Shown: one piece after another, positions 1-64,000 of the stretch
How the letters are laid out: each line of letters starts with the position of its first letter
Numbering within the stretch: the stretch's first letter is position 1
Origin: a virus
Strand: one strand, 5' to 3'
Virus record (IMG/VR): IMGVR_UViG_3300023179_000031
Coordinates: 1-64,000 of that record
Length of the DNA: 64,000 nucleotides
Notes under the pieces: generated by a model
The model's database searches: none
Seen by the model: only the letters and a program-made list of their open reading frames with translations
What the model was told of the DNA's origin: nothing
Program-made: the position numbers and the translations under genes

Positions 1-83
1 TGCTATATCAAGATAAATAAATCGGAATAATAACTTCTAATAAAGTAACCAATATTCCCCCAATTATAACAAGGGCAGACTAT

Positions 84-260
84 ATGAGAATTGTAACTAT
101 AAGTATGGAACTGGGATTCGAAAATCTAGATGATAGAATAGACTTTAATAACAAAGAATCCATAGCAGACTTTCTTAATGAGATGTTATATGGAGATGTT
201 GAGTTCTTTGGTGAATTCGGGCCTGAGAATATTGTAAGTATACAAACAATTGACGATTAA
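84..260 (+). CDS. Small hypothetical protein, 58 aa
   Basis: Open frame from ATG 84 to TAA 258-260, encoding a mostly acidic protein (many D, E, N; ends with IDD). A weak purine-rich stretch (AAGGGCAG, about 71-78) could serve as ribosome binding site. No domain or known family is recognised. It is followed by the GC-rich noncoding element at 263-354. It could be the last gene of an operon entering from the left. Moderate confidence that it is a gene, because the frame is short. Confidence 0.55.
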   Translation: MRIVTISMELGFENLDDRIDFNNKESIADFLNEMLYGDVEFFGEFGPENIVSIQTIDD

Positions 261-262
261 AC

Positions 263-354
263 ACTCGCCGTAAGTCCTTGCCACCAAAGGGTTTAGGACG
301 AACGCGGCCCGCCCGCCGTGTCGTAAGTCCTTATCTAGCAACAACTTACGTCAA
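263..354. repeat. 92-bp noncoding element, copy A
   Basis: This stretch aligns without any gap to 2003-2094 (constant offset 1740), with about 61 of 92 positions identical by hand count. Shared blocks are ACTCGCC, TAAGTCC, AAGGGTTTA, TAAGT and TTACGTCAA. It is more GC-rich than its surroundings, has no open frame, and contains short inverted repeats such as CGTAAGT (323-329) with ACTTACG (344-350). Each copy lies 25-42 bp upstream of a promoter whose -10 reads TATCAT or TATGAT. Its function is unknown; an operator, replication or RNA element is possible. Confidence 0.7.
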
Positions 355-378
355 AAAGAAATTTCTAATGCTGACCCC

Positions 379-406
379 TTGACACTGCCGATACATATGG
401 TATCAT
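379..406 (+). promoter_or_regulatory. Sigma70-like promoter
   Basis: TTGACA (379-384), 16-bp spacer containing GCCGAT, then TATCAT (401-406) preceded by TG one base away (extended -10). It drives the small zinc-ribbon gene whose ATG is at 426. It decides that start, because the upstream in-frame ATG at 405 lies inside the -10 box. Confidence 0.75.
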
Positions 407-425
407 GGTAGAAAAGGAGAGAGTC

Positions 426-647
426 ATGGTTGCGATGAATGAAGATGTTGCCGACACGGTTCTCGCGGTTCAGTGCCGTTTGTGTGCGGCAGAGCATGTC
501 ATTTTCATAAAGCTCCACGATTATATTGAGTGGAAAAATGGGGCTGGTTTTATCCAAGACCTTATGCCCTACCTTTCCGACAGTGATCGTGAACTTTTGA
601 TCAGTGGCACCTGCGGTTCATGTTTTGATTCAATGTTTCCCTCTTGA
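426..647 (+). CDS. Small zinc-ribbon protein, 73 aa
   Basis: Two CxxC pairs (CRLC near residue 17, CGSC near residue 63) suggest one zinc-ribbon fold. The C-terminal pattern with LISGTC..C resembles small uncharacterised phage proteins that end in a similar Cys motif. ATG 426 is preferred over 405 because AAGGAGA (about 414-420) sits correctly before it and 405 is inside the promoter. The stop codon overlaps the -35 box of the next promoter. The role is unknown, possibly nucleic-acid or protein binding. Confidence 0.75.
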   Translation: MVAMNEDVADTVLAVQCRLCAAEHVIFIKLHDYIEWKNGAGFIQDLMPYLSDSDRELLISGTCGSCFDSMFPS

Positions 648-671
648 CAAGCCGATAACGTATAGTATACT
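644..671 (+). promoter_or_regulatory. Sigma70-like promoter for the DUF932 gene
   Basis: TTGACA (644-649), 16-bp spacer starting AGCCGATA, TATACT (666-671). It overlaps the stop of the preceding gene and is followed by AGGAG (about 698-702) and the ATG at 711. A second TTGACA at 673 has no matching -10. Confidence 0.78.
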
Positions 672-710
672 GTTGACACGTAGTTTGATTTCCCACTAGG
701 AGTTTTAGAG

Positions 711-1910
711 ATGAGCGATTACAACAAGTTGACGATTGGTTCCGATGTTGCCGAAGGTTCGTTTGTTCGTACCCTTCAGGGTGCAACTGGCACGGGTTTC
801 CAAGAGGGAACGCATGTCCACAAGGATTGGTGGGCGAAGACCAAGACTTTCGAACAGGTAAAGCAGGACACGCAGACCGCGATTGATAACCGTGAGGATG
901 TTCTCACTGAAATCAAGAATATTTGCTGCACCAACGAGGGTGATGATTTTTATTTCAAGCTGGCAGACGGTCGCAAGTTTCGCCCGACTGACCATGCCCT
1001 TGAGCAGTTCAGCACCCGCGTGGGCGTTACGTCCTCTTCGTTCCTTCGTGAGATGAGGAACATTGAAGGCTTCGATGGTAACGATAGCAACACGATGGCA
1101 ATCGTTGGCAACAACGCTATGCGTCGAATCGATCCCGATAAGAAGTTCCGACTCCGTACCTATACGGATGGAACGTGTCGTGCGTTCGTGACTGAGCAGT
1201 ACGCTCCGGTCGATAACCGCTGGTATCTGGACGTTCTTGGGGAATTCATTCCCGGTGGACGGTTCAGCCACTGGCGTGGCGATGAGGATACCATCTATGG
1301 TAACGTCCTCATCCCCGATACCATCATGGACTATGGTGCGGATGATAGCGACTACGGTGGTATGATCAGCGTGGGCAACTGTGAGATCGGCACTCGCCGC
1401 ATCACGCAAACGCCCAGTTTGTTTCGTGCCATCTGCATGAATGGCTGCATCTGGGGTCAGACGAAGGGTGAGAAGATTCGCCGCGTTCACCGTGGCAATA
1501 TCGACCTCGACGCTCTGAAGCTGGAAATCGCCATGAATATCCAGCACCAGATTCCCTTGCTTGCTCCTAGCATCAAGAAGTTTCTGGAGACTCGCACGAT
1601 GGAACTTGGCAAGACTTCTGCCAAGGCTGTTATCGCCAGCGTGGCTTCAGATAACAAACTCAGCAAGAAGGAAGCAACGGAGTTCCTTGAGCAGTACCTG
1701 ACCTATGAGGCAGAGCAGAGCAGTCTGTTCGGAATCATCAACGGTCTGACCCGTGCTGGTCAAGTGTTCACCAATAAGGAATGGGTGCGATTCGATGAGA
1801 TCGCGGGCAACCTTGCCCAGATCGATGGTGATCGCTGGAAGAGCATCCTGCGTCGTGCGGATACGTTTACGGATAAGGATTACGAGAAGGTCTTCGCACT
1901 GACCGCTTGA
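711..1910 (+). CDS. DUF932-family protein (phage/plasmid LGT/YfjQ-like)
   Basis: 399 aa, full length for the DUF932 family found in phages, plasmids and near defence or mobile loci; the biochemical role is not established. The C-terminal half (about residues 260-390), with the helical QHQIPLLAPSIKKFLETR stretch and the VFTNKEWVRFDEIAGNLAQ end, is typical of the family. It has its own strong promoter and Shine-Dalgarno site. By eye its GC (about 55 %) is far above neighbours (about 37 %) and C-ending codons are favoured, which fits recent acquisition or selection for high expression. A long imperfect inverted repeat follows the stop. Family assignment is from recognised sequence character, function unknown. 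Confidence 0.85.
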   Translation: MSDYNKLTIGSDVAEGSFVRTLQGATGTGFQEGTHVHKDWWAKTKTFEQVKQDTQTAIDNREDVLTEIKNICCTNEGDDFYFKLADGRKFRPTDHALEQFSTRVGVTSSSFLREMRNIEGFDGNDSNTMAIVGNNAMRRIDPDKKFRLRTYTDGTCRAFVTEQYAPVDNRWYLDVLGEFIPGGRFSHWRGDEDTIYGNVLIPDTIMDYGADDSDYGGMISVGNCEIGTRRITQTPSLFRAICMNGCIWGQTKGEKIRRVHRGNIDLDALKLEIAMNIQHQIPLLAPSIKKFLETRTMELGKTSAKAVIASVASDNKLSKKEATEFLEQYLTYEAEQSSLFGIINGLTRAGQVFTNKEWVRFDEIAGNLAQIDGDRWKSILRRADTFTDKDYEKVFALTA

Positions 1911-1920
1911 TATCGTAGTG

Positions 1921-1982
1921 GGAGGGGAAAGGGGCTGGCAGGCCATAATCAATAAATTTTCCTGCCAGTTCCCTACCCTTCC
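1921..1982 (+). terminator. Long imperfect hairpin after the DUF932 gene
   Basis: A perfect 8-bp core, CTGGCAGG (1935-1942) and CCTGCCAG (1961-1968), is extended outward by purine-rich 1921-1934 against pyrimidine-rich 1969-1982, with an AT-rich 18-nt loop. No U-run follows, so it may stabilise or process the mRNA end rather than terminate intrinsically. With the 9-bp repeats it accounts for part of the gene-free stretch 1911-2349. Confidence 0.55.
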
Positions 1983-2002
1983 AATAATCTTGGGAAGCTG
2001 GG

Positions 2003-2094
2003 ACTCGCCATAAGTCCGTTGCCCGTAAGGGTTTACGGCTGGCGGGGCCGCGCCCATTTGTCATAAGTTATTTATTTTCAATATGTTACGTCAA
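2003..2094. repeat. 92-bp noncoding element, copy B
   Basis: Gapless homologue of 263-354. In this copy a clean hairpin forms, CCGTAA (2023-2028) with TTACGG (2033-2038), and GGGGC with GCCC flanks a CGC. A further ACGTAAGTCC copy of the shared TAAGTCC motif occurs just outside at 2111-2120. There is no open frame on either strand that looks real. Confidence 0.7.
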
Positions 2095-2135
2095 GTCTAA
2101 TAGTGAGTAGACGTAAGTCCTTTCTTCTCAAGTAC

Positions 2136-2164
2136 TTGTGTCGAGTGTGTCGATATGGTATGAT
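2136..2164 (+). promoter_or_regulatory. Possible promoter with weak -35
   Basis: TTGTGT (2136-2141), 17-bp spacer ending TCGATATGG, TATGAT (2159-2164) with extended -10 TG. The right half matches the 379 promoter closely (CGATA..ATGGTAT.AT). It would give a long, G-rich leader of about 180 nt ahead of the gene at 2350. Confidence 0.45.
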
Positions 2165-2188
2165 GGGTAGTGGAATGGTTGGAATGTG

Positions 2189-2277
2189 GGTAATATAGAT
2201 AACACAGGTAATCTAGGCTACATGTTAAAATAGGTAGTCTGGGTAATCTGGGCGGTCTAGGTAGGCTAGGCAAGTGG
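2189..2277. repeat. Degenerate 9-bp repeat array, G-rich
   Basis: Nine-base units starting with GG recur in phase: GGTAATATA (2189), GGTAATCTA (2207), GGCTACATG (2216), then, after one 8-bp interruption, GGTAGTCTG (2233), GGTAATCTG (2242), GGCGGTCTA (2251), GGTAGGCTA (2260) and GGCAAGTGG (2269). There is no credible coding frame. Such an array could be a protein-binding iteron set, an origin-related element or a structured leader; nothing in the sequence decides which. Confidence 0.6.
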
Positions 2278-2349
2278 GGTTGTCTCTCCCAAAATAAACC
2301 GGTCAACTGATTGCAATACAGTCAGCGAAAATAATCAAAAGGAGAAATT

Positions 2350-2646
2350 ATGATGGCAAAAGTAAGTGGATTTGTAGCAAAGGAAGTTAGTAAGGATTGG
2401 AATCAGTCTGATAGTATATGCACTCTCTTGTTCCAACAGGTAGAGAAGCCCTCTAACTTTAAGATGTGTAAGGCTATTAACGTATACGATAACAAGTACC
2501 GCATTAATGTATATACTCACGAAGTAATCAACGATATACAAAGTCAACGCATTAGCCAATCTTATTTTGCCAAACTGGCAGGCGACGGATCATCATTAGA
2601 GATTCTTCTGAAGCCCGAACCCGTTGATCCTAAAAAGAAGAAGTGA
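2350..2646 (+). CDS. Hypothetical protein, 98 aa
   Basis: ATG 2350 (a second ATG follows at 2353) with AAGGAG (about 2339-2344) at good spacing. The protein starts MMAKVSGFVAKEV and ends in a Lys tail after EPVDP. It is mostly beta-strand-like in composition, with no cysteines except two scattered ones. No family recognised. It follows the 9-bp repeat array and lies in the early small-gene region. Confidence 0.7.
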   Translation: MMAKVSGFVAKEVSKDWNQSDSICTLLFQQVEKPSNFKMCKAINVYDNKYRINVYTHEVINDIQSQRISQSYFAKLAGDGSSLEILLKPEPVDPKKKK

Positions 2647-2707
2647 GGTTTGTCTTATCTAATATATAAAGATCGCTACAATGCTGATAGTCAGCGAGGT
2701 ATAGCCC

Positions 2708-2736
2708 TTGACACAATACATACGTTGTGGTAGACT
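2708..2736 (+). promoter_or_regulatory. Sigma70-like promoter
   Basis: TTGACA (2708-2713), 17-bp spacer, TAGACT (2731-2736), about 90 bp before the ATG at 2827. Two short hairpins flank it, GCTGATAGTCAGC (2683-2695) and GCTGGTAGTCAGC (2775-2787). The second would lie in the leader of the transcript. Confidence 0.65.
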
Positions 2737-2826
2737 ACAGTACGTACTTCCCAAATTAACAAGATCTGGCCTGTGCTGGTAGTCAGCGACATTGCCTTTT
2801 TACATATACATATAGGATACATATAA

Positions 2827-3255
2827 ATGAAACTGAAACGCGGACAAAAGCTTTGTAAGGGATGTAATAAGATTAACGGTGCTAGGGCGCACGCTTGTAA
2901 GCATTGTAATCATGAGTTCGTGCCTGCATCTATAACTAAGAAGAATAAGTTTAAAACTAAGCGCCCCAAGAAGTTTGAGGATATAGATTGGCATGATCTA
3001 GTTGATGGAGACACTATTAAAGTTATCGGGCGATCTGGTAATTATTATGTGAATGATATTGGTGAGAGACAGTATATGAGTGATGCGGGAGTATATACAG
3101 TCAAGCAAAAGGATAAGAATGGACTCGTAGTTTATAGTCATCATGGCGGTTACGGGTATATCTATATGGGGCCAGAGGTTCAATCTGATCTCATAGATAA
3201 TATGTATCGTAGCCCACACAAGATCGTAAAGGTCAATTTACCTGTTCGAACGTGA
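2827..3255 (+). CDS. Zinc-ribbon protein, 142 aa
   Basis: The N-terminus has two CxxC pairs (CKGC about residue 12, CKHC about residue 26) forming a zinc ribbon, followed by a Lys-rich linker and a C-terminal domain (about 57-142) with GDTIKVIGRSGNYYV and HHGGYGYIYMG that looks like a small beta-barrel. This suggests nucleic-acid binding, but that is inference. The upstream leader carries a short hairpin. Function unknown. Confidence 0.75.
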   Translation: MKLKRGQKLCKGCNKINGARAHACKHCNHEFVPASITKKNKFKTKRPKKFEDIDWHDLVDGDTIKVIGRSGNYYVNDIGERQYMSDAGVYTVKQKDKNGLVVYSHHGGYGYIYMGPEVQSDLIDNMYRSPHKIVKVNLPVRT

Positions 3256-3353
3256 TATTATAAATAAGGCCATTTGGGCTGATTTTTAACGAAATCTTAT
3301 TACTTTCTTATGATATTCGAACGAAATCGCCCCTTTTTGTAAGGGAGTATAAT

Positions 3354-3620
3354 ATGCTATCTAAACGTGAATTCTTTCTATACATGTCTACTGTATATGA
3401 AGAGAACTTCAATGATGAGGACTCTTATAAGGTCTTTAAACAAATAGTCAAAATGACTGATCAAGACCAATTATTAGAAATGAAGGAAATCACTACATTT
3501 AATAAGAGGCAAAGGGTAGCATATAGAAATGCGCTGGCTGCTAATGGTAAGGAGCTAACGCCACGCCAGCTAGACCAATACATAAGCATGATAGAGCTAG
3601 CTCTAGAACAGAGACATTAG
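3354..3620 (+). CDS. Hypothetical protein, 88 aa
   Basis: ATG 3354 with AAGGGAG (about 3340-3346) ahead. Predicted mainly helical, charged, with no cysteine and no membrane segment. No family recognised. A hairpin that could end its transcript lies 30 bp downstream. Confidence 0.7.
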   Translation: MLSKREFFLYMSTVYEENFNDEDSYKVFKQIVKMTDQDQLLEMKEITTFNKRQRVAYRNALAANGKELTPRQLDQYISMIELALEQRH

Positions 3621-3650
3621 TATACCATACATATACTATATACAGATACC

Positions 3651-3679
3651 GCCCCGTGGTTCCTAGTGGATCATGGGGC
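3651..3679 (+). terminator. Hairpin terminator candidate
   Basis: GCCCCGTG (3651-3658) pairs with CATGGGGC (3672-3679) with one G-U pair, followed by TTATCTATTT. Between here and 3802 I see only AT-rich and simple CT/CA-rich sequence and no gene. Confidence 0.6.
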
Positions 3680-3802
3680 TTATCTATTTACCTACCTACA
3701 TACACTCTACACTCTCTACCCTAGTACCCATATACGTTGTTTCTAAGCTGAATATCGAATATTTTATTGTATTGTGAATTATCCACATTAAAAAAGGAAT
3801 AT

Positions 3803-3910
3803 ATGCCCACACCATCCTTAGTCATTAATGTATTTATGTATGGTAGTATTATTAGTATATGTATTGTTTGTATTATAGGTCTTTCATGTATATTCAATGA
3901 TAATATATAA
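3803..3910 (+). CDS. Tiny membrane protein, 35 aa
   Basis: ATG 3803 with AAGGA (3794-3798) at proper spacing. The peptide is one hydrophobic segment rich in I, V, C and G (about residues 7-31) with a short polar end. Such small single-pass proteins recur in this phage. Function unknown; a membrane-associated early effector or a chance frame are both possible. Confidence 0.45.
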   Translation: MPTPSLVINVFMYGSIISICIVCIIGLSCIFNDNI

Positions 3911-3995
3911 CTATCCATTTAGCATCATTATTGGGTGTATTTATATGTAGATATATGGGTTTGTATCCCACAGAAAACCAGCGAAAGAAAGATTA

Positions 3996-4622
3996 ATGGG
4001 AAGAAAAACCACAATTAAAAAAGAAAAGAGAGAAAAAATGAGAAAACTCATAAGGCGTATATATGCCTATATTGCTCTCGGTATTATATGTGTTGGTTCA
4101 GTATTCTTAGTCAAAAATACAATCAGAAATCTAAAACGAGACGTATCATCGTTGCCAAACGGCAGCTATCAATATATAAGATACGAACTAGATATACCAA
4201 AGAATAAAAAGCTAACATTTCCACTCCTATCTAAAATTAGCGACATAAGCAAAGAAGATGTCTGGTACGGAGTAAAGCTAGACTATTGGTACATGCATAA
4301 TTATGTATGTGAAATAAAGTTTCGGGATGACTGCACAGAGACTATCCTACCAAAAGATACAAAAATAGTATTTAATGGGCGATGCGATGTGGTGGATGAA
4401 AAAAGTGGAATGAAAATGTATAGAATTTATGTAGACAGCCCATCATATATTGAGTATATAGAGTGTGGCAGTTATATTAATCACTACATAGGAATATTAG
4501 GAGATATCTGTCATACAACAGAGCAAGTATTTACAGGAATGTCTATCAAGGAATTTAATAGGGTTATGGTAATAGCAACTCAACTTCAAGTAGCCAAAAA
4601 TGGAGAAACAACCCATGAGTGA
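3996..4622 (+). CDS. Membrane-anchored hypothetical protein, 208 aa
   Basis: A basic N-terminus (about residues 1-22, K/R-rich) is followed by one transmembrane helix (about 23-41, AYIALGIICVGSVFLV), then a soluble domain of about 165 residues with a few Cys. This gives a cytoplasm-in, periplasm-out topology. An internal ATG at 4038 is an alternative start. It overlaps the next gene by 8 bp. No family recognised. Confidence 0.7.
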   Translation: MGRKTTIKKEKREKMRKLIRRIYAYIALGIICVGSVFLVKNTIRNLKRDVSSLPNGSYQYIRYELDIPKNKKLTFPLLSKISDISKEDVWYGVKLDYWYMHNYVCEIKFRDDCTETILPKDTKIVFNGRCDVVDEKSGMKMYRIYVDSPSYIEYIECGSYINHYIGILGDICHTTEQVFTGMSIKEFNRVMVIATQLQVAKNGETTHE

Positions 4623-4851
4623 CATTAAACAAGAAATCAATCAAGCAATAGAACAATTAGAAGCACAGGGTATTACTAAAAATGCCCATTTGGGCGACAC
4701 AACGGGCCTTGGTGATAAGGTCGAAGAAGTTCTTAAAAGCATAGGTATTACAGAAGAGAGATTCAAGGAGTGGTTTAATCTAAAGGAATGTGGATGCTCA
4801 AAAAGAAAAGCTTGGCTAAATAGTCTATTCTCTTGGAAGAAGAATAACTAG
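4615..4851 (+). CDS. Small phage protein with CGCSKRK motif, 78 aa
   Basis: ATG 4615, with GGAG (4602-4605) upstream, is preferred over ATG 4600. It overlaps the stop of the preceding gene. The protein is helical, with C-terminal KECGCSKRKAWLN, a pattern found in small uncharacterised phage proteins that may bind a metal with the two Cys. Function unknown. Confidence 0.7.
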   Translation: MSDIKQEINQAIEQLEAQGITKNAHLGDTTGLGDKVEEVLKSIGITEERFKEWFNLKECGCSKRKAWLNSLFSWKKNN

Positions 4852-4873
4852 CGGTCGATAGCAAAAATTCAAG

Positions 4874-4901
4874 TTGACAGGTGCCTTTACCGATGTATAA
4901 T
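4874..4901 (+). promoter_or_regulatory. Sigma70-like promoter inside an inverted repeat
   Basis: TTGACA (4874-4879), 16-bp spacer with ACCGAT, consensus TATAAT (4896-4901). It points into the antisense of the HNH gene and then to the UvdE-like gene at 5574. The -10 lies in the loop of the inverted repeat at 4880-4915. Confidence 0.72.
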
Positions 4902-4915
4902 AGGGTAGAGGCACC
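4880..4915. terminator. Inverted repeat, possible bidirectional terminator or operator
   Basis: GGTGCCT (4880-4886) pairs with AGGCACC (4909-4915), and TACC (4888-4891) with GGTA (4904-4907). On the + strand it ends with TATTCTTTTG; on the - strand, where it directly follows the HNH stop codon, a T-run appears about a dozen bases later. It overlaps a promoter and so could also be an operator. Confidence 0.55.
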
Positions 4916-5526
4916 TATTCTTTTGAGATTTTATCAGATTTTGATAGATTGTCTTTAGCCCATAGCGGTTGTAAGTTAGTGTAATGAAAACATTCCATTT
5001 GTTGTTGAATATCTGTTAAATCAAAACTACTACATGGAATAATGTGATCTATATGCCATTGTCCATAATTATCCCAACTCATGCTATCTATAAATTTTGA
5101 CTCCATATATTTTAAAAAATCATATAAAGAACAACCCAATAATTCCATAGTACTATTACTTTTACAATTTTTAGTTATTACTTGATTAACTCTTCTACGC
5201 AAATTCTTTTTGATTTTATATTCAATATCATTTTTACGTCTTATACGTTCATTTTCATTAATTTTATCTCTATTTTTATTGTACCAATTTTTCTTTTGAT
5301 CTATTATTTTTTTAATATTATTTTGTCTCCAATTTTTCATATATTTTGGATTATTCTTACGAAAATCTGAAGTTTTGCTTTTTAACCTAATTTTATTTTG
5401 ATTATAATATTCTCTACAATATTGAGATAAACAATCTTTGCATCTATATGTTGGTTTACCGTTTCTTTTTTCAAAACTTTCAATGGGTTTTTCAACTTGA
5501 CAAATTGAACAAACTTTGGTATACAT
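4915..5526 (-). CDS. HNH homing endonuclease
   Basis: 203 aa on the minus strand, the only convincing gene against the general direction. The N-terminus has a zinc ribbon (CSIC near residue 7, CKDC near residue 30), followed by a Lys/Asn-rich basic linker and a C-terminal HNH core with WHIDHIIPCSSFDL and TNLQPLWAKDN. This is the usual architecture of free-standing phage HNH endonucleases. It sits between a promoter and the UvdE-like gene, as expected of an intergenic homing insertion. Confidence 0.9.
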   Translation of the reverse strand: MYTKVCSICQVEKPIESFEKRNGKPTYRCKDCLSQYCREYYNQNKIRLKSKTSDFRKNNPKYMKNWRQNNIKKIIDQKKNWYNKNRDKINENERIRRKNDIEYKIKKNLRRRVNQVITKNCKSNSTMELLGCSLYDFLKYMESKFIDSMSWDNYGQWHIDHIIPCSSFDLTDIQQQMECFHYTNLQPLWAKDNLSKSDKISKE

Positions 5527-5573
5527 AGTATTCTCCTAGATCACATTAAATTACACTAACTTATACACAAATT

Positions 5574-6500
5574 ATGAATAAAATTGGCCTCTGTTGTATT
5601 TCTTTAAATCTAAAAGAAATTGGATATAGTTTTCAAACAATGACATACAAAAGATTTTCATCTTTACCAAGAAACGAAGCACTTTCTATCCTTGGTGAAA
5701 GAATATATAATAACATGATAACCACAAATAAAACAATACAATACTGTGCTGACAACAACCTTAATTATAGATTAAGCAGCGATCTGTTTCCATTAATTAC
5801 CTACGATAAAGCTGACATTTATCTAGAAAATCTCCCAAATTACGACGATATTCAAGATGAATTTGACTCTATATCTGAAACAATATCAAATAACAAAGTA
5901 AGAGTGTCTCTACACCCATCTGAGTATAATAGTTTAGCAAGCACATCGACTGAGGTTGCAGACAAAACCATCACAGAACTTAACTTCTATTCTTCATTCA
6001 TGGACAGAATTGGTTGCCCAGCAGACTACCGATCTCCAATGAATATTCATATACATAATAAGTCTGGCACATATAACGAGATATTGAATAGATTTATGAC
6101 TAATTTTGATCGTCTTGACGAAAACTGCAAAAACAGAATAGTTGTAGAAAACGATGACAAAACTGGTGGCTGGAGTGTTATAGAGCTAATCCATCAGTTT
6201 CATGATATAACGGCCATACCCATCACGTTCGACTACTTGCATCATGCCTGCCATCCTAACGGCATAGACGAGGAACGGGCTATAAACGCTTGCTACAGAT
6301 CGTGGGACGGGTATACTCCACTGTTCCACTACAGTGAAAGTCGCCCCGGCAACAACCCAAGAGCGCACGCGGATTATGCCAACAATATATTTAATACATA
6401 CGGACTAGAATTTGACATTGACTTTGAGTTGAAGATGAAAGATAAAGCTATTCTAAATTTCGCTAATAAGGAGTTGATGTATGCAAGACAAACTGGTTAA
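5574..6500 (+). CDS. uvsE: UV damage endonuclease (UvdE/UvsE-like)
   Basis: 308 aa, the usual size of the bacterial UVDE family, a metal-dependent TIM-barrel endonuclease that nicks DNA 5' of UV photoproducts. Family features in order: GLCCISLNL at the N-terminus, SLHPSEY (about residue 110), MNIHIHNKSG (about 160), VVENDDK (about 190), TFDYLHHACHP (about 218) and FHYSES (about 250). The His/Glu/Asp residues match metal-ligand positions. No clear Shine-Dalgarno site precedes ATG 5574, consistent with disruption of its leader by the HNH gene. The end overlaps the next gene by 20 bp. Confidence 0.9.
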   Translation: MNKIGLCCISLNLKEIGYSFQTMTYKRFSSLPRNEALSILGERIYNNMITTNKTIQYCADNNLNYRLSSDLFPLITYDKADIYLENLPNYDDIQDEFDSISETISNNKVRVSLHPSEYNSLASTSTEVADKTITELNFYSSFMDRIGCPADYRSPMNIHIHNKSGTYNEILNRFMTNFDRLDENCKNRIVVENDDKTGGWSVIELIHQFHDITAIPITFDYLHHACHPNGIDEERAINACYRSWDGYTPLFHYSESRPGNNPRAHADYANNIFNTYGLEFDIDFELKMKDKAILNFANKELMYARQTG

Positions 6501-6828
6501 GATCAAAGATATAGATAAAATGGCTAGGCATATCAGAAAAGATATAGCAAAGCAACAAGGTGTTCCTATTAAAGAACTAAAGTTTTATATCACTCAAAAT
6601 GAGATGATATCATTAATTAGGCAATATGCTAAGGTTGATAAAGATGGACAAGCTATGGTGAATTGTGTCATACTTGACAAAATCTTCAAGGAAGCTTACA
6701 ATTGGATAGTTGGCATTGAAATCAGCAAATTAGCCTCTAATGGAACATTTGATGTATATTGGAGCGATGAAAAGAATTCTATGGTTTTTGCAGCAATAAC
6801 AGAAAAGGAAAAGGATACCAATGGCTAA
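6481..6828 (+). CDS. Hypothetical protein, 115 aa
   Basis: ATG 6481 with AAGGAG (about 6468-6473). It overlaps uvsE by 20 bp and the next gene by 8 bp, so it is translationally coupled. The sequence is mixed alpha/beta with a Lys-rich N-terminus and no Cys cluster. No family recognised. A TTGACA/TACAAT pair at 6674-6702 lies inside it but may be coincidental. Confidence 0.75.
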   Translation: MQDKLVKIKDIDKMARHIRKDIAKQQGVPIKELKFYITQNEMISLIRQYAKVDKDGQAMVNCVILDKIFKEAYNWIVGIEISKLASNGTFDVYWSDEKNSMVFAAITEKEKDTNG

Positions 6829-7096
6829 GAATTATTATAAGGCACCAAAGCACTCTACTGGACACGCAGTAACAACTAAAACGCACTTTGGATCAACAGC
6901 AGATATGGTTGTTGACCACAACGCATTGTCGCTTGAAATTCCAGATAGTAGCGTAGTTTGTAAGGATGATCTTGGTTATTACATTACAAATAAAGCGATG
7001 ATAGACAGCGGGTTGGCTGATCCCAATCGATATGCTAACGCTAAAAGTCGCATCACTGTGTCAGAAACCACCAAACAAGAAAATTCAAGCTCTTGA
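6821..7096 (+). CDS. Hypothetical protein, 91 aa
   Basis: ATG 6821 with AAAGGAAAAGG just upstream, overlapping the preceding gene by 8 bp. It has a basic His-rich start (YYKAPKHSTGHAVTTKTHFG) and a Ser-rich tail. Its stop overlaps the -35 of the next promoter. No family recognised. Confidence 0.7.
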   Translation: MAKNYYKAPKHSTGHAVTTKTHFGSTADMVVDHNALSLEIPDSSVVCKDDLGYYITNKAMIDSGLADPNRYANAKSRITVSETTKQENSSS

Positions 7097-7120
7097 CACA
7101 GAGTACCGATATAGTACAAT
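7093..7120 (+). promoter_or_regulatory. Sigma70-like promoter
   Basis: TTGACA (7093-7098), 16-bp spacer with ACCGAT, TACAAT (7115-7120), followed by AAAGGAGA and ATG 7141. It probably starts the operon 7141-8677. Confidence 0.75.
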
Positions 7121-7140
7121 ACCAACAAAGGAGAATACTT

Positions 7141-7350
7141 ATGGCACTTACTTGGGGCGATCTGAGAAATTACATTGCTAGTCAAGATGAAGACTTTCTT
7201 GATAGCGAAGTAAGAATATATGATTTTCAGGATGGAGAAGAGTACGACGCTGGAGTAACTGAGTTGCTTTTTGGCGAAGATGAAGATGGTGAAGGGTGGG
7301 TTCCTTACCTTACTATTAATGAGGGAGAGTCTAATGGACAAGATGAGTAG
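7141..7350 (+). CDS. Acidic hypothetical protein, 69 aa
   Basis: ATG 7141 with AAAGGAG (7127-7133); upstream in-frame starts fall inside the promoter. Strongly acidic (runs such as FGEDEDGEG, ends NGQDE), with WGDLRNYIAS at the start. The pattern resembles small phage proteins with a short N-terminal helix and beta-rich acidic body, but no function is known. It overlaps the next gene. Confidence 0.72.
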   Translation: MALTWGDLRNYIASQDEDFLDSEVRIYDFQDGEEYDAGVTELLFGEDEDGEGWVPYLTINEGESNGQDE

Positions 7351-7630
7351 ATTTGATCTTGAAGAAAAATTGATGCAAAATCACAATATAGTAGAAGACC
7401 TAAAGGTACTGGCTAGCTATATCTTGGAGAATCCAGATTCGGTAGACAGGGATTTTATTTTTAATGCGTTAAATGGTCTAGCTTGTCTTCAGGAAGCCAG
7501 AAATGATGCAACTTGGCATACATTTTTGCAAACATTTGAACTTGATGGTTATCACACGTATTGGAAAACTTATACAAAAGACGAGGATTATAATGAAGAA
7601 GAAAATGAAAATCGTACTTCGACCAAGTAA
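7334..7630 (+). CDS. Hypothetical protein, 98 aa
   Basis: ATG 7334 has GAGGGAG (7321-7327) at the right distance and is preferred over the further upstream in-frame ATG 7271. It overlaps the 7141 gene by 17 bp. Helical and acidic, ending in a run of E/N/D. No family recognised. Confidence 0.65.
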   Translation: MDKMSRFDLEEKLMQNHNIVEDLKVLASYILENPDSVDRDFIFNALNGLACLQEARNDATWHTFLQTFELDGYHTYWKTYTKDEDYNEEENENRTSTK

Positions 7631-7772
7631 TAATAGTCTTCATGGTGAGGCATATGAAGTTAAAAGTATTACTAATAGCATAGAATTAGTTATTGGTGAA
7701 CTAATTGATAAAGAGTATGTTAAAGATCTTATTTCTAGCAAGAACTGGAATGTTGAGATAGTAGGTAAATAA
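7593..7772 (+). CDS. Hypothetical protein, 59 aa
   Basis: ATG 7593 with GAGGA (7583-7587) upstream; it overlaps the end of the preceding gene by 38 bp. Basic start (MKKKMKIVLRP), mixed alpha/beta body. Part of the 7141-8677 operon. No family recognised. Confidence 0.6.
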   Translation: MKKKMKIVLRPSNNSLHGEAYEVKSITNSIELVIGELIDKEYVKDLISSKNWNVEIVGK

Positions 7773-7773
7773 A

Positions 7774-8214
7774 ATGGATCAAGAACTTCAAAACAAATTA
7801 TTTGAAAAATACCCCTCTCTATTTGAGAATAAAAATAAATCTATACAGGAAAGCTGTATGGGGTGGGGAATAGAATGCAATAACGGGTGGTATGAATTGC
7901 TATCTAGTGTTTGCTGGAGAATAAGTCAGCATGAGAAAAACATAGCAGATAGGATAAGAGTTAGAAATGAAGTTGGAAAAGAGAATGACCAATCAGATCT
8001 AGATTATGTTCCTGTTAAATTCGACCAGATAAAAGAAAAGTTTGGAGGAATACGAATTTATTATACTGGTGGCGACGATTATGTTGACGGTATTATTTCT
8101 TTAGCAGATGAAATGAGCTATAAGATTTGTGAAGTTTGTGGAAATGCTGGTAAACCAAATAAAGGTGGATGGATAACAGTTTTATGTGATGAACACAGGA
8201 AACTAACACAATGA
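7774..8214 (+). CDS. Phage protein with C-terminal Cys/His zinc site, 146 aa
   Basis: The N-terminal helical part contains MGWGIECNNGWYELL; the middle has VKFDQIKEKFGGIRIYYTGG; the C-terminus has CEVCGNAG followed by LCDEH, likely one zinc site. This order occurs in a widespread family of phage and bacterial proteins of unknown function. It overlaps the next gene by 4 bp. Confidence 0.8.
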   Translation: MDQELQNKLFEKYPSLFENKNKSIQESCMGWGIECNNGWYELLSSVCWRISQHEKNIADRIRVRNEVGKENDQSDLDYVPVKFDQIKEKFGGIRIYYTGGDDYVDGIISLADEMSYKICEVCGNAGKPNKGGWITVLCDEHRKLTQ

Positions 8215-8462
8215 AAGATATAAGCTACTGGAATTATAGAGTAATGATAAATGTTACTCCAAGAGTTCATATGGATGATGCTATAACTTATGGTATTCAC
8301 GAAGTATATTATCGTGGAAACAAACCCATCAGTTGGACAGATACGCCTGTTGAAATAGTAGAAGAATCACTCAAAGATCTTAAATCTACATTGAAATATA
8401 TGCTTGAAGCTTGTAAATTGCCAGTGCTTGATGTTATAACTGGAGAAGAGGTAAAAATATGA
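8211..8462 (+). CDS. Paralogue of the 10072 gene, 83 aa
   Basis: Shares HMDDAI.Y.IHEVYY, then EI.EESL.DLK and V.D..TGE.. at the end with the 84-aa product at 10072-10326, so the two arose by duplication. The family is common in phages, function unknown. ATG overlaps the previous stop (ATGA). Confidence 0.8.
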   Translation: MKDISYWNYRVMINVTPRVHMDDAITYGIHEVYYRGNKPISWTDTPVEIVEESLKDLKSTLKYMLEACKLPVLDVITGEEVKI

Positions 8463-8677
8463 AAGCCACATTAACGTTTACATTGCCAGAAGAACAAATA
8501 GAGTTTGATACTGCTATTCAGGCAAGTGCTGCTAAAAGCATGTTGTGGGATTTTAGTCAACAGCTTAGATCTTGGCGTAAATATCATAATGACTTTAAGG
8601 ACGCAAACGATGCTCTTGATAAGATAAGAGAAGAGTTTTATAGACTCATCAACGATTACAATATCAACATTGACTAA
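8459..8677 (+). CDS. Hypothetical protein, 72 aa
   Basis: ATG overlaps the preceding stop. The sequence starts with a beta strand (ATLTFTLPEEQIEFDTAIQA) followed by helices with Trp residues (MLWDFSQQLRSWRKY), a pattern seen in small phage proteins of unknown role. Last gene before the tRNA-Leu promoter. Confidence 0.75.
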   Translation: MKATLTFTLPEEQIEFDTAIQASAAKSMLWDFSQQLRSWRKYHNDFKDANDALDKIREEFYRLINDYNINID

Positions 8678-8685
8678 AGAAACTC

Positions 8686-8714
8686 TTGACAGTGGACGAT
8701 AGATAGAGTATAAT
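8686..8714 (+). promoter_or_regulatory. Sigma70-like promoter for tRNA-Leu
   Basis: TTGACA (8686-8691), 17-bp spacer with GACGAT, consensus TATAAT (8709-8714), 12 bp before the tRNA 5' end. It probably also transcribes 8867-9862. Confidence 0.78.
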
Positions 8715-8726
8715 TGAGATATACGA

Positions 8727-8801
8727 GGCCCGGTAGCCCAATTGGCAGTAGGCACGACACTTAAAATGTCGCAAGTATCAGTTCGAATCTGATCCGGGCT
8801 A
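8727..8801 (+). tRNA. tRNA-Leu (anticodon TAA)
   Basis: Acceptor 8727-8733 pairs with 8794-8800 (first pair G-U). The anticodon stem CGACA/TGTCG encloses loop CTTAAAA with anticodon TAA at 8762-8764. The T arm is ATCAG-TTCGAAT-CTGAT. The variable region is only about 5 nt, although leucine tRNAs are normally class II with a long variable arm. No CCA is encoded. Reading UUA codons fits the AT-rich genome. Confidence 0.9.
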
Positions 8802-8866
8802 GTCTAAAAACGATAAAATAATCCGGTCAAGAAGAAATAACAGACTCAAAAACTGGAGAATAACTA

Positions 8867-8956
8867 ATGGCAGGACTTCTATTATTTATTTTATTAGGAT
8901 ATATGGTTTGTATACGAGTTTATGATTGGTGGAATGGGTATGGAGAATTATTCTAA
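8867..8956 (+). CDS. Tiny membrane protein, 29 aa
   Basis: ATG 8867 after CTGGAG (about 8853-8858); TAATG overlap with the next gene. One hydrophobic helix (about residues 3-16) followed by an aromatic tail, YDWWNGYGELF. Its translational coupling supports a real gene. Function unknown. Confidence 0.5.
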   Translation: MAGLLLFILLGYMVCIRVYDWWNGYGELF

Positions 8957-9249
8957 TGAAAACTTTCAAAAATAAGACCGTTAAAGTTCTTGATAAAACA
9001 TTCTGCGATTGCTGCGGCAAGCAGTGTACAGACGATTTCTACAATGAACATGAAAATGCCACATTAGAAGCCTCTTGGGGCTATAATAGTAGTAGCGATG
9101 GCCAAAGGTTCAATATTGAATTGTGCGAAGACTGTTTCTATCAGACAGTACAATTCTTGAAAGAAAAAAGATTTTCACACTTTCAAGCGGAATTTAATGA
9201 GGAATGGGGTCTTGGAGAAAATGATCCATTTGATGGAATACGATACTAA
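8956..9249 (+). CDS. Zinc-binding hypothetical protein, 97 aa
   Basis: ATG 8956 overlaps the previous stop; a GTG further upstream is less likely. CDCCGKQC (about residues 17-24) and CEDC (about 58-61) form a probable zinc site, with aromatic and acidic sequence around WGYNSSSDGQRFNIEL. Resembles bacterial and phage zinc-ribbon proteins of unknown function. Confidence 0.75.
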   Translation: MKTFKNKTVKVLDKTFCDCCGKQCTDDFYNEHENATLEASWGYNSSSDGQRFNIELCEDCFYQTVQFLKEKRFSHFQAEFNEEWGLGENDPFDGIRY

Positions 9250-9252
9250 ATC

Positions 9253-9654
9253 ATGATTAAACATCATTCTATAACTAAAACCGACAATGTTGAAAAGCTT
9301 TTTTCTGAAAAAGATGGAGTGAAAATAAATTATGTCTGCACAACTGAATTCAATGAGACTAAAACCGTAGCTGATATTTTTTACAGAGATACTCCTCATC
9401 CAAAATTTGGAAATAGGTATTTTGCTATATTTTTTCGTGGTGCCGATCCATATATTGCTAATGCTGACGATGTTGAAAAATTAACATTCGGCATGGTAGA
9501 AAATGACAATGGCGAATTAGAATACAGTACAAGCCGCCACGACTATAAATCTTTTAACAATGGAAATATGATTGATGGAGGGCGAGATTATATTAGATCA
9601 TCACCTAACATGAAAATTTATTTTGTTCGCAATGGAATTATGACGCATGAATAA
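9253..9654 (+). CDS. Hypothetical protein, 133 aa
   Basis: ATG 9253, no strong Shine-Dalgarno site. The protein is beta-rich with YFAIFFRG and Asp-rich loops and has no Cys cluster. It overlaps the next gene by 8 bp. No family recognised. Confidence 0.7.
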   Translation: MIKHHSITKTDNVEKLFSEKDGVKINYVCTTEFNETKTVADIFYRDTPHPKFGNRYFAIFFRGADPYIANADDVEKLTFGMVENDNGELEYSTSRHDYKSFNNGNMIDGGRDYIRSSPNMKIYFVRNGIMTHE

Positions 9655-9862
9655 CTGGAAGCAAAAACAAAAAGAAAGCATTCAAGCTGGTTATAACCGA
9701 GCCAAACAATTAGCAGAAGAAATATGGTTTGAAGGAGATCATAATGGAACTCCCAATGACTTCTACTATTTTCAATGTGGTTTTGTGGCTGGATTAAATT
9801 ACCAAAGACTGAAGTCTTTAGAAGAGTTAAACGAACTTGATCAAGAACTAGGGTTCTCTTGA
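9647..9862 (+). CDS. Hypothetical protein, 71 aa
   Basis: Short helical protein (MNNWKQKQKESIQAGYNRAKQ) with an FQCGFVAG stretch, resembling small phage proteins with a conserved FxxGFVAG-type turn. Its stop overlaps the next promoter. Function unknown. Confidence 0.7.
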   Translation: MNNWKQKQKESIQAGYNRAKQLAEEIWFEGDHNGTPNDFYYFQCGFVAGLNYQRLKSLEELNELDQELGFS

Positions 9863-9886
9863 CAAACCAAAAATTTTTGTTAAACT
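9859..9886 (+). promoter_or_regulatory. Sigma70-like promoter with very short leader
   Basis: TTGACA (9859-9864), 16-bp AT-rich spacer, TAAACT (9881-9886). The next ATG is at 9896, so the transcript would be almost leaderless. Confidence 0.6.
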
Positions 9887-9895
9887 ACACCTACC

Positions 9896-10075
9896 ATGAG
9901 TACCGATAAACAAATAAACGTAGGGAAAGAGTTGGTCACAAGACTACAAAATCTGAATAAGATGCTGGAATCTATTAGATCAGCACAGTTTGATGAGTTG
10001 GAATTGCCAGAAATAGACGAAAAGAATAAGTCTACTGTAGAACCAAAAAAGTTGCCACAAAGGAAAGAAAAATGA
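9896..10075 (+). CDS. Hypothetical coiled-coil protein, 59 aa
   Basis: ATG 9896 lies about 10 bp after a -10 box, with no Shine-Dalgarno site; it ends with ATGA overlap into 10072. Helical (ELVTRLQNLNKMLESIRSAQ) with a Lys-rich tail, probably a coiled coil. No family recognised. Confidence 0.6.
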   Translation: MSTDKQINVGKELVTRLQNLNKMLESIRSAQFDELELPEIDEKNKSTVEPKKLPQRKEK

Positions 10076-10326
10076 GTTGGAATCACAGAATAATCCGACA
10101 CATAGAACCAAGAACCCATATGGATGATGCTATTTATTATGCTATCCATGAAGTTTATTATGATGAGAATGGAAAAGTAAATGGTTGGACAGAAGAACCA
10201 ATTGAAATCATGGAAGAAAGCTTAGATGATTTAAAGATTACTATAGAGAGATTAGAAAAATGTTTGAATAGTCCAGTTATTGACTATGAAACAGGAGAGG
10301 ATATAATTAATCAAGAGCGGAATTAA
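10072..10326 (+). CDS. Paralogue of the 8211 gene, 84 aa
   Basis: Begins MSWNHRIIRHIEP and contains HMDDAIYYAIHEVYYDENG, matching the 8211 product along its length. Same phage family of unknown function. Translationally coupled to the coiled-coil gene. A structured noncoding stretch follows. Confidence 0.8.
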   Translation: MSWNHRIIRHIEPRTHMDDAIYYAIHEVYYDENGKVNGWTEEPIEIMEESLDDLKITIERLEKCLNSPVIDYETGEDIINQERN

Positions 10327-10432
10327 CTGCCACCACCGACTTGATCACCGGGAGGTAATGCCCTGTTGCTCTAATATCCGTATTGTTGAGATTTCTCACG
10401 CAGGGTATTAACCAACGATGATGGGGGCATTT
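10327..10432 (+). ncRNA. Structured noncoding RNA or leader, candidate
   Basis: GGTAATGCCCTG (10354-10365) pairs with CAGGGTATTAACC (10401-10413) with one bulge and one G-U pair. Inside are two small hairpins, AATA-TCCG-TATT (10373-10384) and TGAG-ATTT-CTCA (10387-10398). Outer bases TGCC (10328-10331) can pair with GGCA (10426-10429). It is not a tRNA and matches no riboswitch class I know. It precedes ATG 10450 and could be a leader RNA, a processing site or an independent RNA. Confidence 0.5.
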
Positions 10433-10449
10433 GCAATACAAGGAAAATT

Positions 10450-10704
10450 ATGTACAGAACACAACTAACTCAAGAAACTCAACTAGAACATCTAAAAGCC
10501 CACTATGGACTTAGTTTAAATTTTGTTGAGGTTACAGTTCCTCTTACAGAAAATGAGATGGTTGATATTTGGGGAGAATGCTGTGATGAATATGAGCATG
10601 GTTGTTCTTTATGTAGAGTATGGCATCAGTGGCAAACTAATAATTATAAAGTAACTTTAGTAGTATCAAGAGATGCTATCGTAAAGGCAGTAAAGGAAGA
10701 TTGA
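10450..10704 (+). CDS. Hypothetical protein, 84 aa
   Basis: ATG 10450 with AAGGA upstream. Contains a Cys-rich acidic centre (WGECCDEYEHGCSLC) that could hold a metal, and a C-terminal beta segment YKVTLVVSRDAIVKAV. No family recognised. Confidence 0.7.
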   Translation: MYRTQLTQETQLEHLKAHYGLSLNFVEVTVPLTENEMVDIWGECCDEYEHGCSLCRVWHQWQTNNYKVTLVVSRDAIVKAVKED

Positions 10705-10717
10705 ATGGAAGAAACTT

Positions 10718-10861
10718 ATGACTAAACAACAAATTAATGGACATATCGAAGAATTACCTGACAGTAAAATACCTTGGTTTGATAATGAATATGAAGGTGT
10801 GTACAGTGATGATCCAGAACATGGATACCCCTATGATATGGGAACTAAAGTACAAGAATGA
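10718..10861 (+). CDS. Small acidic protein, 47 aa
   Basis: ATG 10718 after GGAAGAAA; ends in ATGA overlap with the 10858 gene. Polar and acidic with many Tyr, Asp and Pro, probably disordered. Support comes from the coupling and the ribosome binding site. Function unknown. Confidence 0.5.
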   Translation: MTKQQINGHIEELPDSKIPWFDNEYEGVYSDDPEHGYPYDMGTKVQE

Positions 10862-11067
10862 AAAATAAAACAAAAGATCCACGCTTTGATATAGACACAT
10901 ATATCAATAAGCTTGAATCTACAATACAGCACCAAAAATATATAATTGAATCTTTGAAGAATGAAATAAGGACTCAAAGAAAAGAAATAGGCGCATTACG
11001 TGAAGAGCGTAGACGATATTTAGATGATGATAAACCTCCATATTTTGATTATGATTTACTAAAATGA
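10858..11067 (+). CDS. Coiled-coil protein, 69 aa
   Basis: Heptad-like helix over about residues 12-55 (YINKLESTIQHQKYIIESLK and following), then a proline-containing aromatic tail. ATGA overlaps at both ends show translational coupling. Role unknown. Confidence 0.7.
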   Translation: MKNKTKDPRFDIDTYINKLESTIQHQKYIIESLKNEIRTQRKEIGALREERRRYLDDDKPPYFDYDLLK

Positions 11068-11411
11068 TAGAAGAATATGAAAACTGGGAAGATAGTATAA
11101 GACATACATTCATAGAATTGGCAGGATATATGGAAACTAATAAAATTGCACAACCTCTTGAAGCTATTATAGATTATGCATTGGCTAATGGGGCTGATTT
11201 GTTTTTTGTAAATAATGCTAGAGACGAACTAAAGAAACTGCGTGAAGAAGTCGATAATCTTCATAATCAGCTTGACAAACCCGTTGCGTGGGCTAGAATA
11301 AACAAACGCGGAGACTTGTATGATCCTAGACTTTGTTTAAATCCATACATTAACACGCAAGAGGTAGTTCCACTTTACGCATATAGAAAAGGACACAACA
11401 ATGAAACTTGA
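11064..11411 (+). CDS. Hypothetical protein with coiled coil, 115 aa
   Basis: N-terminal helical domain, then a leucine-rich helix (ELKKLREEVDNLHNQLDKP), then PVAWARINKRGDLYDPRL..P.....EVVPLYA, a C-terminal motif found at the ends of many phage small proteins (V.W......G......P......PLY). Function unknown. It overlaps the next gene by 11 bp. Confidence 0.78.
   Translation: MIEEYENWEDSIRHTFIELAGYMETNKIAQPLEAIIDYALANGADLFFVNNARDELKKLREEVDNLHNQLDKPVAWARINKRGDLYDPRLCLNPYINTQEVVPLYAYRKGHNNET
11272..11299 (+). promoter_or_regulatory. Possible internal promoter
   Basis: TTGACA (11272-11277), 16-bp spacer, TAGAAT (11294-11299), within the 11064 coding sequence. The spacing matches the phage's own promoter set, and it could serve 11401 and the tRNA-Arg. 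It may be a coding coincidence. Confidence 0.35.
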
Positions 11412-11607
11412 AGTTTATAGTGTTGGTAGCAAGGTAAAGCTAGCAGAAGATATTGAGGGTACTATAGTTAGTGTTTGTATTCATGGCGACAATAGTGTAA
11501 CTTATGAGTGCGGATGGTGGAATGGTCGATCATATGACACTAGGTGGCTTTACCCAGATCAATTTGAGATTACTGTGGCTGAAAAGACAAAGATAGGCTT
11601 TGTTTGA
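11401..11607 (+). CDS. Small phage protein, 68 aa
   Basis: Starts MKLEVYSVGSKVKLAEDIEG, with CIHGDNSVTYECGWWNGRSY in the middle. This belongs to a common phage family, probably a small SH3-like beta barrel with conserved V.YEC.WW.G R; function unknown. Followed directly by tRNA-Arg. Confidence 0.8.
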   Translation: MKLEVYSVGSKVKLAEDIEGTIVSVCIHGDNSVTYECGWWNGRSYDTRWLYPDQFEITVAEKTKIGFV

Positions 11608-11626
11608 TTAAACAATAACAAATTAT

Positions 11627-11700
11627 GCCCCAATAGCTCAATTGCATAGAGCAGGTCACTTCTAATGACAAGGTTGCAGGTTGGAGTCCTGCTTGGGGTA
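11627..11700 (+). tRNA. tRNA-Arg (anticodon TCT)
   Basis: Acceptor GCCCCAA (11627-11633) pairs with TTGGGGT (11693-11699; first pair G-U). The anticodon loop CTTCTAA gives anticodon TCT, reading AGA. The outermost pair of the anticodon stem is a G-A mismatch. T arm is GCAGG-TTGGAGT-CCTGC. No CCA is encoded. AGA is frequent in the phage genes. Confidence 0.9.
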
Positions 11701-11759
11701 CTTTTTATTATCTACTTAGAACATCTTAATTTTAAACCAAAGAAAAAAAGAAAACACTA

Positions 11760-11942
11760 ATGAAAACTCTAGCCATTATTCTAATCATAGGACTATGTAC
11801 GGTGGCAGGATGCAAAAAACAAAAGTGTACTTGCGAATGTGTCAAGTGTGGACCAGAATGCTACAATAAATGTGAAGATAACAGATGCTATCCCGGCGTA
11901 CAGTGCTGCGATAAATGTATTTGTAGGTTTTTATCTAAGTGA
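11760..11942 (+). CDS. Cys-rich lipoprotein, 60 aa
   Basis: Lipoprotein signal: KTLAIILIIGLCTVAGC with the lipobox Cys at residue 18. The 42-residue mature part holds eleven further Cys (CxCxC, CxxC and CC motifs), dense enough for a disulfide-knotted or metal-binding fold. It would be anchored in the cell envelope. No family recognised; the Cys spacing resembles toxin-like or metallothionein-like peptides only in a general way. Confidence 0.7.
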   Translation: MKTLAIILIIGLCTVAGCKKQKCTCECVKCGPECYNKCEDNRCYPGVQCCDKCICRFLSK

Positions 11943-11947
11943 AAAAC

Positions 11948-12229
11948 ATGAAGATACGCACAACTCATACATATGAATACGATCTAGTACGAACATGTTT
12001 TGCTTGTCCAGAGCAATATGATGTATACGATAAGCGTAATAGAAAAGTTGGATACCTAAGACTCAGACATGGAGAATTTAGGGCCGATTATCCTTTTTGT
12101 GGAGGAGAAACAGTCTATGAATCACATCCAGATGGAGATGGTATATTTGAAGATTATGAAAGGATATACGAACTAACCAAAGCTATAGAAGCTATTCACG
12201 CCAAACTTGTGATAGATAATAAAATATGA
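11948..12229 (+). CDS. Hypothetical protein, 93 aa
   Basis: ATG 11948 chosen; a GTG at 11939 that overlaps the previous stop is equally possible. Contains CFACPEQYDVYD, KVGYLRLRHGEFR and GDGIFEDYERIYEL, an acidic alpha/beta protein resembling small phage proteins of unknown role. It ends with ATGA overlap. Confidence 0.68.
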   Translation: MKIRTTHTYEYDLVRTCFACPEQYDVYDKRNRKVGYLRLRHGEFRADYPFCGGETVYESHPDGDGIFEDYERIYELTKAIEAIHAKLVIDNKI

Positions 12230-12372
12230 TAGCTCAAGTTGTTAATTCTATACGTCGCCCAATATGTCCAACGTTTGTTCATGATGATCAAACAAGAATA
12301 ATAATATCATTGATTGGTATATGCCTGTTATCATATATCTTGTATAGAATACTAAATTATTTTAACTCATGA
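12226..12372 (+). CDS. Tiny membrane protein, 48 aa
   Basis: ATG 12226 overlaps the preceding stop. A polar N-terminus of about 23 residues is followed by one hydrophobic helix (IIISLIGICLLSYILYRIL). Single-pass topology is likely. Function unknown; coupling to both neighbours supports it as a gene. Confidence 0.55.
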   Translation: MIAQVVNSIRRPICPTFVHDDQTRIIISLIGICLLSYILYRILNYFNS

Positions 12373-12378
12373 GGAAAT

Positions 12379-12534
12379 ATGGATAATAAGAAACTAATAG
12401 CCACGTTGTTGATTTTTATTGCTAGTATATTAATGATTAGTCATTATAGCAATATTGGTACTTTTTTTGGAGTATTTTTACTTTTGTGGGCAAATAATAT
12501 ATCACTTGCAGAACAGCTAAAGAAAGGTAAGTAA
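12379..12534 (+). CDS. Small two-helix membrane protein, 51 aa
   Basis: ATG 12379 after GAGGA. Two hydrophobic segments (LIATLLIFIASILMI and FFGVFLLLWA) separated by a short polar turn, and a Lys-rich end. Such hairpins occur in holin-like and other phage membrane proteins, but position in the early region argues against a lysis role. Function unknown. Confidence 0.6.
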   Translation: MDNKKLIATLLIFIASILMISHYSNIGTFFGVFLLLWANNISLAEQLKKGK

Positions 12535-12536
12535 TC

Positions 12537-12794
12537 ATGTATCACATTAAGACAGTTGATGAACTTAGGCACATTGGATATAAGGTACGTGTGAGGCATT
12601 TTAGACATTTAGATAGTAATAACACTATTCTTCCACGCGGTGGAGAAACCGTAGTTACTATTACTGACGAGCATGGTCACACTGTGGAAGGAATTTCTAA
12701 GTGTTCACCAAAAGATGGATTTAATAAAAAGATTGGCGTTGCTATTGCTATTGGCAGAGCTTTGAAAAGCGAAGAGAGCTATGTAAATAGATAG
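12537..12794 (+). CDS. Hypothetical protein, 85 aa
   Basis: Starts 2 bp after the preceding stop. The sequence YKVRVRHFRHL..........GGETVVTITDEHG and GFNKKIGVAIAIGRAL resembles a small phage family with a beta-sheet and C-terminal helix; function not known. Last gene before a structured leader region. Confidence 0.75.
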   Translation: MYHIKTVDELRHIGYKVRVRHFRHLDSNNTILPRGGETVVTITDEHGHTVEGISKCSPKDGFNKKIGVAIAIGRALKSEESYVNR

Positions 12795-12816
12795 TGTCTT
12801 TTGTTTGTAGAAGACC

Positions 12817-12938
12817 TATAATATATTGGGCAGGCGTAATGCAGGCCCGTGTTTAAAGTCACTGGAGACAGTCGCCACTTTCTTTTAAATGAGGGGCGAA
12901 TGTATTCATAGGCGAAGTTTTACTTTACCCTATGGAGG
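12817..12938 (+). promoter_or_regulatory. Structured 5' leader with -10 like start
   Basis: TATAAT (12817-12822) without a good -35 is followed by three successive helices. First, GGGCAGGC-GTAAT-GCAGGCCC with a symmetric AG/AG internal loop (12828-12848). Second, AAAGT..ACTTT enclosing ACTG-GAGA-CAGT, a GNRA tetraloop (about 12854-12880). Third, CATAGG (12907-12912) with CCTATG (12929-12934), whose right arm touches the GGAGG ribosome binding site of the 12945 gene. This layout suggests translational control or a small regulatory RNA. No known riboswitch class is recognised. Confidence 0.5.
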
Positions 12939-12944
12939 TGATTT

Positions 12945-13187
12945 ATGAGTTGTTTTTTTCTTGATCGTATTGATTCAAGTAATAGGCAAGATATACAAAA
13001 TAAGTATATACATGCCATTATATCTAGCATGGATTTTATGGAGATTAGGGATGCTTTGCGTGATTATCTAACCAAAGAGAAAAATAGATATACACACAAG
13101 CACCTATATAGAGAAATCAAAAAACAAAATCCTGAAATCCTGAGAGAAATGTTTCAAGATGATTACGTAGACACTCTAACAGATTAA
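12945..13187 (+). CDS. Hypothetical protein, tandem paralogue 1, 80 aa
   Basis: ATG 12945 with TGGAGGTGA just upstream. Resembles the next gene: YIHAIISSMDFMEIRDAL..YL.KEK..Y....L..EI....PEIL aligns with the matching part of the 13197 product. An all-helical small protein; function unknown. Preceded by a structured leader. Confidence 0.75.
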   Translation: MSCFFLDRIDSSNRQDIQNKYIHAIISSMDFMEIRDALRDYLTKEKNRYTHKHLYREIKKQNPEILREMFQDDYVDTLTD

Positions 13188-13196
13188 GGTGATATC

Positions 13197-13445
13197 ATGA
13201 AAAACATTAAAGTTACAATTGAAAACAAGGCTTATATAACAAGGCGCTATGTTGATTATATAGTTTCTCATATGGATGAAATAGATATGCTAGAAAGTAT
13301 TAAAGATTACATCTATAGAGAGAAATTTAATTATCCAAATGCCACACTTGAAGTTGAGATCGGTAGACATTGCCCAGAGCTTTTACAGGATCACACAACT
13401 GAAGAGCTAGTTGGCAAAGGAGGAGAATATGCCAAGGCTATTTAA
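13197..13445 (+). CDS. Hypothetical protein, tandem paralogue 2, 82 aa
   Basis: ATG 13197 with AAGGTGA upstream, 9 bp after its paralogue. YVDYIVSHMDEIDMLESIKDY with the YREKFNY and HCPELL continuation mirrors the 12945 protein. It overlaps the next gene by 17 bp. Confidence 0.75.
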   Translation: MKNIKVTIENKAYITRRYVDYIVSHMDEIDMLESIKDYIYREKFNYPNATLEVEIGRHCPELLQDHTTEELVGKGGEYAKAI

Positions 13446-13671
13446 AAGAGTTGTCTCTTTTGCTGTAGAGGGAGAGATATACGACAATGAAACTAAACCA
13501 GAAGATATATTGAAGAACTATGAATGGAATTTTAAGGATTACAATGATGGAAAAGATAAGTGCTTTTTAGTATTTGAGCATAAAGATAGTAAGGGCAAAA
13601 TAACAAAAATGACCAAGCTATCTAAAATAAGTAAAGCCAAAAAACCAGACACTGAATACTTTATAGTTTAA
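13429..13671 (+). CDS. Hypothetical protein, 80 aa
   Basis: ATG 13429 is supported by AAAGGAGGAG (13417-13426) and preferred over upstream in-frame starts. Basic, mixed alpha/beta protein with Lys-rich C-terminus. No family recognised. Confidence 0.68.
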   Translation: MPRLFKRVVSFAVEGEIYDNETKPEDILKNYEWNFKDYNDGKDKCFLVFEHKDSKGKITKMTKLSKISKAKKPDTEYFIV

Positions 13672-13682
13672 AGAGGTGACTT

Positions 13683-13799
13683 ATGACTACTATACCTTTG
13701 ATTTATTGGATTGGTGGAGCAGTAGCACTTTTAACATTAGTGTCTTTGTTCTACTTATACTCACATAATTTCTTTTTCTGCAAGCATACTAAATTGTAA
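13683..13799 (+). CDS. Tiny membrane protein, 38 aa
   Basis: ATG 13683 after AGAGGTGA. One long hydrophobic helix (about residues 5-27) with the tail SHNFFFCKHTKL. Single-pass membrane protein of unknown role. A terminator-like hairpin follows. Confidence 0.55.
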   Translation: MTTIPLIYWIGGAVALLTLVSLFYLYSHNFFFCKHTKL

Positions 13800-13831
13800 G
13801 TAAACAATAGATTCTTATTACCCCCAACACG

Positions 13832-13866
13832 ATGCCGTTAGGTTGGTTCTACTAGCCTAGCGGCAT
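13832..13866 (+). terminator. Hairpin terminator candidate
   Basis: ATGCCGTTAGG (13832-13842) pairs with CCTAGCGGCAT (13856-13866), 11 bp with one G-U. No strong U-run follows; instead the candidate late promoter begins at its right edge. It probably separates the early gene cluster from the exported thioredoxin gene. Confidence 0.6.
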
Positions 13867-13884
13867 TAGTGTATATATTAAAGG
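13866..13884 (+). promoter_or_regulatory. Candidate late promoter, copy 1
   Basis: TTAGTGTATATATTAAAGG is nearly the same as the motifs at 17317 and 31011 (one base shorter in the tail). It lies 31 bp upstream of the ATG of the exported thioredoxin gene and has no -35 like box. See the finding on the three-copy motif. Confidence 0.5.
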
Positions 13885-13914
13885 ATTAATATATTAGCCA
13901 AATAAGGGGGTTAT

Positions 13915-14259
13915 ATGAAAAATTCTAGCACAATAACTGTACTCTTAATATCCTGTTTGATATCAATTTCTTCAGTTTTAGCATTTGAAATTCAACCAAA
14001 GAAAACATTACTCATTTTTTCAGCGGATTGGTGCCATTACTGCAAAGTGGCACAAAAAGACATGACGCAAGATATAAAACTATCTGAAATGATCAAGAAC
14101 TACGACATAATCGAATTGGACTACGACGTTGACAAAGACGTTGTAAGGGGCTATAATATCAAAGTCGTGCCATCGTTCGTAATCATGCATCAAGGCAAAG
14201 AGCTTGGACGCAAAACTGGATACAACGGGGCATCATCATTGTATAACTTTCTTAAATAA
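13915..14259 (+). CDS. Exported thioredoxin-like protein
   Basis: 114 aa. A signal peptide (about residues 1-23, ending SVLAF) precedes a thioredoxin fold with redox motif WCHYC and the cis-proline strand VVPSFVIMHQG. After export it would act on disulfides in the periplasm or cell envelope; the short length and CHYC centre resemble TlpA/DsbD-type thioredoxins rather than cytosolic phage thioredoxin used with ribonucleotide reductase. It stops one base before the tmRNA. ATG 13915 has AAGGGGG upstream. Confidence 0.85.
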   Translation: MKNSSTITVLLISCLISISSVLAFEIQPKKTLLIFSADWCHYCKVAQKDMTQDIKLSEMIKNYDIIELDYDVDKDVVRGYNIKVVPSFVIMHQGKELGRKTGYNGASSLYNFLK

Positions 14260-14260
14260 T

Positions 14261-14614
14261 GGGGGCGTAAAGGTATCGATTGGATATAGAAAATTACATT
14301 AGCAAGTAGTAGGTGGTATGGTGGCTACTATAAAACCATACTAAACGCTTTAACTGGCGCAAATCAGTTAGCCCTTGCTGCTTAATAACTAAGCAGTAAC
14401 AGATTGCGATTGCGATGAAGGTAGCGGTCAAAAATCTGTCGTTAAATCCTTCGGCTCCCGTTAGTGGTGACGGTTAACGGGCCAAGATGTGTCACTAGGA
14501 ATGGTGAATGTTGTTCATTCTTTATCCATATCCGAATCTTTATGAATGAAATAAACTTGTAGAAAATGTAATCGGACATATCGCAAGACGGGGATTCGAC
14601 TTCCCCCGCCTCCA
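14261..14614 (+). ncRNA. ssrA: Transfer-messenger RNA (tmRNA)
   Basis: Acceptor GGGGGCG (14261-14267) pairs with CGCCTCC (14607-14613), discriminator A 14614; no CCA encoded. T arm GGGGA-TTCGACT-TCCCC is at 14591-14606. The tag frame starts at resume codon GCA (14359-14361) and encodes ANQLALAA, then tandem TAA TAA (14383-14388). The upstream AGTAGGTGG and AAAACCATAC regions look like tmRNA helix 2/pseudoknot 1. The RNA would rescue stalled ribosomes with SmpB and tag the nascent chain for proteolysis. Being phage-encoded is uncommon. Start and end are set by the acceptor pairing. Confidence 0.93.
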
Positions 14615-14629
14615 CTGGAAATTTTAAGG

Positions 14630-14658
14630 TTGCAAAACGGAAATGACGATACTACAAT
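14630..14658 (+). promoter_or_regulatory. Promoter of the Arg-rich peptide gene
   Basis: TTGCAA (14630-14635), 17-bp spacer with GACGAT, TACAAT (14653-14658), followed by GTAGTCAG and then AAGGAGA before ATG 14711. Confidence 0.6.
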
Positions 14659-14710
14659 GTAGTCAGTCTATCCGTAGGAAGCGTGATAGTTTTTAACTTA
14701 AGGAGAATTT

Positions 14711-14926
14711 ATGAAGACTTTTATTACATGTGTTGCTTTGTGTCTTTGTGTTTCAACCGTCAACGCTGGTGAGTGCGTTAATGGTAGCTGCAATCTTCGC
14801 AGCCGTACTGTTACCGTAGCCCGCGAGCTTATTAGCGTTCCTGTTGAGGTAACACGACGCACGGTAGAAGCTACGCGAAATGTTGGTCGCCGCACGGTTG
14901 CCCGCGTTCGAAGTGTTGTTCGTTGA
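14711..14926 (+). CDS. Secreted Arg-rich cationic peptide, 71 aa
   Basis: Clear signal peptide (KTFITCVALCLCVSTVNA, cleavage likely after residue 19). The mature part of about 52 residues begins with GECVNGSC and contains 12 Arg, only a few acidic residues and repeated T/V with R (VTRRTVEATRNVGRRTVARV). It would be an exported, strongly basic, possibly helical peptide. No family recognised; an envelope-active or host-binding role is inference. It has its own promoter and terminator. Confidence 0.75.
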   Translation: MKTFITCVALCLCVSTVNAGECVNGSCNLRSRTVTVARELISVPVEVTRRTVEATRNVGRRTVARVRSVVR

Positions 14927-14936
14927 TATATAAACT

Positions 14937-14991
14937 GGAAAAGCAAATCCCCGATGCCTCTTAGCAATGCACACTTTCGGGGATCTTTTCC
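14937..14991 (+). terminator. Terminator hairpin
   Basis: Long stem: GGAAAAG (14937-14943) with CTTTTCC (14985-14991), and ATCCCCGA (14947-14954) with TCGGGGAT (14977-14984). Symmetric A- and T-rich flanks make it usable in both directions. It ends the Arg-rich peptide transcript. Confidence 0.75.
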
Positions 14992-15019
14992 ACTAACTTA
15001 AAATTTCAAGGAGGAAATA

Positions 15020-15358
15020 ATGAAAACTTTTTCTATTGCAATGTTTATCAGTTTTAGTTCAATTATTAGTGTTCATGCGGCTGGTCCAAAGTATTATTAT
15101 CCAACAAAAACTTATAGCTATACCACTAGCATTAACAATGGAAATGATCAAGAACGTTGTCAAGCAGAAGCTAATTATATGGCAGCTAATAACATTACTG
15201 GCCATGTTTGGGGCGTTATTGGTAGTTTTGAAGGAGTTGGTTATGGTTCTAGTCCTAATTGTAATACTTGTACTCCCGGTAATAACATGAGGCTAACAGG
15301 AGATGCATCGGCTCAAGGACGAAATGGAATGTGGTATAGAGTTAGATCTTGGAGATAA
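15020..15358 (+). CDS. Secreted small protein, 112 aa
   Basis: Signal peptide (about residues 1-21, ending SVHAA), ATG 15020 with AAGGAGG. The mature part has a Tyr-rich start and then CQAEANYMAANNITGHVWGVIGSFEGVG.GSSPNC.TC, which resembles a shortened CAP-superfamily segment (alternating A/H/E with GHV...EGVG) seen in some bacterial secreted proteins. That likeness is tentative. Four Cys could form disulfides, perhaps with help from the nearby thioredoxin. Confidence 0.7.
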   Translation: MKTFSIAMFISFSSIISVHAAGPKYYYPTKTYSYTTSINNGNDQERCQAEANYMAANNITGHVWGVIGSFEGVGYGSSPNCNTCTPGNNMRLTGDASAQGRNGMWYRVRSWR

Positions 15359-15456
15359 TGTTAGTTGTGTTAACTGCTTGTATAATAATGTGGGACTTGA
15401 TATTATTTATTTTGATCATATCTTATCTGGCAAAAATCAATGATAGACCACAATAA
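15358..15456 (+). CDS. Tiny membrane protein, 32 aa
   Basis: TAATG overlap with the preceding stop (ATG 15358), ends inside the next gene. Almost entirely hydrophobic (VVLTACIIMWDLILFILIIS) with a short polar tail. Single-pass membrane peptide of unknown role. Confidence 0.45.
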   Translation: MLVVLTACIIMWDLILFILIISYLAKINDRPQ

Positions 15457-15970
15457 ACTTGGACTAAGTATTTATCCAGACTTTATCACGGATGAAGAAC
15501 ATAGCGATTTGATAGAAGAAATACAACAAGAGCTACAAAAAGCTAAACCATCAAATAAGTATATAGATAGAAATCGTGTGCTTAGATATGGATCAACTGA
15601 AGTATGTCACAACAACTATCAAACAAATCTTTTCCCATCATATATAGATAAAATATCAGAAAAACTAGTTCAAAGCAATATTGTATCAAATAAACCAGAT
15701 GCTATTAATATAAATGAATACATTGTAAATGATTATATTGCTCCACATATAGATAGAAGGGCTAGTGGACCCGTAGTAACTATCTTAAGTGTCAATTCCT
15801 CCGCAACTATGCTATTTGAAAAGGTAGGAACAAATGACAGATTTGAGATCGAATTACTTCCAAAAATGATTGTTCAGTTAAGGAATACTATTAGATGGTC
15901 ATGGAAACATTCAATATATCCAGTAAAAGATCTTAGATACTCCATTGTTTTTAGAAACAAAAATGAGTAA
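15440..15970 (+). CDS. AlkB-like 2OG-Fe(II) oxygenase
   Basis: 176 aa. The jelly-roll dioxygenase motif is visible: INEYIVNDYIAPHIDRR gives H103 and D105, the distal iron His is likely H157 (WKHSI), and the 2-oxoglutarate Arg is in DLRYSIVFR (about 166-172). This is the AlkB arrangement, so the likely role is oxidative demethylation of DNA or RNA, or another nucleic-acid oxidation. It overlaps the HNH gene by 8 bp. Confidence 0.85.
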   Translation: MIDHNKLGLSIYPDFITDEEHSDLIEEIQQELQKAKPSNKYIDRNRVLRYGSTEVCHNNYQTNLFPSYIDKISEKLVQSNIVSNKPDAININEYIVNDYIAPHIDRRASGPVVTILSVNSSATMLFEKVGTNDRFEIELLPKMIVQLRNTIRWSWKHSIYPVKDLRYSIVFRNKNE

Positions 15971-16355
15971 AACAAGTAAAGAAACCATCAAATTTAGACA
16001 TGAGCAAGTAGATAAATACAAATTATCTGTAGGATGTTGTGTTTGTGGGTATAATAAGCATCCATCGGCATTATGTTTTGATCATTTGCCAGAGCATGAT
16101 AAATCAGAATTAACAAAGAACGGATGCTCAAAAAGGACTTGTGCTGGTGGCATGTATCGGCTATACTACAAATCTGTGGAAGCAAAAGATTTAGTAGACG
16201 AAATCAAAAAATGCAGGGTTATGTGTTCTAATTGCCATATGGAAATAACACACTCAAAAAACAGTAGAACAATAGATAATATCGAAAGCAAGATATCAAT
16301 AGAGCAACTAGAAACATCTTTAATGGAGTTTGAAAATGAGCAAATTATACGTTGA
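15963..16355 (+). CDS. HNH-type endonuclease
   Basis: 130 aa from ATG 15963. Motifs: CCVCGYNKHPSALCFDHLPE, then CRVMCSNCHMEITH. This is the Cys-ligated HNH family often found as free-standing genes in phages. Likely a homing endonuclease or site-specific nickase inserted next to the AlkB-like gene. It overlaps the following gene by 20 bp. Confidence 0.82.
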   Translation: MSKTSKETIKFRHEQVDKYKLSVGCCVCGYNKHPSALCFDHLPEHDKSELTKNGCSKRTCAGGMYRLYYKSVEAKDLVDEIKKCRVMCSNCHMEITHSKNSRTIDNIESKISIEQLETSLMEFENEQIIR

Positions 16356-16566
16356 TCCACCTTCTGGTTGGCAATATAACTTCCCTAAGATTTGGGATAG
16401 CGAAAAATATCCAGACATGAGAAAGTGGCTTGTTGATAATGGATACTCACAATCTATGATAGACAAGATGGGAGAAAGATTTTATTGCAGATTTTGGAAC
16501 GCTGACGATGAAGAAGTCGCTCAGCATGAAAAAAACGAAAGCACAAACCCAGCAGGCGAAGTATAA
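16336..16566 (+). CDS. Hypothetical protein, 76 aa
   Basis: ATG 16336 after TGGAGTTTG; a TTG at 16330 is less likely. Sequence has SKLYVDPPSGWQYNFPKIWD and WLVDNGYSQSMIDKMG, with many aromatic residues, and resembles small phage proteins of unknown function that start KLYV.PPSGW.YGFPK. Good match to that pattern supports the start. Confidence 0.78.
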   Translation: MSKLYVDPPSGWQYNFPKIWDSEKYPDMRKWLVDNGYSQSMIDKMGERFYCRFWNADDEEVAQHEKNESTNPAGEV

Positions 16567-16601
16567 TAAGCTGTGGCCCGCTACTTGTTAAAGAGTTTTC
16601 A

Positions 16602-17060
16602 ATGACAATACATGTTTTTTATTACATTATATTGGTTTTTGTGCTAATATTAACCAATACATTAATGTGGAATAAAGTTGTCAAAGAACTCAGACGTATG
16701 AATATGCGAACAATTCATCCGTCTAATTTAAAAGCAATATTTGTTCGTTCTAAGAGAGGGGATACTAAAATGCTAGTATATAATGTTACAGCCGGTTCGG
16801 TAGTTGATAATGATGTTATTGAGAGAAGACTTGCGGTTAGTGTGAATGGAGAAGTTGTAGGTACGAGTACACATCCAAGTGATACAACTTCGTTTGGTGA
16901 ACTTGTATTTTCTGATAATGATAATGTGGTTCTTACTCTGGTTGACGTTGATGATGCTGGGAATGTTAGTTCTCCAGCCACATTTGAATTCGTGGCCGCT
17001 GACACAATTGCTCCAGCCAAGCCGGGAGAATTTGGTGTTACTTTGGTGCGTGAAGAATAA
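16602..17060 (+). CDS. Membrane-anchored Ig-like/FN3-like protein
   Basis: 152 aa from ATG 16602: one N-terminal transmembrane helix (about residues 5-22), a basic linker, then a beta-sandwich domain (about 57-152) with VDDAGNVSSPATFEFVAADTIAPAKPGEFGVTLV, typical of Ig-like phage proteins. An internal ATG at 16771 with GAGAGGGG ahead (16754-16761) would give a 96-aa soluble Ig-like protein. Either or both products may be made. The Ig-like domain may bind carbohydrate on the cell or virion surface. Confidence 0.7.
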   Translation: MTIHVFYYIILVFVLILTNTLMWNKVVKELRRMNMRTIHPSNLKAIFVRSKRGDTKMLVYNVTAGSVVDNDVIERRLAVSVNGEVVGTSTHPSDTTSFGELVFSDNDNVVLTLVDVDDAGNVSSPATFEFVAADTIAPAKPGEFGVTLVREE

Positions 17061-17088
17061 TCTTATTTATACAACTTAAACCACTTGG

Positions 17089-17118
17089 GGGATGACTAAA
17101 CATCATCCCTCATTTTAT
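17089..17118 (+). terminator. Terminator hairpin
   Basis: GGGATGA (17089-17095) pairs with TCATCCC (17103-17109), a 7-nt loop, followed by TCATTTTATT. It immediately precedes ATG 17120. Confidence 0.65.
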
Positions 17119-17119
17119 T

Positions 17120-17311
17120 ATGCGTACATCTATAAAACTTGATAAAAACATAGGCTGTGAATATATCTGCAAAAATGTGCAGGAATTGATATCTAAATAT
17201 GCACAGTCTAACCAGCTAAATAGAGACTCCATACTCATTATTGAGCTTAAAAATATAGTGGATTATGAAGAAATCAAAACTCTAAATATAGGCTTTACAG
17301 AAGAGGGGTAG
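17120..17311 (+). CDS. Hypothetical protein, 63 aa
   Basis: ATG 17120 directly after a hairpin, with no good Shine-Dalgarno site. The sequence MRTSIKLDKNIGCEYICKNVQELI is plain alpha/beta. No family recognised; weak support. Confidence 0.45.
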   Translation: MRTSIKLDKNIGCEYICKNVQELISKYAQSNQLNRDSILIIELKNIVDYEEIKTLNIGFTEEG

Positions 17312-17316
17312 AGATA

Positions 17317-17336
17317 AAAGTGTATATATTATAAGG
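17317..17336 (+). promoter_or_regulatory. Candidate late promoter, copy 2
   Basis: AAAGTGTATATATTATAAGG matches 17 of 20 bases of the motif at 31011-31030. It lies 29 bp before the ATG of the secreted protease gene. Confidence 0.55.
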
Positions 17337-17364
17337 CCACCTTAACCACTAAAAAGGCTTTATA

Positions 17365-18141
17365 ATGAATACTCTCCTTAAATTTTTAGTTCTAATCTGT
17401 TTATTTTGTGGAAATAGTTTAGCTGGAACAATAGACCCAAATGTTCCAGACGAAAAATATATTGAATACGGCAAAAAACACCAGTGCGTGGTGGAGCTTG
17501 GTGGCATAGATAAAGGAAGCGGAAAGAAGTTTTTTGCTTCAGCCGTAATTATTAAGCCCAAAATTATACTAACAGCCGCCCATATTTTATCAGAAGCAGT
17601 AAATGAAAAATCGTTTATCTTACTGGATAAGGATAATAAAATTAATATTGTAGCGTCTATTTATCCAGCAGAGTACAATAAAGACACATTTGCCGTAAAA
17701 GATATAGCTATAGGATTTCTAGAAAAAGAAGCAATATTAGACTTTTATCCAGAATTGTATGGCAAAGATGATGAAGTTGGTAAAATTTGCAGTATTTCTG
17801 GAATGGGCATAACCGGAAACCATAAAAGCGGAACAACTAATCATGATGGTCATAAGCGGGCTGGCTCAAATATAGTTGATGAAACATTTAAAGAGTTGTT
17901 GATATGCTCTTTAAACAAAGGCACAAAAACAAGTTTAGAGTTTTTAATTGCCAATGGAGATAGCGGCGGTGGACTATTCATTGATAAAAAGTTAGCTGGC
18001 ATAAATTCATGCGTTATGGCTGATGATGGGTCTTTAAATTCTAATTACAATGATTGGTCTGGCCACACTAGGGTTAGTATTCATAAGCCTTGGATAGATG
18101 AAATTGTGACAATTTTAGAAAACTTTAAGTCAGAAAAATAA
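17365..18141 (+). CDS. Secreted trypsin-like serine protease (S1)
   Basis: 258 aa. Signal peptide about residues 1-20 (ending SLAG). The catalytic triad of the S1/trypsin family is complete: H73 in ILTAAHIL, D113 in VKDIAIG, S200 in NGDSGGGLF. Mature length of about 238 fits the family. It would be exported to the envelope or medium. A secreted trypsin-like enzyme is unusual in a phage; it could attack host surface proteins, competing phage receptors, or process virion or secreted phage proteins. It has the candidate late promoter upstream and a sigma70-like promoter after it. Confidence 0.88.
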   Translation: MNTLLKFLVLICLFCGNSLAGTIDPNVPDEKYIEYGKKHQCVVELGGIDKGSGKKFFASAVIIKPKIILTAAHILSEAVNEKSFILLDKDNKINIVASIYPAEYNKDTFAVKDIAIGFLEKEAILDFYPELYGKDDEVGKICSISGMGITGNHKSGTTNHDGHKRAGSNIVDETFKELLICSLNKGTKTSLEFLIANGDSGGGLFIDKKLAGINSCVMADDGSLNSNYNDWSGHTRVSIHKPWIDEIVTILENFKSEK

Positions 18142-18149
18142 AAACGCTG

Positions 18150-18178
18150 TTGACAAAGAGTTTTGAGTAGGCTACAAT
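18150..18178 (+). promoter_or_regulatory. Sigma70-like promoter
   Basis: TTGACA (18150-18155), 17-bp spacer, TACAAT (18173-18178), 30 bp before ATG 18208. Confidence 0.7.
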
Positions 18179-18207
18179 AGGTAGACCTACATTTTGAAAG
18201 ATTGAAC

Positions 18208-18474
18208 ATGATAAACGCCAAAAAAGCTCTATATTTAGATAATAAGAAAAAAATCCAATCCATACTTAATGAGGTTGGTCATCTACATATGCTTCAATAT
18301 TTGATTGAAGAGCTAGATCAATTTGATATTAATACTAATGCTGATCTATGGATATTAAGAGCATCTGAAGGCTTAGAACATGCGTATCATGCATTTTTAG
18401 TTAGAGATAATGTTGACGAGAATAATATAGAAATGGAGTGCGACGATGAGATTGGATCAAGCCCAGTTGGTTAA
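18208..18474 (+). CDS. Hypothetical protein, 88 aa
   Basis: ATG 18208 with GAAAG upstream; the TTG at 18202 is less likely. Helical, Leu- and Asp-rich, acidic C-terminus. It overlaps the next gene by 29 bp. No family recognised. Confidence 0.68.
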   Translation: MINAKKALYLDNKKKIQSILNEVGHLHMLQYLIEELDQFDINTNADLWILRASEGLEHAYHAFLVRDNVDENNIEMECDDEIGSSPVG

Positions 18475-18811
18475 GATGGGTCAGAAATTGTACAACGCAT
18501 TGCTAGAAGAAGTTGTAGTAACATCTATTTTTGTCAACGTAAAGCCAGAACACAAGTGTGATGCTATTATCTTTAGCACTGTGAACACTAGGCTACACAA
18601 AGAAAGCTATTCATTCGAAGATCTTTATTTTGATCTTGATGACGTATGCGATGAAGAAAAAAGTTTTATCAGTTGGACTCAAGAGAATATAGATTTAATT
18701 CTAGCTAACGAAGAATCATTCAGAGCAATAAAGATTGCCTATATGGCTGGATTCGGAAACGGATTCGCACACAAAAGAAAGATCACACACGAAGAGGCTA
18801 TGCAAAAGTAA
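18446..18811 (+). CDS. Hypothetical protein, 121 aa
   Basis: ATG 18446 after ATGGAG; ATG 18476 is an alternative start that would remove the overlap. Contains a beta-rich part (VVVTSIFVNVKPEHKCDAIIF) and a helical C-terminus with AYMAGFGNGFAHKRKI. No family recognised. Confidence 0.68.
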   Translation: MRLDQAQLVKMGQKLYNALLEEVVVTSIFVNVKPEHKCDAIIFSTVNTRLHKESYSFEDLYFDLDDVCDEEKSFISWTQENIDLILANEESFRAIKIAYMAGFGNGFAHKRKITHEEAMQK

Positions 18812-18813
18812 TC

Positions 18814-19137
18814 ATGTTTAATAAACTAATCTCGTTACTTTTTAAAACTAAAGATGACTTTGAATCAAGATCATACAAGTGGACAAAACTTAGAAAAGAA
18901 TTTTTAGAGATAAATCCAAACTGTGCTGCTTGTGGGAGAAATAAAAAATTAGAAGTACACCACATAAAGCCCTATCATTTAAATCCAGATTTAGAATTTG
19001 ACTATAATAACTTAATTGTATTATGTGATGACCCTTGCCATTTTGTGTTTGGACATTTAATGAATTATCGTAGCTGGAATGAAAGCGTAGTTGAGGACTG
19101 CAAGACATATTATGAGAAACTTAAAAATAGACCTTAG
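18814..19137 (+). CDS. HNH endonuclease
   Basis: 107 aa. Pattern NCAACGRNKKLEVHHIKPYHLNP and NNLIVLC..PCHFVFGH is the HNH core with the zinc pair C-x2-C and histidines VHHI and FGH. Length is typical of free-standing phage HNH proteins; a homing nuclease or, less likely, a packaging nuclease. Placed between small early genes. A tiny membrane protein starts within its 3' end. Confidence 0.85.
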   Translation: MFNKLISLLFKTKDDFESRSYKWTKLRKEFLEINPNCAACGRNKKLEVHHIKPYHLNPDLEFDYNNLIVLCDDPCHFVFGHLMNYRSWNESVVEDCKTYYEKLKNRP

Positions 19138-19219
19138 ATCTTGTTCAATAGCTATTATTGGTGGATTTTGGGTTGGATACGTATTGAGGTTTGTGCTAGA
19201 TTGTTTAGGACTATTATGA
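19112..19219 (+). CDS. Tiny membrane protein, 35 aa
   Basis: ATG 19112 lies inside the end of the HNH gene; TGA overlaps the next ATG (19216). Short basic start, then a hydrophobic helix (CSIAIIGGFWVGYVLRFVL). Single-pass membrane peptide. Coupling at its end supports translation; function unknown. Confidence 0.45.
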   Translation: MRNLKIDLRSCSIAIIGGFWVGYVLRFVLDCLGLL

Positions 19220-19449
19220 CAATTTCTGAAATTAAAAAGTGGGCAAAGGAAAAGAACTACGAAGTAATCAAAGACAAAGCAGATGGTCTTTATTATTGGG
19301 CTAAATTAGATGCTGGACCAGAAGCTAGCGGAGTAGCTAAAAGTGTTAGCAAAGTAGCAACTGCAATATTCAATCACTTAACTGACAATCAATGGTTAGA
19401 ACATCAAACAAAATTTCAAGAAAACAGGACATTCTATGAGCTACATTAA
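19216..19449 (+). CDS. Hypothetical protein, 77 aa
   Basis: ATG 19216 with AGGA (19207-19210), and ATGA coupling to the tiny gene before it. Starts MTISEIKKWAKEKNYEVIKDKADGLYYW, an N-terminal helix plus beta hairpin similar to small phage proteins. It overlaps thyX by 14 bp. Function unknown. Confidence 0.7.
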   Translation: MTISEIKKWAKEKNYEVIKDKADGLYYWAKLDAGPEASGVAKSVSKVATAIFNHLTDNQWLEHQTKFQENRTFYELH

Positions 19450-20086
19450 ATTGATAAGTCTTACGCCAGACGCAGAAAACCTAATGGCGTATTGTGCTAG
19501 AGTATCCAATCCTAGTAATCAGAACAATGAAAATTGTGAAAAGCTATTGGCTTACTGTATTAAGAATCAACACTGGAGTATATTTGAACAAGCTTTTATG
19601 ACGGTTGAAGTAAATACAACAAGAGGTATAGCCGCACAAATCCTTCGTCATAGAAGTTTTACATTTCAAGAGTTCAGCCAGAGATATGCTGACACAACAT
19701 TGCTAGCCAAAGATATTCCTCTATTTGAACTTAGACGGCAAGATACTAAGAATAGACAAAACAGTATTGATGATATATCTGATGAAATTAAAACAAAGTG
19801 GAATACACAAATACGTGAACACTTCGCTAAGTCAAAAGCTATTTATGATGGCATGGTAGCAGATGGCATTGCTAAAGAATGTGCTAGATTCGTATTACCA
19901 TTAGCCACTCCAACAAGACTATACATGAGCGGATCGATACGATCTTGGATTCACTATATAGACTTACGATCATCTCATGGAACACAGAAGGAACATATGG
20001 ACATAGCTAATAATATCAAAGAAATTTTCAAATATCAATTACCTATTGTTTCTAAATCTTTGGGGTGGACAAATGATAAAGCTTGA
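19436..20086 (+). CDS. thyX: Flavin-dependent thymidylate synthase ThyX
   Basis: 216 aa, normal ThyX length. The signature RHRSFTFQEFSQRY (residues about 71-84) matches the ThyX motif RHRxxSxxxxSxRY in spacing, although the first Ser position reads F-T-F. C-terminal ATPTRLYMSGSIRSWIHYIDLRSSHGTQKEH supplies the substrate-binding Arg residues. The enzyme makes dTMP from dUMP using FAD, NADPH and methylene-folate, here serving phage DNA synthesis with dCMP deaminase and dUTPase. Confidence 0.93.
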   Translation: MSYIKLISLTPDAENLMAYCARVSNPSNQNNENCEKLLAYCIKNQHWSIFEQAFMTVEVNTTRGIAAQILRHRSFTFQEFSQRYADTTLLAKDIPLFELRRQDTKNRQNSIDDISDEIKTKWNTQIREHFAKSKAIYDGMVADGIAKECARFVLPLATPTRLYMSGSIRSWIHYIDLRSSHGTQKEHMDIANNIKEIFKYQLPIVSKSLGWTNDKA

Positions 20087-20372
20087 AATGCATGAGAGCG
20101 ACATTATTAGGGCAATCAAAAATACACAATATTCACCAATCCAATACCTAGCATCTAGATTTTTCAAACAAGATCTAAGAGATATAGATGTTGGCAGTGA
20201 TTGCGTAGTAATTTGGGAATATGAAGCAGATGATTATATCTCTTATAAGTATTGCAAAGAAGATATAGAAAATGTCAGAAATTTTATAGATGCTTGGGAA
20301 GACTTTAAGGACAATAAAACAGAAGACTTTGTAGAAAACACATTAACATTTTGCGTGGAGGAATTGCGATGA
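20073..20372 (+). CDS. Hypothetical protein, 99 aa
   Basis: ATG 20073 with GGGGTGG before it, overlapping the thyX end by 14 bp. Acidic protein with WEYEADDYISYKYCKEDIENVRNFIDAWEDF. No family recognised. It ends with an ATGA overlap. Confidence 0.7.
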   Translation: MIKLEMHESDIIRAIKNTQYSPIQYLASRFFKQDLRDIDVGSDCVVIWEYEADDYISYKYCKEDIENVRNFIDAWEDFKDNKTEDFVENTLTFCVEELR

Positions 20373-20491
20373 TACTTGATCTTATTTCTATATATGGACT
20401 GTACTCAACTCTAATTCTGATGGGTCATTCTCCAGAGGACGCAAAAAAAATTCAAGAGAGCCACTTGACAGTGCCGATGAATGAAGTATAA
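20369..20491 (+). CDS. Small hypothetical protein, 40 aa
   Basis: ATG 20369 overlaps the preceding stop, with GGAGG at 20357-20361. The first half is moderately hydrophobic (LISIYGLYSTLILMG), then SPEDAKKIQ. Its last codons coincide with the promoter for rIIA. Function unknown. Confidence 0.5.
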   Translation: MILDLISIYGLYSTLILMGHSPEDAKKIQESHLTVPMNEV

Positions 20492-20492
20492 T
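20465..20492 (+). promoter_or_regulatory. Sigma70-like promoter of the rII operon
   Basis: TTGACA (20465-20470), 16-bp spacer GTGCCGATG..., consensus TATAAT (20487-20492), then GTAGTCAG and GGAGAA before ATG 20539. One of the best promoters in the window. Confidence 0.82.
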
Positions 20493-20538
20493 CACGCTGT
20501 AGTCAGTAACCTAGCACCTATTTGGAGAACAAGCAATT

Positions 20539-22644
20539 ATGAAACTGCATTCTAGCACCAACGTCATTGAGAAGTCTGGTAATTTTGAAGAGTCGAAGTT
20601 CAGTATTGAGGCTTCCTCTAAGGCATTCTTTATCCTTTCTGACGGCTTGTATTCTAACAAGATTCTTGCCGTTGTGCGTGAGCTTTCTACTAACGCATAT
20701 GACTCGCACGTTGATGCTGGCAAGGCTCATATTCCTTTTGATGTGCATTTGCCCACTGCGATTCAGCCCCACTTTTACATTCGTGACTACGGCACAAGCA
20801 TGAGTCACGACAATTGTATGCAGCTTTATACTACGTATTTCCGTAGTACTCGCAACAATAGCAACGATGCCGTTGGTTGCCTTGGTCTTGGCAGCAAGGC
20901 TCCATTTGCCTACTCCGATAGCTTTACCGTCGAAGCTTATCTTGATGGTAAGAAGCGTTTGTATACTGGCTACAAGAATGAGGATGGTAGCCCCACGTTC
21001 TCTTTGCTTGACGAAGTTGATACTACTGAGCCTAATGGCATCAAGGTTTCTATCAACGTCAAGAGCGATGACGTTTACCGATTTGTACGTGAAGCAAATA
21101 AGGTATACGAATTCTTCAAGGTTCGCCCCAACTTTATTGGCGAGAAGATCAACTATGCACAACCCGCAAAGGTTCTTGAAGGTGACAACTGGTTCTTTGA
21201 TGACAATGAATCATCTAATCTGATTATCATGGGTCAAATTGCTTACCCGCTTGATTACTCTCAGATTATGAATCAAGATACTAACAATTCTGAAGCAAAG
21301 TTCGTTGAATATTCCAGTGGCCTGCGTATCTTTGTAAATATCGGTGACGTTGACATTACTCCTAGTCGTGAGTCTTTGTCTTATAGCACCGAGACTAAGA
21401 AGAACATTCGCAACGTCGTGAGGAATATCGCTAATGATATTGCTAACAAGATTGAGCAGCAAATCAAGAATCAACCTACGCTGTTTAAGGCACGACAGAA
21501 GTATGTTCAGATTAGTGATCAGTGTTCATCCATCAAGTCTGCTGTTGATTCTCTCCAGAAGTCTATCGTATGGAATGATATCAAGCTGTTCGATAGCATT
21601 GCTGGTGAAAGTATTGATATTAAGAACAAGATTTCTTGCAAGTCTCTGTATAAGGGTGTTTATCGTAAGAAGATTGATACTGATACCCCTGAGAGAATGC
21701 ACTTTGGAAATAGTCATAAGTATGTTGTTGATGATCTGCCTCGCGGTGGCATCAGCAGGCTTAAGCAGCATATGCGAGAGTCATACGACAGTGTAACCTA
21801 TTATGTGTACAAGCTTGACTCTAATGAAACGATTGATAACTGCCTCATGTATGATGTTATGGGTGGAGCAACTAAAGAAGACGTTGTGTTTACTTCTAGC
21901 TTGCCAAAGGTAGAATATAATCGCCAGAGTAGCGGTGGATCGTCTGACGGTCCTGCAATTCAGGCTCAAGTTTTCAACGAGGAAACTGGTAAGTTTGAAG
22001 CATGTAACATGAGTGTCAAGTATGAAAATGCCCACTACTTCACTGAAGCAAAGGGTGACGTTAAGATTGGATACTCTGATATCACTGAAGAATATCTGCG
22101 TGGTGTTCTGTGTTTTATTCATGATAAGTATCCTGAAATGATTGGTGATGCCACGTTCTATATGATTAAGCCATCTGTTGTTAAAAACAGGAAGCTTAAT
22201 GAGCGTAGCAACTGGTCTGATGGTTGCAGGATGTTGGAAAAGATTTTCTCAACCGCAGTTGAGCAAAATTACGATAACATCATTAAGGTACACAGTCGCT
22301 ATGCACTGTCTCACCAAAGGAATGATAGGTGGACCGACGTTCTTAAGATGACGCAGACAAATGGTAGGGCAAAGCAAATCATGGAAGAGTATAATGAGTA
22401 TACCAGCGCTATTGACAACATTGGTAGCGACATGTATACTATTCAGACGATGGCACAGAAGTTGCACAACGTTCAGCCTGTCAACTTCAGTAACGTGAAG
22501 ATCAACAATGATAAGTTTGCTAATGAGTTTGATAAAGAGATGAAGAAGTATCCTCTGCTTAAGGTTATCTCTAGCGTATGGAGTGATACTGATCGTAAGC
22601 TTGTGGCTGAGTACATCGATAGCGTTGAAAATACTACACTGTGA
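20539..22644 (+). CDS. rIIA: rIIA-like protein
   Basis: 701 aa, close to T4 rIIA (725 aa). The GHKL ATPase fold is visible: N box RELSTNAYDSH (about residues 48-58), DxG box IRDYGTS (about 81-87) and G box GLGSKAPFAY (about 117). In T4, rIIA and rIIB are membrane-associated and counter exclusion by a resident lambda prophage (RexAB) and toxins. Codons are more GC-rich at third positions than neighbours, suggesting high expression. Expressed from the promoter at 20465, with rIIB directly after. Confidence 0.92.
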   Translation: MKLHSSTNVIEKSGNFEESKFSIEASSKAFFILSDGLYSNKILAVVRELSTNAYDSHVDAGKAHIPFDVHLPTAIQPHFYIRDYGTSMSHDNCMQLYTTYFRSTRNNSNDAVGCLGLGSKAPFAYSDSFTVEAYLDGKKRLYTGYKNEDGSPTFSLLDEVDTTEPNGIKVSINVKSDDVYRFVREANKVYEFFKVRPNFIGEKINYAQPAKVLEGDNWFFDDNESSNLIIMGQIAYPLDYSQIMNQDTNNSEAKFVEYSSGLRIFVNIGDVDITPSRESLSYSTETKKNIRNVVRNIANDIANKIEQQIKNQPTLFKARQKYVQISDQCSSIKSAVDSLQKSIVWNDIKLFDSIAGESIDIKNKISCKSLYKGVYRKKIDTDTPERMHFGNSHKYVVDDLPRGGISRLKQHMRESYDSVTYYVYKLDSNETIDNCLMYDVMGGATKEDVVFTSSLPKVEYNRQSSGGSSDGPAIQAQVFNEETGKFEACNMSVKYENAHYFTEAKGDVKIGYSDITEEYLRGVLCFIHDKYPEMIGDATFYMIKPSVVKNRKLNERSNWSDGCRMLEKIFSTAVEQNYDNIIKVHSRYALSHQRNDRWTDVLKMTQTNGRAKQIMEEYNEYTSAIDNIGSDMYTIQTMAQKLHNVQPVNFSNVKINNDKFANEFDKEMKKYPLLKVISSVWSDTDRKLVAEYIDSVENTTL
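22412..22440 (+). promoter_or_regulatory. Possible rIIB promoter within rIIA
   Basis: TTGACA (22412-22417), 17-bp spacer, TATACT (22435-22440), 228 bp upstream of rIIB. T4 rIIB also has an internal promoter in rIIA. It could be chance in coding sequence. Confidence 0.4.
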
Positions 22645-22667
22645 AAGGTTTAACTAGGAGCAAAATT

Positions 22668-23540
22668 ATGAAATACATTATTACAAATGACGGTGATGTT
22701 ACTGCGGTCGTGAGTGGTGAAACATATAGCTTTGGTAAGTCTCACCCAAATTATCATAAGCTTATTAATCATCTTAAGTCTGGCAATGTTGAACACTTCG
22801 AAGCTTGCTATGATATTGTTTCTCACCTTAATGCTTATTGTGAGGGCTATGTCAACTGTGCTGACGGTGTTCTTAATTGGGATGGCATTAAGATGCCTAA
22901 TATGTTCACCAGCACAATTCTGGATATGGTTAAGCAGGGATTTCCTTTTGAGCCAATGCTTAACTTCCTTGATAATATGAGTCAGAATCCTTCTGATCAT
23001 GCTATCGTTGAATTGTTCGACTTTATGGAGAATAAGCATATGCCTATTACTATGGATGGACACTTCTTGGCATACAAGGCTGTTGGTCCAGACTTCAAGG
23101 ATATTTATTCTCGCACGTTTGATAATTCCGTAGGCAGTGTGTGTTCAGTGCCTCGTAATCAAGTTGATAATAACCGCGACAATGGTTGTGGTAGGGGGTT
23201 GCATGTTGGTGCTATTGATTATGCAAAGTCTTATGGTGGCATTAATATGGATGAGGGCGAAGATAATGATGGTGGTAATCAGCTTATGATTTGTAAGGTT
23301 AATCCACGCGACGTTGTTAGCGTTCCTACAGACCACAAGTTTCAAAAGCTTCGTACATGCCGTTATGAAGTTGTGGCAAAGTTTGACAGCGTGTTCGATA
23401 AAGTTATCCATATGACAGAGCAGGATAAGGCTTATATGGCAACTAAGAAACGTAATCGTGAATGGGTTGTTGAAGTCACCGCAAAGATGGATAAGATCAA
23501 TAATGTTCTTGCCAAAAGGCATCTCTTGATGAATGTCTGA
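22668..23540 (+). CDS. rIIB: rIIB-like protein
   Basis: 290 aa from ATG 22668 (AGGAG at 22656-22660), similar to T4 rIIB (312 aa). Features of the family: an N-terminal HTH-like short domain, FDFMENKHMPITMDGHFLAYKAV, NRDNGCGRGLHVGAIDYAKSY, and a C-terminal MICKVNPRDVVSVPTDHKFQ segment. It acts with rIIA against superinfection or prophage exclusion. A strong hairpin follows. Confidence 0.92.
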   Translation: MKYIITNDGDVTAVVSGETYSFGKSHPNYHKLINHLKSGNVEHFEACYDIVSHLNAYCEGYVNCADGVLNWDGIKMPNMFTSTILDMVKQGFPFEPMLNFLDNMSQNPSDHAIVELFDFMENKHMPITMDGHFLAYKAVGPDFKDIYSRTFDNSVGSVCSVPRNQVDNNRDNGCGRGLHVGAIDYAKSYGGINMDEGEDNDGGNQLMICKVNPRDVVSVPTDHKFQKLRTCRYEVVAKFDSVFDKVIHMTEQDKAYMATKKRNREWVVEVTAKMDKINNVLAKRHLLMNV

Positions 23541-23560
23541 TTGGGCTATTTGAGGGTATA

Positions 23561-23588
23561 ACGGGGATGGGGAAACCCAACCCGTTTA
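23561..23588 (+). terminator. Terminator hairpin after rIIB
   Basis: AACGGG (23561-23566) pairs with CCCGTT (23581-23586); inside, GGGG and CCC of ATGGGGAAACCCA add more pairs. Followed by TACTCTTAAT. It isolates rIIAB from tRNA-Tyr. Confidence 0.65.
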
Positions 23589-23597
23589 CTCTTAATC

Positions 23598-23679
23598 GGT
23601 AGATTTCCCGAGCGGTCAAAGGGGTTTGACTGTAAATCAAATGCTATTAGCTTCGTAGGTTCGAATCCTACATCTACCA
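23598..23679 (+). tRNA. tRNA-Tyr (anticodon GTA)
   Basis: Acceptor GGTAGAT (23598-23604) pairs with ATCTACC (23672-23678). Anticodon stem TTTGA/TCAAA encloses CTGTAAA, anticodon GTA. A long class II variable arm (about 23642-23654) and T arm GTAGG-TTCGAAT-CCTAC are present, as expected for bacterial tyrosine tRNA. No CCA is encoded. Confidence 0.95.
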
Positions 23680-23705
23680 ATAATAAAACACAAAGGAATT
23701 ACTCA

Positions 23706-24818
23706 ATGAAAATTAATAATGAACCTAAATTAGACTTTGATGATGTCTTACTCGTTCCACAAAGATCGCAAGCCGCATCGCGGGTCAATGTTTTGGTTGA
23801 TAAAAGATATTCTTTCTATCATTCCACGCAGAAATGGAGTGGCGTTCCATTAATGATAGCAAATATGGATACCACTGGAACATTCGCTATGGCTAATAGT
23901 CTTAAAAAGTTCCAAGCAATTACATGTCTGCATAAACATTATAATATAGAAGATTATGCAGAACATATGACAGATTTTCATACGTGCTGGTATAGCATGG
24001 GAATCAAAAATGAAGATATTACTAAGTTAGAACTATTAGCCACAAAGTTAATTTATATACCTAATATATGTATTGACGTTGCTAATGGTTACACAGATAA
24101 TTTTGTGAGTTTCTGTGCTAAAGTTAGACAAACATTTGGAAGTTATCCAATTATAATGGCTGGCAATGTATGCACTCCAGAAATGGTTCAAGAATTGATT
24201 CTTCACGGTGGAGTAGACATTGTTAAAGTTGGTATTGGCCCCGGTTCGGCGTGTACAACAAGATTAAAAACTGGCGTTGGATATCCACAGTTATCTGCTA
24301 TAGCTGAATGTTCTCATGCCGCTCATGGATTAAAGAGTGAAGACAAGCGTTTAGGATTGATTTGTGCAGATGGGGGATGTAGGATACCGGCAGACGTTGT
24401 AAAGGCTTTTGCAGCCAACGCAGACTTCGTTATGCTAGGTGGAATGTTCGCTGGCACAGAAGAATGCGAGGGAGAATGGGAGTATGAATATCAGTGTAAA
24501 GCGGCTGGATTAGCTGGCCCATTCTGGCAACCATTTGATCCGGGTTATGAAACATTCAAAAGAAAGAAAAGTCTTACATTTTATGGAATGAGTTCTCACA
24601 AGGCCCAAAATAAATATGGCGGAATTAAAGATTATAGGGCTAGCGAAGGACGGGTAGTTAGAGTAGAATATAAAGGGTACGCAGAAGATGTAATGAAAGA
24701 TATTCTAGGTGGAATCAGAAGTGCTTGTGCTTATGTTGGTGCAGACTCACTAAAAGATTTACCAAAGTGTGCTGAATTTATCCGTGTAAATAGAACTCAT
24801 TTTGATAAGACAATTTAA
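23706..24818 (+). CDS. guaC: GMP reductase / IMPDH-family enzyme
   Basis: 370 aa, near the 345-aa length of GMP reductase and without the CBS domains of most IMP dehydrogenases. TIM-barrel features: MIANMDTTGTFAMA, CIDVANGY, IMAGNVCTPEMV, and the active-site loop GPGSACTTR with catalytic Cys, followed by CADGGCRIPADVVKAFAA and FVMLGGMFAGT. It converts GMP to IMP with NADPH, feeding adenine nucleotides, useful for an AT-rich phage. Start supported by AAGGAA. Confidence 0.88.
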   Translation: MKINNEPKLDFDDVLLVPQRSQAASRVNVLVDKRYSFYHSTQKWSGVPLMIANMDTTGTFAMANSLKKFQAITCLHKHYNIEDYAEHMTDFHTCWYSMGIKNEDITKLELLATKLIYIPNICIDVANGYTDNFVSFCAKVRQTFGSYPIIMAGNVCTPEMVQELILHGGVDIVKVGIGPGSACTTRLKTGVGYPQLSAIAECSHAAHGLKSEDKRLGLICADGGCRIPADVVKAFAANADFVMLGGMFAGTEECEGEWEYEYQCKAAGLAGPFWQPFDPGYETFKRKKSLTFYGMSSHKAQNKYGGIKDYRASEGRVVRVEYKGYAEDVMKDILGGIRSACAYVGADSLKDLPKCAEFIRVNRTHFDKTI

Positions 24819-24976
24819 TGGCAGCAATAGTTAGTATTATAATTTCGACACTGTTATACATGATTAATTCGATATCATGCTTTATACAGAAAGATTATTC
24901 TCATTCATTAATGTGGGCTGGATATTCATTTGCTAATTTAGGATTGCTGTGGTATGAATTTAACAAATTGGGATAA
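24818..24976 (+). CDS. Small membrane protein, 52 aa
   Basis: ATG 24818 overlaps the guaC stop (TAATG). Two hydrophobic stretches (IVSIIISTLLYMINSI and SLMWAGYSFANLGLLWY). It overlaps the next gene by 23 bp. Function unknown. Confidence 0.55.
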   Translation: MAAIVSIIISTLLYMINSISCFIQKDYSHSLMWAGYSFANLGLLWYEFNKLG

Positions 24977-25400
24977 AAGATTTTTAGATTTAGCTGAGTT
25001 TATATCATCTTGGTCTAAAGATCCATCCACTAAAGTTGGTGCAGTAGTTGTTGATCAGCAAAATATTATTGTTTCAGTTGGTTTTAATGGATTTCCAAGA
25101 GGAATTAAAGATGACGATAGGTTGAATCATAGAGACACAAAATATTCTGTGATAGTACATGCTGAAAATAACGCATTAATGTTTGCAAAGAGGCCGCTAG
25201 ATGGATGCACAATATATACTTATCCATTCATGCCGTGTCCTAAGTGTGCAGGTATGATTATTCAGTCTGGTATTAAAAGAGTTGTTTCATATCAGAACAC
25301 AATATGTAGAAATAGGTGGGAAATAGATTTCGAAATATCCAGAGGGCTATTCAATGAAGCTAACATACAACTGGAGGAATGGCCGCATGGAAGAGAATAA
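24954..25400 (+). CDS. dCMP deaminase
   Basis: 148 aa. Zinc site of the CDA superfamily: HAEN (H69, E71) and PCPKC (C95, C98), with the N-terminal SSWSKDPSTKVGAVVV and GFNGFPRG typical of deoxycytidylate deaminase. It makes dUMP for ThyX. A typical long phage dCMP deaminase has an extra allosteric zinc site; HRDTKYSVIVHAE is present but the second Cys pair is not obvious. Confidence 0.92.
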   Translation: MNLTNWDKRFLDLAEFISSWSKDPSTKVGAVVVDQQNIIVSVGFNGFPRGIKDDDRLNHRDTKYSVIVHAENNALMFAKRPLDGCTIYTYPFMPCPKCAGMIIQSGIKRVVSYQNTICRNRWEIDFEISRGLFNEANIQLEEWPHGRE

Positions 25401-25590
25401 AAAAGATGTTGAAGAAATGCTACAATTAATACAGGAATGTATTAAGAATGATAACTTAGTATTCTTAGCAACACTAATATGTAAACTTCAGAAAGATTAT
25501 GAGGATATAGCTAAATTAAGTACATATGGACAATATCTTCCAACGTGGACACACAAACAGGTTTTAGATTTTATCACTTATGAAACATGA
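25387..25590 (+). CDS. Hypothetical protein, 67 aa
   Basis: ATG 25387 with GGAGG (25373-25377), overlapping the deaminase by 14 bp. Helical (NKKDVEEMLQLIQECI), ending QYLPTWTHKQVLDFI. No family recognised. Confidence 0.68.
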   Translation: MEENKKDVEEMLQLIQECIKNDNLVFLATLICKLQKDYEDIAKLSTYGQYLPTWTHKQVLDFITYET

Positions 25591-25593
25591 TGG

Positions 25594-25622
25594 TTGCAAG
25601 TTTTTGTTACGCACGGTATAAT
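25594..25622 (+). promoter_or_regulatory. Promoter with TTGCAA -35
   Basis: TTGCAA (25594-25599), 17-bp spacer, TATAAT (25617-25622); the -10 is within the 9-mer CGGTATAAT, also seen at 44311 and 63933. AAGGAGG and ATG 25637 follow. Confidence 0.7.
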
Positions 25623-25636
25623 AAAAAGGAGGACAT

Positions 25637-25813
25637 ATGAAAGTTTTAGAGATGGCTGAAGCTCACCTTCAAACGGTGGCAAAAGCAATTGTTGATTTGA
25701 ATAATCAAAAGAATGCTATTGAACAAGAAATCAATAAGCTAAATGAGTATCTACATCTAGGTCGAGAAGAAGTTAATAAAGCTAGATCTAATGTAGCAAA
25801 TGTGGTCGAGTAA
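25637..25813 (+). CDS. Coiled-coil protein, 58 aa
   Basis: ATG 25637 with AAGGAGG at 25626-25632. Entirely helical with heptad spacing over about residues 8-45 (VAKAIVDLNNQKNAIEQEIN and onward). Probably an oligomerising small protein. Role unknown. Confidence 0.68.
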   Translation: MKVLEMAEAHLQTVAKAIVDLNNQKNAIEQEINKLNEYLHLGREEVNKARSNVANVVE

Positions 25814-25838
25814 AAGAAATCATTTTAGGAGATTAGCT

Positions 25839-26159
25839 ATGAAGTTTAATGAGTTTTATGATCGTTTGGATAATATTGCATTTTCATATCATTGGGATGT
25901 TGATAGCAACAATAAGCTAGTTGCTACAATCCAGAGTGGCCCAGCTAGGGGCTTTACTCTAAATCCAATTACAGCACTAGCACACAAGTCTGGACTTGGC
26001 TTTTTTAGGAATACGAGAGAAGATACTGAGTTTGCAGCAAGTCTTCTAGGTATTTCACGAAGGCTGGCTAGAAATATTTATAGTGCCACACTTGGTACAT
26101 ATAATCGTGGAAATACACAGGTTGTTCGTGGAAGAATTCGTAACGCACTGGAGGTATGA
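25839..26159 (+). CDS. Hypothetical protein, 106 aa
   Basis: ATG 25839 with TTAGGAG upstream; it is preferred over the earlier in-frame ATG 25800, which overlaps the previous gene without a ribosome binding site. Basic protein with FNPIT-like and FFRNTREDTEFAASLLGISRR sections; the last third is Arg-rich. It directly precedes SSB, so a replication-related role is possible. Similar phage proteins of unknown function exist. Confidence 0.7.
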   Translation: MKFNEFYDRLDNIAFSYHWDVDSNNKLVATIQSGPARGFTLNPITALAHKSGLGFFRNTREDTEFAASLLGISRRLARNIYSATLGTYNRGNTQVVRGRIRNALEV

Positions 26160-26163
26160 TAGC

Positions 26164-26505
26164 ATGAATATTAACACTTGGCTTGGTTGCGGCAGACTAA
26201 CAAAGGATGCAGAATTTAGCGTAACACAGAAGGGTACTTCTATGGCTAAGTTTCGCATGGCTGTTAATGATCGGCGTAATGATGACACTCTATATCTAAA
26301 TGTTCTTTGTTTTGGTAAGATGGCTGAAGCACTTAAGGATCATTTGAGTAAGGGTAGACTAGTTGGTGTGCAAGGTAAGATTAAGATTGATGACTACCAA
26401 GATAAGGAAGGCAATCAGCGAAATTCAGTTTGCGTAATGGCAGATGAAATTTCCCTTGGACCTTCTGGCGGTACAACTCAGGATATTAAAGAAACAGTTG
26501 CCTGA
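26164..26505 (+). CDS. ssb: Single-stranded DNA-binding protein (SSB)
   Basis: 113 aa from ATG 26164, with CTGGAGG (26149-26155) ahead. OB-fold features: MNINTWLGCGRLTKDAEF, KFRMAVNDR, LYLNVLCFGKMAEAL, LSKGRLVGVQGKIKIDDYQDKEG. It lacks the usual long acidic DDDIPF tail, ending in TVA instead. It coats single-stranded DNA during replication with the helicase/primase encoded near 57 kb. A strong terminator follows. Confidence 0.92.
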   Translation: MNINTWLGCGRLTKDAEFSVTQKGTSMAKFRMAVNDRRNDDTLYLNVLCFGKMAEALKDHLSKGRLVGVQGKIKIDDYQDKEGNQRNSVCVMADEISLGPSGGTTQDIKETVA

Positions 26506-26531
26506 ATCTAACTAGCATCCCTTTTATGAAG

Positions 26532-26572
26532 TGGCCCGATAACCAACTTGGCGTATCGGGCCATTTCTATTT
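26532..26572 (+). terminator. Strong terminator hairpin
   Basis: TGGCCCGATA (26532-26541) pairs perfectly with TATCGGGCCA (26554-26563), an inner CCAA/TTGG may also pair, and TTTCTATTT follows. Confidence 0.85.
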
Positions 26573-26583
26573 AAGGTTGGCTC

Positions 26584-26611
26584 TTGACTTTGACGATGAT
26601 CATGGTATCAT
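26584..26611 (+). promoter_or_regulatory. Sigma70-like promoter
   Basis: TTGACT (26584-26589), 16-bp spacer with GACGAT, TATCAT (26606-26611) with extended -10 TG. AAGAGGAGA and ATG 26632 follow; upstream in-frame starts are within the promoter and not used. Confidence 0.75.
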
Positions 26612-26631
26612 ACGTAAGAGGAGAAAAAACT

Positions 26632-26991
26632 ATGAATCCACAACCATCAGAAACTGTAGGACAGGTGTGGGCATTAATTTTTGTGTTTGGTATTGCAGTT
26701 TTTGCTATCAAAGCTTTCTTTGAGGCCGATGTACATAAACAGCCACTAGATTTGTTTACTCTTGGATATATTGAAGATAATGGCCCATCTGTTATCAATA
26801 ATACCACAACTAATAATTTTTATGAAAGCCCCAAGGATAACAAGATTACCAAGTTGCAGTTAGATTGTATTGACACTCTTATTGCGATTGGATACAAAAA
26901 GAGGGTTGCTAGAAAAATGGTTCTTGATTACTTTAAAAATAATACCGCGACTAGCGTACAAGAATTTATATCGGACGTACTTAAAAAATGA
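26632..26991 (+). CDS. Membrane protein with RuvA-C/UBA-like domain, 119 aa
   Basis: One transmembrane helix near the N-terminus (about residues 11-29, VWALIFVFGIAVFAIKAFF), a linker with many Asn/Thr, then a small helical domain (about 78-119) with LDCIDTLIAIGYKKRVARKMVLDYF, similar to the three-helix C-terminal domain of RuvA or UBA domains. It would face the cytoplasm. Role unknown. Coupled to the next gene by ATGA overlap. Confidence 0.7.
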   Translation: MNPQPSETVGQVWALIFVFGIAVFAIKAFFEADVHKQPLDLFTLGYIEDNGPSVINNTTTNNFYESPKDNKITKLQLDCIDTLIAIGYKKRVARKMVLDYFKNNTATSVQEFISDVLKK

Positions 26992-27395
26992 GCATTATAG
27001 ATCAATCATTAGACATAGCGTTATCATTGTTACCAAAAGCCAAAGAGGCACGAAGTACAAAGAATAAATTCTTTCATTTTGCTTTTGGGTTTAGAAAAAG
27101 CAAGCTGTTAGCAATAGGTCAAAATAATCCAGAAAAAACCCATACTCAAGCATTGCTGTTATCTAAAAGATTTAATCTTGATACTGACTACCCATATTTT
27201 CATGCTGAGACAGATTTAATATCTAGGCTTTGGGGAAAATACTATATAGATAGCAGTATGAAAATGGTTATAATAAGGTTAAACAAGCGTGGGCAATTAA
27301 GGTGCAGCAAGCCTTGCGAAAGGTGTGATCAAATTCTTCAATCTTTAGGTATAAATAAAATCTGGTGGAGCATAGACAATGGATTCAACAAATAA
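26988..27395 (+). CDS. Cytidine-deaminase-superfamily protein
   Basis: 135 aa. Zinc-site signature HAE (H72, E74 in FHAETD) and CSKPCERC with C110 and C113, in the order used by the CDA fold. The substrate is unclear: it differs from the dCMP deaminase at 24954 in lacking HAEN and PCPKC forms. It could deaminate nucleotides, free bases or nucleic acid. It is coupled to a deoxyribosyltransferase-like gene, which suggests nucleoside handling. Confidence 0.75.
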   Translation: MSIIDQSLDIALSLLPKAKEARSTKNKFFHFAFGFRKSKLLAIGQNNPEKTHTQALLLSKRFNLDTDYPYFHAETDLISRLWGKYYIDSSMKMVIIRLNKRGQLRCSKPCERCDQILQSLGINKIWWSIDNGFNK

Positions 27396-27921
27396 CTTAA
27401 AGGGTATGCGTACTTATTTGATTGGTGCCATGGATAGAGTTCCAGATGGTGGCATTCAATGGAGACAAAAAATTACGCCAGAGCTAAAGAAAATGAATAT
27501 TGGAGTACTTGACCCATGCGATAAACCAATTCATTCAATTAAAGAAGACGAAGAAGCTAGATGGTGGATAGACTATTATAAGGAAACGAAGCAATACAAC
27601 AAGATAAGAAATATCTACGGCTCAATACGCAATGCCGATCTTCGATGCGTTGATGTTTCTGACTTTTTAATAGCACATATTGACTTGAATGTTCATGCTT
27701 GTGGTACTTATGAAGAAATAGTAACAGCTAATAGACAGAAAAAACCAATTTTGATTTGGTGCGAGCAAGGAAAAAATAATGCTCCAAACTGGTTATTTTT
27801 CATGTTAGATCATGAGCATATATTTGGATCTATGGAAGAAATTATTGGTTATTTACAGTATATTAACTCTGTAGAAGATAAAACTAAACTAAAAAGATGG
27901 TTTTTTTTTAAGGAATTGTGA
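27379..27921 (+). CDS. Nucleoside 2-deoxyribosyltransferase-like protein
   Basis: 180 aa. Start by ATG 27379 (GTGGAG spaced 8 bp). The fold signature of the family is visible: MRTYLIGAMDRVPDGGIQWRQ, LRCVDVSDFLIAHIDLNVHACGTYEEIVTANRQKKPILIWC. These enzymes move deoxyribose between bases or hydrolyse nucleotides (DNPH1-like). With the coupled deaminase it suggests base salvage or nucleotide sanitisation. Function is inferred from fold only. Confidence 0.75.
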   Translation: MDSTNNLKGMRTYLIGAMDRVPDGGIQWRQKITPELKKMNIGVLDPCDKPIHSIKEDEEARWWIDYYKETKQYNKIRNIYGSIRNADLRCVDVSDFLIAHIDLNVHACGTYEEIVTANRQKKPILIWCEQGKNNAPNWLFFMLDHEHIFGSMEEIIGYLQYINSVEDKTKLKRWFFFKEL

Positions 27922-27925
27922 TGCA

Positions 27926-28648
27926 ATGCACTTTGATAATATTACATTAGTGACTATAATGGGACTGCCAAATCATGCATATCAAACATCTTTGGCATTA
28001 AAAAAATGTTTAAGTCAAGCAAGTTTCAAAGATATAAAAATCATTTCATGCTCAGACATACCAGATTGTAAAATCCCAATTATTAAAATACCAATAACTA
28101 CTAGAGAATCTTATAGTGAATTTTTTGTTCATTACTTAAAAAATTATATTGAGACTGAATTTTGTTTAACTTTTCAACAAGATGGATTTATCATCGATGC
28201 TAATTTTTGGACAGACGAGTTTTTAAACTACGATTATATTGGTGCGCCTTGGTTAATGTCAGATTTTGATTTGCAAAATATTAGACAGAATAAGCCATTT
28301 AATCTAGTTGGTAATGGCGGATTCTCTTTACGAAGCAAAAAATACTTGCAAGATGCATCAACTATTAAGTATAATCCTAGAGTAAAATTTCAAACGCATT
28401 TAAGTGCTGGAGAATTAGCAACTCCAGAAGATTGGTTTATATGCTCATACAATTATGCTAAGACTTTGGAGATGGGAATTAAATACCCAAGCGTAAAACT
28501 GGCATATAGATTTTCTGTTGAGCATCCATCAACGCATAAGCCTTTTGATAGAAATAATATAGACACATATCAATCTTTTGGGTTTCATGGATCATTTAAT
28601 GTTGCCGCTATGAAACTATTAGAAAAGGAAATAATATGCAATCAATAA
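27926..28648 (+). CDS. DUF5672-family glycosyltransferase-like protein
   Basis: 240 aa. LTFQQDGFIIDANFWTDEF, YDYIGAPWL and NLVGNGGFSLRSKKYL are hallmarks of DUF5672, a GT-A-like family. The acceptor is unknown; phage members are thought to decorate virion or host surface glycans or DNA. Coupled to the following glycosyltransferase (13-bp overlap). Confidence 0.85.
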   Translation: MHFDNITLVTIMGLPNHAYQTSLALKKCLSQASFKDIKIISCSDIPDCKIPIIKIPITTRESYSEFFVHYLKNYIETEFCLTFQQDGFIIDANFWTDEFLNYDYIGAPWLMSDFDLQNIRQNKPFNLVGNGGFSLRSKKYLQDASTIKYNPRVKFQTHLSAGELATPEDWFICSYNYAKTLEMGIKYPSVKLAYRFSVEHPSTHKPFDRNNIDTYQSFGFHGSFNVAAMKLLEKEIICNQ

Positions 28649-29709
28649 ATATCGTATCTCCTATTAACCAGCTAGGATATGGTGTTGCATCGCTAAACAT
28701 TGTAAAGCGAATGGCAGCAAAAAGATATACATCATTATGGTGCCTTGGTCAACCTCAAGTTACTAATCAAGAAGATGCCAATATTATATCTCAATGCCTT
28801 AAAAATGCTAGTTTCTTAGACTTTAATGCGCCATGTATTAAGATATGGCATCAGCATGATATGGCTCAATTCGCTGGAAAAGGACGCAGGATTGGATTTC
28901 CAATCTTTGAGTTGGACGAGTTTAGTAAACTAGAAAAACATCACTTAAATTCAGTAGATGATATGTTTGTTTGTTCAAATTGGGCTAAAAATGTGGCAAT
29001 CAATAATCTTAATCTACCTAAAGATAATATACATGTAATACCACTAGGTGTAGATTTGTCTATTTTCAAACCAGAAAACCCTAATAACACTGGTAAAACA
29101 ATCTTTTTCAACTGCGGCAAGTGGGAAATTAGGAAAGGACACGATGTTATACCGGAAATCTTTTCTAAAGCTTTTAATGAAGATGATGATGTTGAACTAT
29201 GGATGATGTGCCAAAACCCATTTCTAAAACCAGATGATGAAATGGCTTGGAAGAATCTATATCTAAAATCTAAATTAGCTAGTAAAATTAGGTTTATAGA
29301 TAGAGTTAATACCCAAGAAGAAGTGTATAATATAATGCGTCAAACCGATTGCGGGATATTTCCAGCAAGAGCGGAGGGATGGAATTTGGAGTTATTGGAA
29401 ATGATGGCTTGCGGTAAACACACGATAGCCACAAGCTACGCTGCCCACACAGAATTCTGTAATACAGACAATTGTAATCTTATAAGTGTTGATAATTACG
29501 AAACTGCATATGACGGCCAGTGGTTTCATGGCGCTCACGGCAAGTGGGCAACGCTGGGTAAAAACCAAATAGATCAAGCTATAGAACATTGTAGAGCTAT
29601 CCATTCTTTAAAACAATCTGGCAATCTTGGCCAAAACACTGCTGGAATTACCACATCTTCCGATTTTACTTGGGATAACTCTATAAATAATATACTACAA
29701 CATGTTTGA
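28636..29709 (+). CDS. GT4-family glycosyltransferase
   Basis: 357 aa, GT-B fold. The C-terminal nucleotide-sugar domain has FFNCGKWEIRKGHDVIPEIF and the donor-binding EX7E motif in EGWNLELLEMMACGKHTIA. It transfers an unknown sugar. With the DUF5672 gene it may form a small glycosylation module. Start ATG 28636 after AAAAGGA. Confidence 0.88.
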   Translation: MQSINIVSPINQLGYGVASLNIVKRMAAKRYTSLWCLGQPQVTNQEDANIISQCLKNASFLDFNAPCIKIWHQHDMAQFAGKGRRIGFPIFELDEFSKLEKHHLNSVDDMFVCSNWAKNVAINNLNLPKDNIHVIPLGVDLSIFKPENPNNTGKTIFFNCGKWEIRKGHDVIPEIFSKAFNEDDDVELWMMCQNPFLKPDDEMAWKNLYLKSKLASKIRFIDRVNTQEEVYNIMRQTDCGIFPARAEGWNLELLEMMACGKHTIATSYAAHTEFCNTDNCNLISVDNYETAYDGQWFHGAHGKWATLGKNQIDQAIEHCRAIHSLKQSGNLGQNTAGITTSSDFTWDNSINNILQHV

Positions 29710-30082
29710 TTTCTTATTCAAAAAAGATAAACAAGAACCAATTGAACCTCCACAAGAAGAGGATAATAATATATTGGCATCTATTACATATCATATTCTA
29801 GATGACGCAAATGAAACGCCTATGATAGATATAGCATTAAGCGATTATGATTCAAAATCACTTAACGCTCTATGCAAAATCTTAGACATATTAAGTCAAG
29901 ATTCAAGCTATTTAGAAACACTAGAGATGGTAAAAAATGGACTTATTAAAGAGGGACAAGAAGAAGCACTCATTAAAGTATTTACACACATTAGTGAGCA
30001 GGCTGGAAAAAAAATAATGCGCAGTAGTAAGGAGAGTATGAAGGACGAACCTTGTATCAAGCCTTCCGATATGCTAAGATAG
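29702..30082 (+). CDS. Hypothetical protein, 126 aa
   Basis: Starts inside the end of the glycosyltransferase gene (8-bp overlap). Acidic and helical: FLFKKDKQEPIEPPQEEDN, then TYHILDDANETPMIDIALSDYD. Such proteins occur near the structural genes of other phages, without known function. No Cys cluster apart from two scattered residues. Confidence 0.7.
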   Translation: MFDFLFKKDKQEPIEPPQEEDNNILASITYHILDDANETPMIDIALSDYDSKSLNALCKILDILSQDSSYLETLEMVKNGLIKEGQEEALIKVFTHISEQAGKKIMRSSKESMKDEPCIKPSDMLR

Positions 30083-30096
30083 CAAAGGAGTCTGCT

Positions 30097-30552
30097 GTGA
30101 AGAAAAAACTGAAGATTGGCTGGCAAAAGTACGAAGATCTTATAGAAAAACAAATTTCTTCTCCGCTCATTCACACACTTATGGAAAACATAATGAGTCA
30201 AATGATTGACTCTATTCCTACAGATGAAGGTGTAGATGAAGATGATGAAATTAGTGAAAAGACTCATAACATGATGCCTCCACCAATGATGATCCCAATG
30301 TCGCAACAACTCATAGAAGACATATCAATGTTGTCTAACTTTGATTGTTGGATTGGACATACAAATTTTGATATTACACATAGAATCAAAGATAAGCTAA
30401 ATGAAATAGATGGTGTTGAGATATTGAAAATCTGTAGTCGTTACAGATTCTTTATAGGCATCGGGCAAATGTTTAATTTTGCAGATGTAAGAAAAAGTAT
30501 TGAAAATGAACTAATTACTAAAGGGGAAACTTATGATAGAGGAAAAGATTGA
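30097..30552 (+). CDS. Hypothetical protein, 151 aa, GTG start
   Basis: GTG 30097 is favoured by AAGGAG (30085-30090) and by the stop of the preceding gene at 30082; the frame opens earlier at a TTG. Contains an N-terminal helix (LKIGWQKYEDLIEKQ), a Met/Pro-rich linker (MMPPPMMIPMSQQL) and a C-terminal domain RYRFFIGIGQMFNFADVRKSIE. No family recognised. It overlaps the sigma-like gene by 20 bp. Confidence 0.68.
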   Translation: MKKKLKIGWQKYEDLIEKQISSPLIHTLMENIMSQMIDSIPTDEGVDEDDEISEKTHNMMPPPMMIPMSQQLIEDISMLSNFDCWIGHTNFDITHRIKDKLNEIDGVEILKICSRYRFFIGIGQMFNFADVRKSIENELITKGETYDRGKD

Positions 30553-31012
30553 TGTTAAAATTGAAAAGGCTCTACAGGACAAAGATATTACTAATATCAT
30601 GCATAAGGCAGCTAGAAGATTCAGAAATCAGCTAGATAAAGATACTATTTATACATGCCAGCTTAATGCTTTGTGGAAGGCTTTTTTGAATTTTAAGCCA
30701 GAGAAGAATACGAAATTTACTACATATTTATTCAATGGGGTATTTATTGAGTGCCTAAAAGAGATTAAGTTTAAGAATAAGTCTAGTAAATGTAAGCATA
30801 AACTACATGATAATATGGCTCAAAATAATGAGCGATATTTGATGATAGACATACTAGATGAGATTACCAATGATGAAGATAGACAGTTGCTACTTGATAA
30901 AATTAGCAATATGACTATTCAAGAAATGGCAAATAAAAGGAATATTAGCCGTGAAACGGTAAGAAAGAAGCTTAAAAAATTGACCAAAAACTTCCAGCGA
31001 AAATTCCTTTAA
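30533..31012 (+). CDS. Phage sigma-like factor
   Basis: 159 aa. Region 2-like core: TCQLNALWKAFLNFKPEKN then FTTYLFNGVFIECLKEIKFK. Region 4-like helix-turn-helix at the C-terminus: LLDKISNMTIQEMANKRNISRETVRKKLKKL. This is the architecture of small sigma70/ECF-type factors used by phages for late transcription. The candidate late promoter copy 3 begins at its stop codon, directly before the first virion gene. Start ATG 30533 with AAGGGGAA. Confidence 0.8.
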   Translation: MIEEKIDVKIEKALQDKDITNIMHKAARRFRNQLDKDTIYTCQLNALWKAFLNFKPEKNTKFTTYLFNGVFIECLKEIKFKNKSSKCKHKLHDNMAQNNERYLMIDILDEITNDEDRQLLLDKISNMTIQEMANKRNISRETVRKKLKKLTKNFQRKFL

Positions 31013-31030
31013 AGTGTATAATTTATTAGG
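31011..31030 (+). promoter_or_regulatory. Candidate late promoter, copy 3
   Basis: AAAGTGTATAATTTATTAGG shares 17 of 20 bases with 17317-17336. It overlaps the stop of the sigma-like gene and lies 60 bp before the structural gene at 31090. Confidence 0.6.
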
Positions 31031-31089
31031 ACTAGGACTTTTACAGGATGCGGACTCACCATTTCGTTTTAATTTAGGGAGAATATACA

Positions 31090-31725
31090 ATGGCAAGTAC
31101 AACTGTAAAAGGTTCTGGTAAGAAAAACAACGGTGGAACAATAGTCAATGCTGGCAACGTAGCCTCCAACAGTCCCGTTACTAGTGTAATCGGTTTAAAT
31201 GAGCTTCACGCCAATGCAGACTATGGTTCTAAGGTAGTAGCCAATGATGGCACAGGTGGCTCCACAAGCGATCCTTGGGGTGTTACTAAGGCTCTTTCAA
31301 GCGGTACTTTAGCTTATTTCCCCAGCGCAGCCGCTGGCGAAAGAAACTTTATTGTTAAGTGTGCTGGCGACAGTGCAGCCAAGATTAACAACATAGCAAC
31401 AGATATGCTCAACGTTCCCGGCGCTGAGTATGACGGTGTTAATCGCTCATCTATTCATAAGCTAGTTAAGACTCGTAGACTTGGTTCTGATGCCGATGCT
31501 ACATTTAATATCCTAGCTAGACCATCTACACAGGTTGTTCCCGGCAGAACAAAGGGTACTGGCGCTGGTAGTGCAAGCAATTTCGTTCAAATCGACGGTT
31601 CTACCGCCGCTGTGGACGGTGCAGCAACACTAACCAGATCAGTTCCCGGCGAGCTTACATACATGTTTGGAGCAATTAAGCCAGTTAATGTGGCTTACAA
31701 GGCCAAAGATAGCTACGAAGCTTAA
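31090..31725 (+). CDS. Virion structural protein, probable
   Basis: 211 aa, rich in Ala, Gly, Ser, Thr, Val, without Cys except one, with a Lys-rich start (MASTTVKGSGKKNNGG). Codons favour C at third position more than neighbours, as for highly expressed genes. It is framed by the candidate late promoter and a strong hairpin, so it makes its own abundant transcript. It resembles phage head or tail structural proteins; whether capsid, decoration or tail is unclear. Confidence 0.7.
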   Translation: MASTTVKGSGKKNNGGTIVNAGNVASNSPVTSVIGLNELHANADYGSKVVANDGTGGSTSDPWGVTKALSSGTLAYFPSAAAGERNFIVKCAGDSAAKINNIATDMLNVPGAEYDGVNRSSIHKLVKTRRLGSDADATFNILARPSTQVVPGRTKGTGAGSASNFVQIDGSTAAVDGAATLTRSVPGELTYMFGAIKPVNVAYKAKDSYEA

Positions 31726-31752
31726 TTTGTTTCTTTATCAGCACTTATTGGG

Positions 31753-31785
31753 GATAGACGCTCTTTTTGGGCGTCTATCTTCCAG
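31753..31785 (+). terminator. Terminator hairpin
   Basis: GATAGACGC (31753-31761) pairs perfectly with GCGTCTATC (31771-31779), followed by TTCC. It ends the structural gene transcript. Confidence 0.75.
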
Positions 31786-31803
31786 TACCACAAAGGGTAA
31801 AAA

Positions 31804-32406
31804 ATGCTAGATCACTTGCTCAAAGTAGATCCAGAATTGTTAACATTTCTTGTTAGTATCTTTGGCGCTGTGGGAACTTTTTTAAGTTTGGTTTGGGTTA
31901 GACTAATCAAACCAGTTATTAAAGTAGTAAATACTCATGAGCAAGTAGTCCAATCTATGGAAGTAATTCGTAAAGAATTAACTACCAATGGTGGAAATAG
32001 CATAAAAGACGCAATAATTGATTTGCGTACTACTTGTCATAGGATGGAAACAAGGCAAAAAGTTATAGAACAACGAACAAAAGCATCTCTACATTATAGC
32101 CAAGCCGCCCTATTTGAAACTGACAATGAGGGGCGTTTAGTTTGGAGTAATGTTAATTTTTGTGAATTTATGAAAGATATCTCCTCTAATTTAGAGGGTT
32201 ATGATTGGTTGAATTGCATAGACGAAGAAGACAGAGAAGACCTTTTACAAGAATTCAAATCTTGCCTACATCTTAATCGTAAATTCGTCAGAATAACCAA
32301 AATGCAGAATGGTATGGTAATAAGGATGACGGGATATCCATATAGGATAAATGAAGAAAAACAAGATGGGTTTTTAGTTAGCGTTTCAGAACAAAAAGAG
32401 GTATAA
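31804..32406 (+). CDS. Membrane-anchored PAS-domain protein
   Basis: 200 aa. N-terminal transmembrane helix (about residues 12-33), a helical/coiled linker (about 34-95) and a C-terminal PAS-like domain (about 97-200): AALFETDNEGRLVWSNVNFCEFM, CIDEEDREDLLQEFKSCL, then YPYRINEEKQDGFLVSVSEQ. PAS domains sense ligands or mediate dimerisation. No kinase or output domain is present. It is coupled to a holin-like gene, which hints at sensing linked to lysis or entry; that link is inference. Confidence 0.78.
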   Translation: MLDHLLKVDPELLTFLVSIFGAVGTFLSLVWVRLIKPVIKVVNTHEQVVQSMEVIRKELTTNGGNSIKDAIIDLRTTCHRMETRQKVIEQRTKASLHYSQAALFETDNEGRLVWSNVNFCEFMKDISSNLEGYDWLNCIDEEDREDLLQEFKSCLHLNRKFVRITKMQNGMVIRMTGYPYRINEEKQDGFLVSVSEQKEV

Positions 32407-32408
32407 CT

Positions 32409-32624
32409 ATGTCAGCCAAATATTCTTTAGATAGAAAAGATGCTCTTGGTTTAGTAAAGAATGCAGTTTTAGTCGGTTTAGCCGCTGTTTTAACCTATGT
32501 TGGTGAACATTTAAGTTCACTAGACTTGGGTGCAAATGGCGTACTATTAGTACCTGTGGTAACAATTGTTATCGACAGTGTTGTTAAATGGGCTAAAGGC
32601 AATGTAAAAGAGGAAGTAAAGTAA
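32409..32624 (+). CDS. Holin-like small membrane protein, 71 aa
   Basis: Two hydrophobic helices (about residues 17-34 and 43-60) with a charged Lys/Glu C-terminus (KWAKGNVKEEVK), typical size and topology for a class II holin or a phage membrane protein found beside tail genes. Placed between the PAS protein and the papain-like protease. No direct proof of holin function. Confidence 0.68.
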   Translation: MSAKYSLDRKDALGLVKNAVLVGLAAVLTYVGEHLSSLDLGANGVLLVPVVTIVIDSVVKWAKGNVKEEVK

Positions 32625-33541
32625 TGTTTAAAACACCAAATGAGCTATTAAAAGCTTATAGAGATGGATTTAATGGCTCTTGGTGCGATCCAGAGGATGT
32701 GGCAAAACTCTTAGGGGAATTGCCACATCCATTGTTTGGAGCCGCAGCATATGGGCTATTTGGTACTGGCGAAGGCAAAATTGCTCTTCCATTCAAAAAT
32801 CTACTAAAATTCGATCCAACATTTGGACCTTCAGAAAGACAAGTTCAGGGAGACTGTGTTTCCCATGCAACACGTAATAGCGTAGACGTTACACGTAGTT
32901 GCGAAATAATAGGTGGTCAGCGAGAAGATTTCGTAGCCCGTGGAGCTACTGAGGCTATTTATGGCTCTCGCGGACACGGAGGTGAAGGTATGTCCTGTTC
33001 TGGTGCGGCGAGGTTCGTTCACCAAACTGGCGGTATTCTTCTTCGTAAAAAATATGATAAGTATGACTTGTCAGCATATAGTGCTATAGGTGGATCATGG
33101 GGCAGAAGTGGAGTTCCAGATGATCTAGTCAAAGAAGCTGTTAAACATCAAGTTAAAACAATTAGTCTAATTAATACCGTAGCCCAAGCTAGAGATGCTT
33201 TAGCTAATGGTTACTCTATTAGCGTATGTAGTAATGTTGGATTTAGTTCTCGTAGAGATAAATATGGTATAGCAAAAAGAAGTGGCTCTTGGGGTCACGC
33301 GATGGCTTGGATAGGAATGGATGATTCTCATGAAATATATAATGAAACATTATTTTTAGTCCAAAATTCGTGGGGTGTATGGAATGGCGGCGAAAAACGA
33401 CTTGATCAACCAGATGGAAGTTTTTGGATTCGACAAAGCGATGCCGAAGATATGCTATCACAAAATGGCTCTTGGGTATTTAGTGATGTAGATGGATTCC
33501 CACCACGCAAGGTTGATTGGACCATTGACGAGGTATTTTAA
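32624..33541 (+). CDS. Papain-like (C1) cysteine protease
   Basis: 305 aa. The active site of the papain family is seen: oxyanion Q75 and catalytic C78 in QGDCVSHA, H225 in WGHAMAWIG, N248 in QNSWGVWNGG. There is no signal peptide. Phage members of this family are usually virion-associated and may process structural proteins or help entry. It starts at the stop of the holin-like gene and is followed without gap by the RCC1 fibre gene. Confidence 0.85.
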   Translation: MFKTPNELLKAYRDGFNGSWCDPEDVAKLLGELPHPLFGAAAYGLFGTGEGKIALPFKNLLKFDPTFGPSERQVQGDCVSHATRNSVDVTRSCEIIGGQREDFVARGATEAIYGSRGHGGEGMSCSGAARFVHQTGGILLRKKYDKYDLSAYSAIGGSWGRSGVPDDLVKEAVKHQVKTISLINTVAQARDALANGYSISVCSNVGFSSRRDKYGIAKRSGSWGHAMAWIGMDDSHEIYNETLFLVQNSWGVWNGGEKRLDQPDGSFWIRQSDAEDMLSQNGSWVFSDVDGFPPRKVDWTIDEVF

Positions 33542-36500
33542 GTGGCATCACATTATCAAAATATGTTGTTAAGAAGAGGCGAGCTAACAGAACTAAACGC
33601 CTCTAATCCTATTCTGGCATCTGGTGAGCCAGCTTTCGCAGTAGACAGTAATACATTTAAAATTGGTAATGGTGTTGACTCTTGGCAGACTTTAGATAGG
33701 TTTGTAACAACTGGAGATATTAAAGCTACTATAGCTACTATCTCTATTCCAAGCATTGCTATAAATCAATCTCATACTATCGTTATTGATTTTGAAGGAG
33801 TAAATTTAGATGAAAAATATGCTATATTTGCATCTCCAGTATCATCTCTTCCAGACGGTTTAGTTGTTGCTTATTCTTTTGTAAATGATACAGACAAGGT
33901 GTCAATTAATATACGAAATACATCATTAGATTATATTGACGCTGGAAACGCTAATGATTCTGGAAACGCCCCATCGTCTCAATCAGTACCTAATATTGAT
34001 TTTTATGTTGTAGCATACCTAGTGCAATCTACAACGACAACAACTACAACGACAACAACTTTACCACCAGTATCAGATTCTGTATTTAGTTTTGGATACA
34101 ATGAATTTGGTCAACTTGGAGTAAATAATACAATCTCAAGAGCAGAGCCAGAACAAGTGGTTGGAAATCATACTTGGAAAACATTGTCTGCTGGTCATTA
34201 TCATAGTCTTGGTATTGATATAAATGATGATTTATATTCCTTTGGTTACAACTACTATGGTCAACTTGGACTTGGAAATTCTGGAGCTAGTACAAATAGA
34301 AAAGTTCCAACCAAAGTCTCAAGCAACTATATAGAAAATAATGTATATAGCTCTGGAGCAAAGTGGAATAAAGTTTCTGCTGGAGCTTACCACTCATTAG
34401 CAATAGATTCTGGAAATAAACTATTTGCTTTTGGGTCTAATGCTCATGGAAGTTTAGGACTTGGAGATTTATCGCCAAGAACAATTCCAACTATGGTTGG
34501 TACTAACGTTAATTATCTACCATTATCAACAGAAACTCCAGAAGAAATATCAATTATAAACAATGAGTATGTTTTTTCTGGAATTAAACAAGATTATGCT
34601 GGACAAGTAAGATATCTATTACCAAGTGGCCAATACATTATCAGCGGAGTACCAATTGAGTATCCAATCGCTGTATTAAACGCTGGTAAAACAAATCTTA
34701 TATCATATTCTGGTGAAAGTTTTGCTGGATCATCAATACTTGCTGGAACAACAGCAGATGGTATGTATAATTTCTATTATGGAAATATTTATGTTAATGT
34801 AAGTGGAAATTATGATAAGGTTAGCACTCATACTATATCTGACGGATATATGGGTGGAGAAAACATATTTTATTACGCTGATCCAGATATTGGTTGGCAA
34901 GATGTTTCCGCTGGAAACTATCACTCATTAGCTATTAAAAATGGTGAACTATATTCATTTGGACATAATACATTTGGTCAATTAGGCACCGGAGATAATG
35001 AGAATAAATATCTACCAACCAAAGTAGGAACAAAGACAAACTGGACAAAGGTTTATGCTGGTAATTATCACTCTTTAGCTATTGATAGCAGTGGAGCCTT
35101 GTGGTCTTTTGGTTCTAATAATCATGGACAATTAGGGCTTGGGGATAGTCTCAATAGAAACGTTCCCACAAAAGTAAGCGGCGTATGGCAAGCATTTGAA
35201 GATTTTAACTTCTCTAATTTATCTTCATCTAGCTCTGTGGGATTTGATGATGAGAAATTTGTCTTTAACTACTCAAATAATAAACAATATTCATACGAAG
35301 ATAGATATTTATTATCAAATGGCACGTATGTTATCAGTGGAGTTCCTAGCGGACTACCACTTGCTATTTTAAATGACGGAAAGCAGCAGCAAATTAGTTA
35401 TTCTGGCACAAATTATTATGGATCTAAAACGCTAACTGGCACAACTAACAACGGAACATACAATTTTTATTATGGCACATTAACAGTGCGTGTTAGTGGA
35501 GACTTTGAAAAAGTTAGCACACATACATATAATAGCGGATATATGGGTGGTGAAAACATATTCTACTATAATAGGCAGTTAAATTCTTGGTCAGATGCTT
35601 CTGCTGGTGTTGATTTTTCTATAGCTTTAGATCATAACAATAATCTATGGTCATTTGGTAAAAACGATCATGGCCAACTAGGTTTAAATGATGATACATC
35701 TCGTAATCTACCAGCTAAACTTCCGCTATCAAATTGGCAAAGCGTTGATGCTGGAGCAAACCACGTTCTAACTGTAAATTCAAATAAAGAGTTGTGGTCA
35801 TTTGGTGGTAATAATAATGGGCAATTGGGCCTTGGTGATCGCACAGATAGATATGAACCAACAAAAGTCAATAGTGAAATACGTTGGAGCAAACCAAAAG
35901 CTGGTGGTAATCATTCTTTAGTAACTGTATTTTCATATTATCCTTCAGCCCCAACAAATATTACAGTTAAAAATGGATCTGATGTTTCATCCGCCGGAAC
36001 AAAAGAGTTAGAAGTTTCTTGGACACTAACAACATCAGAAGAAGAAGGAATTACAAATTATATAGTTCAATATTCAACTGACGGTGGATCTCACTGGGTA
36101 ACTGTAACAAAACCAGTTTCTACAAATAAATATTTCACAGTAACCGGCCTAGAAAATGGCACAAATTATATTTTCAAAATTGCGGCAGTAAATTATTTTG
36201 GACAAGGCGCATTTAGTGTGAATAGCTCACCAAAAGCTCCTAGCGAAGTTGTTGATGCTGATTTTTGCAACGTTCTATTTCTATCACATCTAGATGGCAA
36301 TAATAATTCAGAAGTGTTTACAGATATATCTAAATATCACTGGACAGCAACAAAAGAAGGATCTGCTAAGATATCTACCAATGATAGTAAATTTGGTGGA
36401 TCTAGCGCACTATTTGATGGTATAGGTGGCTTAACGTTTGGTAGTGGTTCAGAATTTAACTTATCTGGTAATTTCACTATAGAATGCTTCTTCAGACCAG

Positions 36501-36949
36501 TATCTTACTCATACGCCAATCCACAAGCGTTATTACATGGTAATAAATTACTATCTACAAATACTGCTGAAAATGGTTGGGGAATTTACTCAGATCATGG
36601 CGTTATTAGCATACAACATAAAGTAAATGGCGCAACTGTAGAAATATTAAGATCTAATATAACTCTACCATTAAATACTTGGAGTCATATTGCTTGGGTT
36701 AGAAATGGTCTAACAAATTCGTTATATATTAATGGCACAAAGAGATCTGCCGACTCAATATCTGCCGGATCAGCACCTCAATATCATGATACATCACTAG
36801 ATATTGGGACTAGAATTAGTACTGGCAGTCTAGATCACAGAAATATCTATGGATATATAGATGAAGTTAGGGTAAGTAAACTAGCAAGATACTCATCAGC
36901 AAATTACACGGTGCCGAGTAGGTCATTTGGTGTAAATACTTGTGAATAA
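33542..36949 (+). CDS. Tail fibre/adhesin with RCC1, FN3 and LamG domains
   Basis: 1135 aa, GTG start (immediately after the protease). N-terminal virion-attachment motif GEPAFAVDSNTFKIGNG (about residues 28-44). A poly-Thr linker (about 164-173) leads to an RCC1-type beta-propeller with seven SFG.N..GQLG repeats (about 177-790). Two inserted modules of about 100 residues resemble each other (YLL.SG.Y.ISGVP...P.A.LN.GK and GYMGGENIFYY). Then FN3 (about 800-900) and a LamG-like C-terminus (about 905-1130). It is probably a host-binding fibre or surface protein. Confidence 0.85.
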   Translation: MASHYQNMLLRRGELTELNASNPILASGEPAFAVDSNTFKIGNGVDSWQTLDRFVTTGDIKATIATISIPSIAINQSHTIVIDFEGVNLDEKYAIFASPVSSLPDGLVVAYSFVNDTDKVSINIRNTSLDYIDAGNANDSGNAPSSQSVPNIDFYVVAYLVQSTTTTTTTTTTLPPVSDSVFSFGYNEFGQLGVNNTISRAEPEQVVGNHTWKTLSAGHYHSLGIDINDDLYSFGYNYYGQLGLGNSGASTNRKVPTKVSSNYIENNVYSSGAKWNKVSAGAYHSLAIDSGNKLFAFGSNAHGSLGLGDLSPRTIPTMVGTNVNYLPLSTETPEEISIINNEYVFSGIKQDYAGQVRYLLPSGQYIISGVPIEYPIAVLNAGKTNLISYSGESFAGSSILAGTTADGMYNFYYGNIYVNVSGNYDKVSTHTISDGYMGGENIFYYADPDIGWQDVSAGNYHSLAIKNGELYSFGHNTFGQLGTGDNENKYLPTKVGTKTNWTKVYAGNYHSLAIDSSGALWSFGSNNHGQLGLGDSLNRNVPTKVSGVWQAFEDFNFSNLSSSSSVGFDDEKFVFNYSNNKQYSYEDRYLLSNGTYVISGVPSGLPLAILNDGKQQQISYSGTNYYGSKTLTGTTNNGTYNFYYGTLTVRVSGDFEKVSTHTYNSGYMGGENIFYYNRQLNSWSDASAGVDFSIALDHNNNLWSFGKNDHGQLGLNDDTSRNLPAKLPLSNWQSVDAGANHVLTVNSNKELWSFGGNNNGQLGLGDRTDRYEPTKVNSEIRWSKPKAGGNHSLVTVFSYYPSAPTNITVKNGSDVSSAGTKELEVSWTLTTSEEEGITNYIVQYSTDGGSHWVTVTKPVSTNKYFTVTGLENGTNYIFKIAAVNYFGQGAFSVNSSPKAPSEVVDADFCNVLFLSHLDGNNNSEVFTDISKYHWTATKEGSAKISTNDSKFGGSSALFDGIGGLTFGSGSEFNLSGNFTIECFFRPVSYSYANPQALLHGNKLLSTNTAENGWGIYSDHGVISIQHKVNGATVEILRSNITLPLNTWSHIAWVRNGLTNSLYINGTKRSADSISAGSAPQYHDTSLDIGTRISTGSLDHRNIYGYIDEVRVSKLARYSSANYTVPSRSFGVNTCE

Positions 36950-36975
36950 TATCATCAGTCAAATTAGGAGTTTTT

Positions 36976-37293
36976 ATGGGCGCTAAATATCCAAAAGTAC
37001 AGTTTAAAAAAGCAACAGAGGCTGAATTTATAGCCGCTGGCACAGTTTTAGCGTCTGGAGAACCCGGATGGGCAACAGATTCTAAAACTTTCAAAATTGG
37101 TGATGGTTCAACATCTTGGGCATCATTAAGTGGTATTGGAACATATGGTGGCACACCAGCTAATATGGTATTTAGCACAACAACGGGGATTACTGGAGCA
37201 TCTGGTATTCTAAACATTGTGCAAATAAGTCAAGCAAATTTTAATGCTCTTGGATCATACAGTCCCAATACAGCTTATTTGATTGTAGGTTAA
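36976..37293 (+). CDS. Small fibre-associated protein, 105 aa
   Basis: Contains the same attachment pattern as the large fibre, LASGEPGWATDSKTFKIGDG (about residues 25-44), a motif common to phage tail fibre N-termini and hyaluronidase-like fibre proteins. The rest is Gly/Ser/Thr-rich. It may be a fibre adaptor or a stand-alone short fibre. ATG with TTAGGAG ahead. Confidence 0.78.
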   Translation: MGAKYPKVQFKKATEAEFIAAGTVLASGEPGWATDSKTFKIGDGSTSWASLSGIGTYGGTPANMVFSTTTGITGASGILNIVQISQANFNALGSYSPNTAYLIVG

Positions 37294-37294
37294 C

Positions 37295-39937
37295 ATGCCA
37301 ATTAAATTTGGAAATGTTGGCATTAGCGGTATAGTATGTGCTAATGCTAGCTCAACTCTTTCTGACGTTTCTGGAGTAGCTATAACAAATAGCTCTGGTC
37401 AGCTTGTTGGGATAATAAGCCTACCAAATAACTTTACTAAGTTAAAGTCAGAAGGTTCTAGAATTGCTGGATTTACTATTACTGGTATTAGAGATGATTT
37501 ATTAATACCATTTAATAAAAGCACATCTGGCGAAGATCTTACATTCAATAGATCCGATGTAATTGATTTTATTTCTTACGAACCAGACGGATTAGTAATA
37601 GAGAGTAATGAATATTCTATTGATTTAGATTCTAATGAGCAAGTCAATTTCAAATTCTATTACCCATTCAATCAAAATAAGTTTGTTCCAGATAGAACGC
37701 TTATAGCTTCTAATATCTCTTCTTTGCTTTACTTTTTGCAACAACAAGATGCGGATGTTACAACTACAATACAAAATGCATTCAATTTTAACATAAATGA
37801 TTTTATTAGTCCTAGCGGAAATGATTCAACGGTAGCATTTAGTGAAATTACTCAAGCGGTTGAAGCTAGTAAAAGAATAGCAGTATTAGTACAAGCAACA
37901 ACGTCTGCTGTTCAAGGGGTAAGTGAAGCAGACTGTTTTCAAGCTTTAGCTATAAATGTTGCTACTGAAACAACGGCTAGGTCTGGAGTTCAAACATTTT
38001 TTGAAGAAAAATCATCTGGTATTATTCTTTCAACTATAGCCAATTCTTCTGGATTGACTAGCATTGCAGAATTACCAGAAGAAGTAGTTAATCAAACTAT
38101 CAATCTAGCAACTAATATTAATTATATTTCAAACAAGGATATAGAAAATTATGATAGAGGAAATCAAATTTCTTCTATTGTTCTAATAAAAAATATATTA
38201 CAACAGGGTATTGACTTAAGAGAAAGCAACGAAACGGTAGCAAATACTATAAGCCAAAAAGTTGAAACTATAGCCAGCGGAATACTTGGCGAAAATTATA
38301 TTCAAAGCTGTGATATAACAATTACTGGAAATATTCCAAACACTACTAGCACAACAACTTCGACTACTACAACAACCACATCTGCTCCACAAAATAATGA
38401 TATATATTGGGACAATGTTACGCTATTGATGCATGGCGATGATTCATTTAACGATTATAGTAAATATTCTCGCCCAATAAGCGCTTCGAATGCTACTATT
38501 ACATCTAATTCTAAGTTTGGAAACGGAGCAATGTTATTTTCTGCCAGCAACTCCGACGTTGGAACACAAAGCTGGACTCCATTTGGAACAGGTGATTTCA
38601 CAGTTGAGTGCTGGATCAATCCTAGCAATATGGGGGAAGCGTACATGTACATACTCCATGCTGGATACAATGAATCTAATACTTGTGGATTTAATGTGAC
38701 GGGAGGTTCTACTGGCAATTATCTGCGAGTAGATGGACCAATTTCTGGATATGGATTCGGACCAAACCACGGAATAACAACTAATCAATGGTATCATATA
38801 GCATATTGTCGCCAAAATGGGTATATGCGAGCATTTGTAAATGGTAATCCATTAGGTTCTGCGCCTATTTTTGTTCCAGATAATTTTGCAAATACAAAGT
38901 TGTATATAGGCAATGCTTTTAATGGAGAAAGTTATTTCCGTGGAATTATAGATGAATTACGAATAACTTCTGGTATATCTCGTTATGATTTGAATTCCAG
39001 CTTCACGCCACCTGAATATGCTTTTGGTTCTAGTACTACTAGTACAACAACGACTACTACCACCACCACAACTACCACCCTTCCACCTACAACAACCACC
39101 ACCACCACAACTACCACCCTTCCACCTACAACTACCACTACAACAACTACCACCACAACGACTACTACCACCACCACAACTACCACCCTTCCACCTACAA
39201 CTACCACTATAACAACTACCACCACAACGACTACTACCACCACCACAACTACCACCCTTCCACCTACAACTACCACTATAACAACAACCACAACTGCCAA
39301 TCCATTCACACCAAGAGCAGTTTTATTAACAAGTGGATCGTCATCATATGTTGTTCCCTCTGGAGCTACCACAATGAAAGCGTGGGCTATTGGCTCTGGA
39401 GGAAATAGTTATTTTTCAGGATCTCAACCATGTGGAGCAGGTGGATGTTCATATAAAACATGGTCTGTCTCAGGTGGTCAGTCTGTTACATATAGCGTAG
39501 GAAGTTACCCAAGCGCTGGTAACGGAAATCAATCTACAATAACTTTTGGGGGAGTAACAATTAGCGGAGGCGGTGGCGGTCAATTTGGTAGTGGTGGTTC
39601 TTATTCTGGCGGTGACGGGGGAGCTATTGGTGGAAGCGGTGTTGTTTTTGGTGATGGGTCAAGAGCAGGATTTGGCTCTGCTAGCGGCGCTGTTGGTGGA
39701 AACGGAATAAGAAAATCATGTGGACGTTTTGCTGCTACAGATGTTAGCGGATTAATTGCGGCAGTTTCATTAGCTGGAGGTAAAACTGTGGAAGATTGCG
39801 GAACAGTTGCGGCATTTGGGTCTGGTGGATATAATGATAAATATACAAATAAAAACGCAGGCATAGGCGGTGGCTTTGTCGGCGGATGGGCTAACTCTCA
39901 AGGAGGAGGCGGGGCTGTAATCCTGTATTTTACATGA
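37295..39937 (+). CDS. Tail fibre/adhesin with LamG domain and poly-Thr linkers
   Basis: 880 aa. N-terminal about 345 residues are unassigned (helix-rich, with YLQ..DADVTTTIQNAFNF). Then a first Thr linker (about 349-365), a LamG-like domain (about 370-570) with TVECWINPSNMG and YFRGIIDELRITSGISRY, a very long Thr/LPP linker (about 579-668) built of 69-bp DNA repeats, and a Gly-rich C-terminal domain (about 669-880). The modular plan suggests receptor or glycan binding. It overlaps the sulfotransferase-like gene by 4 bp. Confidence 0.85.
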   Translation: MPIKFGNVGISGIVCANASSTLSDVSGVAITNSSGQLVGIISLPNNFTKLKSEGSRIAGFTITGIRDDLLIPFNKSTSGEDLTFNRSDVIDFISYEPDGLVIESNEYSIDLDSNEQVNFKFYYPFNQNKFVPDRTLIASNISSLLYFLQQQDADVTTTIQNAFNFNINDFISPSGNDSTVAFSEITQAVEASKRIAVLVQATTSAVQGVSEADCFQALAINVATETTARSGVQTFFEEKSSGIILSTIANSSGLTSIAELPEEVVNQTINLATNINYISNKDIENYDRGNQISSIVLIKNILQQGIDLRESNETVANTISQKVETIASGILGENYIQSCDITITGNIPNTTSTTTSTTTTTTSAPQNNDIYWDNVTLLMHGDDSFNDYSKYSRPISASNATITSNSKFGNGAMLFSASNSDVGTQSWTPFGTGDFTVECWINPSNMGEAYMYILHAGYNESNTCGFNVTGGSTGNYLRVDGPISGYGFGPNHGITTNQWYHIAYCRQNGYMRAFVNGNPLGSAPIFVPDNFANTKLYIGNAFNGESYFRGIIDELRITSGISRYDLNSSFTPPEYAFGSSTTSTTTTTTTTTTTTLPPTTTTTTTTTTLPPTTTTTTTTTTTTTTTTTTTTLPPTTTTITTTTTTTTTTTTTTTLPPTTTTITTTTTANPFTPRAVLLTSGSSSYVVPSGATTMKAWAIGSGGNSYFSGSQPCGAGGCSYKTWSVSGGQSVTYSVGSYPSAGNGNQSTITFGGVTISGGGGGQFGSGGSYSGGDGGAIGGSGVVFGDGSRAGFGSASGAVGGNGIRKSCGRFAATDVSGLIAAVSLAGGKTVEDCGTVAAFGSGGYNDKYTNKNAGIGGGFVGGWANSQGGGGAVILYFT
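39080..39300 (+). repeat. In-frame tandem repeats coding Thr/LPP linker
   Basis: CTTCCACCT (Leu-Pro-Pro) recurs at 39080, 39119, 39188 and 39257, so one 39-bp and two 69-bp periods. The 69-bp units differ by only a few bases. Frame is kept by multiples of 3, so length can change by recombination or slippage without frameshift. Confidence 0.85.
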
Positions 39938-40434
39938 GCGAAATTTTACGATCACCAATAACAAATAATGCAGTTATGCTAATTCCCAGAAATGGTTCTC
40001 ATTCTTTGGCTATTTCAGCTATGAGAACTTTTTGGCCAGATATTGCAATTTCTGACGAATCACATCCCGCCACATTTTTTGGAGAAGAAGAGTGGTGGAA
40101 TGGCGCTAATCAAAATGTCGCCATCGTTGTTCGAAATCCTATAGAGAGATTTCGTTCAATGTGTGCGCATAGACCACAAAAAACATTAGAAGAACATCTT
40201 GATAACCCCGTATATGGACCACTTCCAAGCGGTAATTTTGTTAGATATTTTAGATTTGAAGATCAATTAAATGAAGCTGCGACATGGCTTGGTCTTCCTA
40301 CTCCACTTCCTAAAGAAGATGCCACGGATGAAGCGAATAAACCCATCCTTACAATAGAGCAAGAAATTAAAGTTCGTGAAATTTATGCAAATGATATTAA
40401 ACTTTGGGAAAGTCTTCAAATAAATAATCCATAA
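39934..40434 (+). CDS. Sulfotransferase-like protein, 166 aa
   Basis: Short sulfotransferase pattern: LIPRNGSHSLAISAMR matches the 5'-phosphosulfate loop region, VAIVVRNPIERFRSMC matches the 3'-phosphate binding segment, and FRFEDQLNEAATWLGLP resembles the conserved acceptor-domain end. It is shorter than typical (about 250 aa). It is embedded among adhesins and overlaps the previous gene by 4 bp, so it may sulfate a virion or host glycan. Some catalytic residues cannot be confirmed by eye. Confidence 0.62.
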   Translation: MSEILRSPITNNAVMLIPRNGSHSLAISAMRTFWPDIAISDESHPATFFGEEEWWNGANQNVAIVVRNPIERFRSMCAHRPQKTLEEHLDNPVYGPLPSGNFVRYFRFEDQLNEAATWLGLPTPLPKEDATDEANKPILTIEQEIKVREIYANDIKLWESLQINNP

Positions 40435-40445
40435 AGGAAAATATA

Positions 40446-41558
<1,113 letters not shown>

Positions 41559-41632
41559 TCTGCGGAACCTAAATTAGAATTAGAAAAAATACACTTATAC
41601 ACTCACAATATATAATATCAAGAGACAATTAA

Positions 41633-44284
41633 ATGTCAACATCGGACGTAGTAATAAATATAGTTCCAAATAAATCAGACGTTGCTAACAACAATGTTGT
41701 AGTAAGTTGTCAAAAAACAGGTAATTATAAAATTGTAGATAATAGTAAAAATAAAAAAACAGAAACAGTAAGAGCTATAGAATTAGAATACACAGACCGG
41801 TTTAACAAGAAACGTCCAAGTTTTGGTATAATTCCAGTTGTGGCCGCGTTACCAACAACGACAACAACTACCACCACAACACCAACTACTACGACCACCC
41901 CTACACCCGGAGTATCAACAACTCTTGCTCCTACAACTACAACCACAACTACTACCACAACATTACCACCAAATCCATTTATATATGGTGTCGATATTAT
42001 TGGAGATATATGGGAAATCGATGTTGTAAACAAATCATTCCAACTTGTTTCAAAAACTGAAAAACCATATTTAGATTATAATGCGACATGTTATGATCAA
42101 GCTAGAGATCAAATATTTTATTTTTCTAATGAAGCTGGATATTGCATAAATGAAAATGGTATAAAAGATATAATATTTTCGCAACAAGACTTTTCAGGAG
42201 TAACCCCATCTTGTGCAGCTTATTACAATGATGCTATATGGTTCTTTGATCCAAATAATCCAATAATATTACAAAAATTCGCACTAAATTACGTAAAAAA
42301 CGCCCCAGTATTAGCATCACATGATGGTGCTACAGCAGACTATTTTATAAATTATTTTGCTGATAAAGGGCAACAAACTAGTATATCCATTGATGTAAAC
42401 ACCGGAATATTATATGGTATATCACGGGATGTATTTTTTTCTATCGATTTAAATGATCCAGATCCAGCAAGTACTTTCACAATCATAAAAGAATTTTTTA
42501 ATTTGGATGAGAATGGAGTACCAATAATAGCAATAACAAATTTTAATGGATCTATATATGAGTCTGGATTCATTGCGCCAGATGGAAACTGTTCGCCTCA
42601 ATTGGCTTTTAATACAAATTGCAGCATTTTGTATTTACACGTTTCAGAAACTGGAGCTTGGTTCACAATAGATAAGACAAATGGCGATATAACATCTTTA
42701 AATTTTAGCTCATCTTTTGTATTAACAGATGGAAATTATGGATTAGTAGACATATGTGGATCTAGAGTATCTTCAAGAATACCAAATCCACCAACAGAAC
42801 AAAATTGGGAAATATCAGCACAAACGACTGATTCTAACCAAGGTTTTGATATAGATTTTACATCTTCCATAGTTGGTGCATTATTAACAAATATTTTTAT
42901 AGATTGGGGAGATGGCAGAAAATGTATATACAAAAGTGGTGGTAGAAAATCAATCAATTATCGTAATGCTGGAACTTATAATATTAAAATTAGAGGAACT
43001 ATCAAAAATATTCAATTTGCCAATGCTGTTTCAAAAGTAAGATTAAAATCAGTAGGTGTCATACCTGCAAATTTTGGAATTACAACATTTTACAACATGT
43101 TTGCTGGATGTACTGGATTAACAAATATTCCAGAAGATATATTTATTAATTATCCAAATCTAACAACAAATGTTTTTGGAAATACTTTCTCTGGTTGTAC
43201 TGGGCTAACAAGTATACCAGAAAAATTATTCAAAAATCAAATTAGTCTTGGTAATGGAAGTTTTTATGCTACATTCATTAACTGCACAGGGTTAACTAGT
43301 ATACCGGATAATTTATTTAGATATAATACATCTGTTGGTGCAGGTTCTTTTAGTTATACTTTTTCTGGTTGCACATCACTTACAACTGTGCCAGCAGATA
43401 TTTTTAGATATAATACTAAAGTTGATATATCATCATTTATTGGTGTATTTGACAAAGTGACTTTATCAACAACATCATACAACAATCTACTAGCTTCACT
43501 AAATACATATCTAGGATCAAAAACTGGTATGCAATTTAATGCTGGCAATTCAAAGCATAGCGGAAATGGAACAACAGCCAGAACATCATTGATTTCTAAA
43601 GGCTGGAAAATGATAGATGGATCAGACATAGTTTTACATTTAGATTCTCAAAATTCTACAAGCTGGACAGGATCTGGAATTTGGTATGATATAAGTGGAT
43701 TCAAGCATGATGCTAAATTATACAATGGCGCATATTATGATAGCGGGTTTATCGTGTTCGATGGAAGTAATGATTATGCAGAAGTATTACATACAGCATC
43801 TTCTGCTCCATATATAAATGAATGTCTTGCATCCGATTTTGCTTTTGATATATGGGTATATATGTATGTACCGCAAGTGAGGCCATTTGGTAAAATAGTA
43901 TCTAAAGGTAGATTTGCATATCCCGGATTCAATGGTATTACCTTGCAAACAAATAATAATGTGGTAACATCATACATTAACTACAAAACATCTTCAGGCG
44001 TGTCGGTTGGAGGTCTAGGAGCTTCTCTAACTTCAAACGGGTGGACCAATATAGTTTATACAAGAACAAACGGTACTATGTCAGTGTATAAAAATGGACA
44101 ATTCCTTTCGTCCAAACAAGATTCTTATGATTTAAGATCGAATTATAACATAAGAATAGGAAGCAATTACGAGCCAGACAATCAATCTAAACAAAAAATA
44201 GCAGTATTAAAACAATACAGAAGAGGTCTTACATCTCAAGAAATAGCAGCAAGTTATGCTGAATACGCAAGCAGATTTGTGTAA
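41633..44284 (+). CDS. Fibre/adhesin with propeller-like, PKD-like, BspA-like and LamG domains
   Basis: 883 aa. N-terminal module (1-70) is shared with the 70-aa gene at 44337. Then Thr/Pro linkers (about 73-112), a beta-propeller-like section (about 113-390), a PKD-like strand IDWGDGRKCIY (about 422), a BspA-like leucine-rich section with repeats of GCTGLT.IPE.LF (about 482-602), and a LamG-like C-terminus (about 663-883). Likely a receptor-binding fibre. No clear Shine-Dalgarno site. Confidence 0.83.
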   Translation: MSTSDVVINIVPNKSDVANNNVVVSCQKTGNYKIVDNSKNKKTETVRAIELEYTDRFNKKRPSFGIIPVVAALPTTTTTTTTTPTTTTTPTPGVSTTLAPTTTTTTTTTTLPPNPFIYGVDIIGDIWEIDVVNKSFQLVSKTEKPYLDYNATCYDQARDQIFYFSNEAGYCINENGIKDIIFSQQDFSGVTPSCAAYYNDAIWFFDPNNPIILQKFALNYVKNAPVLASHDGATADYFINYFADKGQQTSISIDVNTGILYGISRDVFFSIDLNDPDPASTFTIIKEFFNLDENGVPIIAITNFNGSIYESGFIAPDGNCSPQLAFNTNCSILYLHVSETGAWFTIDKTNGDITSLNFSSSFVLTDGNYGLVDICGSRVSSRIPNPPTEQNWEISAQTTDSNQGFDIDFTSSIVGALLTNIFIDWGDGRKCIYKSGGRKSINYRNAGTYNIKIRGTIKNIQFANAVSKVRLKSVGVIPANFGITTFYNMFAGCTGLTNIPEDIFINYPNLTTNVFGNTFSGCTGLTSIPEKLFKNQISLGNGSFYATFINCTGLTSIPDNLFRYNTSVGAGSFSYTFSGCTSLTTVPADIFRYNTKVDISSFIGVFDKVTLSTTSYNNLLASLNTYLGSKTGMQFNAGNSKHSGNGTTARTSLISKGWKMIDGSDIVLHLDSQNSTSWTGSGIWYDISGFKHDAKLYNGAYYDSGFIVFDGSNDYAEVLHTASSAPYINECLASDFAFDIWVYMYVPQVRPFGKIVSKGRFAYPGFNGITLQTNNNVVTSYINYKTSSGVSVGGLGASLTSNGWTNIVYTRTNGTMSVYKNGQFLSSKQDSYDLRSNYNIRIGSNYEPDNQSKQKIAVLKQYRRGLTSQEIAASYAEYASRFV

Positions 44285-44290
44285 TCTAGA

Positions 44291-44319
44291 TTGCAGCTAT
44301 GGTTGTACACCGGTATAAT
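44291..44319 (+). promoter_or_regulatory. Promoter with TTGCAG -35
   Basis: TTGCAG (44291-44296), 17-bp spacer, TATAAT (44314-44319), sharing CGGTATAAT with the 25617 promoter. AAAGGAG and ATG 44337 follow. Confidence 0.65.
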
Positions 44320-44336
44320 AACTAAAGGAGTCAAAT

Positions 44337-44549
44337 ATGTCAACAGTAGATGTAGTTACAAACGTAGTCCCAAATAATGAGACAATTAAGAATGCCACGA
44401 CTGTAGTCAATTGCTATAGAACTGGCGCTTTTAATCTTTCAAACGCAACCTATCAAAAATCTATTACATATAACGCGATGGAATCAAAGTATACTAGTAG
44501 ATTTGATGATCTTGGATATTATCACTCAGTAGATGGCGGGAACCCATGA
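44337..44549 (+). CDS. Stand-alone fibre N-terminal module, 70 aa
   Basis: MST.DVV.N.VPN......N.T.VV.C..TG and the Y.SRF end match residues 1-60 of the 883-aa fibre at 41633, but the gene stops before any linker or head domain. It has its own promoter and ribosome binding site, so it may be a functional anchor or competitor subunit rather than a decayed fibre. Confidence 0.75.
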   Translation: MSTVDVVTNVVPNNETIKNATTVVNCYRTGAFNLSNATYQKSITYNAMESKYTSRFDDLGYYHSVDGGNP

Positions 44550-44899
44550 AATATTTAGTTGGCTTAATATTGCTATTAGCTTTAGCTGGATGCTCTGCTA
44601 TTAACTGTTGCTATTTGCCAACAGCCGACATAACAGACATGTACGCACAATATATTGACGAATGGAAGAGTCAAGCAAAAGTAGCTTTTGAGGAAGCAGA
44701 AGCAAAAGTTTTTGTTGTCGCTCCAAAACCAGACGTTGTTGGTCCAGATGAAGATCCAGCAAAATGCGTTTGCAAAGGAACTGGGATAATTATTCATGGA
44801 GATGGTCACAAAACACCGTGTCCATTCCACAGCAAAAGCTCGTCAAGGATGAAAGCGATAGTAGAACAAAAAGGCTTGATAATTCAACAATCAAATTAG
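44546..44899 (+). CDS. Lipoprotein with Cys motif, 117 aa
   Basis: Lipoprotein signal KYLVGLILLLALAGC with lipobox Cys at residue 16. The mature part has a helical section and a C-terminal CVCKGTGIIIHGDGHKTPC-PFH motif, a compact Cys/His site also seen in other phage proteins of unknown role. It would be anchored in the envelope. ATGA overlap with the previous gene. A spanin role is conceivable but not supported by a partner. Confidence 0.75.
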   Translation: MKYLVGLILLLALAGCSAINCCYLPTADITDMYAQYIDEWKSQAKVAFEEAEAKVFVVAPKPDVVGPDEDPAKCVCKGTGIIIHGDGHKTPCPFHSKSSSRMKAIVEQKGLIIQQSN

Positions 44900-44913
44900 T
44901 TACTGGAGAAAAG

Positions 44914-45201
44914 ATGGAAATTGAAACAATACTCAAGATAGTTGCACTATCTATTGGCGCTCTTATTATTTTATCTAACTTTGTAAGGTTTGATACTCTA
45001 CTTGCTAGACTACTTCCTAAAAAGAAAGTGCCTCAAGTAGTTGTTCAAGAAAATAAAGAAGATGAGAAATTTTTGCATATTATTAATCTATGGTATCAAC
45101 TAAAAGATAATTGTGATTCTTATGGTTTGCAATTAGCTGTTGAGAAATTAGACGAAGTGTTCCCATTGCTAAATAGCAGGAAAGACGAGAGTGCGAAATG
45201 A
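44914..45201 (+). CDS. Membrane protein, 95 aa
   Basis: ATG 44914 with CTGGAG (44903-44908), chosen over an upstream start lying inside the lipoprotein gene. One transmembrane helix (about residues 3-22, ILKIVALSIGALIILSNFV), then a Lys-rich, acidic soluble part with WYQLKDNCDSYGLQLAVEKLDEVFPLL. Function unknown. ATGA overlap with the next gene. Confidence 0.7.
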   Translation: MEIETILKIVALSIGALIILSNFVRFDTLLARLLPKKKVPQVVVQENKEDEKFLHIINLWYQLKDNCDSYGLQLAVEKLDEVFPLLNSRKDESAK

Positions 45202-45662
45202 CTAAAAACGCTATAGCCGTACTACTAATTATGTACGGCATTTTTGGTAATAGTTTATTCTATAATCCAGATAAGCCAACGCCACCATCTCCCTCTCCAT
45301 CTGTAGCTATTTTAAACATTGATAAGCCTACAGAAGCCGTTTTGGCTAAAGTACAAAAGTTTTCAGATCTTGTTGAAGATCCAACAGATAGAGCAAAGCT
45401 AGCAATATTTAACCATCAGTTTGCAACTAGAGTAGTTGCCTATGATACTAATTTACAGCAACTAAATGATGTTTACGTATTGGCTGGTAAAAATTTCTTC
45501 AAAGATTCTATTCATGGAAAATATAAAGCTTTACCAGACATGATCATTAGTCTAATTCAAGACACTACAACAGATGAAAATCACGTATTAACATCTGATG
45601 AGAAAAACAAAATAAGCGAAAATTTTATGGGAGTTGCTTGGGTGCTTATCCAGAAAAAGTGA
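45198..45662 (+). CDS. Exported or membrane-anchored protein, 154 aa
   Basis: N-terminal hydrophobic helix (NAIAVLLIMYGIFGNSLF) that may be a signal anchor, a Pro/Ser-rich linker (PDKPTPPSPSPS), then a helical domain. Coupled to both neighbours. No family recognised; similar anchored proteins lie in phage structural regions. Confidence 0.7.
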   Translation: MTKNAIAVLLIMYGIFGNSLFYNPDKPTPPSPSPSVAILNIDKPTEAVLAKVQKFSDLVEDPTDRAKLAIFNHQFATRVVAYDTNLQQLNDVYVLAGKNFFKDSIHGKYKALPDMIISLIQDTTTDENHVLTSDEKNKISENFMGVAWVLIQKK

Positions 45663-45664
45663 TT

Positions 45665-46390
45665 ATGACAAAAGTTGCATTAGTATGTATTGCAAAAAAT
45701 GAAGATAATTATATAGACGAGTGGATAAGTTACAATTTTAAGTTAGGCTTTGATGATATTCACGTTTATGCTAACGATTGGAATTTTAAATCTAGTAGCC
45801 CAAACGTTATAGTAAAACACATTCCGGGATCAGAGCAGCAAGTACCAGCTTACAATGATTTTGTACATTGTAACAATTCAAAGTATAATTGGGCTGCTTT
45901 TTTTGATGTAGATGAATTTTTAGTTCTTAAGAAACATAAAAACATTAAACATTTACTATCAGAGTATTCTGAATTTCCAGCTATAGGCATTAATTGGTAT
46001 TTTTTTGGAAGCAATGGTCACGATAAAATCAATGGCAATTATTCCGTTATTGACAGATTTACAAAAAGGCAAAGTATAGCAAATAAACATGTTAAAACAA
46101 TAGCAAGATTACCATGCTATCACACCGTTGGAATACATGATTTAATGAATTGCACTTGGGTTGACACAAATAAAAAACCTCACCGTGGGCCATTTAATGA
46201 AGATTTAGTAGTAGATGTTGCTCATATAAATCACTACTTTACAAAAAGCAAAGAAGAATTTATAACAAAGGTAAATCGGGGCAGGGCAGATACAACGCAA
46301 TACAAAAGACAACTATCAGAATATGACGAAAATAAAAACTGGAACGAAGTAGAAGATCTAATGGCATATAACTTTTATCACAATCTATAG
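45665..46390 (+). CDS. Glycosyltransferase (GT92/DUF23-like)
   Basis: 241 aa from ATG 45665. KVALVCIAKNEDNYIDEWISYNFKLGFDDIHVYAND and the DxD-type WAAFFDVDEFLVL are the hallmarks of GT2/GT92-like transferases, and IHDLMNCTWVDT-like His residues follow. It adds an unknown sugar, perhaps to fibres or host glycan. Start at 45665 preferred over 45638 because the latter overlaps the preceding gene by 25 bp and lacks a ribosome site. Confidence 0.85.
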   Translation: MTKVALVCIAKNEDNYIDEWISYNFKLGFDDIHVYANDWNFKSSSPNVIVKHIPGSEQQVPAYNDFVHCNNSKYNWAAFFDVDEFLVLKKHKNIKHLLSEYSEFPAIGINWYFFGSNGHDKINGNYSVIDRFTKRQSIANKHVKTIARLPCYHTVGIHDLMNCTWVDTNKKPHRGPFNEDLVVDVAHINHYFTKSKEEFITKVNRGRADTTQYKRQLSEYDENKNWNEVEDLMAYNFYHNL

Positions 46391-46398
46391 GTGTTATT

Positions 46399-47034
46399 AT
46401 GATAGAGCTTACTCAAATAGAAACAATCTTAAATAGCATATTCAAGGGTGGCTTTGATCTTAATGGCACTAAAATTGCTTGTCAGTCACCGGCACGTATT
46501 ACAGTAAATGCTATAGACAATGATAATATAGCTATAGATTTTCATGACAATTTACCAAAAGCTACAGTCAAAAAATTAATAGCAATAACTTTACAGGTAG
46601 AGGGAGTTGTATTTAAAAAAGATTCTGGAACAATTAGAATCAAACATTTTCCAGATATTAATTTCGATTACGCAAAAGAAAGTAAAGCTATAGGAGCTTA
46701 TGAGATAGATAATGTTGATTTTCTAGAAATTGAATCAGAAATATCTAAAGAATACGATGACGAGAACAGAAAAAAATTGGCAGACAAGTGCTTGCAATAC
46801 GCCAAAGAGTGGGCTACAATAGCTAGTTATGGAGGCGTGTTGTTTAAGGATTGCGATTTTGACAAGCAGCAAGATCTAAAAGCACAATGCAGAAGCTTCG
46901 TCAAAGAAAGCGTCATGAAAGATGAAGAAGTGCGCTATGGATCAGTGATTCTTACATTTATTTTGATTCAAATCATATTGCCGATTATCATTAAATGGAT
47001 TGTTGAAAGGCTCTTCAAGAGACTTTTTAGTTGA
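46399..47034 (+). CDS. Tail-anchored membrane protein, 211 aa
   Basis: The N-terminal part is soluble, mixed alpha/beta; residues about 178-200 form a C-terminal hydrophobic helix (VILTFILIQIILPIIIKWIV) followed by a basic end (ERLFKRLFS). This places the bulk in the cytoplasm, anchored at the end. No family recognised. Last gene before the nucleotide module. Confidence 0.7.
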   Translation: MIELTQIETILNSIFKGGFDLNGTKIACQSPARITVNAIDNDNIAIDFHDNLPKATVKKLIAITLQVEGVVFKKDSGTIRIKHFPDINFDYAKESKAIGAYEIDNVDFLEIESEISKEYDDENRKKLADKCLQYAKEWATIASYGGVLFKDCDFDKQQDLKAQCRSFVKESVMKDEEVRYGSVILTFILIQIILPIIIKWIVERLFKRLFS

Positions 47035-47076
47035 AATTATACAATTCAACCCTGAAATACTACAAGGAAAATATTT

Positions 47077-49305
47077 ATGCGTGTTACGAAGAGAAATGGA
47101 AATTCAGAGCATTACAATGTAGAAAAGATACATAAGGTTGTTGAGTGGGCTATTAAGGACATTAATAATGTATCATTGTCTAATATAGAGATGAATGCTA
47201 ACCTATCTCTTCACGATGGAATCACAACTAAAGAAATACATCAGATCTTAATCAAGTCAGCCAATGACTTAACTTCTACGTCTCATCCTAACTATCAATA
47301 TGTTGCGTCGAGACTGTTGAATATGTCTCTTAGAAAAGATTTGTGGGATAGATATGATAGTCCACCATCTTTAACTAAGCACATTAAAACAAATATAGAT
47401 AAGGGTGTATATGACCCATCTATGTTTGAAAAGTGGTCTAAGGAAGATATCAAAGAAATAGAATCGGCCATTGATCATGACAGAGATTATCTATTCACAT
47501 ATGCTGGACTACAGCAAATGATAGATAAGTATCTTGTGCGTAACAGAGCAACTGGGGAAATCTATGAAACTCCACAGTTTGCATACATGGCAATAGCTAT
47601 GGCTCTTTTTAATGTTGTTGATGAAGTAAAGGATGCATACGAATGCTTCTCTACTTTTAAAATCAATCTTCCAACACCAATCATGGCTGGAGTGAGAACT
47701 AAAATCAAACAATTCGCTAGCTGCGTACTTGTAGATGTTAACGATGATTTATCTTCTATTTTCTCTAGCGTACATGCCGTTGGCAAATATACTGCCCGTC
47801 GTGCCGGTATAGGTCTAAACATAGGTAGAATCAGACCTATTAATTCTAGCATTCGCGGTGGTGAAGTTATCCACACCGGCCTTATTCCATACCTTAAGAT
47901 TTTTGAATCAACCGTAAAGGCCACAAGTCAGAATGGCATACGCGGCGGCTCTGCTACTGTGCATGTGCCATTTTGGCACTATGAGATTGAAGACATTGTT
48001 TGTCTCAAGAATAATGCTGGAACTGACGATAATCGTGTTAGAAAGCTAGATTATTCTGTTCAGTTCTCCAAACTGTTTTACGAAAGACTCATAAAAAACG
48101 AAGATATTACTTTGTTCAGCCCAAACGAGGCAGAAGGTCTGTACGAAGCTTTTGGCAACAACGAAGAATTCAATGCTCTGTATGAAAAATACGAGAAGTC
48201 TCGCAACATCAAATTTAAAAAGAAGATTAGTGCTAGAAAGCTAGCAGAGATATTTACAAAAGAAAGACTAGAAACTGGCAGAATTTATGTTATGAACATA
48301 GACAATGCCAACGAGCATGGGTCTTGGAATATTCCAGTTTATATGTCTAATCTGTGCCAAGAGATTATTCATCCAACCAAGCCTATTTCATCAATAGATG
48401 ATAAAGAAGCCGAAATTGGTATTTGTATTTTGTCGGCACTAAATCTAACCGAACTAGATAATGATGATGATATTTCTAATGCTTGTAGAATAGCAGTTAG
48501 AACATTAGAATCAGTCATTGATTATCAAGACTATCCTGTAGCTGCTGGTGAAAATTTCACAAAAAACCGCAGATCTCTTGGTATTGGTATCACAAACCTT
48601 GCAGGATTTTTAGCAAAGAATAAGCTAAAATACAACGATCCAGAAACTCTAAAGCTCGTTCATGCTACTATGGAAAAAATACAGTGGCATTTGCTAAATG
48701 AGTCATGCAGGCTATCCGCTGAACGTGGACCATGCACAAAGTTTAATGAGACAAAATATGCAGATGGGCTGCTTCCTGTAGATTGGTATAAAAAGACGGT
48801 TGACGAACTGGTTAGTCCAGAGTATACTATGGATTGGGAGAGCTTGAGAGCTAGAATTAAAGAGTACGGACTAAGACACTCTACTCTAACAGCTATCATG
48901 CCCTGTGAGTCATCTAGCGTCATCCAGAACAGCACTAATGGAATTGAGCCTGTCAGAAGCCTACTTTCTTACAAGAAGGCTAAAAACGGCATCCTGAAGC
49001 AATTAGTGCCAAACTATGCATCAAGAAAGAATTATTACACACTAGCTTGGGATATGCAAGACAACAAGGCTATTCTCAATATTTGTGCAATTTTACAGAA
49101 ATTTGTAGACATGAGTATTAGCGTGAATCTTTACTATAATTATGCACATTTTCCAGAAGGAAATATTCCATTAAGTGTGTTGATTAAAGACCAAATTTAT
49201 GGGTATAGATATGGTGTAAAGAACTTCTATTACTGCAATACGCCAGACGGAGATGGTAACACAGAAAAGTCTTCTGGTTGTGAATCTGGCTCATGCTCAA
49301 TATAA
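47077..49305 (+). CDS. nrdA: Ribonucleotide reductase class I, large subunit
   Basis: 742 aa. N-terminal ATP-cone (VTKRNGNSEHYNVEKIHKVV), then the catalytic barrel with FASCVLVDVND (substrate-binding Cys), SNLCQEI (radical Cys with its Asn and Glu), GICILSALNL (second redox Cys), a YY pair in KNYYTLAW, and the mobile C-terminal redox pair in CESGSCSI. All catalytic Cys are present. It reduces ribonucleotides to deoxyribonucleotides together with NrdB (49903). Confidence 0.97.
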   Translation: MRVTKRNGNSEHYNVEKIHKVVEWAIKDINNVSLSNIEMNANLSLHDGITTKEIHQILIKSANDLTSTSHPNYQYVASRLLNMSLRKDLWDRYDSPPSLTKHIKTNIDKGVYDPSMFEKWSKEDIKEIESAIDHDRDYLFTYAGLQQMIDKYLVRNRATGEIYETPQFAYMAIAMALFNVVDEVKDAYECFSTFKINLPTPIMAGVRTKIKQFASCVLVDVNDDLSSIFSSVHAVGKYTARRAGIGLNIGRIRPINSSIRGGEVIHTGLIPYLKIFESTVKATSQNGIRGGSATVHVPFWHYEIEDIVCLKNNAGTDDNRVRKLDYSVQFSKLFYERLIKNEDITLFSPNEAEGLYEAFGNNEEFNALYEKYEKSRNIKFKKKISARKLAEIFTKERLETGRIYVMNIDNANEHGSWNIPVYMSNLCQEIIHPTKPISSIDDKEAEIGICILSALNLTELDNDDDISNACRIAVRTLESVIDYQDYPVAAGENFTKNRRSLGIGITNLAGFLAKNKLKYNDPETLKLVHATMEKIQWHLLNESCRLSAERGPCTKFNETKYADGLLPVDWYKKTVDELVSPEYTMDWESLRARIKEYGLRHSTLTAIMPCESSSVIQNSTNGIEPVRSLLSYKKAKNGILKQLVPNYASRKNYYTLAWDMQDNKAILNICAILQKFVDMSISVNLYYNYAHFPEGNIPLSVLIKDQIYGYRYGVKNFYYCNTPDGDGNTEKSSGCESGSCSI

Positions 49306-49314
49306 AGGTGTATT

Positions 49315-49722
49315 ATGAAACCCGATCTTTTTTCTAAAGTAAAGTCTAAAATCGAATGTCCTCCAGCAACTCAGGATATTGAACTAAATCTAGAGAATAG
49401 ACAAAAATGTATTGATATTGCTCACTACGGGCCAGCTAATCCAGCGTTAGATAATGATGAGTATTGGCAGCGTAAAGCTGATCAATTTAAAACATCTATT
49501 GAAGAAGCAAAGACCATGAGATGCAGTAATTGTGCAGCATTTGTGGTAAAACAAAAAATGCTAGATTGCATTTCTGTTGGTATCGATCCAGATGAAGAAG
49601 GAGAGGCTTTAGAGATTATCGACCTAGCCAACCTTGGATATTGTGAATTATTTGATTTTAAGTGTGCGGGCGACAGAACTTGTGACGCATGGATTGTAAA
49701 TGGGCCACTCAAGGATAAATAA
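49315..49722 (+). CDS. Phage Cys-cluster protein, 135 aa
   Basis: Central and C-terminal Cys pattern: MRCSNCAAF, C near DCISVGID, then LGYCELFDFKCAGDRTCDAW. This Cys pattern recurs in proteins of many tailed phages and may hold an Fe-S cluster or zinc, likened by some annotators to a HiPIP. It lies between the two reductase subunits and could help electron supply, but that is inference. Confidence 0.8.
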   Translation: MKPDLFSKVKSKIECPPATQDIELNLENRQKCIDIAHYGPANPALDNDEYWQRKADQFKTSIEEAKTMRCSNCAAFVVKQKMLDCISVGIDPDEEGEALEIIDLANLGYCELFDFKCAGDRTCDAWIVNGPLKDK

Positions 49723-49901
49723 TGTCAAGAGATTATCATAAAATTTGTCAGTCAATTCAAGCATCGAGCGATAAAATATACGCTGGTGAACACCACATTC
49801 TTAGCGAATTACAATCTATTAGGAGTGAATTAAAGATTATATCAAAAAAACTAGATAAAGTATTAGACATGGTAATAAGAATTATTAAGGAGTCAAACTA
49901 G
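49722..49901 (+). CDS. Small coiled-coil protein, 59 aa
   Basis: ATG 49722 overlaps the previous stop (TAATG); the TAG ends 1 bp before nrdB. Helical with Leu/Ile heptads (HHILSELQSIRSELKIISKK). Encoded within the nrd operon. Role unknown. Confidence 0.6.
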   Translation: MSRDYHKICQSIQASSDKIYAGEHHILSELQSIRSELKIISKKLDKVLDMVIRIIKESN

Positions 49902-49902
49902 C

Positions 49903-50979
49903 ATGAAAACTATATTAAACAAAGCAAACGTAGATTACATGTCTCAACCTTTATTTTTGGGCGAAGATCTATCTCTACAACGATATGACAAATTTAAGTA
50001 TCCGGTATTTTTTGATCTATACAAGAAGCAGATTGAGTTTTTCTGGCGACCAGAAGAAATAGAACTTAAAAAAGACAGAAATGACTTCAAGAATAGCGAT
50101 ATAATGTCTGAGAATGAACGTTTCATTTTTACATCAAATTTGAAGTATCAGACAATGATGGATAGCGTGATTTGCAGGGGCGTTCCAACCCTTGTGGAAT
50201 ACGTATCTAATCCAGAGCTAGAAGCCTGCATGAATGTGTGGCAATTTTTTGAGCAAATTCATAGTTATAGTTACACATATATCATTAAAAATGTGTACAG
50301 TAATCCAAGCGAAATTTTAGACAGTTGCCTCACAGATAAGGAAATTTTGAAGAGAGCAAACGTCGCAATTAAAGAATATAATGCTTTACGAGAAATTGGA
50401 AATGGAACAACAAAAGACATAAAAAAGCAGATATATCTAACGCTAATTAGTGTAAATATATTAGAAGCGGTGCGTTTTTACGTATCGTTTATATGCGCCT
50501 TCGCTTTTGCGGAGAACAAAAAGATGATTGGTAACGCAGACATAATTAAGCTCATTAAGCGTGACGAAGCGTTACATCTATATAACACTCAAGAAATCAT
50601 CAAAATCTTACGCACCGTTCCAGAAGAGGGATTTATTAAGATTGCAGAAGAGTGCGAAGAAGACGCTGTTAAAATGTTTGAGTCTGCCGCAGCAGAAGAA
50701 AAGGCTTGGGCAGAGTATCTATTTAAAGATGGGTCAATTATTGGCCTCAATGAAAGAGTTATGGCAGAATACATAGATTGGCTATGTATGACCAGAAGAA
50801 AAAATATCGGCTTGCCATATGATAAAGGTTGTAAAAATCCTATTGCTGGTTGGACAGACCCTTGGATGAATAGCGAAGCTGTTCAAGTAGCACCACAAGA
50901 ACATGAAATTACTTCATATAAAATTGGTGCAAGCAAGAATGATCTTGAAGAAATTGATTTAGGAGGATTTGACCTATGA
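49903..50979 (+). CDS. nrdB: Ribonucleotide reductase class I, small subunit
   Basis: 358 aa. Diiron carboxylate residues in order: E and H with the radical Tyr in FFEQIHSYSYTY (spacing E-x2-H-x3-Y as in E. coli R2), then VNILEAVRFY, and RDEALHLYNTQE. The Tyr suggests a class Ia-type radical. The stop overlaps the dUTPase start (ATGA). Shine-Dalgarno AAGGAG at 49887-49892. Confidence 0.95.
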   Translation: MKTILNKANVDYMSQPLFLGEDLSLQRYDKFKYPVFFDLYKKQIEFFWRPEEIELKKDRNDFKNSDIMSENERFIFTSNLKYQTMMDSVICRGVPTLVEYVSNPELEACMNVWQFFEQIHSYSYTYIIKNVYSNPSEILDSCLTDKEILKRANVAIKEYNALREIGNGTTKDIKKQIYLTLISVNILEAVRFYVSFICAFAFAENKKMIGNADIIKLIKRDEALHLYNTQEIIKILRTVPEEGFIKIAEECEEDAVKMFESAAAEEKAWAEYLFKDGSIIGLNERVMAEYIDWLCMTRRKNIGLPYDKGCKNPIAGWTDPWMNSEAVQVAPQEHEITSYKIGASKNDLEEIDLGGFDL

Positions 50980-51401
50980 ATAATATTAACGTAAAACTTC
51001 TTGAAGAATTTGCAAAAATTCCAACTAGAGCCAATCAAAATGATGCTGGATGGGATCTCTATTCTACTATAGATACCATAATACCACCAAAACAACGCAA
51101 AACTGTCAAAACGGGGATAGCACTAGAGATGCCAGAACATATGGCTGGATTAATTTGGCCGCGTTCTGGACTATCTGTGAAACAAGGGATAGACGTACTA
51201 GCTGGGGTTGTAGACTCTGGTTATAGAGGAGAAATCATGGTTTGTTTATACAATACCTCTGATGATAATGTATCAATAAATCGTGGGGATAGAATCGCTC
51301 AGATTATATTCCAAGAGGTGCCTCGCGTCATGATGCTTCATCAAGAAGGGCTGGGTTCCTCGCAACGAGGAGACAATGGCTTTGGCAGCAGCGGCAAATA
51401 A
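50976..51401 (+). CDS. dut: dUTPase
   Basis: 141 aa, trimeric dUTPase length. The five motifs are present: DAGWDLYS (1), PRSGLSVKQGI (2), GVVDSGYRGEI (3), NRGDRIAQIIF (4), and the Gly-rich GLGSSQRGDNGFGSSG (5). It hydrolyses dUTP to dUMP, which feeds ThyX. Confidence 0.95.
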   Translation: MNNINVKLLEEFAKIPTRANQNDAGWDLYSTIDTIIPPKQRKTVKTGIALEMPEHMAGLIWPRSGLSVKQGIDVLAGVVDSGYRGEIMVCLYNTSDDNVSINRGDRIAQIIFQEVPRVMMLHQEGLGSSQRGDNGFGSSGK

Positions 51402-52074
51402 CAATAACGGCAGACACAATAAAAAATCTAAAAAAGAAAAGCAGACTCCTAAACAAAATGTACTAGAAGCTAAAACTGAAAACCAAAGAAATTACATCAG
51501 ATCTATTATAGAAAATGATGTGACTTTCTGTACTGGACCATCTGGTACTGGAAAATCTTTTATAGCTGCTGGCATTGCAGCTTCTCGCTTGCTAAAGGAT
51601 GAAGTTGAAACAATTATAGTCACTAGACCACTAGTGTGTACTGGAAAAGACATAGGATCTTTACCCGGAGAATTGAATGATAAAATTAAACCATATTTAG
51701 CACCAATGGAAGAAAATTTAAAATACTTCCTAGGACGCGACAAGTTTGGTTTATATTTTAATACTAGAAGAATTAGATTTGAACCACTTGAAACAATGCG
51801 TGGTGCTACATTTCATAATGCTTATATGATCCTTGACGAAGCTCAAAATTGCACTATGGAACAGATTAAAATGTTTATAACAAGAATGGGAGATCATTCT
51901 AAAGTTATTATAAATGGTGATACAAAACAGACAGATTTATATAGAGATAGCGGACTATATTATTGCCTAGAAAAGCTTGATAAAGTTCAGGGTGTTGGTA
52001 TATGCTCTTTAGGCTATAATGATATACAGAGAAATGGTATTCTTGGAAGGATTTTAAACGCTTTAGAATCGTAG
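51376..52074 (+). CDS. phoH: PhoH-like ATPase
   Basis: 232 aa; N-terminal basic tail (NNNNGRHNKKSKKEKQT), then P-loop GPSGTGKSFIA, GSLPGELNDKIKPYLAPMEENL, and Walker B YMILDEAQN, followed by MFITRMGDHSKVIINGDTKQTDL. Typical of phage PhoH-like proteins, whose exact role (RNA-related ATPase or stress) is unknown. It overlaps dut by 26 bp. Confidence 0.93.
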   Translation: MALAAAANNNNGRHNKKSKKEKQTPKQNVLEAKTENQRNYIRSIIENDVTFCTGPSGTGKSFIAAGIAASRLLKDEVETIIVTRPLVCTGKDIGSLPGELNDKIKPYLAPMEENLKYFLGRDKFGLYFNTRRIRFEPLETMRGATFHNAYMILDEAQNCTMEQIKMFITRMGDHSKVIINGDTKQTDLYRDSGLYYCLEKLDKVQGVGICSLGYNDIQRNGILGRILNALES

Positions 52075-52081
52075 GAATTTT

Positions 52082-52441
52082 ATGTTGTATGATTATATTT
52101 GTGCAGAATGTCATAATGAAATGATCGATGTTCATCAATCAATCAAGGATGATGCTCTAGTAACTTGTCCACAGTGTGGTCAAGATGCCCTACAGAGAGT
52201 AGTATATGGTGGACTCGGAGCTTTCGTGAAAGACGTTAAGACCATTGGACAGCTAGCGGACAATAACTGGAAAAAGCTAGGACATTATAAAAGGTCTGAA
52301 GAAGAAGCAAAAGCCAAGCAGAAAGAGCAGGAGCAACAAGGTTCTTCTGTCCTTTCTGCTTTTGGCTCTGCTTCAAAAAAAGAAATTAATAAAATGACTC
52401 CAGAACAAAAGAAGAAATATATTATCACAGGTGACAAATGA
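52082..52441 (+). CDS. FmdB-type zinc-ribbon protein, 119 aa
   Basis: Zinc ribbon with two CxxC pairs: YDYICAECHNEM (residues about 3-14) and VTCPQCGQDALQRVV. This is the FmdB/CxxC_CxxC_SSSS regulatory family arrangement. C-terminal half is helical and Lys/Gln-rich. Phage members may bind nucleic acids. Stop overlaps next ATG. Confidence 0.82.
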   Translation: MLYDYICAECHNEMIDVHQSIKDDALVTCPQCGQDALQRVVYGGLGAFVKDVKTIGQLADNNWKKLGHYKRSEEEAKAKQKEQEQQGSSVLSAFGSASKKEINKMTPEQKKKYIITGDK

Positions 52442-52779
52442 AATTTGTAGAATCATTCTCAAAAGATGACTTTGTTTTAAAAACACAAGAAGATCTCTTT
52501 AACAAGCTAGGTGAAACACCGGCTGGAGAAAAAGACAAAGTATTTGCAAAATATACAAAAGCAGAACTTGGCAACGGTGCTTTTCAGAAGAAGTATTATG
52601 TACTAACATATAATAATGCTCCTTATGATCCAACAGGTATTGATAGCCACAGAGAATCTACTTTAAATATGAAACTTAAGAGCGTATCTCAAACAACGTT
52701 TGATAATTACGTTCTATATCTTAAGACTAGAAATCCTATCTATATGACAAAAGCACAAAGGAGTTTTATTAATGGTTAA
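52438..52779 (+). CDS. Hypothetical protein, 113 aa
   Basis: ATGA-coupled to the FmdB gene, overlapping the next by 8 bp. Contains PYDPTGIDSHRESTLNMKLKSVSQTTFDNYVLYLKTRNPIYMTKAQRSFI. A conserved member of replication clusters in some phages by position, but no function is recognised. Confidence 0.7.
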   Translation: MKFVESFSKDDFVLKTQEDLFNKLGETPAGEKDKVFAKYTKAELGNGAFQKKYYVLTYNNAPYDPTGIDSHRESTLNMKLKSVSQTTFDNYVLYLKTRNPIYMTKAQRSFING

Positions 52780-53077
52780 AAAAGGACCAATAGGAAAGGT
52801 GGAAGGCTTTTATATAGAGCAGAACTACAAAAATATGGACATTGCAGAAATAGCAACAGATTTGAATCGACCAATTACGTCTGTTGAAAACTATATCAAG
52901 AAACATATTGTAAAAGCTACGCAAACTGTAGCAACATCATCTGGATTAAAAGCCGGTGATCAGTTCATAAGACAAGATGGCATTACAATTATGTCAGAAA
53001 ATGCATCTACTCTAGGCGATGCTAAAAAAGCTAAGTCAACAAGAAGCAATCCTTGCATAACAAAGATTAAACCATGA
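52772..53077 (+). CDS. HTH-like small protein, 101 aa
   Basis: KVEGFYIEQNYKNMDIAEIATDLNRPITSVENYIKKHI forms a helix-turn-helix (about residues 9-48), like small phage regulators with a GKVE-F.I..N...DI..IA.DL pattern. The C-terminal half is Ser/Lys-rich with a conserved FIRQDGITIMSENAS stretch. Probably a DNA-binding or transcription-associated protein. Confidence 0.72.
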   Translation: MVKKGPIGKVEGFYIEQNYKNMDIAEIATDLNRPITSVENYIKKHIVKATQTVATSSGLKAGDQFIRQDGITIMSENASTLGDAKKAKSTRSNPCITKIKP

Positions 53078-53520
53078 GCTATATATTTGGAATTGATAAT
53101 TGGCGTAAGCACTACGCCGCTTGCGATGATACAAAGAAAATTTGGATAGTTGTTGAAACTTCTGATAACGTTTCAGCATATTTAGAAAAGTATGATCAGT
53201 GGCTAACATTCAAGGATTATTGTTCCCAAAATAATCTAAAGATAAATAGCGTTGGGTTGCAATATCGATCTAACGTTGTTACAACTGATACAAAGAATGC
53301 CGATGCCGTTTACGTTATACGATCTGTAAAAGGGCAAATGGGCGGCACAAGCCGCGATTGCTATACAATTGGCGTAATAAACGGCGATAAAGCTAAAAAG
53401 ACGATGTGGTTGACTCCAGAACTAATTGAAGACAGTTCTTATGAAGATGATCTAAACAGTTGCTTTGAGGAAGCGTTGATTTACAATGACAGAACAGCAA
53501 AACAGACCAGAACTATTTAA
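53074..53520 (+). CDS. Hypothetical protein, 148 aa
   Basis: ATGA-coupled to the HTH gene. Mixed alpha/beta protein with FGIDNWRKHYAACDDTKKIWIVVETSDNVSAY and VGLQYRSNVVTTDTKNADAVYVIRS. Part of the replication operon; function unknown. Overlaps the next gene by 35 bp. Confidence 0.7.
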   Translation: MSYIFGIDNWRKHYAACDDTKKIWIVVETSDNVSAYLEKYDQWLTFKDYCSQNNLKINSVGLQYRSNVVTTDTKNADAVYVIRSVKGQMGGTSRDCYTIGVINGDKAKKTMWLTPELIEDSSYEDDLNSCFEEALIYNDRTAKQTRTI

Positions 53521-54007
53521 TCAAGATTACCAGAAGCAATGGTCTGAAACACACAAGTACAAGCATATCCATACTGGAGAATACTGTACTTTTGAAGCTT
53601 ATGTTGCAGAATACATTGTTATTCGCAGATCAGAAAAGCTAAACCTTGGTAAACCATCATATAAATTTTGGACCAAGGGTGATCCACTCCATTGGCTTTG
53701 GAAAAAGCAGTTTGGTGCGGCAGTGCAGCTTAAAAAGAAATACAGCGAAGAAGCGATATTAGCTGCTATAAAGTCAAAAGAATTTGATAATCTGCTAGTG
53801 CTAGGTGTCCAGAATGGCAGAGGCTACAAAATTAATCCGCTTGCGGAAAAGGTTGTTGCCCTGTATCATAGAAAAATAGAGGATGCCAAGACCAACAAGC
53901 CAGAAGTCAACTATGATGTTGAGGCTCCAAAAGAAGAAGTGCAAGTCAGAAAAACACAGTCATATTCAAAGAAGAAGACAACTATTAATCAATTGAGGAA
54001 TCTATGA
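53486..54007 (+). CDS. Hypothetical protein, 173 aa
   Basis: Overlaps its neighbour by 35 bp and the recombinase by 4 bp. Basic protein with HTGEYCTFEAYVAEYIVIRRSEKLNLGKPSYKFWTKGDPLHWLWKKQFGAAVQLKKKY. Similar proteins lie next to UvsX in other phages by position. The Lys-rich character suggests DNA binding. Function unknown. Confidence 0.7.
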   Translation: MTEQQNRPELFNQDYQKQWSETHKYKHIHTGEYCTFEAYVAEYIVIRRSEKLNLGKPSYKFWTKGDPLHWLWKKQFGAAVQLKKKYSEEAILAAIKSKEFDNLLVLGVQNGRGYKINPLAEKVVALYHRKIEDAKTNKPEVNYDVEAPKEEVQVRKTQSYSKKKTTINQLRNL

Positions 54008-55107
54008 GCAAAGTCAAGAAAGCAAGTAAGTTTACAGAAGACTTGGTAAGTAATAACATTGTTAGCAAGTATGGCGACGTTGTTAGGAGCGGCACAGAAG
54101 TATTAGAGAACATCAATAATCTTAATGTGATTGGCGTATCTCCAGCACTTGATATTGCACTTGGTGGCGGTCTACGCGAAGGCTCAGTTGTAGTAATGAC
54201 CGGAGATCCAAAGAGCGGAAAGACAACTACCGCATTGCATTTTGCAGCTAAGTGTCAACAGAAAAACAAGAGAGTAATTTATGTAAATACTGAGGGTAGA
54301 CTGTCTAAGCAGAACTTTCTAGGTATAAAAGGTCTTAATCCAGATAACATTCTTATTGTAGAGTCTACAGATGAAAGAGTTTTGTCGGCAGAAGACTTTC
54401 TTAACATTATAGAGAATTATATCAATAATGATCCCGGATGTTTAATAATTGCAGACTCTTTATCTAACATGGTTCCAGCCGTTGAGCTAGAGGGCGAAGT
54501 TAGAACTGGTGTAAGAAATGCCTTGCCACGACTACTATCCATGTTCTTCAAGAGAATCAGTGGTACTCTTATGAAGAATAAGACTATTCTAGTATGCATT
54601 ACGCACAATATTGCAAACACTGGCGGCTCTCCATATGCTCCGCAGAAGATGGCAGACTGTGGAAACATGTTGCAATATCAAGCTGGAACCAACATGGTAA
54701 TTACTCATAGAGGCAAGTGGCAAGTTCCAAAGGATACTGGTCCTCATGTTGGTCAAATTGCTAACTGGTCTATTAAGACTTCTTGTGCTGGTGGTAGACC
54801 AAACAGCACAGCAGAAAGCTGGATTAAATATGGTATTGGCATTGATGAGGTTCAAGAGATTATTCATATCGCATGTGAGTTTCGATTGATTAAGGCTGCT
54901 GGAGCTTGGTATACAATACAATGCGCAGTAGATGATTTAAATAATCCCATGATAAATGAGATTCTTGAAGAAAATAAGATTGCTAGAACTCCAGAAGATA
55001 TTGAAAGGTTCTTCAAGTTTCAGGGTGTAAATGCTGTGGCTGACTTCTTAAATAATAATCAAAAGATGGCAGCTTTTGTTTACGAAAAGATTAAGGAGCT
55101 ACATTGA
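54004..55107 (+). CDS. uvsX: UvsX/RecA-like recombinase
   Basis: 367 aa. RecA core: PALDIALGGGLREGSVVVMTGDPKSGKTTTALHFA (Walker A), VIYVNTEGRL, then CLIIADSLSNMVPA (Walker B), and the L2-like ITHNIANTGGSPYAPQKMADCG. It forms filaments on single-stranded DNA for strand exchange and replication-coupled recombination. Start with TTGAGGAATCT. Confidence 0.92.
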   Translation: MSKVKKASKFTEDLVSNNIVSKYGDVVRSGTEVLENINNLNVIGVSPALDIALGGGLREGSVVVMTGDPKSGKTTTALHFAAKCQQKNKRVIYVNTEGRLSKQNFLGIKGLNPDNILIVESTDERVLSAEDFLNIIENYINNDPGCLIIADSLSNMVPAVELEGEVRTGVRNALPRLLSMFFKRISGTLMKNKTILVCITHNIANTGGSPYAPQKMADCGNMLQYQAGTNMVITHRGKWQVPKDTGPHVGQIANWSIKTSCAGGRPNSTAESWIKYGIGIDEVQEIIHIACEFRLIKAAGAWYTIQCAVDDLNNPMINEILEENKIARTPEDIERFFKFQGVNAVADFLNNNQKMAAFVYEKIKELH

Positions 55108-55526
55108 AAGTCAAAGGGATCAATGGTAAAGAATATATTTGGAATCTAACCAAATATGATATCTTTTATGATGATACCCGTAAGAGATCAAAGTATCATT
55201 TACGTGCAAGAAATTTGTTAAAGGAAATATTTCATAGTTATAGAATACTTGAAGAAGTAAAGCTACCGGGAAGCACAGCATTAAACAGAAAATCTGTACT
55301 CTACCTTGACTTCTACATTCCATCGCTTAAGATGGCTTTTGAGGTACATGGAGAACAGCACTATGAATACTGCCCATTCTTCCATAAGAACAAAGCAGAT
55401 TTTTTAAAGGCAAAAGCCAGAGATGAAGATAAAATAGAGTGGTGTAACCTCAACGATATAAAAATTGTAGTCCTAAATTTTAAAGAAAGCGACGATGAGT
55501 GGCGAAAACACATTAAAGGCGGCTGA
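55104..55526 (+). CDS. PD-(D/E)XK nuclease, TTG start
   Basis: 140 aa. TTG 55104 is used because it overlaps the uvsX stop (ATTGA) and follows AAGGAG. VLYLDFYIPSLKMAFEVHGEQHYEYCPFFH fits a D-...-E-x-G-E/Q core of PD-(D/E)XK/DUF559-like enzymes, and IKIVVLNF follows. Placed after the recombinase it could be a recombination or repair nuclease. Overlaps the next gene by 32 bp. Confidence 0.75.
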   Translation: MKVKGINGKEYIWNLTKYDIFYDDTRKRSKYHLRARNLLKEIFHSYRILEEVKLPGSTALNRKSVLYLDFYIPSLKMAFEVHGEQHYEYCPFFHKNKADFLKAKARDEDKIEWCNLNDIKIVVLNFKESDDEWRKHIKGG

Positions 55527-55971
55527 TAAATTATCTGAGCATATCAGTTTAATTTCATCATATATTGAGATTAGTAATACTAAATTCTCATCATTTCGTG
55601 AGGAATATTTACTTGCTGCAAACCTGTCTTCTGAGCAGCTTAAGAAGCTAACACAGCAAGAAGCTTTTGATACAGCTTACTTATTATATGCTTATGCTAC
55701 ATATATACAGGATGAGATAAATAAGAATAAAATAGCACTAAACTGGTGCAATGACCAGCTAGAAAAGCTAGTGGTTGCTCACAATGATGAGTTTAGTCAA
55801 TACACTAAGCATGAAGTTAAGCGGCAGATTATAATAAGAGACAACAACTATGCTGCATCTGTTGATAAGATGCGTGAAGTTGCTGAAGGTAGACTTCAGG
55901 CATTAGATGGTAAAGTTTATGAACTGAAACGCAAAGCTGACATTCTATTAGAAAAAGCTAAGAGGTTATGA
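55495..55971 (+). CDS. Coiled-coil hypothetical protein, 158 aa
   Basis: Mostly helical, with Glu/Lys/Leu-rich segments and no Cys but one, e.g. YIQDEINKNKIALNWCNDQLEKL. It overlaps both neighbours (32 bp and 4 bp). Typical small helical protein of phage replication clusters; function unknown, could be a helicase-loading or mediator factor. Confidence 0.68.
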   Translation: MSGENTLKAADKLSEHISLISSYIEISNTKFSSFREEYLLAANLSSEQLKKLTQQEAFDTAYLLYAYATYIQDEINKNKIALNWCNDQLEKLVVAHNDEFSQYTKHEVKRQIIIRDNNYAASVDKMREVAEGRLQALDGKVYELKRKADILLEKAKRL

Positions 55972-56387
55972 TGGATTTGAACAATTTTTTCAACTCGTTA
56001 ACAGACGAGCAAAAACTACAATTAGCGAACGCTTTAATGAATTCCACTTCTAAACAGCCAAGCGAGAAGAAAGAAGAAGACTTTGTAGTTAAAACAACTC
56101 AGCCACCCAAAAAGACTGCCTCTGTTGGGGAGGATTTTATTGTTAAGAAGGCAGAACAACACCCAGCTAGGAGAAAAGAATCCGTGAAAGCTAGACATAA
56201 CCAGTGGGAAGACACTGGGGAATTTAAAGATGTGCATACTCCAGAATACGAAAGGACTCCACGACGCAGAGAGGCTCCACGCAAAGAGGATGTAGAGTGC
56301 CATGTTTGTGGAAAATCATTCAAGATAGATCCACGTTTTAGTTATGGTGAATACTATCGATGCAACAGGTGTACAGGCAAGAAATAA
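55968..56387 (+). CDS. C-terminal zinc-ribbon protein, 139 aa
   Basis: ATG 55968 (a second ATG follows at 55971). Long disordered Lys/Glu/Pro-rich centre, then a zinc ribbon at the end: VECHVCGKSFKIDPRFSYGEYYRCNRCTGKK. Located immediately before DnaB, likely nucleic-acid binding. Function unknown. Confidence 0.72.
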   Translation: MMDLNNFFNSLTDEQKLQLANALMNSTSKQPSEKKEEDFVVKTTQPPKKTASVGEDFIVKKAEQHPARRKESVKARHNQWEDTGEFKDVHTPEYERTPRRREAPRKEDVECHVCGKSFKIDPRFSYGEYYRCNRCTGKK

Positions 56388-56389
56388 TT

Positions 56390-57868
56390 ATGGAAGAAAA
56401 ACTAGTTGATATAGGTGCCGAAAGAGCGGTACTAGCTGGACTATTACAGCATGGAATTGATGGATATGTCACGGTGGCTGATCTTATTAGCCCCGAAACA
56501 TTTGGCAATTCCAATAATCAGATTCTATTTAAGTGTGTAGAAAAGATTATTAGCAATGATCAGACTGTTGATATTGCATCTATATTATCTTCAGCGAGTC
56601 AATTAGGATTTTCTGATATAATCAATACTAACCAAGAGCTTAAGTACATTAAGTCTCTTTTTGATTTTCCTGTAAATAAAGAGAATATTCTTAGTTTTGC
56701 AGTTCAAATTAAAAAGTTTGAGTTTGCTAGGAAGATCAAGAAACTTACATCTAAAATCCATAAGGATATTGATGGTGTAACTGGAACAGAAACCATTAAT
56801 GAAATCATACAAATTCTAGAGAATCCCGTAACAGATTTTCTTAGAGAAGATGATGGTGGCGATGTTCCCCAAAAAATAGGTAACGGAGTTAGTGATTATG
56901 TACAATTCTTGGGAGAAAACAAGTGCGATATTATTGGTATTCCAACGGGATTTGCAAAATACGATCAAGCCATTGGTGGCGGTCTTAGACGCAAATGCGT
57001 TGACCTTATTTCTGCACGACCAAAAGTTGGTAAATCTGTATTCGCTGATAACGTTGCATTAAATGTATCATCTCTAAACATTCCAGTTCTGGTATTAGAT
57101 ACTGAAATGTCCAAGGAAGATCATCTCAATAGACTTATTGCTAATATTAGCGGTGTGCCAATTAATGAAATAGCTACTGGCAAGTTTGTTGACGATGAAG
57201 AAAAGCATGAGAAAGTATTAGACGCTGTTAAGAAGCTAGAATCTATTCCATATAGCTATATCAGTGTTGCTGGTAAACCATTTGAGCAAATCTTAAATCT
57301 CATTAAGAGATGGATAGTGCAAGAAGTTAAGAGTGATTACACTGGTAAGACAAATGATTGCTTAGTGATATACGATTACTTGAAGCTTATGTCATCTAGT
57401 TCTATCACAAATAATATTCAGGAATATCAAGCTCTTGGTTTTCAGATTACATCATTGCATAATCTTTGCGTTAAGCTAGATATTCCATGTTTGTCATTTG
57501 TGCAATTGAACAGGGATGGTATAACTAAGGAAAGCACAGACGCTGTATCGGGTTCAGATAGATTAATTTGGCTATGTACATCATTCTCAATCTTCAAGGC
57601 TAAATCTCCAGAAGAGCTAGCAGAAGATGGACCAAATGCTGGAAACAGGAAGCTTGTTCCGATTGTTTCAAGACATGGTGGCGGACTAGACGATGGTGAT
57701 TATATCAACATGTTGATGCAAGGATCTCATGCGAAATTGACAGAGCTTAGAACAAGAAATGAATTTAAGAATCAGCCAGTAGGAGATACTGGCTTGGTAA
57801 ATAATGAGTCACTAATTAAAATTAAGATTGCAGATGGACTTACAGCAAATCAAGAAGAAGCTGAATGA
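56390..57868 (+). CDS. dnaB: DnaB-like replicative helicase
   Basis: 492 aa from ATG 56390. N-terminal domain with AERAVLAGLLQHGIDGYVTVADLI; then the RecA-like motor with GIPTGFAKYDQAIGGGLRRK, Walker A ARPKVGKSVFADN, VLDTEMSKEDHLNR, and Walker B VIYDYLKLMSS. Family length is 450-500. It unwinds the fork with the primase at 57834. Upstream start 56360 overlaps the preceding gene and is not preferred. Confidence 0.93.
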   Translation: MEEKLVDIGAERAVLAGLLQHGIDGYVTVADLISPETFGNSNNQILFKCVEKIISNDQTVDIASILSSASQLGFSDIINTNQELKYIKSLFDFPVNKENILSFAVQIKKFEFARKIKKLTSKIHKDIDGVTGTETINEIIQILENPVTDFLREDDGGDVPQKIGNGVSDYVQFLGENKCDIIGIPTGFAKYDQAIGGGLRRKCVDLISARPKVGKSVFADNVALNVSSLNIPVLVLDTEMSKEDHLNRLIANISGVPINEIATGKFVDDEEKHEKVLDAVKKLESIPYSYISVAGKPFEQILNLIKRWIVQEVKSDYTGKTNDCLVIYDYLKLMSSSSITNNIQEYQALGFQITSLHNLCVKLDIPCLSFVQLNRDGITKESTDAVSGSDRLIWLCTSFSIFKAKSPEELAEDGPNAGNRKLVPIVSRHGGGLDDGDYINMLMQGSHAKLTELRTRNEFKNQPVGDTGLVNNESLIKIKIADGLTANQEEAE

Positions 57869-58865
57869 TAACTGGGAACTAGTTTTCAAAGAACTAGGGA
57901 TGCAGTACGAGAACTTTGGGGATAATATCTACTCAACATGTCCAATACATGAGGGTAGTGATAATCCAAGAGCTTTTTCGTATTCAGTTAGCAAAGGTAT
58001 ATGGAAATGCTGGACTAGAGATTGTCAGCACTCACATAAAAATGACATATTTGGATTAATAATAGGGGCTTTATCTGCTAAAGAGAATATAGATATTGAC
58101 TTCTCTCAAGCCCTGAAGTGGTCATGCAAACTACTAAAAATAGATAAGTCTTATAGTCAAAATAAAAAACAAGATGTAGAACTAAAAGAAGAAGATGAAG
58201 ATTTTTTCAATGTTATTAATATCTTTAAGTCAGACGTTGAAGAATATAGGCATAAAAAAGTTGACATAAAATGCGATGTATGCTGTCCTTCAAAATATTT
58301 TATAAGTCGAGGCTTTTCTGAAGAGACGCTAGAACATTTTGGTGTTGGAGACTGTTATGATGGTGGTTCAAAACTACGTGACAGAGCTATAATACCAATA
58401 CATGATGATGGTGGTAATGATATTGTTGGAATCATTGGTAGGGCTGTTAAAGATTACATATCACCTAAGTTTTTATTGCACCCAAAAGGTTTTGACAAGA
58501 GGTATTTTTTCTATAATTACCATAGAGCTATAGAAAAAGCCAAAGAAACATCATGTTTATTTATAGTTGAAGGTCAGGGAGATGTTTGGAGATTGTATGA
58601 GGCTGGAGTGATTAATGTTGTTAGCATTTTTGGGAAAACCATTAGTAAACAACAAGAAGAAAAGTTACAAAAGCTTCCAATTACACATCTTATAATATTG
58701 ACAGATAATGATCAAGCTGGAAGAGAAGCTAAGGTTCAGATTAAAAGACAACTAAGCAGAATGTATAAATTAACATTTCCAAAAATGTCTACCAAAGATG
58801 TTGGCGACATGACAACAGAACAAATCAAAAGTAAGATACTGCAAAACTTGAAAGGAACATTTTAA
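57834..58865 (+). CDS. DNA primase (Toprim)
   Basis: 343 aa from ATG 57834 (TTG 57828 less likely). N-terminal zinc site CPIHEG and CWTRDCQHSH, then a catalytic TOPRIM domain with SCLFIVEGQGDVWRLYEAG and HLIILTDNDQAGREA (acidic metal-binding residues). It overlaps dnaB by 35 bp, consistent with a helicase/primase pair. Confidence 0.9.
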   Translation: MDLQQIKKKLNDNWELVFKELGMQYENFGDNIYSTCPIHEGSDNPRAFSYSVSKGIWKCWTRDCQHSHKNDIFGLIIGALSAKENIDIDFSQALKWSCKLLKIDKSYSQNKKQDVELKEEDEDFFNVINIFKSDVEEYRHKKVDIKCDVCCPSKYFISRGFSEETLEHFGVGDCYDGGSKLRDRAIIPIHDDGGNDIVGIIGRAVKDYISPKFLLHPKGFDKRYFFYNYHRAIEKAKETSCLFIVEGQGDVWRLYEAGVINVVSIFGKTISKQQEEKLQKLPITHLIILTDNDQAGREAKVQIKRQLSRMYKLTFPKMSTKDVGDMTTEQIKSKILQNLKGTF

Positions 58866-59608
58866 TGGCTAAGATAATTGGTATTTCTGGTAAGAAGCAG
58901 TCTGGTAAAAATACTGCTGCAAACTACATCAATGGAACTATTTTAAAGTCAAAGGGGATGGTTGAAAATTTTTACATTGATGATGAAGGAAATCTTGGTA
59001 TTAAAACAACTGATCAACTTGGTCAAGCTGGTTATGGCATACTAGATGTAACTAGAAAAGATGCGGAATTCGTTGAGTATGCTGAGAAGGAAATGTGGCC
59101 TTTTATTAAGGTGTACCATTTTGCAGACGCTCTTAAGGAAATATCGGCCTCTTTATTTGGTTTGAATTTACAGCAGTTATATGGCACGGACAAGCAGAAG
59201 AATATGAAAACAAATCTTCTGTGGGAAGACTTGCCAACACCAGAGGGTAAAACTGGAAAGATGACAAATAGAGAATTTTTAGAATACTTTGGTACAAAGA
59301 TTGTTCGTAAGATCAGATCAGACGCTTGGGTAAAGGCCACTATTAACAAAATAGTAGCTGAAAGTTCTGAGATTGCTATTATACCAGATGTTAGGTTTCC
59401 AAATGAGGTGGAAGCAATTAAGGATAATGGTGGAATTGTTATCAGATTGCAAAGAGATATATTTAAGTCTACAATAGAGTGTGAAACTGCACTTGATGAA
59501 GATAAATTTGATTGGTCAGTTTTTGATCATGTAATTGATAACCGTGATATAAGTATGACCGATTTTTGCTCTAAGCTAGAGTCTATTAACACAGTTTGGA
59601 GCATATAA
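58865..59608 (+). CDS. Deoxynucleoside monophosphate kinase
   Basis: 247 aa, like T4 gp1 in size. P-loop GISGKKQSGKNTAANYI at the start, a LID-like segment, DVTRKDAE, and IPDVRFPNEVEAIKDNGGIVIRLQR at the end typical of the family. It phosphorylates dNMPs to dNDPs for the phage pool. Stop overlaps ATG 59608 of the next gene. Confidence 0.88.
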   Translation: MAKIIGISGKKQSGKNTAANYINGTILKSKGMVENFYIDDEGNLGIKTTDQLGQAGYGILDVTRKDAEFVEYAEKEMWPFIKVYHFADALKEISASLFGLNLQQLYGTDKQKNMKTNLLWEDLPTPEGKTGKMTNREFLEYFGTKIVRKIRSDAWVKATINKIVAESSEIAIIPDVRFPNEVEAIKDNGGIVIRLQRDIFKSTIECETALDEDKFDWSVFDHVIDNRDISMTDFCSKLESINTVWSI

Positions 59609-60630
59609 TGCTAGTAACATATATAAGATCATCTAGTTACAACAATTATTCATATTGCCAAATGCAATATTTTATTACGTATGTTCTTGGTCATCAACCA
59701 GCTAGTGGGAAAAAGGCTGAACTAGGAACTATAGTACATAAAGTAATGGAAGTTCTTGCCAAACTAAAAAAGGAGATGCAAGATAATCCTAAAAAACTAA
59801 AGCTTGTAGTTGAAGATGATGCCGTAGGGAAAATAGACATCAAAAAAACAGAGTTGTTTACAAAGGCATTAGTTGATGATTTAATCAAAAGAAGCTTTCA
59901 TTTCTACACCAAAGACTCTGCACATTCATTTTCTAAAGCAGATAATGGCAACTGTGGCGAATTAGTTTGGAATACATTGAAATATAATGATGGACAGTTT
60001 GACCCTAGAAATAGAAAGATTATTGCAGCAGAGCCACATTTCGATATACCAATTGAAGAAGATTGGGCTAAGTATACTTATAAAATGCCAGATGGAAACA
60101 TTGTAAACGGTCAGCTTGCTATCAAGGGAACAATAGACCTAGTAACTGAAACGCAAGAGGGTATTATTGAAGTAATAGATTGGAAGACAGGTAAAAGACT
60201 AGATTGGGCCACCGGAGAAGAAAAAACGTATGAAAAGCTATGCTCAGACCCCCAGTTGCTACTATATAACTATGCTATATCAAAGCTATTTCCACAGTAT
60301 CACCAAACTATTATGTCTATATTTTTCATTAAGGATGGAGGACCATTCTCCATGTGTTTTGATAAATCAGACCATACAAAGTTTCTTAACATGCTGAAAG
60401 AGAAATATCAACATATTAAGCAAAATGATACTCCAAAACCCATTTCTGTTGACAGAAGTAGCTGGAAATGCACCAAATTGTGCCACTATTGCAAAAATAA
60501 GTGGCCCGATACTGATACTAATATGTGTATGTACATAGAGGACCACCTTAAGAAGAATGGTATGGAAAAGACCATTGAGCATTGTACTAGGGATGGTTTT
60601 GATATCGGTTTTTATTCTGCTCCGGGTTAA
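59608..60630 (+). CDS. PD-(D/E)XK exonuclease, Cas4/AddB-like
   Basis: 340 aa from ATG 59608. N-terminal Cys and the segment GTIVHKVMEVLAKLK, the catalytic core IKGTIDLVTETQEGIIEVIDWKTGKR with D and ExK, then QLLLYNYAI typical of RecB/Cas4 folds. C-terminal Cys cluster (CTKLCHYCKNKW and C near TNMC) with an N-terminal Cys could hold an Fe-S cluster. Likely role in recombination or DNA end processing. Confidence 0.85.
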   Translation: MLVTYIRSSSYNNYSYCQMQYFITYVLGHQPASGKKAELGTIVHKVMEVLAKLKKEMQDNPKKLKLVVEDDAVGKIDIKKTELFTKALVDDLIKRSFHFYTKDSAHSFSKADNGNCGELVWNTLKYNDGQFDPRNRKIIAAEPHFDIPIEEDWAKYTYKMPDGNIVNGQLAIKGTIDLVTETQEGIIEVIDWKTGKRLDWATGEEKTYEKLCSDPQLLLYNYAISKLFPQYHQTIMSIFFIKDGGPFSMCFDKSDHTKFLNMLKEKYQHIKQNDTPKPISVDRSSWKCTKLCHYCKNKWPDTDTNMCMYIEDHLKKNGMEKTIEHCTRDGFDIGFYSAPG

Positions 60631-60644
60631 AAAAGGACATTAAT

Positions 60645-61502
60645 ATGAACGACAAATTGTTAACTATTGGCATGGCGACATATGACGATTATGATGGTGT
60701 TTATTTTACAACACAAGCATTAATGCTATATCATGATATTCTTAAAAATATAGATTACGAAATATTGATTATAGATAACAATCCACATGGTCAACACGCT
60801 TCTTTAGTTCGTGATTTGACCCATTGGATGAGCGGCAGAGGTAGATATATCCCATATGAAAACAAAACAAGCACAGCAGTAAGAAATGAAATTTTTGTAA
60901 ATGCGAATGGCAAATATACAATATCATTAGATTGCCACGTTCTTTTAGCTCCAAATAGCATAAATGCTCTATTGGATTATTATTCACAAAATCCAGACTG
61001 TAAGGATATAGTGCAGGGTCCAATGTTGTATGATGATCAAATTAATTATTCTACGCAGTTTGATCCCGTGTGGCGTGGAGATATGTATGGCATTTGGGGT
61101 TCTAATAAAGAGGCATACGAGTTAGGAAAACCATTTGAGATCCCAATGATGGGTCTTGGTACGTTTTCTTGTGAAACCAAGAACTGGAGAGGATTTAATA
61201 AGAGCTTCAAGGGTTTTGGTGGCGAAGAAGGATATATACATGAAAAATTCAGACTCAATGGTGGTAAAGCTATATGCTTGCCACAATTTAAGTGGACGCA
61301 CAGATTTGGTAGACCAAATGGTGTAAAATATCCACTTGTGTTAGAAGATAGAATTTGGAACTATTTTGTTGGATGGCTAGAGCTAACACAAGATCCAGAA
61401 CATAAAATGATTCGTGATACTTACGAACATTTTAAGAATAAGATACCACCAAATAGTATAGATAATATTTTACATCTAGCTATTAATGAGGTTTTGTCAT
61501 GA
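60645..61502 (+). CDS. GT2-family glycosyltransferase
   Basis: 285 aa. GT-A start LTIGMATYDDYDGVYFTTQAL, IDYEILIIDNNPHG, and the metal-site region TISLDCHVLLAPNSINALL; GFGGEEGYIHEKFRLNGGKAICLP matches the family's ED(D/x)Y-like acceptor loop. The sugar and acceptor are unknown. Directly followed (ATGA) by a radical SAM gene, suggesting a common pathway. Confidence 0.87.
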   Translation: MNDKLLTIGMATYDDYDGVYFTTQALMLYHDILKNIDYEILIIDNNPHGQHASLVRDLTHWMSGRGRYIPYENKTSTAVRNEIFVNANGKYTISLDCHVLLAPNSINALLDYYSQNPDCKDIVQGPMLYDDQINYSTQFDPVWRGDMYGIWGSNKEAYELGKPFEIPMMGLGTFSCETKNWRGFNKSFKGFGGEEGYIHEKFRLNGGKAICLPQFKWTHRFGRPNGVKYPLVLEDRIWNYFVGWLELTQDPEHKMIRDTYEHFKNKIPPNSIDNILHLAINEVLS

Positions 61503-62485
61503 TTGATTTGTTGCCAATCATCAAAGATTCTTTTTCTAAATATAAGATCAGAGATATGCAACTAGACCCCAATGGTCTATGTAATGCTGGATGCTGGTTT
61601 TGCCCAGTTAAATATTTAGGAAACCCAAAAGAATCTCAAGGGCAAATGCCAGTAGATCTTCTTGAGAAAATATTTGCAAATATTGTATCTGAAAGAAGAC
61701 CAGACGGTTTAGTTGATATGGGTTTCAACGGATTCTATACAGCGCATTATAATGAAATACTTATGTACAAGTATTTTGAGGATTTGCTAAAACTGTGTAG
61801 AAAATACAATTTTATTTTTATGGTATTATCCAATGGAACAACTCTAACACCAAAAAAAACAGATTTATTAGTAGAATATCAAGATGTTCTTTCTGGCGTT
61901 TGTTTAAATGTTCCATGTTTTGAGCCTGAATTATGGTCAAAACGTGTTAACCTATCTGAAAAACTATTTCCACAGTTAGTGACCAATATAAAATACTTTA
62001 TAGATCATCATCCAATGAAACTATCTATTCAAGTAAATGGGTGGAATAAAGAAAATAATTGGCTTGACAAAGGTCCAAATTTTCCAGAAGACTTAACAGA
62101 TGAAGAAAATGATAGGCAAGTAGAAATAGCAAAGTCTATGTTTCCACAAGCAAATGTATTTAAAGTATTCCATTTAATTGATCGTGCTGGATATATTGCA
62201 GACGTAATTACTAATAAAAATGCAATAGATCGATATAACGGAAATAAACAAGTTATTGGATGTATGAACTCATATGAAACTGGCGGAAGACCAGTTGGTT
62301 GGGTACATGTCAATGCTCACGGTGAATGTTTTCTGTGTTGCAATGACTACACTATGGAAATAAAGTTTGGAGATTTCAAAACACAAGAATTAAAAGATTT
62401 TTGGGGTAAAGAAGATCATATAAATAAAATCAAAGAGTCTTATGAGACTATTTGTAAAAAATGTGCGTCAGCAAAATACTTATAG
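61499..62485 (+). CDS. Radical SAM enzyme with SPASM-type C-terminus
   Basis: 328 aa. [4Fe-4S]/SAM motif C-x3-C-x2-C in GLCNAGCWFCPVKYLG (about residues 24-39). A C-terminal SPASM-like cluster is suggested by CFLCCNDYTMEIKFGDFKTQELKDFW and ICKKCASAK. Radical SAM enzymes of this type modify peptides or carbohydrates. Coupling to GT2 points to a glycan or a small peptide modification rather than DNA, but the substrate is unknown. Confidence 0.87.
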   Translation: MIDLLPIIKDSFSKYKIRDMQLDPNGLCNAGCWFCPVKYLGNPKESQGQMPVDLLEKIFANIVSERRPDGLVDMGFNGFYTAHYNEILMYKYFEDLLKLCRKYNFIFMVLSNGTTLTPKKTDLLVEYQDVLSGVCLNVPCFEPELWSKRVNLSEKLFPQLVTNIKYFIDHHPMKLSIQVNGWNKENNWLDKGPNFPEDLTDEENDRQVEIAKSMFPQANVFKVFHLIDRAGYIADVITNKNAIDRYNGNKQVIGCMNSYETGGRPVGWVHVNAHGECFLCCNDYTMEIKFGDFKTQELKDFWGKEDHINKIKESYETICKKCASAKYL

Positions 62486-62494
62486 GAGAATATA

Positions 62495-63355
62495 ATGCCA
62501 ATTCCATCAAGAGATAAAAATGAAGATAAAAACTCATTCATGAGTAGATGCATGAGTGACGCAAAAATGCGTGATGAATATAAGAGTGAACAACAAAGAG
62601 CGGCTATTTGTATGCAGCAGGCAACATCAGAGTGCGATTGCGTAGAAGCTGCTGATTTCAAAATGCAAGTAGAAGTCTATGGATATGAAGAAGATATTAA
62701 TGAGGATAATTTTTACATCCCAACACAAGCAGAATATGAAGATTTTGGCGAAGAAACGGAGGAATGGGATGTTGCTGGAGAGAAACCGGGGTTGTGGGAA
62801 AACATCAGAAAGAAGAAGGAACGAGAAGGCAAAAACTATAAGCCAGCAAAGCCGGGAGATCCAGATAGACCAGATAAAGATGCATTTAAAAAAGCTCAGT
62901 CTGGTGATAGCGAAATGGCTATTGAACAAATAATGAAAATGCACGACCAGCTTATGGAAGTAGTTGCTAAAATGCAAACAATGCAAATACCTGTAGAATT
63001 TCAGGATTGGACAAAAGACATGATCTCCAAGGCTGAAATATATGTTCAGAATGTATACGACTTTGTTAAGTATTATGAGCCGGGTAAATATGAAGAAGAT
63101 AGTGCAGATGCTTCTGAATATCAAGGTCGCAAAGTAACTTTGAATAAGCCATTTAGAACATCAAATGGCCCAAAGAAGTTTGCAGTATATGTTAAGAATG
63201 AAAGCGGAAATGTTGTTATTGTTCGATTTGGTGATCCAAATATGAAGATCAAAAAGAACATTCCAGAGCGAAGAAAGAGCTTTAGAGCTAGGCATAACTG
63301 TGACAATCCCGGTCCAAAGTGGAAGGCTAGATATTGGGCCTGCAAGAGTTGGTAA
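62495..63355 (+). CDS. Conserved phage protein, structural or head-related, 286 aa
   Basis: The N-terminus (PIPSRDKNEDKNSFMSRCM) and the middle (GLWENIRKKKEREGKNYKPA) followed by the C-terminal RRKSFRARHNCDNPGPKWKARYWACKSW are widely conserved in phage proteins next to portal or protease genes. Central part is acidic and helical. Its exact role is not known. Separate transcript from the GT2/radical SAM pair is not evident. Confidence 0.75.
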   Translation: MPIPSRDKNEDKNSFMSRCMSDAKMRDEYKSEQQRAAICMQQATSECDCVEAADFKMQVEVYGYEEDINEDNFYIPTQAEYEDFGEETEEWDVAGEKPGLWENIRKKKEREGKNYKPAKPGDPDRPDKDAFKKAQSGDSEMAIEQIMKMHDQLMEVVAKMQTMQIPVEFQDWTKDMISKAEIYVQNVYDFVKYYEPGKYEEDSADASEYQGRKVTLNKPFRTSNGPKKFAVYVKNESGNVVIVRFGDPNMKIKKNIPERRKSFRARHNCDNPGPKWKARYWACKSW

Positions 63356-63382
63356 ACATAATTCAAATAAGGAATAAATAAC

Positions 63383-63904
63383 ATGACAAAACAATCAATA
63401 GAAAGTTTATTACAATCGCAGTCTCAAGATGTTGCTGGATATTCTAGCGATACCGTAATTGAGCTACTTAAAAAATCACTAAACATTCACTGGCAGCAAA
63501 CAACCGTTATGTCTGCACAAGCTGTACATCTTGATCGCTGGGGCTATAAGAAGCTTGCGGCAATTTTTAAAGAAGATGCACTACAAGAGCATCAACATGC
63601 TATGATTAATCTTGGTAGATTAGAGTTTTTCGACGCTGACTATCAACCGCTAACAGTATCGCCGCCAGTATGGACTAGGCATGATATTTTAGCAATGATT
63701 AACTACAACCTTGATTCGGTTCGCCAAGCCTCTGCTGCTGAAAGAGCTACAATCGTGGCAGCTAGGAGCGTTGGCGATGAATTAACGGCTAACGTAATGA
63801 TTACTTTGCTACAAGGCTCAGAGGATGGAATTGAGCTTTATGAAGGAATGTTGAAGCTTATTGAGCAAATGGGTCTTGACAACTTCCTAACGCTACAGGT
63901 ATAA
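63383..63904 (+). CDS. Degenerate bacterioferritin-like protein
   Basis: 173 aa, four-helix ferritin-like fold. EHQHAMINLGRLEFFD and IEQMGLDNFLTLQV align with the corresponding parts of bacterioferritin. By memory-based alignment, ferroxidase residues are altered: E18 to H, E94 to N and H130 to I, while E51/H54 remain, and the heme ligand position (M52) is H. It is unlikely to be a normal ferroxidase. A role in metal or heme binding or DNA protection is open. Confidence 0.8.
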   Translation: MTKQSIESLLQSQSQDVAGYSSDTVIELLKKSLNIHWQQTTVMSAQAVHLDRWGYKKLAAIFKEDALQEHQHAMINLGRLEFFDADYQPLTVSPPVWTRHDILAMINYNLDSVRQASAAERATIVAARSVGDELTANVMITLLQGSEDGIELYEGMLKLIEQMGLDNFLTLQV

Positions 63905-63905
63905 T

Positions 63906-63922
63906 TGCCTGTCGGCATTTTT
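63906..63922 (+). terminator. Short terminator
   Basis: TGCC-TGTC-GGCA (63906-63917) followed by TTTTT (63918-63922), directly after the ferritin-like gene. Confidence 0.65.
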
Positions 63923-63935
63923 GTTGGTTGGACGG

Positions 63936-63941
63936 TATAAT
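63936..63941 (+). promoter_or_regulatory. TATAAT box, promoter partial
   Basis: TATAAT inside the recurring CGGTATAAT 9-mer. The -35 position does not match a consensus. It would drive the gene starting at 63987. Confidence 0.4.
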
Positions 63942-63986
63942 AGTTTGATAGCTACTGCATACACATTGAATTGACAAGGAAAGTAT

Positions 63987-64000
63987 ATGTTGAACTGGTT
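63987..64000 (+). CDS. Start of a gene, cut by the window edge
   Basis: ATG 63987 with AAGGAA (63977-63982) at correct spacing begins MLNW and runs off the end. Only five codons are visible; the product cannot be told. Confidence 0.45.

Follow-up and report, generated by a model that had tools for sequence, protein, structure and literature searches.

A tmRNA rescues stalled ribosomes and tags incomplete proteins for degradation. We asked whether positions 14261-14614 of a virus record encode a genuine tmRNA and, if so, which tag this RNA would add to stalled proteins. The window analyzed here is the whole stretch of 64,000 nt (IMGVR_UViG_3300023179_000031, positions 1-64,000). In the Rfam covariance-model search of the window, RF00023 (tmRNA) matched at 14261-14617 on the plus strand with 104.7 bits (cut-off, 47; E = 7e-40), and the match spanned the whole model (positions 1-374). 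Only tmRNA and tRNA families reached the cut-off in the window. The first-pass annotation had described a full tmRNA at 14261-14614 and had named this search as a check; thus, its main claim was confirmed.

The gene (14261-14614, plus strand) is a one-piece ssrA gene, and the features below lie on the same strand. The mature RNA begins at G14261 and ends at the discriminator A14614, and CCA is not encoded. In the tRNA-like domain, GGGGGCG (14261-14267) pairs with CGCCUCC (14607-14613) to form a 7-bp acceptor, which contains the alanine identity pair G3-U70. The T-arm, GGGGA-UUCGACU-UCCCC, is located at 14590-14606 and has a UUCRANU-type loop. At position 53-61 of the T-arm, an A-U pair (A53-U61) replaces the near-universal G-C, as it also does in the L032-type and L042 copies. 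Four pseudoknots are present: PK1 at 14307-14341 (stems 14307-14312/14325-14330 and 14316-14321/14336-14341), PK2 at 14400-14452 (14400-14405/14433-14438 and 14417-14421/14448-14452), PK3 at 14457-14496 (14457-14463/14475-14481 and 14466-14471/14491-14496) and PK4 at 14501-14550 (14501-14504/14526-14529 and 14514-14520/14544-14550). The 7-bp acceptor, the UUCGACU T-loop and the tandem TAA TAA stops noted in the first-pass annotation were all present in the sequence.

We then collected related genes. A scan for the tag identified three viral contigs that encode it unchanged, and in a scan for the 5' end, in which 80 of 99 stretches were examined, ARAGORN called at least 31 additional tmRNAs whose tags are of this kind and begin with Gly. 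Thus, at least 34 further viral contigs carry the same kind of tmRNA, and there are 35 copies when the window is counted. ARAGORN called three tRNAs in the window and did not call the tmRNA at 14261-14614, although close relatives were found. This common annotation program can overlook such genes, and annotation pipelines that depend on it will miss the tmRNA of the window. The tmRNA region had no DNA match in 50,697 phage records, and two phage proteins tested against the phage collection had no protein match.

Covariation was analyzed in an alignment of 23 phage tmRNAs, with a structure hand-written from the copy of the window. Across 83 stem pairs, the four pseudoknots included, 93.7% of the cells were paired, as compared with 39-51% when the partners were slid. 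Two-sided changes were found in 58 of the 83 pairs (30 in shuffles), and none of 500 shuffles reached any of the observed values; as the structure was taken from one of the aligned sequences, these figures carry some bias in its favour. This bias does not account for the fact that all four pseudoknots show two-sided changes. Such changes were found in both stems of PK1 and many times in PK2, the stems of which were 99-100% paired; PK3 and PK4 also covaried. The pairing of the pseudoknots, on which the first-pass claim had been staked, is therefore supported by covariation across the relatives. The acceptor, including G3-U70, was invariant in the 23 sequences except for one compensatory change from C-G to U-A. 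The E-value and the covariation together rule out chance as the origin of the window's tmRNA.

The gene has also been retained across phages in which the identity between shared proteins is often no more than 25-75%. In the nearest relative, a 57-kb contig (G002), the tmRNA lies at the same place, after a thioredoxin gene. In the more distant 233-kb contig (G001), it lies at a different place. A tree was built from 171 tmRNAs, and the 25 distinct phage sequences all fell into one clade with a support of 0.997; the place of this clade among the bacterial tmRNAs was not resolved by the tree, in which the nearby supports were mostly 0.3-0.5. These data bear on the idea that the gene is a passenger, that is, a host tmRNA taken along by an integrating element, or host DNA within the contig. 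tmRNA 3' ends are known integration sites, and the position of the gene in G000 and G002 is unlike that in G001, as a passenger might show. However, phage genes surround the tmRNA in many contigs, the phage tmRNAs form a clade of their own without the CCA that bacterial copies encode, and they are under selection. Furthermore, no integrase was noticed near the tmRNA on inspection. The passenger idea is already largely refuted, and we give it next to no weight. Structure, reading frame, tag and conservation across diverged phages were observed directly, and we hold with good confidence, as the best explanation taken as a whole, that the window holds a true tmRNA gene, maintained by selection in a large, uncultured tailed phage.

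The reading frame was examined next. The RNA around it reads UUUAACU GGC GCA AAU CAG UUA GCC CUU GCU GCU UAA UAA. In E. coli tmRNA, the main frame signal is A86, four bases before the resume codon, and its change to C or U abolished activity in a KanR assay (PMC2481249). With GGC as the resume codon, A stands at -4 and U at -5; with GCA, U would stand at -4 and C at -5, and U at -4 is a change that abolishes activity in E. coli (PMC2481249). Since only the GGC frame provides the essential A at -4 (UAACU|GGC; signal at 14351-14355), in which it is the counterpart of A86, we assign GGC as the resume codon. In agreement with this, GGC is the resume position in the Rfam alignment, and the GGC codon together with -5U/-4A is invariant in all 35 phage copies. 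Accordingly, the tag is GANQLALAA, encoded at 14356-14388 (GGC GCA AAT CAG TTA GCC CTT GCT GCT TAA TAA) and joined after the alanine borne by the tmRNA; ARAGORN read the same tag in three sister loci. The first-pass annotation had begun the tag at GCA, one codon too late, and had given it as ANQLALAA. Its residues and stops stand, while its start and the resume codon are corrected here.

The tag is thus a short frame with a hydrophobic -LAA end before the stops TAA TAA. Among the matches listed, 30 of the 35 phage tags end in QLALAA, and the changes in those codons are mostly synonymous. Positions 2 and 3 vary (AN, TN, ET, NN, SH and NT). These phages provide a diverse tmRNA clade in which selection on the tag is visible. 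We considered whether the RNA is instead a decoy that occupies host SmpB or tmRNA factors and is not active in trans-translation. A molecule of phage DS6A that consists of the TLD only has been likened to such inhibitors (PMC4131195). A decoy would need neither a tag frame nor stops nor four pseudoknots, all of which are kept here by selection, so this reading seems very improbable. We conclude that the phage tmRNA is real and probably working.

In the first-pass annotation, the LALAA ending was taken as less usual than YALAA, and one suggestion was that the tag could redirect tagged host proteins. Neither point was upheld. Tags of the type GxxQLALAA are native to Chloroflexota, to one Bdellovibrionales genome (GNDQLALAA) and to Planctomycetota (GNNQLALAA); hence, several bacterial phyla have it as an ordinary type, and GNNQLALAA of Planctomycetota also occurs as a phage variant. 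A related proposal is that the phage tag is tuned unlike that of the host and alters the fate of tagged proteins, so that host proteins are degraded or phage proteins are spared. The variable positions 2 and 3 would suit it, as would the phage resume codon for Gly, given that the Planctomycetota closest for a neighbouring phage gene (see below) resume at Ala. However, the protease-facing LAA/LALAA end is kept, as in many bacterial tags, and the shared GNNQLALAA also speaks against a tag that differs from the host's. We regard this proposal as unlikely. Routine targeting of tagged proteins to ClpXP of the host would be in keeping with the conserved -LAA end.

Which bacterium is the host? The tmRNA profile scored highest for some Planctomycetota (up to 92, as compared with about 69 for the best other sequences). 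In G001 and G003, the tmRNA is immediately followed by a DUF1501 gene (PF07394); L100 and L086 have an endonuclease gene in between. The DUF1501 gene, an odd cargo for a phage, was found at L002:2422-3669 (minus strand) with a twin-arginine-like signal, and also downstream of the tmRNA in L004, L100 and L086. Its best cellular matches are in Planctomycetota (64-65% identical over the full length), and matches at E 1e-100 were found in 24 of 246 Planctomycetota genomes and in none of 241 Verrucomicrobiota genomes. The DUF1501 gene may therefore serve as a lead toward Planctomycetota as host. In the Planctomycetota that carry DUF1501 genes, the tags resume at an Ala codon and include ANKQFSMAA and ANDNFALAA. 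The phage of the window itself has no DUF1501 gene in its 122-kb record, possibly an incomplete one, so its host is a guess. A trypsin-family serine protease gene (PF00089, window:17365-18141), with relatives in G001 and G002, was tried as another host marker, and no match at E 1e-15 was found in 192 Bdellovibrionota and 198 Bacteroidota genomes.

Directly upstream of the tmRNA, at 13915-14259 (plus strand), lies a gene for a thioredoxin-fold protein (PF00085, 2e-11) with an N-terminal signal-like segment. Its ORF ends at 14259, one base before the tmRNA, as the first-pass annotation had stated. A thioredoxin homologue occupies the same place in four relatives (L003, L027, L034 and L059) according to the flank clusters. 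Since this arrangement leaves no space for a promoter, the tmRNA is probably processed from a longer transcript. A promoter-like GTGTATAWW at 13869, 46 nt 5' of the thioredoxin gene, was considered and set aside, as the motif was not enriched (5 seen, 4.2 expected).

We infer from the sequence how the tmRNA may be expressed, charged, bound by SmpB, coupled to proteolysis and of benefit to the phage. It would be excised from the transcript shared with the thioredoxin gene, and a host enzyme would add CCA, which is encoded in none of the 35 phage copies and generally encoded in the bacterial copies sampled. SmpB was not found in the three phage records searched, which may be incomplete. From the lack of encoded CCA and of a detected SmpB, the tmRNA appears to rely on the host for CCA addition, AlaRS, SmpB and proteases. 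Host AlaRS would charge it with alanine via G3-U70, and the charged RNA would be bound by SmpB of the host and would enter ribosomes that have stalled on broken mRNA, an event expected to be frequent in infection. Translation would resume at GGC, the stalled chains would receive A-GANQLALAA, and ClpXP-type proteases of the host would degrade them. The phage may benefit when the host tmRNA is limiting or no longer made, as ribosomes and amino acids would be recycled. The clade makes it testable why phages keep their own ribosome-rescue RNA and yet borrow SmpB and CCA addition from the host.

Directly 3' of the tmRNA, 14 of the 35 loci carry a gene of about 580 bp for an HNH-type endonuclease, the ORF of which starts no more than about 60 nt from the 3' end of the tmRNA. 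The ORF has no Pfam match and is similar to the HNH/endonuclease VII-type families phrog_3322, phrog_1035 and phrog_3118 (E 6e-22 to 1e-9). The site was recorded in L003, L032, L041, L044, L054, L086, L094 and L102, and as an empty site in L100. Comparison of L086 (occupied) with L100 (empty) revealed a clean insertion: the two are homologous up to position 356 of the tmRNA and again beyond an extra 581 bases, and the insert in L086 still contains the former tmRNA end as a 12-nt copy (TCGCCTCCACTA). The same picture was obtained with L054 and L037. In the relatives, selfish DNA thus has a hot spot at the 3' end of the tmRNA gene. The window lacks an HNH gene at this place, which is taken up by about 1.35 kb of other sequence.

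The T-stem is GGCAG/CUGCC or GGGGA/UCCCC in all 14 occupied loci, recoded yet still paired. Of the 20 loci that are unoccupied and have sufficient sequence downstream, other T-stems are present in 18 and the occupied type in two (L059 and the window); GGGGA/UCCCC is common to the window and five HNH-bearing relatives. Because many of the occupied loci are near copies, the association holds for about eight distinct sequences and not for 14 independent events. In the leader of the HNH gene, a fold with a CUCC stretch hides the gene's own Shine-Dalgarno sequence, and several have a TATAATA-like box in the loop; the leaders of I-TevI, SegB and MobE of T4 have a similar design (PMC2988022). We tentatively suggest, at somewhat below an even chance, that the HNH protein is a homing endonuclease that targets the tmRNA gene, that the two-strand T-stem change keeps the tmRNA working and makes it uncuttable, and that the window has lost the endonuclease and kept the immune T-stem. 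If true, this would clearly exemplify a homing endonuclease directed at an RNA gene that is conserved, with immunity conferred by compensatory recoding of a stem. The free-standing SegB and MobE of T4 (PMC2988022) are alike in that the endonuclease gene lies beside an RNA or conserved gene and a hairpin covers the ribosome-binding site. They differ in that the HNH gene here, which the window lacks, is beside a tmRNA and not a tRNA and is accompanied by T-stem recoding.

Other genes of these phages were also observed. A small exported-looking protein (window:15020-15358) is 93% identical over 73 aa to a G001 protein, whereas most genes shared by the window and G001 are about 25-75% identical; its high identity reflects either recent transfer or strong constraint. 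The G001 block that matches this region lacks the thioredoxin-tmRNA pair. A replicative polymerase, putatively DnaE-like by its motifs, is in two parts, beginning at window:63987-64000 and running into L005. Between the parts are an exonuclease-like gene and an HNH-like gene (L005:1628-2323), the latter with a match in G002 and none in G001. The genes for a UvdE UV-endonuclease (PF03851, window:5574-6500) and for a thymidylate synthase, ThyX-like by motif (window:19436-20086), are among those that these phages conserve best.

tmRNA genes have been reported in about 2% of phage genomes (402 of 18,146; PMC9004378). The mycobacteriophage Bxz1 group and Bacillus phage G (PMC4131195) resemble the present case in having a complete one-piece ssrA gene in a large phage, and they differ from it in that the region of the window has no DNA match in the phage records searched and specifies GANQLALAA with a Gly resume codon. 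The pelagimyophage Melnitz (PMC9004378) also carries a tmRNA in a large genome, together with RNR and thyX, and the ThyX-like gene of the window is about 5 kb from its tmRNA. However, the tmRNA of Melnitz and its kin is a two-piece permuted form with a glutamine riboswitch (PMC9004378), whereas that of the window is one-piece. Bacterial GxxQLALAA tmRNAs share the Gly (GGC) resume codon, the 9-aa tag, the ending and, in some, the acceptor, but they encode CCA and are distant in overall sequence from the phage copies. Phage tmRNAs are thus already known, and the copy of the window is a well-supported new example from a sizeable phage tmRNA family.
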